Shown here piece after piece: positions 1-33,765 of a DNA stretch of 33,765 nucleotides. The notes under the pieces were generated by a model. That model saw only the letters and a list, made by a program, of their open reading frames with translations. It had not been told where the DNA came from and did no database searches. The first letter of the stretch is position 1. Each line of letters begins with the position of its first letter. Position numbers and translations under genes: made by a program. Source of the stretch: an uncultured Sulfurimonas sp. (lineage in GTDB: Bacteria; Campylobacterota; Campylobacteria; Campylobacterales; Sulfurimonadaceae); the NCBI GenBank assembly GCA_937900945.1, contig CALCGG010000192.1:1-33765 (forward strand), given 5' to 3'.

Positions 1-1
1 G

Positions 2-415
2 TATGAAGATATTTATGATGAAATAACGGAAGACGATTCAGATGATGTAGATGATACAGATGATGTAGTTGATACAATTTTTGAAGAGGATTGTTCTTTT
101 GAAGTTAAAGAATTAATTGTACAGTATCTCAACCACGAAAATTTCCAAGGGATGTCACAAGATACAATAGAGAAAATTAACAAGAGTATCATAAATGCTT
201 TAGAAATTTTAGAGAAGTATAAGACACCTGAATATCAATGCTTAGTGGATAATGGTTTTTGTAATCCAGATAGTGAACGTCCACCTTATGAAGGATATAT
301 AGATAAAGAGTGGCATGCTGAGTATCAACAACAGTTTATAGATAAGGCGCAAGAGCTTGGTATCGAAGAGCCCTTAGCTCAAAAGATGATATCGGGCTTA
401 GAAAGTATTATTTAA
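2..415 (+). CDS. Acidic protein of unknown function (5' end outside window)
   Basis: The reading frame is open from base 2 without a stop, so the protein starts upstream of the window. The ATG at 152 is probably internal. The visible 137 residues begin with a strongly acidic, Asp-rich low-complexity stretch (about residues 1-30) encoded partly by a tandem DNA repeat. An alpha-helical, charged C-terminal part follows, ending in GLESII. Two cysteines lie close together (YQCLVDNGFC), but no CxxC metal motif is seen. No signal peptide or membrane segment is visible in this part. I do not recognise the family. The coding call rests on the long open frame and normal amino-acid make-up. Nothing nearby suggests a role. 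Confidence 0.65.
   Translation, partial: YEDIYDEITEDDSDDVDDTDDVVDTIFEEDCSFEVKELIVQYLNHENFQGMSQDTIEKINKSIINALEILEKYKTPEYQCLVDNGFCNPDSERPPYEGYIDKEWHAEYQQQFIDKAQELGIEEPLAQKMISGLESII
41..76 (+). repeat. Two tandem 18-bp units inside the acidic gene
   Basis: Bases 41-58 and 59-76 are the same 18-mer with one mismatch (an a to t change). They encode DDVDDT and DDVVDT. The unit length is a multiple of three, so gain or loss of units would keep the frame. Such a tract may vary between strains. Confidence 0.8.
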
Positions 416-547
416 ACGTGGATGAAGATACACTAATACAATTGAAAAAGCTATTTTCTAAAAAATTATGTTAGCATTAGCTTTAAGTATAAGTCGTATG
501 CAACGTGTGTGACTCTATGATTAACAAATCCAAATAAAGGGGATATT

Positions 548-649
548 ATGGCAAAAGGTCAAGATGCAAAAAAAACAGTTAAGAAAACAGCAACAAAAAC
601 TTTGAAAGAAAAACGCAATGATAAAAAAACGAAAAAATCTCAAGACTAA
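548..649 (+). CDS. Small lysine-rich protein, 33 aa
   Basis: This short gene begins MAKGQDAKKTVKKT and ends KKTKKSQD. Roughly 40% of residues are lysine or arginine, and it has no hydrophobic segment, so a nucleic-acid-binding or ribosome-associated role is possible but unproven. The start is well supported: AAAGGGG at 536-542 lies five bases before the ATG. From memory, short proteins starting MAKGQ/MSKGQ with a KTxKEKR core occur as uncharacterised conserved proteins in many bacteria, which favours a real gene. It is too small for usual ORF length cut-offs. It has its own upstream gap of 130 bases and a possible hairpin downstream. Confidence 0.7.
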   Translation: MAKGQDAKKTVKKTATKTLKEKRNDKKTKKSQD

Positions 650-684
650 AATTCTGAAATAAGCATTTTAGACTCGCTCCTCTA

Positions 685-719
685 GCTAAAAACTGGGATT
701 TAAAAACTCACTTTTTAGC
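685..719. repeat. Inverted repeat, possible weak terminator
   Basis: GCTAAAAA at 685-692 and TTTTTAGC at 712-719 form a perfect 8-bp inverted repeat with a 19-base loop, 35 bases after the small lysine-rich gene. The stem is AT-rich with no clean T-run after it, so terminator function is uncertain. The rest of the 650-918 gap shows no other clear element apart from the possible promoter at 849-877. Confidence 0.3.
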
Positions 720-848
720 CTAAAATATTTACTTTAAGTCCAAAGCACAAATTACACTTCTGATAGTGAATCTCCACTGCTTTAAAAAAAGCCATACCTG
801 TAAAAACATAACTCGCAATATGAAATAATGTTTTAGATTTTCACACTC

Positions 849-877
849 TTGCATGTTTATGTTTTTTTTCATATTTA
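849..877 (+). promoter_or_regulatory. Possible promoter of the GGDEF-EAL gene
   Basis: TTGCAT at 849-854 and TATTTA at 872-877 are separated by 17 bases, with a T-rich spacer. This places a start site about 35 bases before the gene at 919. The match is only fair. Confidence 0.3.
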
Positions 878-918
878 TATGTTAAACTGGCCTTATGTAT
901 TCCTAATAAGGAGAGTAA

Positions 919-2880
919 ATGAAAACTGCTATGAAAAAATATATTTCGGCTCTTTTATTTTCTGCCCTCATAGTAGCGGGGGTGAGTTATTATCATTACT
1001 ACAAAGAGGAACAGCATTTCAACAACGAAATCGATACTAAAATTTTACATGCAGCCCAAATAGCTCATTACATTGTTGGAGACCATTTCCACGAGAAGGC
1101 TTTAATCTCTCCACCTACTCTAATCCAAGATATGATAACCATCAAAGAGCTTTCTTCATTAGCCAGAGAAGAAAAAATGAACTATATATATTCATTGATT
1201 CTTGACAAAGAGGGAGTACTCCACTTTACTTCGAGCAGTGCAAAAGATGAGGAACTTAAAACTGGAATCAATCTAACCCATTTTTATGATCCCTATCCTT
1301 CCAATGCAAATATGATTGAGGCACTCAAAACCAATAAAATTGTTTGGGATACAAATGAAGAACCAGATCAATGGGGAAAATTTAGAAGCGTGTTTATTCC
1401 CCATACAACGCCATCTGGTGTCCGCTACATTATTGGGGCAGATATGGAGTTGACTAAAATTGAACATCTCTCTGCCCTTGTCGTGTTCAAATCGGTAGTT
1501 GCCTCTCTCATTATATTCTTAGGTGCAATTCCGCTACTGCTCATTTATCGTCATACCCAAAAAGAAACACAAAAGATTCTTCGCGAAGAAGTACTCGAAG
1601 CAACAAGTAATTTACGCATGCTCAACGAAAAACTTATATTCAGAGTAGAAGAAAAAACTGAGCAATTGCTTGCGCAAACCATGACGGACCCTTTAACCGG
1701 TCTTCCGAACCGTCATTCTCTCAAAGCTCAGATAGACAACAATAAAGTTTCAACCTTAGTTATTCTTAATCTCCACAATTTTCAGGAAATCAACGATTTT
1801 TTTGGTTCATCCATTGGGGATGACTTGCTCAGGCAGATGGCAAAGTGGCTTCAAACACTGCATCATGCTCACAATGAGAGCATCTATCGGCTTGGAGGAG
1901 ACGAATTTTTAGTTGCTATCGAAAAAAAACGCTCCAATAAAAATCTGGAAAGATTATGTCGAATATTTATCTATCATCTCTCAAAAAAAGTGTTTCAAGC
2001 AAATGGAGAGGAGATTACCCTTGATGTCACTATCGGCATCGATAACTCTTCTGCTATTTCATTGGCACATGCCGATATTGCACTGCATCAGGCAAAACAG
2101 AGTGGCAAGCATTTAGGATTTTATCTAGAAAACTATGGAGCTGAAGAGCGCTTTCAAGCCAACATTGCAATGACAAAAATGATCCGTAAAGCACTCAATG
2201 ACAATAGAATTGTCTGTTATTATCAGCCTATCGTGTCTATTCAGACAGGAGAAATCGAAAAATACGAATGCTTGGTACGGTTAATAGATTCAAACGGGAT
2301 TGCCATACCCCCGATACATTTTCTAGAAATCGCCAAAAAAACACGCCTCTATCCCCAACTCACTAGAGCGGTTGCTTGGAATGCCTGCAACACATTCAAA
2401 AACCGCAACGAAGAATTTTCAATCAATCTCTCCATTAGCGATATTGTCGATCCAACAACAGTCCGATTTATTCATAAAACGATAAAGGAAACCAATACGT
2501 CCAAGCGGATAGTATTCGAAATTCTAGAATCGGAAGGAATTGAAGATTTTGAAGCAGTCATCTCCTTTATCAAAAAAATGAAGAGCTTGGGTGCCAAAAT
2601 TGCGATTGATGATTACGGCACAGGATACTCCAGTATCGAAAACATCCTCAGACTCGATATTGATTACATTAAAATCGACGGTTCGCTCATCAAGCAGATC
2701 AATGTCGATCCAAAGAATGCCCTTGTTGTTGAATCAATCACCGAATTCGCTACAAAACTGGGGGCAAAAACAATTGCAGAATTTGTCAGTTCCGAAGAGA
2801 TTTACATGAAAATCAAATCGCTGGGAGTTAGCTATTCGCAAGGGTACTACACCGGTAAACCGGCTCCCTTGCCGGTATAA
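919..2880 (+). CDS. Membrane GGDEF-EAL c-di-GMP protein
   Basis: Probable c-di-GMP phosphodiesterase in the inner membrane. A transmembrane helix (about 8-27) is followed by a periplasmic sensor region (28-184), a second helix (185-209), a coiled-coil linker (210-250), a GGDEF domain (253-405) and an EAL domain (410-650). The EAL domain looks active: ECL at 450-452 as the EAL motif, SINLS at 501, FEILE near 533, DDYGTG at 564-569, KID near 586, and a C-terminal SQGYYTGKP. The GGDEF motif (326-330) is intact, but the usual first metal-binding segment (DxDxFK) reads NLHNFQ and there is no RxxD inhibitory site. The cyclase half may therefore only bind GTP as an activator of the EAL half, as known for other tandem proteins. 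Start: AAGGAG at 908-913, five bases before the ATG. It is convergent with the next gene. Confidence 0.9.
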   Translation: MKTAMKKYISALLFSALIVAGVSYYHYYKEEQHFNNEIDTKILHAAQIAHYIVGDHFHEKALISPPTLIQDMITIKELSSLAREEKMNYIYSLILDKEGVLHFTSSSAKDEELKTGINLTHFYDPYPSNANMIEALKTNKIVWDTNEEPDQWGKFRSVFIPHTTPSGVRYIIGADMELTKIEHLSALVVFKSVVASLIIFLGAIPLLLIYRHTQKETQKILREEVLEATSNLRMLNEKLIFRVEEKTEQLLAQTMTDPLTGLPNRHSLKAQIDNNKVSTLVILNLHNFQEINDFFGSSIGDDLLRQMAKWLQTLHHAHNESIYRLGGDEFLVAIEKKRSNKNLERLCRIFIYHLSKKVFQANGEEITLDVTIGIDNSSAISLAHADIALHQAKQSGKHLGFYLENYGAEERFQANIAMTKMIRKALNDNRIVCYYQPIVSIQTGEIEKYECLVRLIDSNGIAIPPIHFLEIAKKTRLYPQLTRAVAWNACNTFKNRNEEFSINLSISDIVDPTTVRFIHKTIKETNTSKRIVFEILESEGIEDFEAVISFIKKMKSLGAKIAIDDYGTGYSSIENILRLDIDYIKIDGSLIKQINVDPKNALVVESITEFATKLGAKTIAEFVSSEEIYMKIKSLGVSYSQGYYTGKPAPLPV

Positions 2881-2914
2881 CCTATGTAAGTTCATGTTAC
2901 TAAATACTCTTATA

Positions 2915-3832
2915 TTATAGTGACCAATCAATAATAGTGATCTGTCCACTCTCTACATGTATGTCTGTTTGATTAGGAAGAGGTATAGAAGGTATTATAT
3001 ACGTTCCATTAACATCATACTCTGCAAGTACCAGATCATAAGTACCAACTGCTAGAAATGCCAATGTATAGGCACCATTGTCCTGTAACGCTGTACTGGC
3101 AGTCGCATTTGGAAAACGTATATCATCCACGACATTAGTTTCATTGATATCCCACGTAGTTGTTCCGTTGTCATATTCATACGCATATATCACATAGGTA
3201 CTATTAATATCTAAATTGCTTAGCGTTCCGGTAATCTTACCTGCTTCATCTGTCACAACAAGTTTAATTGTCGGCTTCAATTTATAATAGCTTCCTGAAT
3301 TCACTATTGATTTTCTGACATCAAAATCTGCTGTCATGTTTACTGTGCCATTCACTGGAACATCATAAGTGCCGATTGCTTTATAGCCTGTCTGTGACCC
3401 GCTTGGTACATAAAGTGTCTCATTGGTATCGTGATTAAATTCAATAAAACATCCTGTATTACTCTTAGGTCGCTCGCTCTCTTCTGCGGCATCCAACATA
3501 AAGCGTATCTGCGTGTACTTCCCTGCAGGCATCTGAAAATCACCCAACGAAATACTTGCACCATTTTGCCAATCCAATAAATTGATTGGATTAACTGAGG
3601 TATTAAAATCTTCCATCGTTTTCCAACCGCCTTGGGCAGTATGATACTCAATTCCGGTGATGGTAATATAAACACCTGTCACATTAGCGTCATCAGCCAA
3701 TGGTGCATCAGTAAGACTCAATGACAGAGTTCCAGTTTCCGTACTACTACTGCTGCTGCCGCCTCCACAATTTACAAAATTGAAAACAACAAATAAACTA
3801 ATGATTGCTATGAATATTTTATAAAATTTCAT
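2915..3832 (-). CDS. DUF4382 lipoprotein
   Basis: Secreted lipoprotein of 305 residues. A hydrophobic signal peptide ends in FVNC, so Cys22 from the chosen ATG would be lipidated. It is followed by a flexible GGGSSSSS linker. The next part, starting GTLSLSLTDAPLADD and continuing with VYITITGIEYH, matches the DUF4382 domain, a beta-sandwich found in many bacterial surface lipoproteins. A second beta-rich part after about residue 195 (GTLSNLDINSTYVIYAYEYD) resembles carboxypeptidase-regulatory-like or similar Ig-type folds. Start choice: AAGGAG lies six bases before the ATG at 3832. A TTG at 3838 directly touches the RBS and is unlikely. Function is unknown. It may face the periplasm or the cell surface. 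It is divergent from the CZB-GGDEF gene and convergent with the GGDEF-EAL gene. Confidence 0.85.
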   Translation of the reverse strand: MKFYKIFIAIISLFVVFNFVNCGGGSSSSSTETGTLSLSLTDAPLADDANVTGVYITITGIEYHTAQGGWKTMEDFNTSVNPINLLDWQNGASISLGDFQMPAGKYTQIRFMLDAAEESERPKSNTGCFIEFNHDTNETLYVPSGSQTGYKAIGTYDVPVNGTVNMTADFDVRKSIVNSGSYYKLKPTIKLVVTDEAGKITGTLSNLDINSTYVIYAYEYDNGTTTWDINETNVVDDIRFPNATASTALQDNGAYTLAFLAVGTYDLVLAEYDVNGTYIIPSIPLPNQTDIHVESGQITIIDWSL

Positions 3833-3917
3833 ACTCAACTCCTTGTTTTTAGTATAGAGAATTATATTTCAAAAATATGAAGAAACTATGAAGAAAACTC
3901 ATTTTTCCTTTTAAGGC

Positions 3918-3938
3918 TTTACTTTTTTTTAAAGTAAA
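3918..3938. repeat. Perfect 8-bp inverted repeat in a divergent intergenic region
   Basis: TTTACTTT (3918-3925) and AAAGTAAA (3931-3938) are separated by five T. It lies between the divergent DUF4382 and CZB-GGDEF genes, upstream of the promoter at 3959-3988. It could be an operator or a hairpin. AT-richness makes chance a real alternative. Confidence 0.4.
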
Positions 3939-3958
3939 AGTAATAAAATCGAATAGTC

Positions 3959-3988
3959 TTGAATAACTTTGTTTTTTTATACTATAAT
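3959..3988 (+). promoter_or_regulatory. Sigma70-type promoter of the CZB-GGDEF gene
   Basis: TTGAAT (3959-3964) and TATAAT (3983-3988) with an 18-base spacer. A second TATAAT lies at 3993-3998. The RBS AGAGGA at 4006-4011 sits six bases before the ATG at 4018. The arrangement is internally consistent. Confidence 0.6.
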
Positions 3989-4017
3989 AATTTATAATTT
4001 TTAAAAGAGGAAAAGAA

Positions 4018-5298
4018 ATGCAGATAATCAAGAAATATTTTTCCGCTATAGAAGAGTGTGTTCGTGACTTTAGTATCAATCTCGAAAGTCTACAGTCGAG
4101 TCATTCAAATGAGTTTCTCTATACCAATGCAATAACAGAATACAAAAAACTGTTTTTAAATCTTCTTCTGTGTGACTCAGAAGATGAAATTGAGCAGAGT
4201 ACTAAAGAGCTGGTATATTTTACGATTGAACATGATATTTCCTATCTGTTTCTTTATAGTGAACTTGTCACAGTAGTTCGAAAGCTCCTTGGCAGTCTTG
4301 TAGAGAAACATGATTTTGAGAATATAGAAGAAATTAATAACTATTTTACAAAACATGAAAATCAAATTACTACTTTGTATCTGCAAAAATTTTTAAATCA
4401 GCTTAAATCTAAAAATGAAGTTCGACTCTCCCATATTGAATCCATGTCTGATAAAAAATTCATGATACATTATGAAAGCCATATCAAATGGATAATAAAC
4501 CTCATTCTTTACGTTCAAAAGCAAGAGTTTGGAGATGATTATCCCCAACTAAACCCTAGTCTCTGTGCTTTTGGTAAATGGATGAATGGCGCATCTACTT
4601 CTTATCTACTCTCTACAGCCCATTTCAAGTCAATAGAACATCTTCATATAAATCTTCATGATTTAGCTGCAAATGTTGTTGATTATTGCAAGCGCAAAGA
4701 ATTGCGTCCTGCAACTCTTATTCATCTTATGCAAAAAATCGACTACTATTCACTTGAAATCGGAAATGAGATTGCCTTTTTAAATGAGATAGAAGAGAGT
4801 GCCAAAGACCCTTTGACTCATTTGCTGACAAGACGCTTATTTAATAAAATAATTCTAAACAAGTTAGATATAGCCAAAGCGACAGGTAGAGAATTTGCTT
4901 TAATGATGTGTGATTTGGACCATTTCAAATTAATAAACGATACCTATGGTCATGGAGTGGGAGATGTGGTACTCCAACACTTCTCAAAAATATTGGAAAA
5001 ATCACTTCGAAAATCAGACTATATCTTTCGCTTCGGCGGTGAAGAGTTTATGATTTTACTGCCTATGACTGACAAAGAGGAGACTCTTTCTCTTGCTCAA
5101 AAAATCTGTGATGTAACCGCTTCTCAAGAGGTAACCATTGAGAAGGTAACTATCCGCTATACTGTAAGCATAGGAACACTTGCTATTGTCGTTGGCAATA
5201 AAGTAAGCATCACGCAGGATACCATTGACAAATATATTGCCCAAGTCGATGAAAAACTTTATCTTGCTAAAGAGCGAGGTCGAAACCGCGTCGAATAG
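4018..5298 (+). CDS. CZB-domain (zinc-sensing) diguanylate cyclase
   Basis: Soluble 426-residue protein that should make c-di-GMP from two GTP. Residues 1-145 form an all-helical region of unknown family. A chemoreceptor zinc-binding (CZB) domain spans about 150-225, with likely zinc ligands His155 (HIKW), Cys183 (CAFGKW), His210 and His214 (HxxxH). The spacings (28, 27, 4) nearly equal those I recall for E. coli DgcZ (30, 27, 4), where zinc inhibits cyclase activity. The GGDEF domain (about 260-426) has DLDHFKLIND at 299-308, GGEEF at 340-344 and an RxxD product-inhibition site, RKSD at 331-334, so it looks fully active. No membrane segment is present. Zinc control is inferred by homology. 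It is convergent with the next GGDEF gene, with only six bases between the stops. Confidence 0.9.
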   Translation: MQIIKKYFSAIEECVRDFSINLESLQSSHSNEFLYTNAITEYKKLFLNLLLCDSEDEIEQSTKELVYFTIEHDISYLFLYSELVTVVRKLLGSLVEKHDFENIEEINNYFTKHENQITTLYLQKFLNQLKSKNEVRLSHIESMSDKKFMIHYESHIKWIINLILYVQKQEFGDDYPQLNPSLCAFGKWMNGASTSYLLSTAHFKSIEHLHINLHDLAANVVDYCKRKELRPATLIHLMQKIDYYSLEIGNEIAFLNEIEESAKDPLTHLLTRRLFNKIILNKLDIAKATGREFALMMCDLDHFKLINDTYGHGVGDVVLQHFSKILEKSLRKSDYIFRFGGEEFMILLPMTDKEETLSLAQKICDVTASQEVTIEKVTIRYTVSIGTLAIVVGNKVSITQDTIDKYIAQVDEKLYLAKERGRNRVE

Positions 5299-5304
5299 AC
5301 GCAG

Positions 5305-6939
5305 TTAAGAGACTATTCTGTTTCTACCTTCATCTTTCGCTTTATAGAGATTTTTATCGACCATATCTATAAGCGTTTTCAAGTCCATACCCTTTGTCGG
5401 TTTTATGGTAGCGATACCTATGCTTATGGTAACAAGGTTGGATACTGTAGAACTTTCATGTTTCATAGCTTCATCTTTTAATTTTTTCATAAAACACTCC
5501 GCTTCGATAATTGCACCTTTTTTAGATGTATCCGGAAGTAAGCATACAAACTCTTCACCGCCATACCGTGCTACCATGTCAGCAGGACGCAAAATACACT
5601 TATGTAAAACAGAAGCTACTTTTTTAAGGCATTCATCACCTTCTAAATGACCATAATTATCGTTATAAAGTTTAAAATAGTCAATATCTACCATTATCAT
5701 ACTCATTTGAGCTTTTGCACGAACTGCACGACGCCATTCTTGATCAAAATACTCATCAAAATAACGTCGATTATATATTCCTGTCAGTCCATCTAAACTT
5801 GCTTGTTCTTTTAGCTTTTTCTCAACTATCGCATGCGCCTCTTTTTCCTGTCTGGCTACAATAATTTGTCCACATGTCTTTGCTAAGGGTTTAAGAAGAT
5901 CTACAATATCTTCATCATATCCTCCGGGACGATTTGCAAGTCCAATCTCACCGACAATGTTCTGCCCATAAAATACAGGAATACCTAAAAAAGACTCAAT
6001 AGGTGGATGACCATGTGGCACCCCTCCACTTCTTGAATTATTTTTTGGATCGTTTGTTAAGACAACTTTTTTTTGAGTAACAACAGTTCCAAAAAGGTTA
6101 TCAAGTTTTGTAAATTCAAATCCAATATTTTTGTACTTGTTATAAAGCTCATTTGTTTCTTTATCCCAGGCAATGTTAGTAAGAGCATAAGTTTTAAGGC
6201 ATAGTTGTTTGTCAGCATTAAACACAACTTCACCAATCAAGCCAAAAGGTGAATTTGTGAGTTTTAAAAGATTATCAAGAAGCTTGTCATACATCTCAAA
6301 TGGATCTGTTTGCACAATAAACTGGGTCTGAAATTCATCTATTATTTTCAACTGCAGGGTACGCTTATGTACCAACTCTTCAAGTTTTATCTCTTGTTCT
6401 TTGAGCTTTTTATTACTTTGAAGTAAATTGAGTTTTATTTCTCCCGCCATTGCAAGCACTTGAACCTGTTTTACCAGAAAGTTCATAAGGGTTTTTAACT
6501 TTTCCTCATCAATAACCGGCACTTCAGCAAGAGCTGCTAAATAATCTTCCTGATCAAATCCAAACTCTTCAGCTTGCTTGATAAAATACTCTTTATCCGG
6601 TGCTTCAAAAAAGAACTGTCCTGTAAAAAAATTAGCCAAATGCTGGCCGTTTATGATGATTGGAACAGCCACCTCCACCAAACCATTTTTACAACGATAA
6701 ACATTATAAGGATTACCGGCATTCAGCCCATTCGCAAGTTCAGTATTGCTTTCAATACAACGCTTTAATGTGTCCGGATTTACACGATGAAAGACTGTAC
6801 ATATACGTTGCCAGTGCGCCGCTACCAAAACATTGCCCTCAAGGTCTATAATAGCTGTTGCGATAGGATCAACTTCTGAAAAACTATTCCATAACTGTTG
6901 CAGAATTTCAACATCTACTAAATCTGAAAACTTCGCCAT
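5305..6939 (-). CDS. PocR-GAF-GGDEF diguanylate cyclase
   Basis: Soluble 544-residue c-di-GMP synthase with two sensor domains. The PocR ligand-binding domain is at about 5-165, with the typical RICTVFHRxxPDT stretch and cysteines 47, 61 and 83. In relatives, PocR domains are thought to bind small molecules or redox cofactors. A coiled coil (165-200) leads to a GAF domain (about 202-365) and a GGDEF domain (375-544) with DIDYFKLYND, GGEEF at 460-464 and the inhibitory-site motif RPAD at 451-454, so activity and feedback inhibition are expected. Start: AAAGG lies seven bases before the ATG. The ligand cannot be told from sequence. It stands alone, transcribed away from the gap at 6940-7028. 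Confidence 0.9.
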   Translation of the reverse strand: MAKFSDLVDVEILQQLWNSFSEVDPIATAIIDLEGNVLVAAHWQRICTVFHRVNPDTLKRCIESNTELANGLNAGNPYNVYRCKNGLVEVAVPIIINGQHLANFFTGQFFFEAPDKEYFIKQAEEFGFDQEDYLAALAEVPVIDEEKLKTLMNFLVKQVQVLAMAGEIKLNLLQSNKKLKEQEIKLEELVHKRTLQLKIIDEFQTQFIVQTDPFEMYDKLLDNLLKLTNSPFGLIGEVVFNADKQLCLKTYALTNIAWDKETNELYNKYKNIGFEFTKLDNLFGTVVTQKKVVLTNDPKNNSRSGGVPHGHPPIESFLGIPVFYGQNIVGEIGLANRPGGYDEDIVDLLKPLAKTCGQIIVARQEKEAHAIVEKKLKEQASLDGLTGIYNRRYFDEYFDQEWRRAVRAKAQMSMIMVDIDYFKLYNDNYGHLEGDECLKKVASVLHKCILRPADMVARYGGEEFVCLLPDTSKKGAIIEAECFMKKLKDEAMKHESSTVSNLVTISIGIATIKPTKGMDLKTLIDMVDKNLYKAKDEGRNRIVS

Positions 6940-7028
6940 AGTGTAACCTTTATCAAATAATTAATTGTAACATGTATTACTTACTGTTAACTATAAATCA
7001 TACGATAATCAAAAAAATGAGCGTAAAA

Positions 7029-8228
7029 CTAAACACACTCGCCTTTAAAATATTTTTTAAGTAAAAATGGCGGAACAACTGTTGTGATGATAATCACGAA
7101 TATCAGCATTGCATAGATATCATTTGGAAGTATTCCGTTTACTCTTCCCATCTCGGCAAAGATAAGACCGACTTCACCTCTTGGTATCATTGATATTCCA
7201 ATAATTACGTTGTTTCTAAAACATTTTTGAAAAATAAACAAGGCACCTATAAACTTACTTATAAATGCTATTAAAATAAATGACATCCCCATAATCCAAA
7301 AAGATAAAGATGAAAAATCAATAACTCTCAAATCCATAGAAAGACCGACCATAACAAAAAATATTGGTGTGAATATCTGAATAATCGGTGTCATACTTTG
7401 TTGAACATCTAGATGCAGTTTCTCATTTGTATTTAAAAAAGCACCAAACGGCAAGAAAAACCTTCTTGAGAGTGCAATACCTGCTGCAAAAGAGCCTAAA
7501 ATAGCCGGTGCACCCACCATATGTGAAAGGTATGCAAAAAGTAAAATAAGTGAGATAATGATTGTAGGAATATACCCCGGGACTAAATCTTTTCCATGAA
7601 ATTTATGTATCAAGGATGACAAAACTTTAGCCAGAGTAGGAGCTAAGATTAAAAATGCAAGAACCATGCCCGCTACCGATAATGTATGATTGAAATTAGC
7701 TTCGTGTGAAATTGAAAAATCGTAAATAAAAACCAATAATATAATACCGATGATGTCATCTATCACAGCCGCACCAATCACAATTTGGGCGATGTTAGTC
7801 TTCTCCATATGTATATCTCTTAAAACTCTAAGCGTGATGCCTATGCTCGTAGCGGTAATCGTCCCTCCCACAAACAAAGATATATCAAATGACAACCCAA
7901 AAAGATAATAAGCAGTTAAGAATCCAAAGACTAGGGGTAAAACAACACCTAATATCGCCACAATAAATGACTTCGCTCCTGAATCTTTTAAGCGCTGAAA
8001 ATCAGTCTCCATTCCAACTTCAAACAGAAGTAAGATAATTCCGATCTCTGCTAGAATTTTCAGTATTTCATTAGGTTCAATGATACCTAAAATAGAAGAG
8101 CCTAGCAGTATCCCTGCAAAAAGTTCACCAAGAACAGAGGGAATCCCAAATCTGGCAAAAATCTCGCCTAAAAATCTCGCTACTATTAAAATTAAAAAAA
8201 GTGATAAAAAAAAGTTATGCGCTTCCAT
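7029..8228 (-). CDS. CPA2-family cation/proton antiporter
   Basis: Integral inner-membrane protein of 399 residues with about 11-12 hydrophobic helices. It resembles the Na+(K+)/H+ exchanger domain of the CPA2 family (KefB/GerN/NapA type): LGELFAGILLGSSILG near the N terminus, LLLFEVGMETDF, the paired ALxVIDDI-like motif here read as GAAVIDDIIGII, and PRGEVGLIFAEMG near the C terminus. The two Asp of the ion-binding DD pair are present. It has no C-terminal RCK/TrkA-N domain, so it is a short, transporter-only form. I chose ATG 8228. A TTG at 8234 overlaps the -10 box and there is no Shine-Dalgarno sequence, so the mRNA may be leaderless. Role: probably cytoplasmic pH or Na+/K+ balance. The exact ion is unknown. 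Confidence 0.9.
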   Translation of the reverse strand: MEAHNFFLSLFLILIVARFLGEIFARFGIPSVLGELFAGILLGSSILGIIEPNEILKILAEIGIILLLFEVGMETDFQRLKDSGAKSFIVAILGVVLPLVFGFLTAYYLFGLSFDISLFVGGTITATSIGITLRVLRDIHMEKTNIAQIVIGAAVIDDIIGIILLVFIYDFSISHEANFNHTLSVAGMVLAFLILAPTLAKVLSSLIHKFHGKDLVPGYIPTIIISLILLFAYLSHMVGAPAILGSFAAGIALSRRFFLPFGAFLNTNEKLHLDVQQSMTPIIQIFTPIFFVMVGLSMDLRVIDFSSLSFWIMGMSFILIAFISKFIGALFIFQKCFRNNVIIGISMIPRGEVGLIFAEMGRVNGILPNDIYAMLIFVIIITTVVPPFLLKKYFKGECV

Positions 8229-8233
8229 ACACA

Positions 8234-8239
8234 ATTATA
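8234..8239 (-). promoter_or_regulatory. -10 box right next to the antiporter start codon
   Basis: On the minus strand a perfect TATAAT is followed by TGTGT and then ATG. Transcription would begin at or within one base of the A of ATG, giving a leaderless transcript. No RBS is seen upstream. Confidence 0.45.
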
Positions 8240-8329
8240 CTATTTTATATATCTATAAAAGTAATAATTGCTATTTTGGTGCTATGTTCTTACTATATAC
8301 TTTATAACTTTACATTTAAGGTTGAAAAG

Positions 8330-8635
8330 ATGCAAAATATAAAAATATTTAGTTATGGCACATTGCGAAAAAGTAAGTTTACAAGAAATAGAGAACTTAA
8401 AAAAGCTTCACTTAGCGGTCCGTATGAGATTATGAGTAGTGATTATCCTTTACTTAGGGAGATGAATAAAGGCAAAAACACTATAGATGGAGTCTTTTTT
8501 AAAGTATCACAAACTGAGATAAATGAAATAGATGATTATGAAAGCTTACCTCACCTTTTTAAAAGAGAAGAAAAAAAAATAGTTTTAGAAGATGGCACAA
8601 AAGAGACTGCCTGGGTATATCTTTTAAACGAATAG
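8330..8635 (+). CDS. Gamma-glutamylcyclotransferase-like (AIG2-like) protein
   Basis: 101-residue cytoplasmic protein of the GGCT/AIG2 fold. Evidence: the N-terminal FSYGTLR motif, which forms the substrate loop, and the later IDDYESLPHLFKRE stretch, which matches the D-x-E-x-x-x-x-x-x-R element carrying the family's catalytic Glu. The C terminus keeps the AWVYLL strand. Members act on gamma-glutamyl-amines or peptides, releasing 5-oxoproline. The substrate here is unknown. Start: AAGG at 8318-8321 lies eight bases before ATG 8330. A longer frame reaching back to 8201 overlaps the divergent antiporter start and encodes an unlikely hydrophobic extension. A TATACT at 8296-8301 may be its -10 box. 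Confidence 0.8.
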   Translation: MQNIKIFSYGTLRKSKFTRNRELKKASLSGPYEIMSSDYPLLREMNKGKNTIDGVFFKVSQTEINEIDDYESLPHLFKREEKKIVLEDGTKETAWVYLLNE

Positions 8636-8735
8636 CTTTAACCCCAGATTATGTACACTCAGTTATAATTTCGTTTAACTTATGTATTTAGACTCTAGCC
8701 AGTCATGACTACTAAGCTCCTAAGGAATTGACTAC

Positions 8736-9365
8736 ATGTCTGAACAAAACGATAAACCAACTAAAAAAATATACTACGATAACAGAAGTGTCGCTAAGCG
8801 TACTGAGCAACTTATTCATTTAGTTGAACAACATGATAAAGCTGCTATGCTTGAGCATATAATTAACAAGAATGACAACCTGCAAACTGTGATTATTACA
8901 AAAAGTAAACGCAGAGCAGATGAGCTTGGTGCATACCTTAAAAATCAAAATATCAATGCTATAACAATACATGGCAACCATAGAACTGAGCAATATGAAA
9001 CTGCAGCTGCAGCTTTTAACGCAGGTGAGATAAAAATCCTTATAACTACTGATATGATTTTAGGGTCTCTTAATTTGACCAATATACAACTGCTTATAAG
9101 CTATGATCTTCCAATCCAATCGGAAAACTATTTTATCCGTCTTAGTTATCTCAAAGAACTGGGGAAATCTATTGCTCTTGTTAGTCCAGATGAGCAAGGC
9201 ATACTCGACACTATAGAGTTTGTATTAAAGATTGAGATTCCAGAAGAAGAAGTTGAAAATTTTACACCGACACTTTCACCTAGTGTCAGCAAAACACTCA
9301 AATCTATAAAAGACAAGAAAAAGAAACCGCGTCATCGTACACAGAAAGTCAAAAAAAGCGAATAA
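8736..9365 (+). CDS. Stand-alone, degenerate helicase C-terminal (RecA2) domain protein
   Basis: 209-residue protein matching only the second RecA-like domain of DEAD-box RNA helicases. It starts like the linker of a DEAD-box protein (YYDNRSVAKRTEQLIHLV), then shows motif IV-like VIITKSKRRADELGAYL, a Ib/IVa-like ITIHGN, and motif V-like ILITTDMILGSLNL. Motif VI, normally HRxGRxxR, is replaced by YFIRLSYLKELG, so the arginine finger is missing or altered. There is no Walker A or DEAD box, so it should not hydrolyse ATP alone. The C terminus (from about 185) is a basic Lys/Arg-rich tail, possibly binding RNA. AAGGA at 8722-8726 lies nine bases before the ATG. It may be an RNA-binding or regulatory derivative, or a helicase remnant. 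The intact frame and clear RBS favour a functional gene. Confidence 0.8.
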   Translation: MSEQNDKPTKKIYYDNRSVAKRTEQLIHLVEQHDKAAMLEHIINKNDNLQTVIITKSKRRADELGAYLKNQNINAITIHGNHRTEQYETAAAAFNAGEIKILITTDMILGSLNLTNIQLLISYDLPIQSENYFIRLSYLKELGKSIALVSPDEQGILDTIEFVLKIEIPEEEVENFTPTLSPSVSKTLKSIKDKKKKPRHRTQKVKKSE

Positions 9366-9445
9366 AAGCCTATTTAACATATCCTATCTATTTTTTCAGT
9401 GGCTTATCGATTACGATTTAAAGTTTCCTTTAAGCCCTATGTAAT

Positions 9446-9451
9446 TATACT
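9446..9451 (+). promoter_or_regulatory. Likely -10 box upstream of the PA2779/PA2778 pair
   Basis: TATACT lies about 64 bases before the ATG at 9515, within the 149-base gap after the helicase-like gene. A short inverted repeat TTAAAG/CTTTAA lies just upstream, near 9417-9432. No clear -35 box is seen. Confidence 0.35.
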
Positions 9452-9514
9452 ATGTAACGCATCTTGAAAGTTCTAGTTTCTTATTTTTGCTAAAAATTAT
9501 CTGAAGGAAATTAC

Positions 9515-9907
9515 ATGAAAGTTTCAAAACTTGTTTTATCATTTCTATTGAGTGTATCCCTCTTTACTCAAGTTCTATCGGCACAGATAGCTTCTACTGA
9601 TTCGATTCTTGGACAGTCTGTTTCGGAATCTTCTAAAGACAAACTTGTTCAGATGATATCTCGTGAAGATGTATCAAAAAGATTTCAAGAGTTGGGTGTG
9701 GATTCAAAAATTATTGAAGCGAGAGTTGCTTCTATGACGGATGAAGAAGCTTCAAAAATTGCGTATCACATTGACACATTACCAGCTGGTGCAGATGCAG
9801 GCATGTCGATTATCGGTGCTATTGTTTTTGTTTTTATAGTTTTACTGATTACAGATATTGTTGGAGTAACAAAAGTTTTTAGCTTTACAAAACCTATCAA
9901 CAACTGA
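9515..9907 (+). CDS. PA2779-family membrane protein
   Basis: 130-residue secreted membrane protein. It has an N-terminal signal peptide ending near VLSAQ, a helical middle part (SREDVSKRFQELGVDSKIIEARVASMTDEEASKIAYHIDTLPAGAD), and a single C-terminal helix (about 96-117) followed by GVTKVFSFTKP. This matches the PA2779 family, whose members are normally followed by a PA2778-type cysteine peptidase, exactly as here with a four-base gap. GAAGGAAA precedes the ATG. Function is unknown. Because it is always paired with a peptidase, it may be a substrate or partner of that peptidase in the periplasm (inference). Confidence 0.85.
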   Translation: MKVSKLVLSFLLSVSLFTQVLSAQIASTDSILGQSVSESSKDKLVQMISREDVSKRFQELGVDSKIIEARVASMTDEEASKIAYHIDTLPAGADAGMSIIGAIVFVFIVLLITDIVGVTKVFSFTKPINN

Positions 9908-9911
9908 TAAA

Positions 9912-10868
9912 GTGAAAACCGACAAGCTTTTCTCTTTATTTTTTACAGTAGCCGCTTTGATTATTTCAAGTGGCTGCGCACCTAAGAATCCTCTGCCTGC
10001 AAACAATAACTACTCTTCATATAAGATAGATGTTCCTTTTGTGTCTCCACGTTCTGAACTTTGTGCTTCAACATCGATAGAGATGGTTTCATCCTATTGG
10101 AAATCAATAACAGCTTATTCTCCTCTCTTGACACTCGCTGAGCTGGATGAGCGGACATTGATTCCTGCAAAAGGCGGTACGCTGCAGATAGAACTTATTG
10201 CCGCGGCAAGAGCTGATGGTCTGCTTGTTTATCCACTTGAGGCGACATTTGATGCACTTTTTTCTGAACTCTCCGAGCACCATCCTGTTATTGTATTGCT
10301 AAACAGAAGTTATTCCTGGTATCCGCTTTGGCACTATGCTCCGATTACGGGGTATGATGCGAAGGCGCAAACCATTTTGATGCATTTCGCCGATACGCCA
10401 AATGAAGCAGTGCCGATTGGAACATTCGCGGCTTTATGGGAGAGAAGCGGCAATTGGGGAGTTGTACTTTTGCCCCCCGGGCAACTTCCTGCATCTGCGA
10501 CGCCAGAAAAGTTCTTGCGCTCAGCATATGATCTTGAAAAAACTGGGATGACGAACGAAGCCATCATAGCCTACAAAAGTGCTCTTACTCGCTGGTCAGA
10601 TGATATCCCTACGCTTTTTGCCTTGGGAAATGCCTATTATAATTCGCATCAGATAAGTAGTGCTGAACGTGTTTATCGAGAGATATTATTGATTGATTTT
10701 AAAAATCCGTTTGCGTTGAATAATTTGGCTGATATTTTATGCCGTACCGGCAGATCAGATGAGGCATTAAAATTACTTGAGCAGATTGAGACAGATGACA
10801 TCCAAATGCAATCCATCATAAAAGCTACACGCGAAGAGATTGACAAAGGCTGTGCTCCTTTTCAATAA
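9912..10868 (+). CDS. PA2778-family C39-like cysteine peptidase lipoprotein with TPR tail
   Basis: 318-residue predicted periplasmic lipoprotein. The signal peptide ends in IISSGC, so Cys22 is lipidated. The peptidase-C39-like domain covers about 38-190, with catalytic Cys51 (in SELCASTSIEMV), His141 (LWHYAPITGYD) and a likely Asp at 149 or 161. Residues about 200-310 contain TPR-like helices (FALGNAYYNSHQISSAERVY). The start is GTG at 9912, just after the previous stop, with no strong RBS, so translational coupling to the PA2779 gene is likely. Its base composition looks richer in G+C than the neighbouring genes, hinting at transfer. It overlaps the convergent DUF3299 gene by seven bases at the 3' end. 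Substrate unknown. Confidence 0.85.
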   Translation: MKTDKLFSLFFTVAALIISSGCAPKNPLPANNNYSSYKIDVPFVSPRSELCASTSIEMVSSYWKSITAYSPLLTLAELDERTLIPAKGGTLQIELIAAARADGLLVYPLEATFDALFSELSEHHPVIVLLNRSYSWYPLWHYAPITGYDAKAQTILMHFADTPNEAVPIGTFAALWERSGNWGVVLLPPGQLPASATPEKFLRSAYDLEKTGMTNEAIIAYKSALTRWSDDIPTLFALGNAYYNSHQISSAERVYREILLIDFKNPFALNNLADILCRTGRSDEALKLLEQIETDDIQMQSIIKATREEIDKGCAPFQ

Positions 10869-11389
10869 ACAACCAAGCGGGTAATCCCATCCTTTATAAC
10901 AAATGATGCGGTTCCGGTTGCTACTTTTGCGGTTTCAAGTTTGAGCGTTCCATAAACACTTATCTGCTCGTAAGCATCTTCCATCATGACACCTTCATCT
11001 TTTTTTGTGATTACGTATATAGTTTGGTTTGCGGGTGAAGCCGGTACATGTATGCATGCTGCCTGATTTGGAAAAAAAAGGAACTTATTTACTTTTTCGC
11101 CGTCTGTATCTACGGGGACTATGTAGCCGTCAAGTTTTACTTTTTTTCCATCTACCGCTTTATTGTTCCCAGCTTTTTTAAGAGCATCTTGAAGCTCTGC
11201 GTAGATAAGAATCTCCTCTTTTGAGCCCTCTTTTACTTTTTTCACTTTATCTTTGTAGAACTGCACAACCTTTTCTTGGTTGAAGTTCGGGTCTATTAAA
11301 ACGCTCCAGTTATCAAGTTCATAGTTTGGAGTATCAGAACATGCAGCTAAGAAAAGTGCCACAAATAGAGTTGAAAATATTTTTCTCAT
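10862..11389 (-). CDS. DUF3299 lipoprotein
   Basis: 175-residue predicted periplasmic lipoprotein. The signal peptide ends LFLAAC (Cys17). The body carries DUF3299 hallmarks: LDGYIVPVD near 87-95, FLFFP at 103-107 and the conserved ACIHVP at 111-116, whose Cys112 and His114 could bind metal, followed by PANQTIYV. It is the last gene of a four-gene minus-strand operon. Its ATG overlaps the permease stop by one base. In Pseudomonas aeruginosa, the module PA4064-PA4066 (ATPase, FtsX-type permease, DUF3299) is, as I recall, zinc-regulated together with a His-rich protein, PA4063. That supports a metal- or envelope-related role here, but the function of DUF3299 itself is not established. Confidence 0.85.
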   Translation of the reverse strand: MRKIFSTLFVALFLAACSDTPNYELDNWSVLIDPNFNQEKVVQFYKDKVKKVKEGSKEEILIYAELQDALKKAGNNKAVDGKKVKLDGYIVPVDTDGEKVNKFLFFPNQAACIHVPASPANQTIYVITKKDEGVMMEDAYEQISVYGTLKLETAKVATGTASFVIKDGITRLVVY

Positions 11390-12612
11390 TACACTTTAAC
11401 CATGAGTCCATCTTGCAGACTATATCTGTATGATTTTATCGCTGGAATCACACTTGCAAGTACTGCAATAGCCATCATGACAACAAGCATGACAATCTCA
11501 TAGAAATCCGGTAGATAGCTTACATGTAAGCTAAAGTTTGCATAGAAAACAAAAACACTAAGAAGTATATTTCCAAAGACAATACCGCCTAAAACTATCA
11601 AAAATGATTCCATGGCAAAAAGAGAAAAGATAAGCTTTACACTCGCACCCAGACTTCTTAAAATTGCAATTTCTCTTCTTTTTTCATTTAATGTAGAGAA
11701 CATAGATGAGAGCATGGTAAAAATCGCTCCGACGAAGACCATTCCGGAAATAAACATCAGAACATCTTGAAAACTACTCATAAGTTTATAGAGTTTTGTT
11801 AAAGCTTTTGCAGGGATGACTGCTTTTAAATTTTCACCTCTATAGTGATTTATCTTATCCTCAACTTCTAAGATTTGCATAGAATTTTTAAGCCCAAGAA
11901 GCATACCGCTTATCTGTTTTGGCTGTATGTTCATGTGAGATAACTCTTCGCTGCTTATTTGCATATCTACAAAATAACCGCTTTGCCACTCCATGTGGAT
12001 AGCCTCACCTGCTTTGAGTTGCATAAAGACTAAATCGTCATTTGGTGTTGCACTTTTTTTCAAGATACCGCCCACTTTAAAGGCTCTGTTTTTATGTACA
12101 TGTTGTGAGTTCCCATGAGAGAGGTGCACTTTGTCACCCAGTTTTAAACCTAATTTTTTGGCTACATGTACACCCAGTATCACATCATAGAAATCGTTAA
12201 AATTATCGCCCTCTTCAAACTCTAAAAGCTTACCTGAGGAATATTGATAATGTATAAAAAAATCAGCATTTGTCGAGACGACATCGAACCCTTTAAATGA
12301 ATCTCCAACAGAAATCGGAACACTCCATTCTATTTCATCAAACTTAGATATCTCCTCATAAGAACTGTACTCTACTTCGTTTAAGCCGTCTCCTATATGA
12401 AAAATGAGATTTAGCAAAATCTCTATGGAACCGTTTGATGAGCCAACTATCATGTCGGTTTCACTTATAGTGTTTAAAAAATGGGATTTGCCTGTCTTCA
12501 CAATCCGCTCAATTCCCAAGAGCAAAACTACGCTGATAGCTACAGAAAAAACCGATAGTAAAAAAGCAGTTTTACGATTTAAAATACTTTTATAAGTGAG
12601 ATTAAAAATCAT
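11389..12612 (-). CDS. FtsX/MacB-type ABC transporter permease
   Basis: 407-residue inner-membrane permease with type VII ABC topology: one N-terminal helix (about 16-34), a large periplasmic MacB-PCD-like domain (35-280) and three C-terminal helices (about 283-305, 327-360, 371-391). The cytoplasmic stretch LNEKRREIAILRSLGAS between the second and third helices is the typical coupling motif of the FtsX domain. Such permeases usually do not carry solute through a pore. They use ATP in the cytoplasm to move periplasmic parts, for lipoprotein release, efflux or enzyme control. It overlaps the ATPase gene by four bases (ATGA) and the DUF3299 gene by one, so the three are translationally coupled. 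Confidence 0.9.
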   Translation of the reverse strand: MIFNLTYKSILNRKTAFLLSVFSVAISVVLLLGIERIVKTGKSHFLNTISETDMIVGSSNGSIEILLNLIFHIGDGLNEVEYSSYEEISKFDEIEWSVPISVGDSFKGFDVVSTNADFFIHYQYSSGKLLEFEEGDNFNDFYDVILGVHVAKKLGLKLGDKVHLSHGNSQHVHKNRAFKVGGILKKSATPNDDLVFMQLKAGEAIHMEWQSGYFVDMQISSEELSHMNIQPKQISGMLLGLKNSMQILEVEDKINHYRGENLKAVIPAKALTKLYKLMSSFQDVLMFISGMVFVGAIFTMLSSMFSTLNEKRREIAILRSLGASVKLIFSLFAMESFLIVLGGIVFGNILLSVFVFYANFSLHVSYLPDFYEIVMLVVMMAIAVLASVIPAIKSYRYSLQDGLMVKV

Positions 12613-13274
12613 ATTTGGGTCTTGTTAATGTCAGAAAAATCATAAACAGTGTTAAAGTTAGATGAGAGTGATTTGTCATGACTGACAAAAATCAGAGTGG
12701 AGTTTTGTGATTCGACCTGCTTAAAAAGCAGTTTCATAAAGCTCTCTTTCGTGTCGCTGTCAAGCGCAGATGTCGGCTCATCAGCTATGATGATTTTGGG
12801 TTTGCCTATCAAGGCTCTTGCAACTGCAACCCGCTGTTGCTCGCCTACACTCAGATTCATAGCAGGTGTACTTAAATCAACTGACAACTCCAGAGCATCA
12901 AGTAGACTCTCTATCTCCTCTTTCATATTCTTTACATGTGAGGTTTTAACTTCTGAAAATTTACAGGCAAGAGAGATATTCTCTTCAACATTCAGATAAG
13001 GCAAAAGGTTAAACTGTTGAAATATAGTCCCATAATTATCTGCGCGAAACCTGTCTTTTACAGAGTTGCTGAGTGAACCAAGTTTCGTTCCCAAAATCTC
13101 AATCTCGCCAGTAGTCGGTTCTAAAATTCCGCATAAAAGATTTAAAAATGTGCTCTTCCCACTTCCGCTTTTGCCATGTAAAAAAAGGTGTTCACCCTCT
13201 TTTATCTTTAAAGAGTTTATATCTATAATTATCTCTTTGTCATATTTAAACTGGCAAGCGGAAATATTTATCAT
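12609..13274 (-). CDS. ABC transporter ATP-binding protein (LolD/MacB type)
   Basis: 221-residue cytoplasmic ATPase, a normal size for this family. Walker A GKSGSGKST at 34-42, Q-loop Gln86, signature LSVGEQQR at 141-148, Walker B IIIADEP at 161-167 with catalytic Glu166, and switch His199 (VSHD). All catalytic parts are intact. It pairs with the FtsX-type permease encoded next, with a four-base ATGA overlap. Its ATG directly follows the stop of the LtaS-like gene (TAG ATG), so all four genes are probably one mRNA. The substrate is not evident from sequence. Confidence 0.92.
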   Translation of the reverse strand: MINISACQFKYDKEIIIDINSLKIKEGEHLFLHGKSGSGKSTFLNLLCGILEPTTGEIEILGTKLGSLSNSVKDRFRADNYGTIFQQFNLLPYLNVEENISLACKFSEVKTSHVKNMKEEIESLLDALELSVDLSTPAMNLSVGEQQRVAVARALIGKPKIIIADEPTSALDSDTKESFMKLLFKQVESQNSTLIFVSHDKSLSSNFNTVYDFSDINKTQI

Positions 13275-15296
13275 CTACTTTTGCACATCTTCGCGCTTGT
13301 TGAAATACGGAATATATTTGGCGCTTTCAAAAATACCATACGTTAAATCTTTCATCTTTTTAAGAAGTATCGGATGCCCCTCTGCATGGTTCACCAAAGG
13401 CTTATCGCTGTATATATCGTAAAGTCCGCTCATGGTTCCATCATATCTTGTTCTGAAATAATATTTCTCTCCCAATAGCCCTATGAGAGGATTTGGGGAA
13501 TGGGTAATTGTAAAAGCATATCTTTCATCATCAAACTGCGGATCAAACATATCCCGACCTATCGTTGTCGCTGTATATGAAATATTTAGCATGGAAGCAA
13601 TTGTTGGCATCACATCCGACTCTGAGACAACTTTATCATACACTTTAGGCTCTTTTATAAGCGGTGAGAAAATGATAAAAGGAACTCTCAAAGCACCTAT
13701 GTCAAGGTTGGAACTGCTTTCCCCTTTTGGTACATGTTGACCTGCATTTCCAGAGATTCCATGGTCTCCATAAAATACAAAAATGGTGTTTTTATAGTAG
13801 TCACTCTTTTTAGCTTCCTCCATAAAATGACCGACACTGTAATCCATAAATCTAAAAGAGTTGTACTCTTCTAAAGAGCTGAAACCATATTTTCTGATTT
13901 CATCCACGCTGACATCATCTCTTACTTTAAAGTCGTAACTATTGTCAGGAATCGTGTATGGTCTGTGGTTTCCGGATGTTTGAATGACACTGAAGAACGG
14001 CTCTTTCATTTGTGATAAAAAGCCATTTGCTTCATGAGCCAAATCTATATCTGAGATTCCCCAGACATCAGTTCTTGGAGCTTCATAATTCTCTTCCTCA
14101 TACAGATTTAAATTATCTAAAGACTGGTTTAACATGCCTCTAATGTTTCCCCATGAAGCTGAACCGCCTATGAAATAGGACTTCTCACAGGCTATAAAAT
14201 CATGTGCAATTGAATACTGATTTACTATCAATGGATTACGGCTTGAAGTTCCCGTAAGCTCAACATCAGGCAAACTTGTGAGTGTGCAGTAGATTGAACG
14301 GGCTGTCCCTGTTGCCGGCGAGAAGTAGTTTTTGAAATATAACCCGTTATCAGCTAATTCTTTTACATGTGGAGACGGGTTTAATGGATTTCCAGATAAA
14401 CTGGACTTGTAAGATGCAAATGACTCCATGATAACAATCACTACATTTGGATTTTTACCGATTGGATGTGTTGGAGTAATCTTGCGCTGAAAATTTAAAT
14501 TTCTAATATCTTTGTTTTTAACACCAAGATAATCTGCAACAATTGGGTAATATTTTCTAACTTTGACTTCATCATAAGAAACACGCCCATTTTTGAAAGT
14601 ATCTAAAAAATAGTGAATTGGGTTGTAAGTAAGCTGTATAGCAAACGGATGCTTGGAAAATGCCGCATCGCTCCAGCGAAGCGGATATTGTGAGAGTTTT
14701 GAGTAGCCCATGACAAACATAACCAAGAAAGAGACAAATCCGATTAAAACACCTTTTAGAACCGACAACTGCACATCTTTTTGCTCAGTGATTTTGTTAA
14801 AAAGTCTATTTGTCAAAACTATAAAGCTAAGATTTGCAACCAAAATACCAATCGCTATCCAGATGACAGAATAACTCTCCCAAACCATCTCAGCGGAAAT
14901 AAGAGGGTCTTGCAAAAATCTCACAGAGGTGAAATCAAGTCTTGTGCTAAGATAAGCATAGTAGCCAAAATCGACTACATAGAACATCGCATAAACAGCA
15001 AAGACAATACTTAAATAACCAAGCCAAACATAACGGGACAAGTTGTACCTAAAAGGTGATAACCACTTAATCCACCCCAAAAAGAACAGGGGAGCGACCA
15101 TGACAACAACCATTCGCAGGTCAAATCTAAATCCAAGCCACATAGATTTAAGTAAATCATGAGTAGTCAATGGAGCTGATGGGTCATTAAAAGCAATGTA
15201 AAAAGCAACTCTCATCAGCACAAACAACAGCGTTAAGGATGTTATAAAAACAATTAAAAATCTTAGCAGTTTTGGAAGTTTTAAAAATATGTTCAT
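13275..15296 (-). CDS. LTA-synthase-like membrane sulfatase-fold transferase
   Basis: 673-residue inner-membrane enzyme. Five hydrophobic helices (about 13-35, 60-76, 88-107, 141-162, 180-197) precede a periplasmic alkaline-phosphatase/sulfatase domain (about 280-640). Active-site residues match LtaS: metal ligand Glu291 (MESF), nucleophile Thr331 (in TGTARS), His444 (SGNHRPY), and Asp511-His512 (FYGDHG). In Gram-positives LtaS polymerises glycerol phosphate. Gram-negative relatives transfer phosphoglycerol or phosphoethanolamine to glycans or lipids, so envelope modification is the likely job here. AAAGAGAG precedes the ATG. First gene of the operon with the ABC/DUF3299 genes. That link is unusual and suggests that the transporter serves an envelope pathway. 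Confidence 0.88.
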   Translation of the reverse strand: MNIFLKLPKLLRFLIVFITSLTLLFVLMRVAFYIAFNDPSAPLTTHDLLKSMWLGFRFDLRMVVVMVAPLFFLGWIKWLSPFRYNLSRYVWLGYLSIVFAVYAMFYVVDFGYYAYLSTRLDFTSVRFLQDPLISAEMVWESYSVIWIAIGILVANLSFIVLTNRLFNKITEQKDVQLSVLKGVLIGFVSFLVMFVMGYSKLSQYPLRWSDAAFSKHPFAIQLTYNPIHYFLDTFKNGRVSYDEVKVRKYYPIVADYLGVKNKDIRNLNFQRKITPTHPIGKNPNVVIVIMESFASYKSSLSGNPLNPSPHVKELADNGLYFKNYFSPATGTARSIYCTLTSLPDVELTGTSSRNPLIVNQYSIAHDFIACEKSYFIGGSASWGNIRGMLNQSLDNLNLYEEENYEAPRTDVWGISDIDLAHEANGFLSQMKEPFFSVIQTSGNHRPYTIPDNSYDFKVRDDVSVDEIRKYGFSSLEEYNSFRFMDYSVGHFMEEAKKSDYYKNTIFVFYGDHGISGNAGQHVPKGESSSNLDIGALRVPFIIFSPLIKEPKVYDKVVSESDVMPTIASMLNISYTATTIGRDMFDPQFDDERYAFTITHSPNPLIGLLGEKYYFRTRYDGTMSGLYDIYSDKPLVNHAEGHPILLKKMKDLTYGIFESAKYIPYFNKREDVQK

Positions 15297-15315
15297 TCGC
15301 TCTCTTTAAAATAAG

Positions 15316-15323
15316 TTTATAAT
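15316..15323. promoter_or_regulatory. Overlapping divergent -10 boxes (LtaS-like operon / RHH-like gene)
   Basis: On the minus strand TATAAA (15316-15321) lies 19 bases before the LtaS-like ATG. On the plus strand TATAAT (15318-15323) lies upstream of the 72-residue gene. The two share four base pairs, so polymerases could not occupy both at once. The region is AT-rich and neither -35 box is clear. Confidence 0.35.
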
Positions 15324-15380
15324 TTTACCTTTATTTAGTTACACTTACATTAACAAAATTGAAAGAAAAATGACTAAAAA

Positions 15381-15599
15381 ATGAAAAATGATTTAAACTT
15401 TAAACTCTCCAGCGAGATGATGGAGAACATTCAAGCATACTCTGAATTACTTAAAAAAGATACAAATAGCATACTCAAAGAAGCGCTGGAACAATACTTT
15501 GAAAATGAACTAAAAAAATTACATAGCAAAAATCCAGAGGATGAAAATGCTATGACAAATCTAGACTATGACGAATTTTGGGAAGGGGTGGAGTTATAG
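15381..15599 (+). CDS. Small ribbon-helix-helix-like protein
   Basis: 72-residue protein. The first 45 residues (LNFKLSSEMMENIQAYSELL, then KKDTNSILKEALEQYFENE) have the strand-helix-helix pattern of CopG/RHH DNA-binding proteins. The tail is acidic with a DEFW element, as in some antitoxins. No toxin gene follows: the next gene is on the other strand. It may be an orphan antitoxin-like regulator of its own promoter, and it sits divergently from the LtaS-like operon, which it could also control (inference). A tiny frame ATG-ACT-AAA-AAA-TGA at 15370-15384 overlaps its start. The family assignment is tentative. Confidence 0.65.
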   Translation: MKNDLNFKLSSEMMENIQAYSELLKKDTNSILKEALEQYFENELKKLHSKNPEDENAMTNLDYDEFWEGVEL

Positions 15600-15611
15600 G
15601 TCTATATAAAC

Positions 15612-16358
15612 TCAAGCTCTGATTTTTTCCCACAAACTCCCTATATACTCATGTACCGCTATTTTTGAAAGTTGAAAATAAGATGCACTTGGGGCTCTTA
15701 AATATCCGCTAAACTCATCTTTATGAAAATCTGTCGGTGCCGCAATCGGGTTTAATCCTGCGTTTTTAAATATTTTCATAGCTCTTGGCATGTGTGTTGC
15801 TGATGTTACCAGCACAAATGGTCTCTCACCTACCAAATCTTTTGCAAAAAGGGCTTCCTCTTTTGTATCTTTAGGCAATCCAAAGACTACCATGTTATTT
15901 TTTTCTACACCGATAGCTGATGCTAAAGCCGCATTCATCTGTGCATTTGATGTATTTGTATCTCCCTCATATCCGGTAAAAATAATGATGGAGTCTTTAA
16001 TTTTCCTGTGAATTATTACACCTTCTAAAACTCGCTTAGTTCCGCCATCGCTGACATGTGAAGAGATTGGCTGAGTTATATCTGTGTTATGTCCATTTCC
16101 TAAAACATGGATGTATTGTACCTCTTCTTTATACTTATATTTTGGATACTGATTTTCTAAGTTTTCAATCAGATAATTTGCGAATGGCGGATATGAAAAT
16201 AAAAAAAGTAATCCAAATGCTAACAATAAAAATGTTCTGGCTTTAGTGTCTTTTTTTATAAATAGAAAAAATAATCCAATTATAAACAGTGTAAAAACCA
16301 TCCCAAACGGCTCGACAAAAAAAGTTATCAGCTTCTTTAAAAAAAATCCAAATTCCAT
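15612..16358 (-). CDS. ElyC/YdcF-like DUF218 envelope protein
   Basis: 248-residue inner-membrane protein. Two hydrophobic segments (about 10-34 and 40-60) are followed by a periplasmic DUF218 domain with VLGNGHNTD, a DGGTKRVLEG stretch, IIIFTGYEGDTNTSNA, PKDTKEEA and LVTSATHMPRA. Order and spacing fit E. coli ElyC (about 259 residues), which affects envelope integrity and lipid-carrier use during peptidoglycan and enterobacterial-common-antigen synthesis. The gene overlaps the upstream hydrolase gene by one base, so both form an operon. The enzymatic reaction of the family is not settled. Confidence 0.85.
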   Translation of the reverse strand: MEFGFFLKKLITFFVEPFGMVFTLFIIGLFFLFIKKDTKARTFLLLAFGLLFLFSYPPFANYLIENLENQYPKYKYKEEVQYIHVLGNGHNTDITQPISSHVSDGGTKRVLEGVIIHRKIKDSIIIFTGYEGDTNTSNAQMNAALASAIGVEKNNMVVFGLPKDTKEEALFAKDLVGERPFVLVTSATHMPRAMKIFKNAGLNPIAAPTDFHKDEFSGYLRAPSASYFQLSKIAVHEYIGSLWEKIRA

Positions 16359-17119
16359 TATTTCAATTCCTCATTTATTTTACGCACAACTTTTGCATCC
16401 CAAAGAATCTCTTTATGATGTAAATCATCCAACTCTATATAAAATGCAAGATTTTTAACATGTTTTTTCAACTCTCTTGCATTTTCAATGTATGTTGTAC
16501 TATCGCTCTTACTTGCAAAAATATAGGTGGGAGTATCGATCTCTTTGACAAACTTCGTATTATCAAACTTGTATCTAAAAATTCTAGAAAGGTTTAGCCC
16601 ATATTTTTCTTTTGCCAAGTTTTGAATACTGTCAAAGGAACCAACCAAAAAAAGTTTACGTACACTCTCTTTACTTGCAACAAAAGAAGCAACACTTGAA
16701 CCTATAGAAAATCCCAGCAGATAAAAATCGCCATAATTTTTCCTGACTATTTGTGCTATTTTTAAACTATCTTCTAAAATATTTTTCTCATTTAAACGAC
16801 CACCGCTTCTTCCATAAGAGCGGTAATTAAATGTAATAATCCTGACATGTGGAAATGTGTTTGATAATCTCTTGATAAGCCCAACACTGTCGTGACTTCG
16901 TCCGGCAAAGAAGAGAAGTGTTGCACTAAAAGTTGCGGGAGTAAAAACCACCCCTTCTAGTTCAATCCCATCATCCGTTGAGATGCTCAGCATCTCAAAC
17001 CTCTTATCAAGTTCATCCTCTCGATAATATGTTGGGGAGAATATCATAAAATATTGCCACTGATAAAATGCAATACCTAAAATAATTAAAGTAAAAAGTA
17101 AAAATGCCATATAAATCAT
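16358..17119 (-). CDS. Membrane-anchored alpha/beta hydrolase
   Basis: 253-residue protein with an N-terminal membrane helix (about 3-20) and an alpha/beta-hydrolase domain. The oxyanion part reads LLFFAGRSHD, the nucleophile elbow is GFSIGSS with Ser as nucleophile, and a late DDLHHKEILW supplies the probable catalytic His. It resembles BEM46/YqkD-type serine hydrolases, with unknown substrate. I chose ATG 17119. TTG 17137 overlaps the -10 box, and ATG 17110 is also possible. No Shine-Dalgarno sequence is visible, so the message may be leaderless. It is coupled to the elyC-like gene by a one-base overlap, which suggests a shared envelope-related task. Confidence 0.8.
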   Translation of the reverse strand: MIYMAFLLFTLIILGIAFYQWQYFMIFSPTYYREDELDKRFEMLSISTDDGIELEGVVFTPATFSATLLFFAGRSHDSVGLIKRLSNTFPHVRIITFNYRSYGRSGGRLNEKNILEDSLKIAQIVRKNYGDFYLLGFSIGSSVASFVASKESVRKLFLVGSFDSIQNLAKEKYGLNLSRIFRYKFDNTKFVKEIDTPTYIFASKSDSTTYIENARELKKHVKNLAFYIELDDLHHKEILWDAKVVRKINEELK

Positions 17120-17125
17120 ATGGTT

Positions 17126-17133
17126 ATTATAGT
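17126..17133. promoter_or_regulatory. Overlapping divergent promoters
   Basis: On the minus strand TATAAT (17126-17131) lies six bases before the hydrolase ATG at 17119. On the plus strand TATAGT (17128-17133) lies 30 bases before ATG 17164, which has an AGGA box at 17153-17156. Both -10 elements share four base pairs within the 44-base region between the start codons. Confidence 0.45.
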
Positions 17134-17163
17134 ACAATTCGATTCAAATTATAGGAATCACAC

Positions 17164-17916
17164 ATGCAGACATTTGGAAAATTTTCAACAAATTTTGATA
17201 CAGAGTATTTAACTGAACATTACATATATATAAATGAAAAAGATGAAGATAGAGAAGATATAAAAATAACTATCGATGACTTGGAAAACATGCTCAAAAA
17301 TAGGCGTAAAACTGTTGCTGGAACTATCTTTTTATATAACCCGACCATTAGCCCTGTTGGTTATAACACAGATAAAAAACTCACCGACCAAGGGTTTGAG
17401 TTTGATGATGAGTTTCATGAACTAACCTTTAACAATATGATGAACCTTTTTTCCAAGTCCATCAGAGATGGCTACAGAGGCAAACTCATAGAGATAAAAT
17501 ATCTCTTTGGCATAAACAGACCCGACATTGAACCAACACCGATACTTGAAGAATTTGATGCTGATTTAAACAGATATAACTCAAACCAGTTTACCCGTTA
17601 CGACAAAAACCTAAACTATCACGACTATCTCAACATCAGATTGACCGGTAAGTTTGTATACTTTGCAAGTGGGCACAAGTATGATAGACATCACAAAGAG
17701 ATTATTAAATACGCCAGAAATATAGCGGCACAAGCCCAAAAACTTGGAAAAGAGATTTCATTTACTTACGATAATAATCAGTATGAGGATGAGTGTGTTG
17801 AACACTCCTATTTTCTAGCGCCGCTTGTTGCCGGCAAGATGAGAGACATACGTGCCAACGCATTTAAAAATGCTTTTAGAACGAACCCTCCGACTATCCA
17901 AAAAATAGGTTCATAA
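17164..17916 (+). CDS. Conserved-looking protein of unknown function
   Basis: 250-residue soluble protein, not recognised. No signal peptide, membrane helix or known catalytic motif is evident. Visible points: an acidic N-terminal third (INEKDEDREDIKITIDDLEN), a segment GTIFLYNPTISPVGYN, a His-rich GHKYDRHHKEI near residue 180, and a basic C terminus. The start has an AGGA box seven bases upstream. It is divergent from the hydrolase/elyC operon and convergent with a histidine kinase, so its neighbours do not point to a pathway. The full-length frame, RBS and balanced composition make it a real gene. Confidence 0.8.
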   Translation: MQTFGKFSTNFDTEYLTEHYIYINEKDEDREDIKITIDDLENMLKNRRKTVAGTIFLYNPTISPVGYNTDKKLTDQGFEFDDEFHELTFNNMMNLFSKSIRDGYRGKLIEIKYLFGINRPDIEPTPILEEFDADLNRYNSNQFTRYDKNLNYHDYLNIRLTGKFVYFASGHKYDRHHKEIIKYARNIAAQAQKLGKEISFTYDNNQYEDECVEHSYFLAPLVAGKMRDIRANAFKNAFRTNPPTIQKIGS

Positions 17917-17937
17917 CTACATTTTATGTTACATGTC

Positions 17938-17957
17938 AATCGGAGAAAACTCCGTTT
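17938..17957. terminator. Bidirectional terminator-like hairpin
   Basis: CGGAG (17941-17945), loop AAAA, CTCCG (17950-17954), flanked by AA upstream and TTT downstream. It lies between two convergent genes and is the most GC-rich stem in the area. The short stem and T-run make it moderate. Confidence 0.5.
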
Positions 17958-17977
17958 GGCGATGCTAAGTCCTTAAA

Positions 17978-19867
17978 CTACTGTTTTGCTAAAGCAATAC
18001 TAAAACAAACTCCACCATCTATATTTTCAGCTGACAACCTGCCGTTCATATGCTGTTCTATAATCATTTTAGACATGTAAAGCCCGATTCCTGTTCCATT
18101 TTTTTCATACTTTGTAGAAAAATAGGGTTCGAAGATTTTATTTAAATTTTCTGTTTCAACTTCTCCCCCATTGTTACATATTTTTGTGACTATCTCTCCA
18201 TTGATATCCTCTATTGTTATGTGTATCGCTCTATCTTTTTCTCTATATTCTACTAAAGCATCTTTTGCATTGTTAAGTATGCTTATAAAAACCTGTGCAA
18301 GTTCTCTTGGAAAAATCATAATCTTTTCATCTGTTGCAGACGTTAATTTACACACTATTTCATGACTTTCTAAACTTTTGAGTATAATATTAAAAGCATC
18401 ATTGACGACAGTAGAGATACTCTTTTCTTCTTTTTGCTTTTCTGATTTAAAGAAATTTCTAAAATCATCTATCGTATGAGATAAATATTGACTCTGGTCC
18501 AGAATCCCGTATGCATGCTTTTTAACTTCCGCTTCACTCATCGTCTTAAGTTCTATGTCAAGTAAAAGATTATTCACATCCATACTTATAACAGCTAGCG
18601 GTTGTCTCCACTGATGAGCAATCATGCTTATCATCTCTCCCATAGCTGCAAGGCGTGATTGAGCTATAATCATTTCATCTTTTTCTTTTAGTTTATTTTC
18701 ATACTCTTTTAGATTTGTTATGTCTTGTACTGTACCAAAGGTATAGATAGTATCCCCATTTTCACTGAATTTATGCTCCGCTCTTTCATGTACATATTTA
18801 ACTCTTTTATTGTCAAATAAAAGTCTATGCACTATATTGTAAGGGGTCTTATTTTTTATTGATAGAAGATATGCTTCATCAACTATCTTTTTATCATCTG
18901 GATAAAGAGTTTTAAGGAAAAAACCATACGAAAGCTCTGTGATATTTTTATCTATCTCAAATATATTATATACTTCATCCGACCAGATAAGTTTGTCGCT
19001 GAGAACATCGTATGTCCAACTCCCAAGATGTGCGATATGCTGCGCTTTTTCAAGTTCTTCTTTCTGTTCTTGCATTTTCTTTTGATTTTTAACATTTTGT
19101 GTAATAACACGAGCGATACCAAACAGCCCGATTATTTTTCCGGAACTATCTTTAATGGGATATTTTCTATTGTCAATCCAACCTTCCTCACCATTCTCAT
19201 CTTTAAAGGGTTGAACCTCTTCTATTTGTGAAAGTTTTCCCTTATAAATCTCTTTTTCAAGTTTGTAGTAGACTTCAGCATGTTCTTTTGGAAATAATTC
19301 ATAATCAATTTTACCAACAATTTCATATCCTTTGTTGTACCCCGTAATACGAGCCATACTGTCACTTGATGCTGTTAAAACATGATGCGCATCTTTGAAA
19401 AAAATAAAATCGTCTGTATGCTCCATCATAGCTTGAAAATTTATCTTAGTGACATTTTGCTCATCAGTATTTTTACTCAAATCTCTTACATCTATCAGCT
19501 TCGCTGTAAATATATCAGCATGTTTCAAATCATGATTTAATACTCTATCGAATTCACCCAGTAAGATAATAATCTGTCCATTTTGTTTTAAAATACGAAA
19601 ATGTAATTGAAAATTTTTAGGAGAAATGTTTTCAGAATTAAAAATGCAAAACAATTCAATATCATCCGGATGAATCACCGTAGTAAGTTCAATACCAACA
19701 TTCATCATTTGCTCATCAATATCAATATCAAAGAGATTTTCAAAGTTTTTTTCTTCAACATAAAATAAGAGCAGGCAATCAGTATAATAATGATAAAGTG
19801 GTATATGATTTTCTAGAGCTTTTATATTTTTACATTGGAGGATAGACTTTTCTGCGTTTATCATCAT
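17978..19867 (-). CDS. PAS-domain histidine kinase, no membrane segment
   Basis: 629-residue sensor kinase. PAS-like domains lie at about 25-125, 143-258 (FQAMMEHTDDFIFFKDAHH) and 278-388 (GSWTYDVLSDKLIWSDEVY). The dimerisation/phosphoacceptor helix has His418 in IAHQWRQPL, a sequence typical of Campylobacterota kinases. In the ATPase domain the N box (ILNNAKDAL, 530-538) and G2 box (GTGIGLYMSK) are normal, but the G1 box reads CNNGGE in place of the usual DNGGG/DNAGG, with Asn for the adenine-contacting Asp. No transmembrane helix is seen, so it senses cytoplasmic signals. No response-regulator gene lies nearby, making it an orphan kinase. A possible promoter lies in the AT-rich 19868-19982 gap. 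Confidence 0.88.
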   Translation of the reverse strand: MMINAEKSILQCKNIKALENHIPLYHYYTDCLLLFYVEEKNFENLFDIDIDEQMMNVGIELTTVIHPDDIELFCIFNSENISPKNFQLHFRILKQNGQIIILLGEFDRVLNHDLKHADIFTAKLIDVRDLSKNTDEQNVTKINFQAMMEHTDDFIFFKDAHHVLTASSDSMARITGYNKGYEIVGKIDYELFPKEHAEVYYKLEKEIYKGKLSQIEEVQPFKDENGEEGWIDNRKYPIKDSSGKIIGLFGIARVITQNVKNQKKMQEQKEELEKAQHIAHLGSWTYDVLSDKLIWSDEVYNIFEIDKNITELSYGFFLKTLYPDDKKIVDEAYLLSIKNKTPYNIVHRLLFDNKRVKYVHERAEHKFSENGDTIYTFGTVQDITNLKEYENKLKEKDEMIIAQSRLAAMGEMISMIAHQWRQPLAVISMDVNNLLLDIELKTMSEAEVKKHAYGILDQSQYLSHTIDDFRNFFKSEKQKEEKSISTVVNDAFNIILKSLESHEIVCKLTSATDEKIMIFPRELAQVFISILNNAKDALVEYREKDRAIHITIEDINGEIVTKICNNGGEVETENLNKIFEPYFSTKYEKNGTGIGLYMSKMIIEQHMNGRLSAENIDGGVCFSIALAKQ

Positions 19868-19982
19868 AATTACCTTTTAATAATATTCTTTAATAACTTA
19901 TAAGAAAATCAAATAAATATATAATCTCGTTGATTGTATATTATTCAACCTAAATAAAGAATAAACTTTTAAATGTCAATTT

Positions 19983-21113
19983 TTACAGCTTCTTTGCCCA
20001 ACGTGCAAAAAACCTTGCTGGCTGGACTCTTTCATCTATCTTTTTATCATTTAAGACATATTCTTTTAGCATTTTTGCCAAGTATGGAGCCAACACAAAA
20101 CCATACCCTCCGCTTCCATTTATCATAGTAAGATTTGGGTAATAACTATAATCATCGTAGTTTGGGTTTTTGACTTTAAAGTTGATATCTTTTTGAGCCA
20201 GCGTTTCTTTTGAGATAACCAACTTGCCGGCTATAGGCAAGTAATCAAAGGAACCGGATCTAAGACCTGTGTAATCTTTTAGAATCTCAACATTCTCTAA
20301 CTTCAATGTCCTTAAAGCCTTTTCAAGAAGTTCAGCTCTGCCTTCTTCTAAATCATAAGGCGTTGTTGCAGTTTGTGGATGGTAATGCACATTATGTGTC
20401 GCACCGATTGCCAAAGCACCGTCTTTAGAGGGTGAGATAGATACAAACTGATGAATTGAGTTTAAATTTTGCGTTGTAGTTTTCACATCAATTCTATGTC
20501 CCCAAACACCTCGAAGTTTAATATATGGCTCCTTTATGACACTTTTATAAGCGCCGGTCGCCAAGACAACATGTTTGGCAGAATATGTCTCGTTGATAAT
20601 CCACATGCACTCATCGTAAACCAAATCGTCCACTTTTTCATGTATAAATCTAGCAGACTTTGCCATAGCATGACACACGGCTGATGCATCTACAACACCA
20701 CCGGTCATGTAAATTTTTTCTTTTATTTTAGCTTCTGTATTTAGGGAGTTTAAAAGTTCAGTCGATGGACTTTGCAGTTTAAAATCAGTATTTGATTTAT
20801 AAACTTTCAAAATCTCAGATGATTCTTCATCCTGTGCAATATGTAATAATGGCGCTTTTATTAAAAGTTGAGGAAAGTTTTTCTCATAAAATTCCATGCT
20901 ATAAACAAATGCATCATGAAGCAAATCTTTTAAATCCCCGGCTTTTGAAAATTTAGGAGATATAAAAGCACCGGCTGCCCCGCTTCCGCCACCTGCAATG
21001 GAGTTTTCATCAAAAATTATCACTTTTTTACCTGCACCGGCAAATTCATAAGCGACACTGCAACCATTAATACCGGCACCAATAACTGCTATATCATACA
21101 TCTCAATACTCAT
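19983..21113 (-). CDS. FAD-dependent oxidoreductase, MnmC2-like
   Basis: 376-residue DAO-type flavoenzyme. The N-terminal dinucleotide fold is clear (IAVIGAGINGCSVAYEFAGAG, then the FDE acid and GGGSGAAGAFISP). The C-terminal end (LRSGSFDYLPIAG, then GSGGYGFVLAPYLAKML and PARFFARWAKKL) matches the oxidoreductase half of MnmC, which converts cmnm5(s2)U34 to nm5(s2)U34 in tRNA. In E. coli MnmC this domain is fused to a methyltransferase. Here only the FAD half is present. A D-amino-acid dehydrogenase or glycine-oxidase role is the alternative. Downstream of the DksA-like gene by 24 bases, so probably co-transcribed. Confident of the flavoenzyme fold, less so of the substrate. Confidence 0.8.
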   Translation of the reverse strand: MSIEMYDIAVIGAGINGCSVAYEFAGAGKKVIIFDENSIAGGGSGAAGAFISPKFSKAGDLKDLLHDAFVYSMEFYEKNFPQLLIKAPLLHIAQDEESSEILKVYKSNTDFKLQSPSTELLNSLNTEAKIKEKIYMTGGVVDASAVCHAMAKSARFIHEKVDDLVYDECMWIINETYSAKHVVLATGAYKSVIKEPYIKLRGVWGHRIDVKTTTQNLNSIHQFVSISPSKDGALAIGATHNVHYHPQTATTPYDLEEGRAELLEKALRTLKLENVEILKDYTGLRSGSFDYLPIAGKLVISKETLAQKDINFKVKNPNYDDYSYYPNLTMINGSGGYGFVLAPYLAKMLKEYVLNDKKIDERVQPARFFARWAKKL

Positions 21114-21137
21114 CTTTTATATTGCAGATGTAAACGC

Positions 21138-21476
21138 TTACTCATCCACAATTGTTCGAGCCATCGGGTTTGCTTCTAATCGCTCAATTGGAATCTTCTG
21201 TCCTGTTTTTTCACAGATTCCATATGTTCCTTTTTGTATGCGGCTTAAAGCAGAATCAATCTCATCGAGTTCATCTTCAAGGTGATGAAGAATCTTTTGA
21301 TTTTTTGTATTTTCAATCTCAATTTCTGCCATATCTCCATCATCGTCAATTTCATCTTCAGCCGCCAAAACATTCAATTCTGTCTGTAAAGTTTCAATAT
21401 TTTGTTCTACTTTCTTTTTTTGAGCTTTAAGGCTTTTTTGAAAACTATTTATGTCCAAATCATTTCTCGTTACCAT
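21138..21476 (-). CDS. DksA/TraR-family protein lacking the four-cysteine zinc finger
   Basis: 112-residue protein with the DksA layout: an N-terminal coiled coil (about 8-80) whose tip has the DxxDxA signature (Asp45, Asp48, Ala50), which in DksA reaches into the RNA polymerase secondary channel, followed by a C-terminal YGICEKTGQKIPIERLEANP. Canonical DksA has CxxC and another CxxC around this part. Here only Cys88 remains, so zinc cannot be held in the usual way. Zinc-free DksA forms are known in other bacteria. It likely modulates transcription initiation, perhaps with ppGpp. An AAAGGA box precedes the ATG. Probably co-transcribed with the MnmC2-like gene. Confidence 0.85.
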   Translation of the reverse strand: MVTRNDLDINSFQKSLKAQKKKVEQNIETLQTELNVLAAEDEIDDDGDMAEIEIENTKNQKILHHLEDELDEIDSALSRIQKGTYGICEKTGQKIPIERLEANPMARTIVDE

Positions 21477-21553
21477 GACAAATCCTTTTCTCTGATATTT
21501 TCAGCAAGTGTATCAAAATTAAATGAAGAAACTATGTATAAAACTGTCAATTT

Positions 21554-22045
21554 TTATGGATTATGTTTTTTCGGATAATCAAAAGATATTAGTTTTACAT
21601 TTTTAGAGCTAATCTCACTCCATTTTTTACAATCAAATTCAAGTTCAACAATTCCACATGTAGGGATATTTTCATCAAACTCAAGAAAATTCTCAACCAG
21701 CATATTCAATCCCGGATTATGTCCAAATATAAAAACCGTTTTAACTTTGTCCTTCAATGAAGTAATTACATGCTTTAATTCACCTCCATCTGCTTCATAT
21801 ATATTTTTATTATAAACGATAGGTTTGGTGAAATTTATCTCCTTTGCAAATATCTGTGCAGTCGTTTTTGCCCTCTTTGCAGGACTTGAGATTATTGCAT
21901 CTGGAGAGATATTTTTTTCTTTTAGTACTTTAGCCATAAAAGGTGCATCTTTTTTACCTCTTTTGTTTAAAGGTCTGTCATAATCACCTAAACTCGTGTC
22001 TTTCCAACTGGATTTTGCATGTCTGATTATATAAAGTTTTTTCAT
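21554..22045 (-). CDS. sixA: SixA-like phosphohistidine phosphatase
   Basis: 163-residue cytoplasmic protein of the histidine-phosphatase superfamily. The RHG-type motif is YIIRHAKSSW with catalytic His8. The second active-site His is in FIFGHNPGLNML. DYDRPLNKRGKKDA and SSPAKRAKTTA are typical of SixA. E. coli SixA removes phosphate from His in phosphotransfer proteins (ArcB HPt, PTSNtr NPr). The partner here is unknown, although an orphan histidine kinase lies 1.7 kb away. Length is close to E. coli SixA (about 161). It stands alone, with a 77-base gap after it. Confidence 0.85.
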   Translation of the reverse strand: MKKLYIIRHAKSSWKDTSLGDYDRPLNKRGKKDAPFMAKVLKEKNISPDAIISSPAKRAKTTAQIFAKEINFTKPIVYNKNIYEADGGELKHVITSLKDKVKTVFIFGHNPGLNMLVENFLEFDENIPTCGIVELEFDCKKWSEISSKNVKLISFDYPKKHNP

Positions 22046-22138
22046 AACATGTATTTGACTATAGATTTGTTAAGAATTTACTTAAACTAAAACTGAAAAT
22101 GTTAATATTTAATTAATTGTTGTGTCTTCATTTATAAT

Positions 22139-22738
22139 AAAGACCCTTGGAAAATCACCATTGACGGACTTGTAGAAAAATCATTTGATATTGACATGGA
22201 TAAATTTCTAAGCAAGTTTCAGCTTGAGGAGCGGATATACCGTTTTCGATGTGTTGAAGGATGGTCAATGGTAGTTCCCTGGATTGGGTTTGAACTCTCG
22301 CATCTTATAAAATATGCAAAACCTCTCTCAAGTGCAAAATACATACGCTTTGAGACACTTTACGACCCAGAACAGTTTCCTGATCAAAAACGTGGTGCAT
22401 TTGCAGCTCTTCACTACCCATATATAGAAGGCTTGCGTATGGATGAGGCAATGAATCCATTAACTTTGATGGCTGTCGGACTTTACGGTCATACACTGCC
22501 GCCGCAGAATGGTGCACCGCTTCGGCTCATAGTTCCATGGAAATACGGTTTTAAAAGTATTAAATCAATTGTAAAAATCACTTTCAGTGATACTCAGCCA
22601 CTCAATACATGGCAAGAAACGGCACCGAATGAATATGGTTTCTATGCCAATGTAAACCCAAAAGTCGATCACCCTCGTTGGTCGCAAAAGCGTGAACGAT
22701 TACTGGGTAAATTTTTCAAACAAGACACGCTATGTTAA
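22139..22738 (+). pseudogene. msrP: msrP remnant (periplasmic methionine sulfoxide reductase catalytic subunit)
   Basis: The translation is clearly MsrP/Yed[31 protein letters not shown] (the Cys that ligates molybdenum), [44 protein letters not shown] and [11 protein letters not shown]. Homology starts at KDPW (22139), in frame but without a start codon. The first ATG is 22196, giving 180 residues against about 334 in E. coli. A stop lies in frame at 22103. The Tat signal peptide and about the first 110 residues are missing. The C terminus stops at DTLC, lacking the final FNGYADQVA-like segment of about 20 residues. Without a Tat signal it could not reach the periplasm, so it is probably non-functional. 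It overlaps the msrQ remnant by seven bases. Confidence 0.75.
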
Positions 22739-23127
22739 AAAAAGCCGTCAATCTGATCAAATATCGTCGTACAATTGGTTTATTCAGTTTTTTTTATGCT
22801 TTTTTACACATGCTTAATTTTGTAATCCTAGATATGGAATTGGATTTATCAACAGTCTTGAAAGAAACACTTGAAAAACCATTTATCTATCTGGGAATGA
22901 GTACATTTTTGATTTTGTTATTTATGGCAATCACATCACTTAAAATACTTTTTGGAAGGTTTTATAAATACCATAAAGTAATATATATTGCTATTTTACT
23001 AGCAACTATACACTTTGTAATGGCACAAAAAGCACTCAGTATTGAACAATTTGGTTATCTTTTTATTATGTCTATAGTCATTATATTTAAATTCTTACAG
23101 CGCATAAAGAGATTAAATATTTCATAA
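22732..23127 (+). pseudogene. msrQ: msrQ remnant (heme membrane partner of MsrP), N-terminally truncated
   Basis: 131-residue membrane protein matching the C-terminal two thirds of MsrQ/YedZ: YRRTIGLFSFFYAFLHML, EKPFIYLG, an AITS element, and HKVIYIAILLATIHF. The three heme-ligand histidines map to His26, His81 and His94 (E. coli His91, His151 and His164, from memory). About 65 N-terminal residues with the first helices are absent (full length is about 210). MsrQ passes electrons from the quinone pool or Fre to MsrP. Its 5' loss and the 3' loss of msrP meet at the same point, as if one deletion removed both ends. The remaining frame is open and well conserved, so the event may be recent. Confidence 0.65.
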
Positions 23128-23226
23128 ATCTGCCTGAGGCTTCCAACTTCTTTATAATCAATCATTTCTTAGCATAACTTGAAGCATTCAATTGCATAAT
23201 CTCCTTTCTCAGATTTCAAAATAGGG

Positions 23227-23232
23227 TATACT
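23227..23232 (+). promoter_or_regulatory. Likely -10 box of the PAS / Cache-PAS-GGDEF pair
   Basis: TATACT lies 47 bases before the ATG at 23280, in the 150-base gap after the msrQ remnant. No good -35 box is seen. AGGAG at 23267-23271 is the RBS. The rest of the gap shows nothing clear. Confidence 0.4.
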
Positions 23233-23279
23233 ATCAAAGAAAAATATACCAATTAAATCAAAATTCAGGAGTATTGTTA

Positions 23280-23609
23280 ATGGAAAACAAACGTTTCATA
23301 AGAGCAGTATTAGATAAAAATGCCATAATTCAAGAGTTTCAGTGCACCTTGAATAGTGATTGTTATGATTCTAAAGATGTAGTTGGTAAAAATTGGTTTG
23401 ATATATTTATTGGTCCGAGTGACCATGAAAAGGTCATGAATGTTTTTAAATCTTTATTTGAAAAAGATGAAAAAAAATGGGAAACCTATGCGAATGATAT
23501 AAAAAATAAGAATGGGGCTCATATTCTTATTGATTTTAAAAATAGCATTGAAATAAGAGATGGTCAAAAATATATTGTTTCAGTGGGAACTGAACACTAT
23601 TTAAGCTAA
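23280..23609 (+). CDS. Single PAS-domain protein
   Basis: 109-residue soluble protein that is one PAS domain and nothing else: the strand-turn NKRFIRAVLDKNAIIQEFQ, then DVVGKNWFDIFIGPSDHEKV, then the C-terminal beta sheet HILIDFKNSIEIRDGQKYIV. Start choice: AGGAG lies eight bases before ATG 23280. TTG 23274 is only two bases from it. It ends 26 bases before a Cache-PAS-GGDEF gene, so the two are probably one operon, and the lone PAS could act as a sensor or partner subunit for that cyclase (inference). Two cysteines (SDC and QCT) are present. Cofactor unknown. Confidence 0.75.
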   Translation: MENKRFIRAVLDKNAIIQEFQCTLNSDCYDSKDVVGKNWFDIFIGPSDHEKVMNVFKSLFEKDEKKWETYANDIKNKNGAHILIDFKNSIEIRDGQKYIVSVGTEHYLS

Positions 23610-23635
23610 AAAAAATCAAAAAACAAAGAAATAAA

Positions 23636-25501
23636 ATGATATATCGATTAAATCTCTATCTTCCTCTTATAATAGCCACTCTTATCATGTCATTATTTGT
23701 TGTGCTGTCTATTATCTATATTCAACATGACGCTATTCATAAAAGTAAAGAGCATATTCCTATGTTATTTACAAAATATTTAAACGAAAAGGTTGATAGT
23801 GAAGCTGCCATTCTTAGTGAATACATGGATTTTATTCAAAATATGGACGATGTGGCTCAGCAATTTCAGGCGTTTGATAAACAAGAACTCAACAACTCCA
23901 TAAAAGAAATCTACAATCGTTTAAATAAAAACGTCAATCTGACTCATATGTATTTTATAAAAACTGACGGCAGTGTTTTACTAAGAGTTCATGATTATGA
24001 AAAAGATTCAGATATCGTTAAAAGAGAAACTTTTAAAAAAGCCAAGGAGTTACAGTCTCTTTATTATGGCTTGGAATTTGGATTAAAGAAAAATTACACT
24101 CTTAGAGTTGTAAAGCCATGGTTTGTGGATGGAAAGCTTATCGGCTACTTGGAACTTGGAAAAGAGATTGATAAAGTTATTGATGATATTTCAAAATATT
24201 TGAAAACCTATATTTATTTGGCAGTTAAAAAAGAGATTTATAGTGTCTCTCCAAAATTTGTAAAAGAAAATATAAAACATAAAATAGCAACCAACGATTA
24301 CTATATAGCATACAACACATTTACAGTTCTAAGTCAGATGGAATCGATTTTAAACAATAATATCAATCTTGAAGATATTGAATTTCAAAATAAAGACTAT
24401 TTTGTCTCAAAAACCACTCTCTCGGATGTTTCTGGCAAAGATCTTGGTTATTTTATCTTTTTAAGTGATGTGTCATTAGAACATAGCATTATGTTCCATT
24501 CAGCAAAATTGTTGGCAATAGTTCTTTTTGTGGTTTCTTCTTTTTTAGTCATAGGAGCTTATATCTTGATTAAAAAGAGAGAAGGAAGCATTAACACCTT
24601 GACTTCAAAGCTTCATGAACAAAAAGAGGAGTTATCACACTTTAACATCAAACTTCAAAAACTATTTGATTTACAAAAAAATATTATTATCACAACGGAC
24701 GGAAAAAAACTGCAAATGGCAAATCAGGCAATGTATGACTTTTTTGGTTTTGATGACATAGAAGATTTCAGAAAACATTACAATTGTATTTGTGATAGAT
24801 TTGTTAATAATGACGATTTTTTTCACTTAGGAAAAGTGCCAGAGGGTCAAAATTGGATAGAAACTATCAAAGATTTTTCTGGCGATAAACGCATTGTTGC
24901 TATGCTTGATAACAACATGGAGTCATATGCTTTTAGTGTCTCTGTAAGTGAAGTTGAAAAGGGTGATTTTATTGTTTCTTTTACTGATATCAGCAATACT
25001 ATTATAGAACATAAAAAACTTCAACTTAAAGTGACACATGATAAGTTGACAAATGCTTTAAACAGAGAATTTTTTGACAATAATATTAATCTCATCATAG
25101 AAGAAGTTAAACCACATAGGCTTGGAGTAATAATCTGTGATATTGACCACTTTAAAAATGTCAATGACACTTATGGACACAATCGTGGCGATATTATTTT
25201 AAAAGAGATTGTCACTTCCATCAAAGGATCAATACGCCAAGAGGATTACCTGATTCGTTGGGGCGGTGAGGAATTTATCATGCTGATGAAGGTCGACACC
25301 CCTGATGCACTTAAAAAATCGGTCGAGCATGTAAGAAAGCAAATTGAAAAACAACACTTTGAAGAAGTAGGAAATATTACTGCCAGTTTTGGCGCTACAT
25401 TGTACCAAGATGACGAAGAAATCCTTGAGTGTGTTGCAAGGGCTGATAAAGCACTCTACATGGCAAAAGAAAATGGTAGAAATCAAGTTCAAATAGTGTG
25501 A
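23636..25501 (+). CDS. Membrane Cache-PAS-GGDEF diguanylate cyclase
   Basis: 621-residue inner-membrane c-di-GMP synthase. Transmembrane helix at 9-29, a periplasmic Cache-like sensor (30-290; HMYFIKTDGSVLLRVHDYEKD resembles ligand-binding Cache domains), a second helix at 292-312, a coiled coil, a PAS domain (340-455, with CICDRFVNNDDFF, common in Campylobacterota) and a GGDEF domain (465-621). DIDHFKNVND, GGEEF at 543-547 and the inhibitory RxxD site RQED at 534-537 are all intact, so the cyclase should be active and product-inhibited. It follows the PAS-only gene by 26 bases and precedes hrpB by 13. The ligand is unknown. Confidence 0.9.
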   Translation: MIYRLNLYLPLIIATLIMSLFVVLSIIYIQHDAIHKSKEHIPMLFTKYLNEKVDSEAAILSEYMDFIQNMDDVAQQFQAFDKQELNNSIKEIYNRLNKNVNLTHMYFIKTDGSVLLRVHDYEKDSDIVKRETFKKAKELQSLYYGLEFGLKKNYTLRVVKPWFVDGKLIGYLELGKEIDKVIDDISKYLKTYIYLAVKKEIYSVSPKFVKENIKHKIATNDYYIAYNTFTVLSQMESILNNNINLEDIEFQNKDYFVSKTTLSDVSGKDLGYFIFLSDVSLEHSIMFHSAKLLAIVLFVVSSFLVIGAYILIKKREGSINTLTSKLHEQKEELSHFNIKLQKLFDLQKNIIITTDGKKLQMANQAMYDFFGFDDIEDFRKHYNCICDRFVNNDDFFHLGKVPEGQNWIETIKDFSGDKRIVAMLDNNMESYAFSVSVSEVEKGDFIVSFTDISNTIIEHKKLQLKVTHDKLTNALNREFFDNNINLIIEEVKPHRLGVIICDIDHFKNVNDTYGHNRGDIILKEIVTSIKGSIRQEDYLIRWGGEEFIMLMKVDTPDALKKSVEHVRKQIEKQHFEEVGNITASFGATLYQDDEEILECVARADKALYMAKENGRNQVQIV

Positions 25502-25514
25502 AAAAATTCAATAA

Positions 25515-28034
25515 ATGATGAAAATCCTGCCGATACATGAAGTCTTGGATGATGTAAAGAACGTACTCAAAGCTCATTCCACACTTATACTCCAAGCTCC
25601 TCCCGGTGCAGGCAAGAGTACAGTTGTTCCCATCTCTTTACTGGATGAATCTTGGCTTAAAGATAAAATAATCATCATGCTTGAACCACGTCGTGTAGCC
25701 GCTCGAATGGTCGCAACCCAGATGTCCAGACTTTTAGGTGAAGAAGTTGGACAGAGTGTCGGTTATCAGGTTAAGATGAATAGCTGCTACACAAATAAAA
25801 CAAAAATTCTAGTTGTAACTGAAGCTATTTTAGTGAGAAGACTTCAAGCCAACCAAACACTTGATGATGTGGCTATGGTTATCTTTGATGAGTTTCACGA
25901 GAGAAGTATTCATACAGATTTATCGCTTGCACTCTCTTTGCAAGTGCAAGAACTTCTTCGTGATGATTTAAAAATTCTCATAATGTCTGCAACACTTAAT
26001 TCTGAGGAAATATCCAAGCTGCTTGGAGATGTTCCGGTTATTACTTCCAAAGGTAAGAATTATGAAGTTGAAACTACATACTTAGACATTAAGACTAAGC
26101 AGCCTGATTTTAAAGCAATAAACAGCGTACTTCTAAACACAACACTCAAAGCTACAAAAGAAAATGATGGAGATATTTTGATTTTTTTAGCCGGAGTCAA
26201 AGAGATAAAAAACTTGCAGACTTCACTTGTAAATTCTTCTTTGAGTAAAGATATTCTAGTCCTGCCACTCTACTCTGTCTTAAGTAAAAAAGAGCAGGAC
26301 ATGGCAATTCTAAAATCCCAAAAACGAAAAATTATCCTCAGCACAAATATCGCTCAAACATCGCTAACCATAGAAGGTGTAAAAGTAGTCATAGATTCCG
26401 GTTTGGAAAAACTCTCACGCTACAATTATGCAAATGCGATGGATCATTTGGAGTTGGCATTTATCTCTAAAGATTCGGCTGTTCAAAGAGCCGGTCGTGC
26501 GGGGAGACTTTCACATGGAAAATGTTACAGAATCTGGCATGAGCATAAAATACTGCAGCAATCAACAAAGCCGGAGATTTTAAGAACGGATTTAAGCTCA
26601 CTACTTTTAGATTTGGCTTTATGGGGAGTGGATGATTTTGGCGAGTTAAAATGGCTGGATATTCCACATGTAAAGATTTTAGAAGAAACCAAAGAGGTTT
26701 TAAAAGAGCTTTCTATGCTTGATGACTCATTTAAAATTACAGATTTCGGAAGAGATGCACTGAGCTTGGGACTTCATCCGAGATTTGCTTACATGATATT
26801 AAAAGCAAATGATTTAGGCTTTGCGTATGAGGCTTGTCTTCTAGCTTCACTTTTGAGTGAAAAAGATATTTTTAGTAATTCTCAAAGAGATAGTGATATA
26901 TATTCAAGATTTACACATCTGTATGAGAAAGATTTTGAGAGTGCCTATATAAATCGACATCGTGCGAAAGAGGCTAGAACTCAGGCAGATTTTTTTTACA
27001 ATAAACTCAAAAGCATCAAAAAAGTGGCAAAGAAAAACAGTGAAATAGACCAAGAGATGCTGAGCGTTTTACTTTTGTTTGCTTATCCTGACAGACTAGC
27101 AAAGCAAAGAATAAAGGATGATAACAAGTACAAACTCAGTAATGGAAAAGGCGCAATTTTACATGGTGAAGATACTCTATTTAACCAAGAGTTTTTGGTT
27201 GCGGCAAACTTGCAAGCCAATGACAGAGACTCGTTTATCAATCTGGCTCTAAGTATCTCTTTAGAAAAAATAGAGCAATATTTTTCCTCATTTATAAAAA
27301 ACGAAGAGTCTATAACTTACAATAAAGAAGCTGGAAAGTTTGACATACGGGAGAGCAGTTATTTTTTGGAGTTGCAGCTTCATTCAAAACCAATCCAAGC
27401 TCCGAAAAATCAAAACTTTAAAAAACTGCTTTTGGATTTAGTCAAAAAAGAGGGCTTGGAACTTCTTTCATGGAATAAAAAAGCGATATCTCTGAAAGCC
27501 AGAGTTAATTTTTTAAATCACCATACGGAGTTTAAAAACTTTAGTGATGACGCTTTACTGAATACTTTAGATATTTGGCTCGAACCTTACCTAGAAGGTG
27601 TAACAACCATAAAAGCTTTAGAGGATTTAAATGTATACAACATGCTTTTGTCTTTTTTGTCATGGGAAGATCAACAGCTACTGGATACTTTGGCACCTCC
27701 AAGTGTAAAAGTTCCAAGCGGTTCAAATATTTACATAGATTATGAAGACTATGAAAAACCGTCTATGAAAGTAAAAATACAAGAGGTTTTTGGATTGCAT
27801 GAAACACCAAAGGTACTAAACAACACTTTGGCTTTACAAATCCATCTTTTGACTCCGGCTATGACTCCCATGCAGATTACTTACGATTTAAAAAGCTTCT
27901 GGGAAAACTCATACAGCGAAGTAAGAAAAGAGATAAGAGGCAAATACAAAAGACACTATTGGCCTGAAAATCCGTTTGAAGCAGTTGCCACGAGTAAAAC
28001 GAAAAAACATATGATGATTGAAATAAAATGTTAG
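25515..28034 (+). CDS. hrpB: ATP-dependent helicase HrpB
   Basis: 839-residue DEAH-type superfamily 2 helicase, close to the usual HrpB length (about 810). Walker A PPGAGKST at 29-36, motif II DEFH at 125-128 (HrpB has F in place of A), SATL at 158-161, and motif VI QRAGRAGR at 324-331. A HA2-type region follows, and the HrpB-specific C-terminal domain ends with the EVRKEIRGKYKRHYWPENP motif. The substrate is presumably RNA, and the biological role is poorly known in most bacteria. The start is ATG 25515 (ATG 25518 is equally possible). No clear RBS is seen, so it may be translated by coupling with the upstream cyclase gene 13 bases away. Confidence 0.92.
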   Translation: MMKILPIHEVLDDVKNVLKAHSTLILQAPPGAGKSTVVPISLLDESWLKDKIIIMLEPRRVAARMVATQMSRLLGEEVGQSVGYQVKMNSCYTNKTKILVVTEAILVRRLQANQTLDDVAMVIFDEFHERSIHTDLSLALSLQVQELLRDDLKILIMSATLNSEEISKLLGDVPVITSKGKNYEVETTYLDIKTKQPDFKAINSVLLNTTLKATKENDGDILIFLAGVKEIKNLQTSLVNSSLSKDILVLPLYSVLSKKEQDMAILKSQKRKIILSTNIAQTSLTIEGVKVVIDSGLEKLSRYNYANAMDHLELAFISKDSAVQRAGRAGRLSHGKCYRIWHEHKILQQSTKPEILRTDLSSLLLDLALWGVDDFGELKWLDIPHVKILEETKEVLKELSMLDDSFKITDFGRDALSLGLHPRFAYMILKANDLGFAYEACLLASLLSEKDIFSNSQRDSDIYSRFTHLYEKDFESAYINRHRAKEARTQADFFYNKLKSIKKVAKKNSEIDQEMLSVLLLFAYPDRLAKQRIKDDNKYKLSNGKGAILHGEDTLFNQEFLVAANLQANDRDSFINLALSISLEKIEQYFSSFIKNEESITYNKEAGKFDIRESSYFLELQLHSKPIQAPKNQNFKKLLLDLVKKEGLELLSWNKKAISLKARVNFLNHHTEFKNFSDDALLNTLDIWLEPYLEGVTTIKALEDLNVYNMLLSFLSWEDQQLLDTLAPPSVKVPSGSNIYIDYEDYEKPSMKVKIQEVFGLHETPKVLNNTLALQIHLLTPAMTPMQITYDLKSFWENSYSEVRKEIRGKYKRHYWPENPFEAVATSKTKKHMMIEIKC

Positions 28035-28111
28035 GCTATGTGTACAATAGTTCAAAAGAAAAAAAGTGATATACTTAAGGCAAAATAATTTTTAAGACAG
28101 AGGGTACTAAA

Positions 28112-28381
28112 ATGTTACTTCAAGAGATGAAGAGTGTAATTAAATATGTTATTGAACTTGATATCGATTACCTTGAGACCTTTCTAGGGTATGAAGGGGA
28201 TAAGATTCTAAAAATAACTACTAAAAGTCAAGATACGGCTCATATGATAGGGTCTTACGCAGAAAATTTAGGTTTATATTGCAAAACTGAGTATCAGACA
28301 GAGGGCAAGTATGGTCCAGGTTACATTTTATTTATAGGGGTTGAGGATCATTCTGTTTTTAAATTACAAAAAGATAAATAA
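28112..28381 (+). CDS. Small protein of unknown function
   Basis: 89-residue soluble protein. The strong RBS AGAGGG (28099-28104) is seven bases before the ATG. The pattern of alternating strands and helices (VIELDIDYLETFLGYEGDKILKI, then TAHMIGSYAENLGLYC, then GPGYILFIGVED) suggests a compact alpha/beta fold. Family not recognised. The VF530 gene begins two bases after its stop, so the pair is an operon, probably with translational coupling. A nucleic-acid link is suggested only by that neighbour. Confidence 0.75.
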   Translation: MLLQEMKSVIKYVIELDIDYLETFLGYEGDKILKITTKSQDTAHMIGSYAENLGLYCKTEYQTEGKYGPGYILFIGVEDHSVFKLQKDK

Positions 28382-28383
28382 TA

Positions 28384-28614
28384 ATGAGTGAAGAGCAAAA
28401 AAACCAGAACAATCCACTCCATGGCGTAAAGTTAAAAGATATTTTAGAAGCTTTAGTTAAAAGATATGGCTTCAAAGAGCTTGGAAAACGGATAGAAATC
28501 AGATGTTTTTTGTTTGACCCAACTGTAAACTCCAGCCTAAAATTTCTCAGAAAGACACCTTGGGCAAGAACAAAAGTTGAAGAGCTGTATTTAGAGATGA
28601 TAAATAAAAAATAA
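28384..28614 (+). CDS. VF530-family DNA-binding protein
   Basis: 76-residue protein with the VF530 (DUF2132) pattern over its full length: NNPLHGVKLKDILEALVKRYG, then a RIEIRCFLFDPTVNSSL segment and KFLRKTPWARTKVEELY. The family is small and basic, and is described as DNA binding from structural work on a Vibrio fischeri member. Its cellular role is unknown. It starts two bases after the preceding small gene. It is convergent with the symporter gene, with only three bases between the stops. Confidence 0.88.
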   Translation: MSEEQKNQNNPLHGVKLKDILEALVKRYGFKELGKRIEIRCFLFDPTVNSSLKFLRKTPWARTKVEELYLEMINKK

Positions 28615-28617
28615 AAA

Positions 28618-29844
28618 TTAGTTCTTGTTTTTTAAAGCCTTTTTTTCATACTGATCCACTATTTTAGTAACAATCAAATCAGATGTGACATTAAGTGAAG
28701 TTCTGCACATGTCTAAAATCCTGTCTACCGCGACTATGAGTGCTATGTATTCAACTGGCAAACCAATCTGATTGAGTATCACAACCATCATAACTAAGGA
28801 TGCGCTTGGAAGTGCAGCCACTCCAACACTTAGAGCGACGACTGTAATAGCAAGTAAAATCTGGTCACCAAAACTGAGTGTTACTCCGGCAAGATTTGCA
28901 ATGTATAAAACTGCGACACTCAGATACGCAGCAGTTCCGTCCATGGAGACTGTTGCACCAAGAGGCAGCACAAAAGATGCTGTTTTCGTATCAACTCCGC
29001 CCATCTCTTCAACAACTCTCATTGAAACTGGAAGAGTGGCCGCTGACGACGCAGTTGAGAATGCCATGATAGGAGCTTCACGAACATCTGAAAGATAACG
29101 GTAAGGATTGACTTTTCCAAAATATGACAAGATCGCCGGCAGTGTAATAATGCCATGAAAAAGTATAACGCCTATAACCACTAACATGTATTTCCAAAGT
29201 CCCAAAACAACGTCTATCCCCTGCTCTGCTATAACATAAGAGATAAGACTAAACACACCGACCGGTGTCATCAGAATTACCCACTCCGCCATTTTCAGCA
29301 TGGCATTACTCACTGCCGTAAAGAAGTCAAACATGTGTTTTTGTTCATTTGGTTTTAAATACAGTGAAGCAACACCAAAGAGTATAGCAAACACTATGAT
29401 TTGCATCATGGAGCCATCACTCAAAGCTGAAAAGATATTTGTAGGGATAAAACTCAGTATCATCGTTGAAAAAGAAAAAGGGGCTATTGCGGCTGCTTGT
29501 TCGTAGCTCAGTCCGGAACTGCTGACAAGCTCGCCAATAGCGAAGATATTCATAGCCGCTATGGCTGCAACAACAGCCAAGGCTGTTGTTAAAATATAAA
29601 AAGAGATGGTTCTTATACCGATGTTTTTAAGATGTTCCAATGAACCAAGACCTAAAATGGCAGTATAGATACTGGCAAAAACGAGAGGTACGACTAACAT
29701 CTTTAAAAAGGCTATAAAAGCAGAACCTATTATCTTTTGTTCTAGCGCCAACTCTGGAAATAAAATCCCAAAAGCTGCACCAAGAACAATTCCAAAAATT
29801 ACTAAAGTATTAGTCGTTGCATATTTTTTTATCTTTTTTATCAA
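28618..29844 (-). CDS. Dicarboxylate/amino acid:cation symporter (DAACS)
   Basis: 408-residue inner-membrane carrier of the GltP/DctA/GltPh family with eight helices and two hairpins. HP1 has SSAATLP at 266-272. The TM7 motif reads SMDGT (300-304), where most members have NMDGT. TM8 has DMCRTSLNVT with Asp378, Arg381 and Asn385 matching GltPh Asp394, Arg397 and Asn401, so an acidic substrate (aspartate, glutamate or a C4-dicarboxylate) is expected, with Na+ or H+ coupling. The Ser300 change sits at a sodium-site residue. It lies 26 bases after glyS on the same strand and may be co-transcribed. Confidence 0.88.
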   Translation of the reverse strand: MIKKIKKYATTNTLVIFGIVLGAAFGILFPELALEQKIIGSAFIAFLKMLVVPLVFASIYTAILGLGSLEHLKNIGIRTISFYILTTALAVVAAIAAMNIFAIGELVSSSGLSYEQAAAIAPFSFSTMILSFIPTNIFSALSDGSMMQIIVFAILFGVASLYLKPNEQKHMFDFFTAVSNAMLKMAEWVILMTPVGVFSLISYVIAEQGIDVVLGLWKYMLVVIGVILFHGIITLPAILSYFGKVNPYRYLSDVREAPIMAFSTASSAATLPVSMRVVEEMGGVDTKTASFVLPLGATVSMDGTAAYLSVAVLYIANLAGVTLSFGDQILLAITVVALSVGVAALPSASLVMMVVILNQIGLPVEYIALIVAVDRILDMCRTSLNVTSDLIVTKIVDQYEKKALKNKN

Positions 29845-29870
29845 AATATTTTCCTAAGAAATTTTTTTGA

Positions 29871-31889
29871 TTATATCGTTACTTCTTTAATATCTGCAAT
29901 ATTTAAAATACTTTTATAGATTGAGGCTACCAGAGACTTTCTGTTATTTTTAACAGCTTCATTTTCAGCATTTACCATAACATCTTCGAAGAATTTATCC
30001 AGTTCAGGCTTTAGACCTAAAAGAGCATCAAGTTCTTCTTCATAAGAATCATATACTTTTTGAGATACTGCAACATATTTAGCATGTAAAACATTTTCTG
30101 CATCTTCTTCAAAAAGCTTAGCATCCACGGATAGCTCAGAATTTAAGTCTAAATCTTTTGTGATGTTTGCAACACGCTTAAATGTTGAAGATATCTCACT
30201 GAATCCTTCCGAGTCTACTAAAGCACTCAAGGCTTTTATCTTGCTTGAAAGTTTTAAAAGTTCTCTCTCACCTGAGGCTAAAACTGCTTCAACGATAGAT
30301 GGATTAACCTTAAAAAACTGCTTCACACGTTCTAAAAAGAAACTCTCAAGCTTTTGCATATCTATATTTTCATATTCTGCAGACAACTCTTTTAAAGTCT
30401 GGACAATATCAAATTCAAAATTATGCTCTGACGTGATTCTTATGAGACCATTTACAGCACGGCGGAGTGCAAAAGGGTCACGTGAACCTGTCGGGATTTG
30501 ATTGACACTAAAAAGGGCTAAAAGAGTATCGAGTTTGATACTCATGGCAACTATTGCACTTAGAGGAGTTGACGGCAGGTCACTGTCTTCTCCGTCTGGC
30601 AGATACTGTTCTTTTATCGCAGTCGCAACTTCGAGTCTCTCCCCTGCTTCTTTTGCATAGTAATAACCCATAAGCCCTTGAAGTTCTGTAAATTCATACA
30701 CCATTTCACTCATCAAGTCTGCTTTTGCAAGCGTTATTGCTCTGTCTAAATCCTCTTTATCTGCATCAATTTTATACATGTCAAAAAGAGTGTGTGCTAC
30801 TTTTCTCTCTCGCTCTATTTTATCCCCGACAGTTCCAAGACCTTTGAAAAAAGCAACTTTTTGAAGTCCTTTTATACTCAAACCATTTTTCAAATCGTTG
30901 TCAAAAAAGAAAAGAGCATCTGCTAAACGTGGGCGAAGAACTCTTTCATTTCCTTCTATAACTTTTGAAAAATCATCAGTAAGAGCGTTTGAGACAACAA
31001 CAAATTTGTTGACAAGCTTGCCACCCTTAAAAACCGGAAAATATCTCTGATGCTCTTTCATAGAAGTGATGATAACCTCAGGAGGAAGTCTTAAAAATGC
31101 TTCATCAAATGAGCCCAAAAGTGGAGTCGGATTTTCCGTAATTGCCACAACTTCATCAAGTAAGTCTTCATCTATCTCTATTTTAATCCCGTTTTCTTTT
31201 TCAAGTGAAGTAAAACCTGCCAAAATATTTTCACGGCGAAGCTCAGGAAACAGTGTAACCCCACCATTTTTTAAAGTATCAAAATACTCTTTTTCTCCGC
31301 TAACTTCAAGTGCATCAAAATTGCTGATACGATGAACAAAGGTCTTCTTAGCAGACTTCACACCGAAGAGTTCAACATCAACCAGCTCATCACCAAGCAT
31401 GACATTCACCCAGCGAATCGGTCTGATGAAGCTTTCTTCAAGGCTTCCCCAACGCATAGATTTACCAAAATCCAGTGACTTAATCCACAGCTCAATCATC
31501 TCGCCAAGAAGTTCAGTTGAGGGTTTTCCTTTAACATTTTTTTTATAATAAAGTACTTCTTTACCATCTTTCTCAGTTTTGCCGATTTCTTCGAGTGAAA
31601 CTCCGCATTTTTTAGCAAAACCGTTGGCAGCAGGAGTAGCAACACCGTCTTTGTATGCAACTGCAAGGGGAGCACCAAAAAATTCTTCAACGCTGTCATC
31701 CTGTACAGTTTTAAACTCTCGGTGCCAAATAACCAAACGACGGGGAGTATAGTAAAATTCAAACTCACCTAAAAGTGAATATTTTTCTAAAACGTCAGCG
31801 AATTGTTTCTCAATATTTTTCAACTGTTTCAAAAGTGGAACTGCCGGAAGCTCTTCAACGCCGATTTCTATTAGTAGTGGTTTAAACAT
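29871..31889 (-). CDS. glyS: Glycine--tRNA ligase beta subunit
   Basis: 672-residue beta subunit of the alpha2beta2-type glycyl-tRNA synthetase. It starts with the typical FKPLLIEIGVEELPA and contains EFFYTPRRLV-like residues, SMRWG, PIRWV, LGSFDEAFLRLPPEVIITSMKEHQRYFPVF, the QIPTGSRDPFALRRAVNGLIRI region, and a C-terminal DALR-like anticodon-binding part. The beta subunit binds tRNA-Gly, while the catalytic alpha subunit glyQ is not in this window. The ATG directly follows the stop of the PepSY-type gene (TAA ATG), with an AAAGAG RBS inside that gene's end. Such coupling to an uptake gene is unusual for a housekeeping enzyme. Confidence 0.96.
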   Translation of the reverse strand: MFKPLLIEIGVEELPAVPLLKQLKNIEKQFADVLEKYSLLGEFEFYYTPRRLVIWHREFKTVQDDSVEEFFGAPLAVAYKDGVATPAANGFAKKCGVSLEEIGKTEKDGKEVLYYKKNVKGKPSTELLGEMIELWIKSLDFGKSMRWGSLEESFIRPIRWVNVMLGDELVDVELFGVKSAKKTFVHRISNFDALEVSGEKEYFDTLKNGGVTLFPELRRENILAGFTSLEKENGIKIEIDEDLLDEVVAITENPTPLLGSFDEAFLRLPPEVIITSMKEHQRYFPVFKGGKLVNKFVVVSNALTDDFSKVIEGNERVLRPRLADALFFFDNDLKNGLSIKGLQKVAFFKGLGTVGDKIERERKVAHTLFDMYKIDADKEDLDRAITLAKADLMSEMVYEFTELQGLMGYYYAKEAGERLEVATAIKEQYLPDGEDSDLPSTPLSAIVAMSIKLDTLLALFSVNQIPTGSRDPFALRRAVNGLIRITSEHNFEFDIVQTLKELSAEYENIDMQKLESFFLERVKQFFKVNPSIVEAVLASGERELLKLSSKIKALSALVDSEGFSEISSTFKRVANITKDLDLNSELSVDAKLFEEDAENVLHAKYVAVSQKVYDSYEEELDALLGLKPELDKFFEDVMVNAENEAVKNNRKSLVASIYKSILNIADIKEVTI

Positions 31890-33284
31890 TTATAGACTCT
31901 TTTTGTATTTAATTAGCGCGATTTTATCAATATTTTGGTTAAAGAGTGCTTTCTTTTTTTTTAAATTCTTCCGTTTATGCTGCCAGCGGAACGTGCCTGT
32001 CAATGCAAGCAATATTAATGCTACGGAAGCATAATCATTTATCCATACCCACCATGATGCAAAAAAAGTACCGTCATGTAAAGTAAGCATAAGCGAGTAA
32101 AATGTTGCATCCTCAAATACCGGAAGCTTATTCATATCTATGTTACATGTAGCAAAGTATTTAGTTGAATTATTCATTTTCATCACATCACGGAACATGT
32201 GTGGTGCTTTTGCTAAAAAATGCCAACTTTTGTCATAAATACGATTCGCCGAGCCCATACCGCTTACATATAAAACATCATCTGCTCTTATCATGCGATA
32301 AGCGAAACCTCTGCTTTCCAACTCCCATGTTTTTAAATCTTGGCTCTTATAAACCCCATATCTGTTTCCAATACGGAATGTCTCATCATCATAATCAACA
32401 GACCAGACATCATGTTGCAATGAGCTGTATACCGGCGGGAGTATGGCATGCGGAATCGTTACAGATTTCATAAACTTTGCAAGCCCGTCCGAATGATCCA
32501 AAAAAATTCCTGTTATAGCTAAAATAGCCAATGGCACAGTCGCTACAATCGCAAACCAGCTGGCATGTAGTTTAATGAGTTTTCGGCTAAGTTTTGGTGT
32601 TGATTTTTTATGAATCAGCCACCAAATCAAGTAACCGCTTATGGCTAAGAAAGAGATAATAATTGCCCCGTAGTCATTTATCAAAAGTGATATATCGCCA
32701 TCAAACAATCCGCGGCCATAATGCAAATCCCGTACAAATCGTGCAAGCGTAATCGATTCCGAAAGTTTTGACGAATCAACCTCAACCACAGTTCTAGTTA
32801 AAATCTTGGCATCATTTTTTTGAAGCACTATGAGTTCATGCTTTTCAATAATAGCAACTATACTGTTTTTAGACAGAGAAAGAGCATTGATATATTCACC
32901 CTCAAGCGCAAAGAATTGCCAAGATGAATCTATAAGCTTATAGATGCCATCAGAAGTAGCAGCATATATACCGTCTTTATCACTTTTTATAGACATGCAC
33001 TGAAGATTTGTCATTTTTTTAAAGCTTTTTGAGTTGTCATAACTCTCAAAAATACCTCTTTTTCCACCGACAATACGGTGTGAATTGTCCTTTGAATCTA
33101 TCCAGTAAGCATCAAAAAGACGATTATCCGCCTCTTTTGTTGTTTGGGGAACATTTTTAAAAGTAGTTGTATAAAGAAAACCCCATTTATCGTGATTAAT
33201 AAAAAAACCGGTAATACCCAATATGAGTATTACCAGTCCTGCACTTAATCCAGCAAATTTATGAAGTTTATGAAGTTTTACCAT
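31890..33284 (-). CDS. PepSY-associated TM family protein with internal duplication
   Basis: 464-residue inner-membrane protein with four helices (about 10-28, 204-223, 243-261, 417-433). It is built of two similar halves. KLHKFAG...ITGFFINHD (7-32) matches KLIKLHASW...ITGIFLDHSD (235-265). DLHYGRGLF...INDYGAII (187-209) matches TLHDGTFF...INDYASVA (401-422). The periplasmic loops share an Asp-box-like element (RGIFESYDNSKSFKKM and YGVYKSQDLKTWELES). Paired His near the membrane (His8, His31, His188, His240, His264, His403) suggest heme or metal binding. Family members are linked to siderophore uptake, possibly ferric reduction. The start overlaps the end of the TonB-receptor gene by seven bases, which supports that role. 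Confidence 0.85.
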   Translation of the reverse strand: MVKLHKLHKFAGLSAGLVILILGITGFFINHDKWGFLYTTTFKNVPQTTKEADNRLFDAYWIDSKDNSHRIVGGKRGIFESYDNSKSFKKMTNLQCMSIKSDKDGIYAATSDGIYKLIDSSWQFFALEGEYINALSLSKNSIVAIIEKHELIVLQKNDAKILTRTVVEVDSSKLSESITLARFVRDLHYGRGLFDGDISLLINDYGAIIISFLAISGYLIWWLIHKKSTPKLSRKLIKLHASWFAIVATVPLAILAITGIFLDHSDGLAKFMKSVTIPHAILPPVYSSLQHDVWSVDYDDETFRIGNRYGVYKSQDLKTWELESRGFAYRMIRADDVLYVSGMGSANRIYDKSWHFLAKAPHMFRDVMKMNNSTKYFATCNIDMNKLPVFEDATFYSLMLTLHDGTFFASWWVWINDYASVALILLALTGTFRWQHKRKNLKKKKALFNQNIDKIALIKYKKSL

Positions 33285-33765
33285 AGATATTTAAGTCCTG
33301 CATAAAACTGGCGAGGATCACCTGGTGTATAATCATCCCTACCATAAGCATAACTAGCACTTACCGCGTACTTCTCATCAGTTATATTCGTTATTTTAGC
33401 AAAGAAACTCAGCTCATTTGAGTAAGCATAATCAGCCTTGAGATTACCTATGCCATAGCCATGATATTTATCTGCACTATGGTCATCATCAATCCAGTAT
33501 TCACCGACATACTGATACTCACCCATTACTCTTAGACCTTTAACATACGAAGGTGTATAGATAAGACGGGCATTCCCTGTGTGGTTTGGTGCTTGGGAAA
33601 TTTCATTGTCCTCATAATTATCATCATTTACATAATTATGCATTGAGTATGAGTATGCAAGGCGAGCTGCCAAATCATTGGTAAGTTGAGTTTGTACTGT
33701 CGCTTCTATACCTTTGTGAATTGTTGTCGAACCATTTGCATAATAGTATATTTTAGAATTAGGAG
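33278..33765 (-). CDS. TonB-dependent receptor, C-terminal part (cut by window edge)
   Basis: The frame is open to the last base of the window, so 162 residues of the C terminus are visible and the rest lies to the right. Beta-barrel features: a KGIEATVQTQLTNDLAARLAYSYS segment with strand-like alternation, NARLIYTPSYVKGLRVMGEYQYVGEYW, AKITNITDEKYAVSASYAYG and GDPRQFYAGLKYLW, with a terminal aromatic residue, as usual for outer-membrane barrels. DEKYAVSA and PGDPRQF are typical of siderophore receptors. It probably takes up a ferric siderophore or similar chelate. It is followed with a seven-base overlap by the PepSY-type gene. Confidence 0.92.
   Translation of the reverse strand, partial: PNSKIYYYANGSTTIHKGIEATVQTQLTNDLAARLAYSYSMHNYVNDDNYEDNEISQAPNHTGNARLIYTPSYVKGLRVMGEYQYVGEYWIDDDHSADKYHGYGIGNLKADYAYSNELSFFAKITNITDEKYAVSASYAYGRDDYTPGDPRQFYAGLKYLW

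Follow-up and report, generated by a model that had tools for sequence, protein, structure and literature searches.

An LtaS-like enzyme and a ZrgA-less Zrg-type ABC module in one tight gene block of an uncultured Sulfurimonas sp.

The four-gene block and its LtaS-like enzyme

The window analysed here, a 33,765-nucleotide stretch of DNA from an uncultured Sulfurimonas sp., carries four minus-strand genes which, as an earlier note on this DNA had stated, overlap or abut with junctions of 0-4 nt. The stop codon of the LtaS-like gene is followed directly by the start codon of the ATPase gene (TAG-ATG, 0 nt), the ATPase and permease genes overlap by 4 nt (ATGA), and the permease and DUF3299 genes overlap by 1 nt (TAATG). 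The ABC ATPase, permease and DUF3299 genes are together referred to below as the triad. The features of the locus are as follows:

15296-13275, minus strand: LtaS-like enzyme (673 aa; Pfam Sulfatase, 2.2e-45)
13274-12609, minus strand: ABC ATPase, ZrgC/PA4064-like (221 aa; Pfam ABC_tran, 1.5e-32)
12612-11389, minus strand: MacB/LolE-fold permease, ZrgB/PA4065-like (407 aa; Pfam FtsX, 7.4e-13, and MacB_PCD, 4.1e-10)
11389-10862, minus strand: DUF3299 lipoprotein, ZrgE/PA4066-like (175 aa; Pfam DUF3299, 4.1e-25, and the lipoprotein attachment site LPAM_1)
15322..15353, minus strand: element TTAATGTAAGTGTAACTAAATAAAGGTAAAAT in the LtaS promoter region, conserved there in most genomes of the genus whether or not they have the triad
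15612..16358, minus strand: DUF218 (ElyC-like) gene (Pfam, 1.8e-24; synteny)
16358..17137, minus strand: alpha/beta hydrolase gene (Pfam Abhydrolase_1; synteny)

The LtaS-like, permease and DUF3299 proteins are 60-84% identical to homologues from other species of the family, where the neighbours match and the junctions are comparably tight, and this recurrence shows that the block is more than a chance arrangement. In many relatives, too, the DUF218 gene lies upstream of LtaS or of the triad, and the alpha/beta hydrolase gene is in turn a conserved neighbour of the DUF218 gene. The identities of the genes and their linkage are well supported, and the combination of an LtaS-like enzyme with a ZrgA-less Zrg-type triad in one tight block appears to be undescribed. 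An LptF/LptG gene also lies near LtaS in most species.

The hydrophobic N-terminal third of the LtaS-like protein, with about five transmembrane helices by hydropathy peaks, is followed by a periplasmic Sulfatase domain in which Glu291, Thr331, Arg386, His444, Asp511 and His512 are intact and invariant in 27 homologues. This domain aligns with the solved LtaS and VP1736 domains, Glu291, Thr331, Asp511 and His512 matching up, and so carries the Glu, the Thr nucleophile and the Asp-His metal site of LtaS/phosphoglycerol transferase (COG1368-type) enzymes. From its sequence the protein is predicted to belong to the alkaline phosphatase superfamily and to be a membrane phosphotransferase of the phosphoglycerol-transferase type. 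It shares the membrane-anchored Sulfatase domain and the Glu/Thr/Asp-His pattern with LtaS and its Gram-negative relatives VP1736 (3LXQ), YejM and OpgB, and relatives of known structure contain Mn, Mg or Zn (PMC7576196). It differs from these enzymes in its pairing with a Zrg-type ABC module and in its score against the LtaS equivalog NF053595, which at 76 bits is so far under the cut-off of 970 that we do not file it as LtaS itself. No residue of the enzyme tells triad-bearing from triad-less species in the 27-homologue comparison.

The long pattern of the promoter-region element matches only LtaS promoters, once each in three of the four genomes searched and not in the fourth (G361), and a shorter pattern occurs at a level close to or modestly above its reversed control; a regulon sharing the element was rejected on these grounds. 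In one group of relatives (group B) the sequence ahead of the ATPase gene looks like the LtaS promoter, but the likeness is confined to the core -10 part and LtaS still has a similar core in front of it, so a take-over of that promoter by the triad is not claimed. A search for Zur or Fur boxes, suggested by the earlier note, used the Zur-like palindrome seen before the zrg operons of more distant Campylobacterota (f15) and a generic Fur box, and found no match in the window with up to 3 mismatches, although these queries may not fit this family.

Kinship with the Zrg systems and the missing ZrgA

The earlier likening of the last three genes to PA4064-PA4066 holds, and their Vibrio homologues are ZrgC, ZrgB and ZrgE. 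The permease is 35-42% identical to its Vibrio and Pseudomonas counterparts over nearly its full length, which together with its invariant His/Asp set places ATPase and permease in the Zrg branch. An ATPase homologue adjoins the permease in nearly all relatives examined. The DUF3299 protein is identified as a ZrgE/PA4066 protein by Pfam, by a sequence match to 4HSP (PA4066) at 5.4e-16 and by the OB-like fold of its model, which matches 4HSP with a Z of 15.8 and an rmsd of 2.8 over 134 residues at 31% identity. Its ACIHVP motif is present as described, with Cys112 and His114 invariant in an alignment of 56 sequences. The suggestion that DUF3299 may be the metal- or lipid-binding part of the system is, as regards metal, unsupported: zinc binding is reportedly not evident in the solved homologue PA4066 (4HSP; PMC11481552). 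The protein is a lipoprotein in the window's lineage, whereas five homologues from more distant Campylobacterota (f15/f11) have no lipobox.

All 94 permeases compared, which come from different phyla, have His166, His173, His206, Asp53, Asp104 and Asp192 in the periplasmic domain, and this set is common to the Pseudomonas and Vibrio Zrg permeases and that of the window. In permeases of the window's family the loop 166-178 holds 3-6 His, whereas 82 others average 2.0 and have at most 3; this enrichment, which in the window's own permease amounts to 3 vs 2, coincides with the lineage that has no ZrgA.

ZrgA is the current name of DUF2796 (PF10986), a His-rich periplasmic zinc protein. Using the curated profile cut-off, we found no ZrgA in any of 12 family genomes (the window genome and 11 relatives with the triad or its remnant), and the gene described earlier as missing is thus absent from the whole genome as well as from the operon. 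ZrgA is present in all five of the more distant Campylobacterota genomes (f15/f11) and adjoins nearly all other permease loci examined; outside the family the partner of the triad is ZrgA and not LtaS. That the LtaS-like gene had taken the place of ZrgA could not be upheld, since LtaS is more widespread than the triad, can flank it on one side or the other and stays when the triad decays. A replacement in one swap is rejected, LtaS being the commoner of the two and the sister genus g25 having lost ZrgA without linkage to LtaS. Among 80 loci, a sulfatase-type gene was seen upstream of zrgA in Tepidicaulis and at a distance from it in an Anaerolineae contig; both are of the arylsulfatase type rather than LtaS-like.

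The window's block resembles two described systems, for which Zur regulation and a link to zinc or cobalt have been reported (PMC9817125, PMC9820375, PMC11481552). With ZrgABCDE of Vibrio cholerae and V. parahaemolyticus (PMC9820375, PMC9817125) it shares the adjoining ATPase, MacB-like permease and DUF3299 genes and the same invariant permease His/Asp, but the window genome has no ZrgA, a Zur box was not found, DUF3299 is predicted to be lipidated and an LtaS-like enzyme is part of the block. With PA4063-PA4066 of Pseudomonas aeruginosa (PMC11481552, PMC8561739) it shares the gene order ATPase-permease-DUF3299 and the 4HSP fold, but it is without PA4063 (ZrgA) and the pyochelin context and is paired with LtaS.

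Linkage and co-occurrence across the family

An LtaS orthologue is found in 30 of 173 family genomes, of which 16 are without the triad. The triad occurs in 14 of the 30 LtaS-bearing genomes and in 0 of the 143 LtaS-less ones (raw counts, which ignore shared descent), and so all 14 triad genomes, including 6 of g25, carry LtaS. The expectation that LtaS would be conserved beside the ABC/DUF3299 genes in relatives is borne out in the window's genus, where the two adjoin in every triad-bearing genome, in the order LtaS-triad in one group (five genomes, whose genes are 0 to 2 nt apart or overlap by 4 nt) and triad-LtaS in another. It fails beyond the genus: in the g25 genomes examined the triad is unlinked to LtaS, though all 6 carry both, and is preceded by an EAL/GGDEF gene, and in other families its companion is ZrgA. 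A single clade for the triad-bearing LtaS proteins is rejected (AU p 1.7e-10 to 1.6e-3) while the triad permeases form one clade, indicating that the pairing probably formed more than once or was kept through rearrangement. Further genes have been inserted between LtaS and truA, among them one for a P-type ATPase in one relative (G443). In another (G492) a phosphatase gene and a cation-efflux gene come after the triad.

It is a distinct possibility that there is no functional coupling at all. The triad would then be an accessory module for metal or stress that came to lie beside LtaS by insertion and was inherited there, while LtaS works alone and its locus, lying behind or between expressed genes, lends itself to insertion. 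The wider spread of LtaS, often alone, agrees with this, as do the unlinked triad of g25, the other genes inserted between LtaS and truA, the frameshifted permease of G456 and the decayed triad remnant beside an intact LtaS in G443. The 16 triad-less genomes, G443 being one of them, indicate that LtaS has no general need for the triad. Against an uncoupled triad stand its position next to LtaS, in two arrangements, wherever it occurs in the genus, its nesting within LtaS carriers at the genome level even where unlinked, and the stop/start overlaps of the LtaS-first group. The triad is also not a stand-in for ZnuABC nor the sole metal route, as all 30 of 30 genomes have ZnuA, whether they carry the triad or not.

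What the module may do

Our tentative first choice is that the block is a ZrgA-less ZrgBCE-type metal-handling module coupled to an LtaS-like envelope metalloenzyme. Metal handling is suggested by the homology to Zrg/PA4064-66, the invariant permease His/Asp, the extra loop His in the ZrgA-less lineage and the intact metal and nucleophile residues of the LtaS-like enzyme, and coupling by the LtaS linkage on both sides, the 14 of 14 triad genomes with LtaS and the 0 of 143 LtaS-less genomes with the triad. LtaS alone in 16 of 30 genomes (in G443 after decay of the triad), the unlinked triad of g25, the lack of a diagnostic LtaS residue and of a Zur/Fur box in the window, the ubiquity of ZnuA and the window permease's loop His count of 3 vs 2 all count against it. 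By analogy with MacB and LolCDE, the ATPase would drive conformational strokes of the permease's periplasmic domain (mechanotransmission); a trans-membrane import channel is not expected from the permease fold. This domain may bind a divalent metal (Zn, Co or Mn) via its invariant His and the His-rich loop, which would partly stand in for ZrgA, and the membrane-anchored DUF3299 protein would be its periplasmic partner. The pay-off would be that the LtaS-like enzyme keeps the right metal in its periplasmic active site, or is rid of a wrong one there, so that envelope modification could continue when metal supply changes. A full re-purposing of the Zrg module, as an ATP-driven MacB-type machine loading or cleaning the metal of one envelope phosphotransferase with the His-rich loop replacing ZrgA, is a good deal more doubtful.

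The permease and DUF3299 might instead have abandoned metal work and form a LolCDE/MacB-like machine for a lipid-linked substrate or product of LtaS, for example a phosphoglycerol-modified lipid, which it would move, present or extract. The AF2 model of the permease (mean pLDDT 87.5) has its best fold matches in a streptococcal MacB-type permease, LolE and MacB, the best NCBIfam match is lolCE, the lipidation of DUF3299 is particular to the window's lineage when set against the five f15/f11 homologues, and the LptF/LptG gene is close to LtaS in most species. We nevertheless consider this unlikely, because the His/Asp set kept from the Pseudomonas and Vibrio Zrg permeases to the window's points to a retained metal role, the lolCE score is far under the equivalog cut-off (63 vs 362 bits) and the operon has no LolA/LolB-like partner. 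The ATPase is a separate gene and no adaptor gene lies in the operon or its immediate flanks, unlike MacAB-TolC; relative to the MacB/LolCDE/FtsEX mechanotransmission family as a whole, the operon is without MacA, TolC or a LolA/LolB partner and its permease has the conserved His set of the Zrg branch. Export of a metal-chelating compound or of a metal complex, as proposed from genetic data for the homologous PA4064/PA4065 and pyochelin-cobalt (PMC11481552), fits the cation-efflux gene and phosphatase after the G492 triad, but is very improbable here, as genes for metallophore biosynthesis, a TonB receptor, a MacA adaptor or TolC were not seen in or beside the operon and LtaS would be left unexplained.

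The ZrgA-less module bears on a debate over the zinc role of ZrgB/ZrgE-type (MacB-fold) proteins, in which the Zrg-type system has been called an importer in Vibrio and an exporter in Pseudomonas papers, and the PA4066/ZrgE structure was solved without an assigned function. A natural version without ZrgA, fixed beside a single metalloenzyme, narrows the matter to two points: whether ZrgBCE can do its work when ZrgA is missing, and whether it acts on an enzyme of the periplasm instead of carrying something through the membrane. The block, which in a group of sulfur-oxidising bacteria sets a zinc-type machine minus its usual zinc-binding partner beside an envelope enzyme, is also a first genomic handle on an LtaS-like enzyme of Campylobacterota.

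Composition of the four-gene block

The four open reading frames placed by the earlier note were recovered at their positions, as a tightly packed series on the minus strand:

15296-13275, minus strand: LtaS-like metallo-phosphotransferase (LtaS; Pfam Sulfatase)
13274-12609, minus strand: ABC ATPase (Pfam ABC_tran)
12612-11389, minus strand: permease (Pfam FtsX and MacB_PCD)
11389-10862, minus strand: DUF3299 protein (Pfam DUF3299, with a lipoprotein signal)

The TAG of the LtaS-like gene stands immediately before the ATPase ATG, the ATPase gene shares 4 nt with the permease gene, and the latter shares 1 nt with the DUF3299 gene. The N-terminal segments of the LtaS-like protein are hydrophobic. 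The protein retains Glu291, Thr331, Arg386, His444, Asp511 and His512, all of them invariant among 27 homologues and aligned to the active-site region of LtaS/VP1736; it falls far under the LtaS equivalog score. Convergent with the DUF3299 gene, and overlapping it by 7 nt, lies a plus-strand pair (9515-10868) consisting of a PA2779-family (DUF6627) gene and, after it, one for a TPR-containing C39 cysteine peptidase of the PA2778 family, the second protein pair in the window named after Pseudomonas genes. Divergent from LtaS, between it and the DUF218 gene, is a 72-aa ribbon-helix-helix-like ORF (15381-15599, plus strand), which has no Pfam match and was not found at the same place in the mapped related LtaS loci.

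A Zrg system without ZrgA

The likeness of the last three genes (the triad) to PA4064-PA4066, and the absence of the His-rich DUF2796 gene, both proposed in the earlier note, hold in the window's own genome: the triad is ZrgBCE without ZrgA. Outside Sulfurimonadaceae the best relatives of the permease are of the ZrgB/PA4065 kind and occur in Vibrionaceae, Pseudomonas and other bacteria (35-42% identity), and its predicted model (mean pLDDT 87.5) matches the folds of a streptococcal MacB-type permease, LolE, HrtB and MacB. The DUF3299 protein matches PA4066/4HSP in sequence and in fold (Z 15.8, 2.8 Å over 134 residues). Nearly all of 80 loci examined carry a DUF2796 (ZrgA, PF10986) gene upstream of the triad, and only one, Sulfurimonas locus L111, has an LtaS-like gene. 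ZrgA is present in 5/5 genomes of more distant Campylobacterota families and was found in none of the 12 family genomes tested, namely 11 triad-bearing genomes (that of the window included) and G443, which has a triad remnant. In Vibrio the Zrg system is linked to zinc (PMC9820375, PMC9817125), and in Pseudomonas a Zrg-type system is linked to export of a pyochelin-cobalt complex during zinc shortage (PMC11481552). Tepidicaulis marinus has a sulfatase gene (L158:384-2060) in the same orientation as zrgA, 95 nt before it; this was rejected as an LtaS-like partner of Zrg, the enzyme being arylsulfatase-type.

Sulfurimonadaceae permeases form a single clade with full support. Permease His166, His173, His206, Asp53, Asp104, Asp192, Trp96 and Trp209 are invariant across 94 Zrg-branch sequences and all kept in the family, where loop 166-178 holds 3 to 6 His; 82 other permeases average 2.0 there and never exceed 3. 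A lipobox is found in every family DUF3299 protein read, is absent from five proteins of the distant families f15 and f11, and may occur in a minority of other relatives. The extra loop His and the lipobox fit a step in which part of metal binding would have moved onto the permease once ZrgA was lost.

Regulation

The earlier note suggested a search for Zur or Fur boxes; neither a Zur-like nor a Fur-like one was found in the window. Most species, triad or no triad, have a conserved element in front of LtaS, TTAA(C/T)(A/G)TAAG-N-GTAACTAAA and then GTAAAAT, that is essentially unique to the LtaS promoter. Because of this element and the negative box search, regulation of the block in the window's group is probably that of LtaS. 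ZnuA is present in 30/30 genomes examined, and the triad is therefore not the sole zinc route. The f15 zrg operons (L016, L017) have an almost perfect palindrome upstream (CGCAATGATATATCATTGCG and a closely similar copy), a likely Zur box for Campylobacterota; these loci and L015 also have a gene for a Fur-family regulator behind DUF3299.

Partnership with the LtaS-like enzyme

In its usual setting in the genus, LtaS has truA, lptF/G, prepilin peptidase and uppS on one side and, on its other flank, either a NifU-like gene or DUF218 together with an alpha/beta hydrolase gene, mostly without the triad. The adjacency to ABC/DUF3299 genes, whose conservation the earlier note had made a test of its proposal, recurs in relatives. 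Genomes of the window's group (its own, G000, with G436, G401, G480 and G456) have the triad downstream of LtaS, at a gap of 0 to 2 nt or a 4-nt overlap; a second group (G361, G025 with the triad's 5' part on a second contig, G470 and L111) has it upstream, at a spacing of 40-46 nt. Both groups come out as clades in the permease tree. The LtaS gene of the sister genus g25 is away from the triad, adjoining truA, and an EAL/GGDEF gene upstream of the ATPase leads the triad in the loci read (L020, L021), as it does in related locus L112, which suggests a c-di-GMP link there. In G492, of the same sister genus, genes for a low-molecular-weight phosphatase and for a cation-efflux protein of the zinc transporter type come after the triad (L194:26-2004).

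An LtaS orthologue (at least 52% identity) occurs in 30/173 family genomes and DUF3299 in 14/173, all 14 of them inside the LtaS 30 (Fisher p 1e-12 over the family and 8e-7 within the genus, neither value corrected for descent). LtaS from triad-bearing genomes is not one clade (AU p 1.7e-10 to 1.6e-3), and in L111 the LtaS groups with g25 and the permease with G361 and G470, so the pairing appears to have arisen more than once or to have outlasted exchange. Against a strict need of LtaS for the triad count the 16 of 30 genomes with LtaS alone, the frameshifted permease of G456, and G443, where a deletion has fused the triad into remnants (L088:8257-8750; ATPase N- and C-terminal pieces, the permease N-terminus with a stop, the DUF3299 C-terminus) beside an intact LtaS.

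In the mechanism we propose, the MacB-fold permease would deliver ATP-driven strokes, its His residues would bind metal, DUF3299 would serve as an anchored partner and LtaS would be the client. Almost equally likely is a triad that simply sits next to LtaS with no functional coupling. The triad could possibly move a lipid or lipoprotein; that it exports a chelator is unlikely, as gene content speaks against this. The literature searched, with incomplete coverage, held no report of Zrg paired with an LtaS-like enzyme, and this variant is apparently undescribed so far. The Zrg-system variant with an LtaS-like enzyme is real and conserved.
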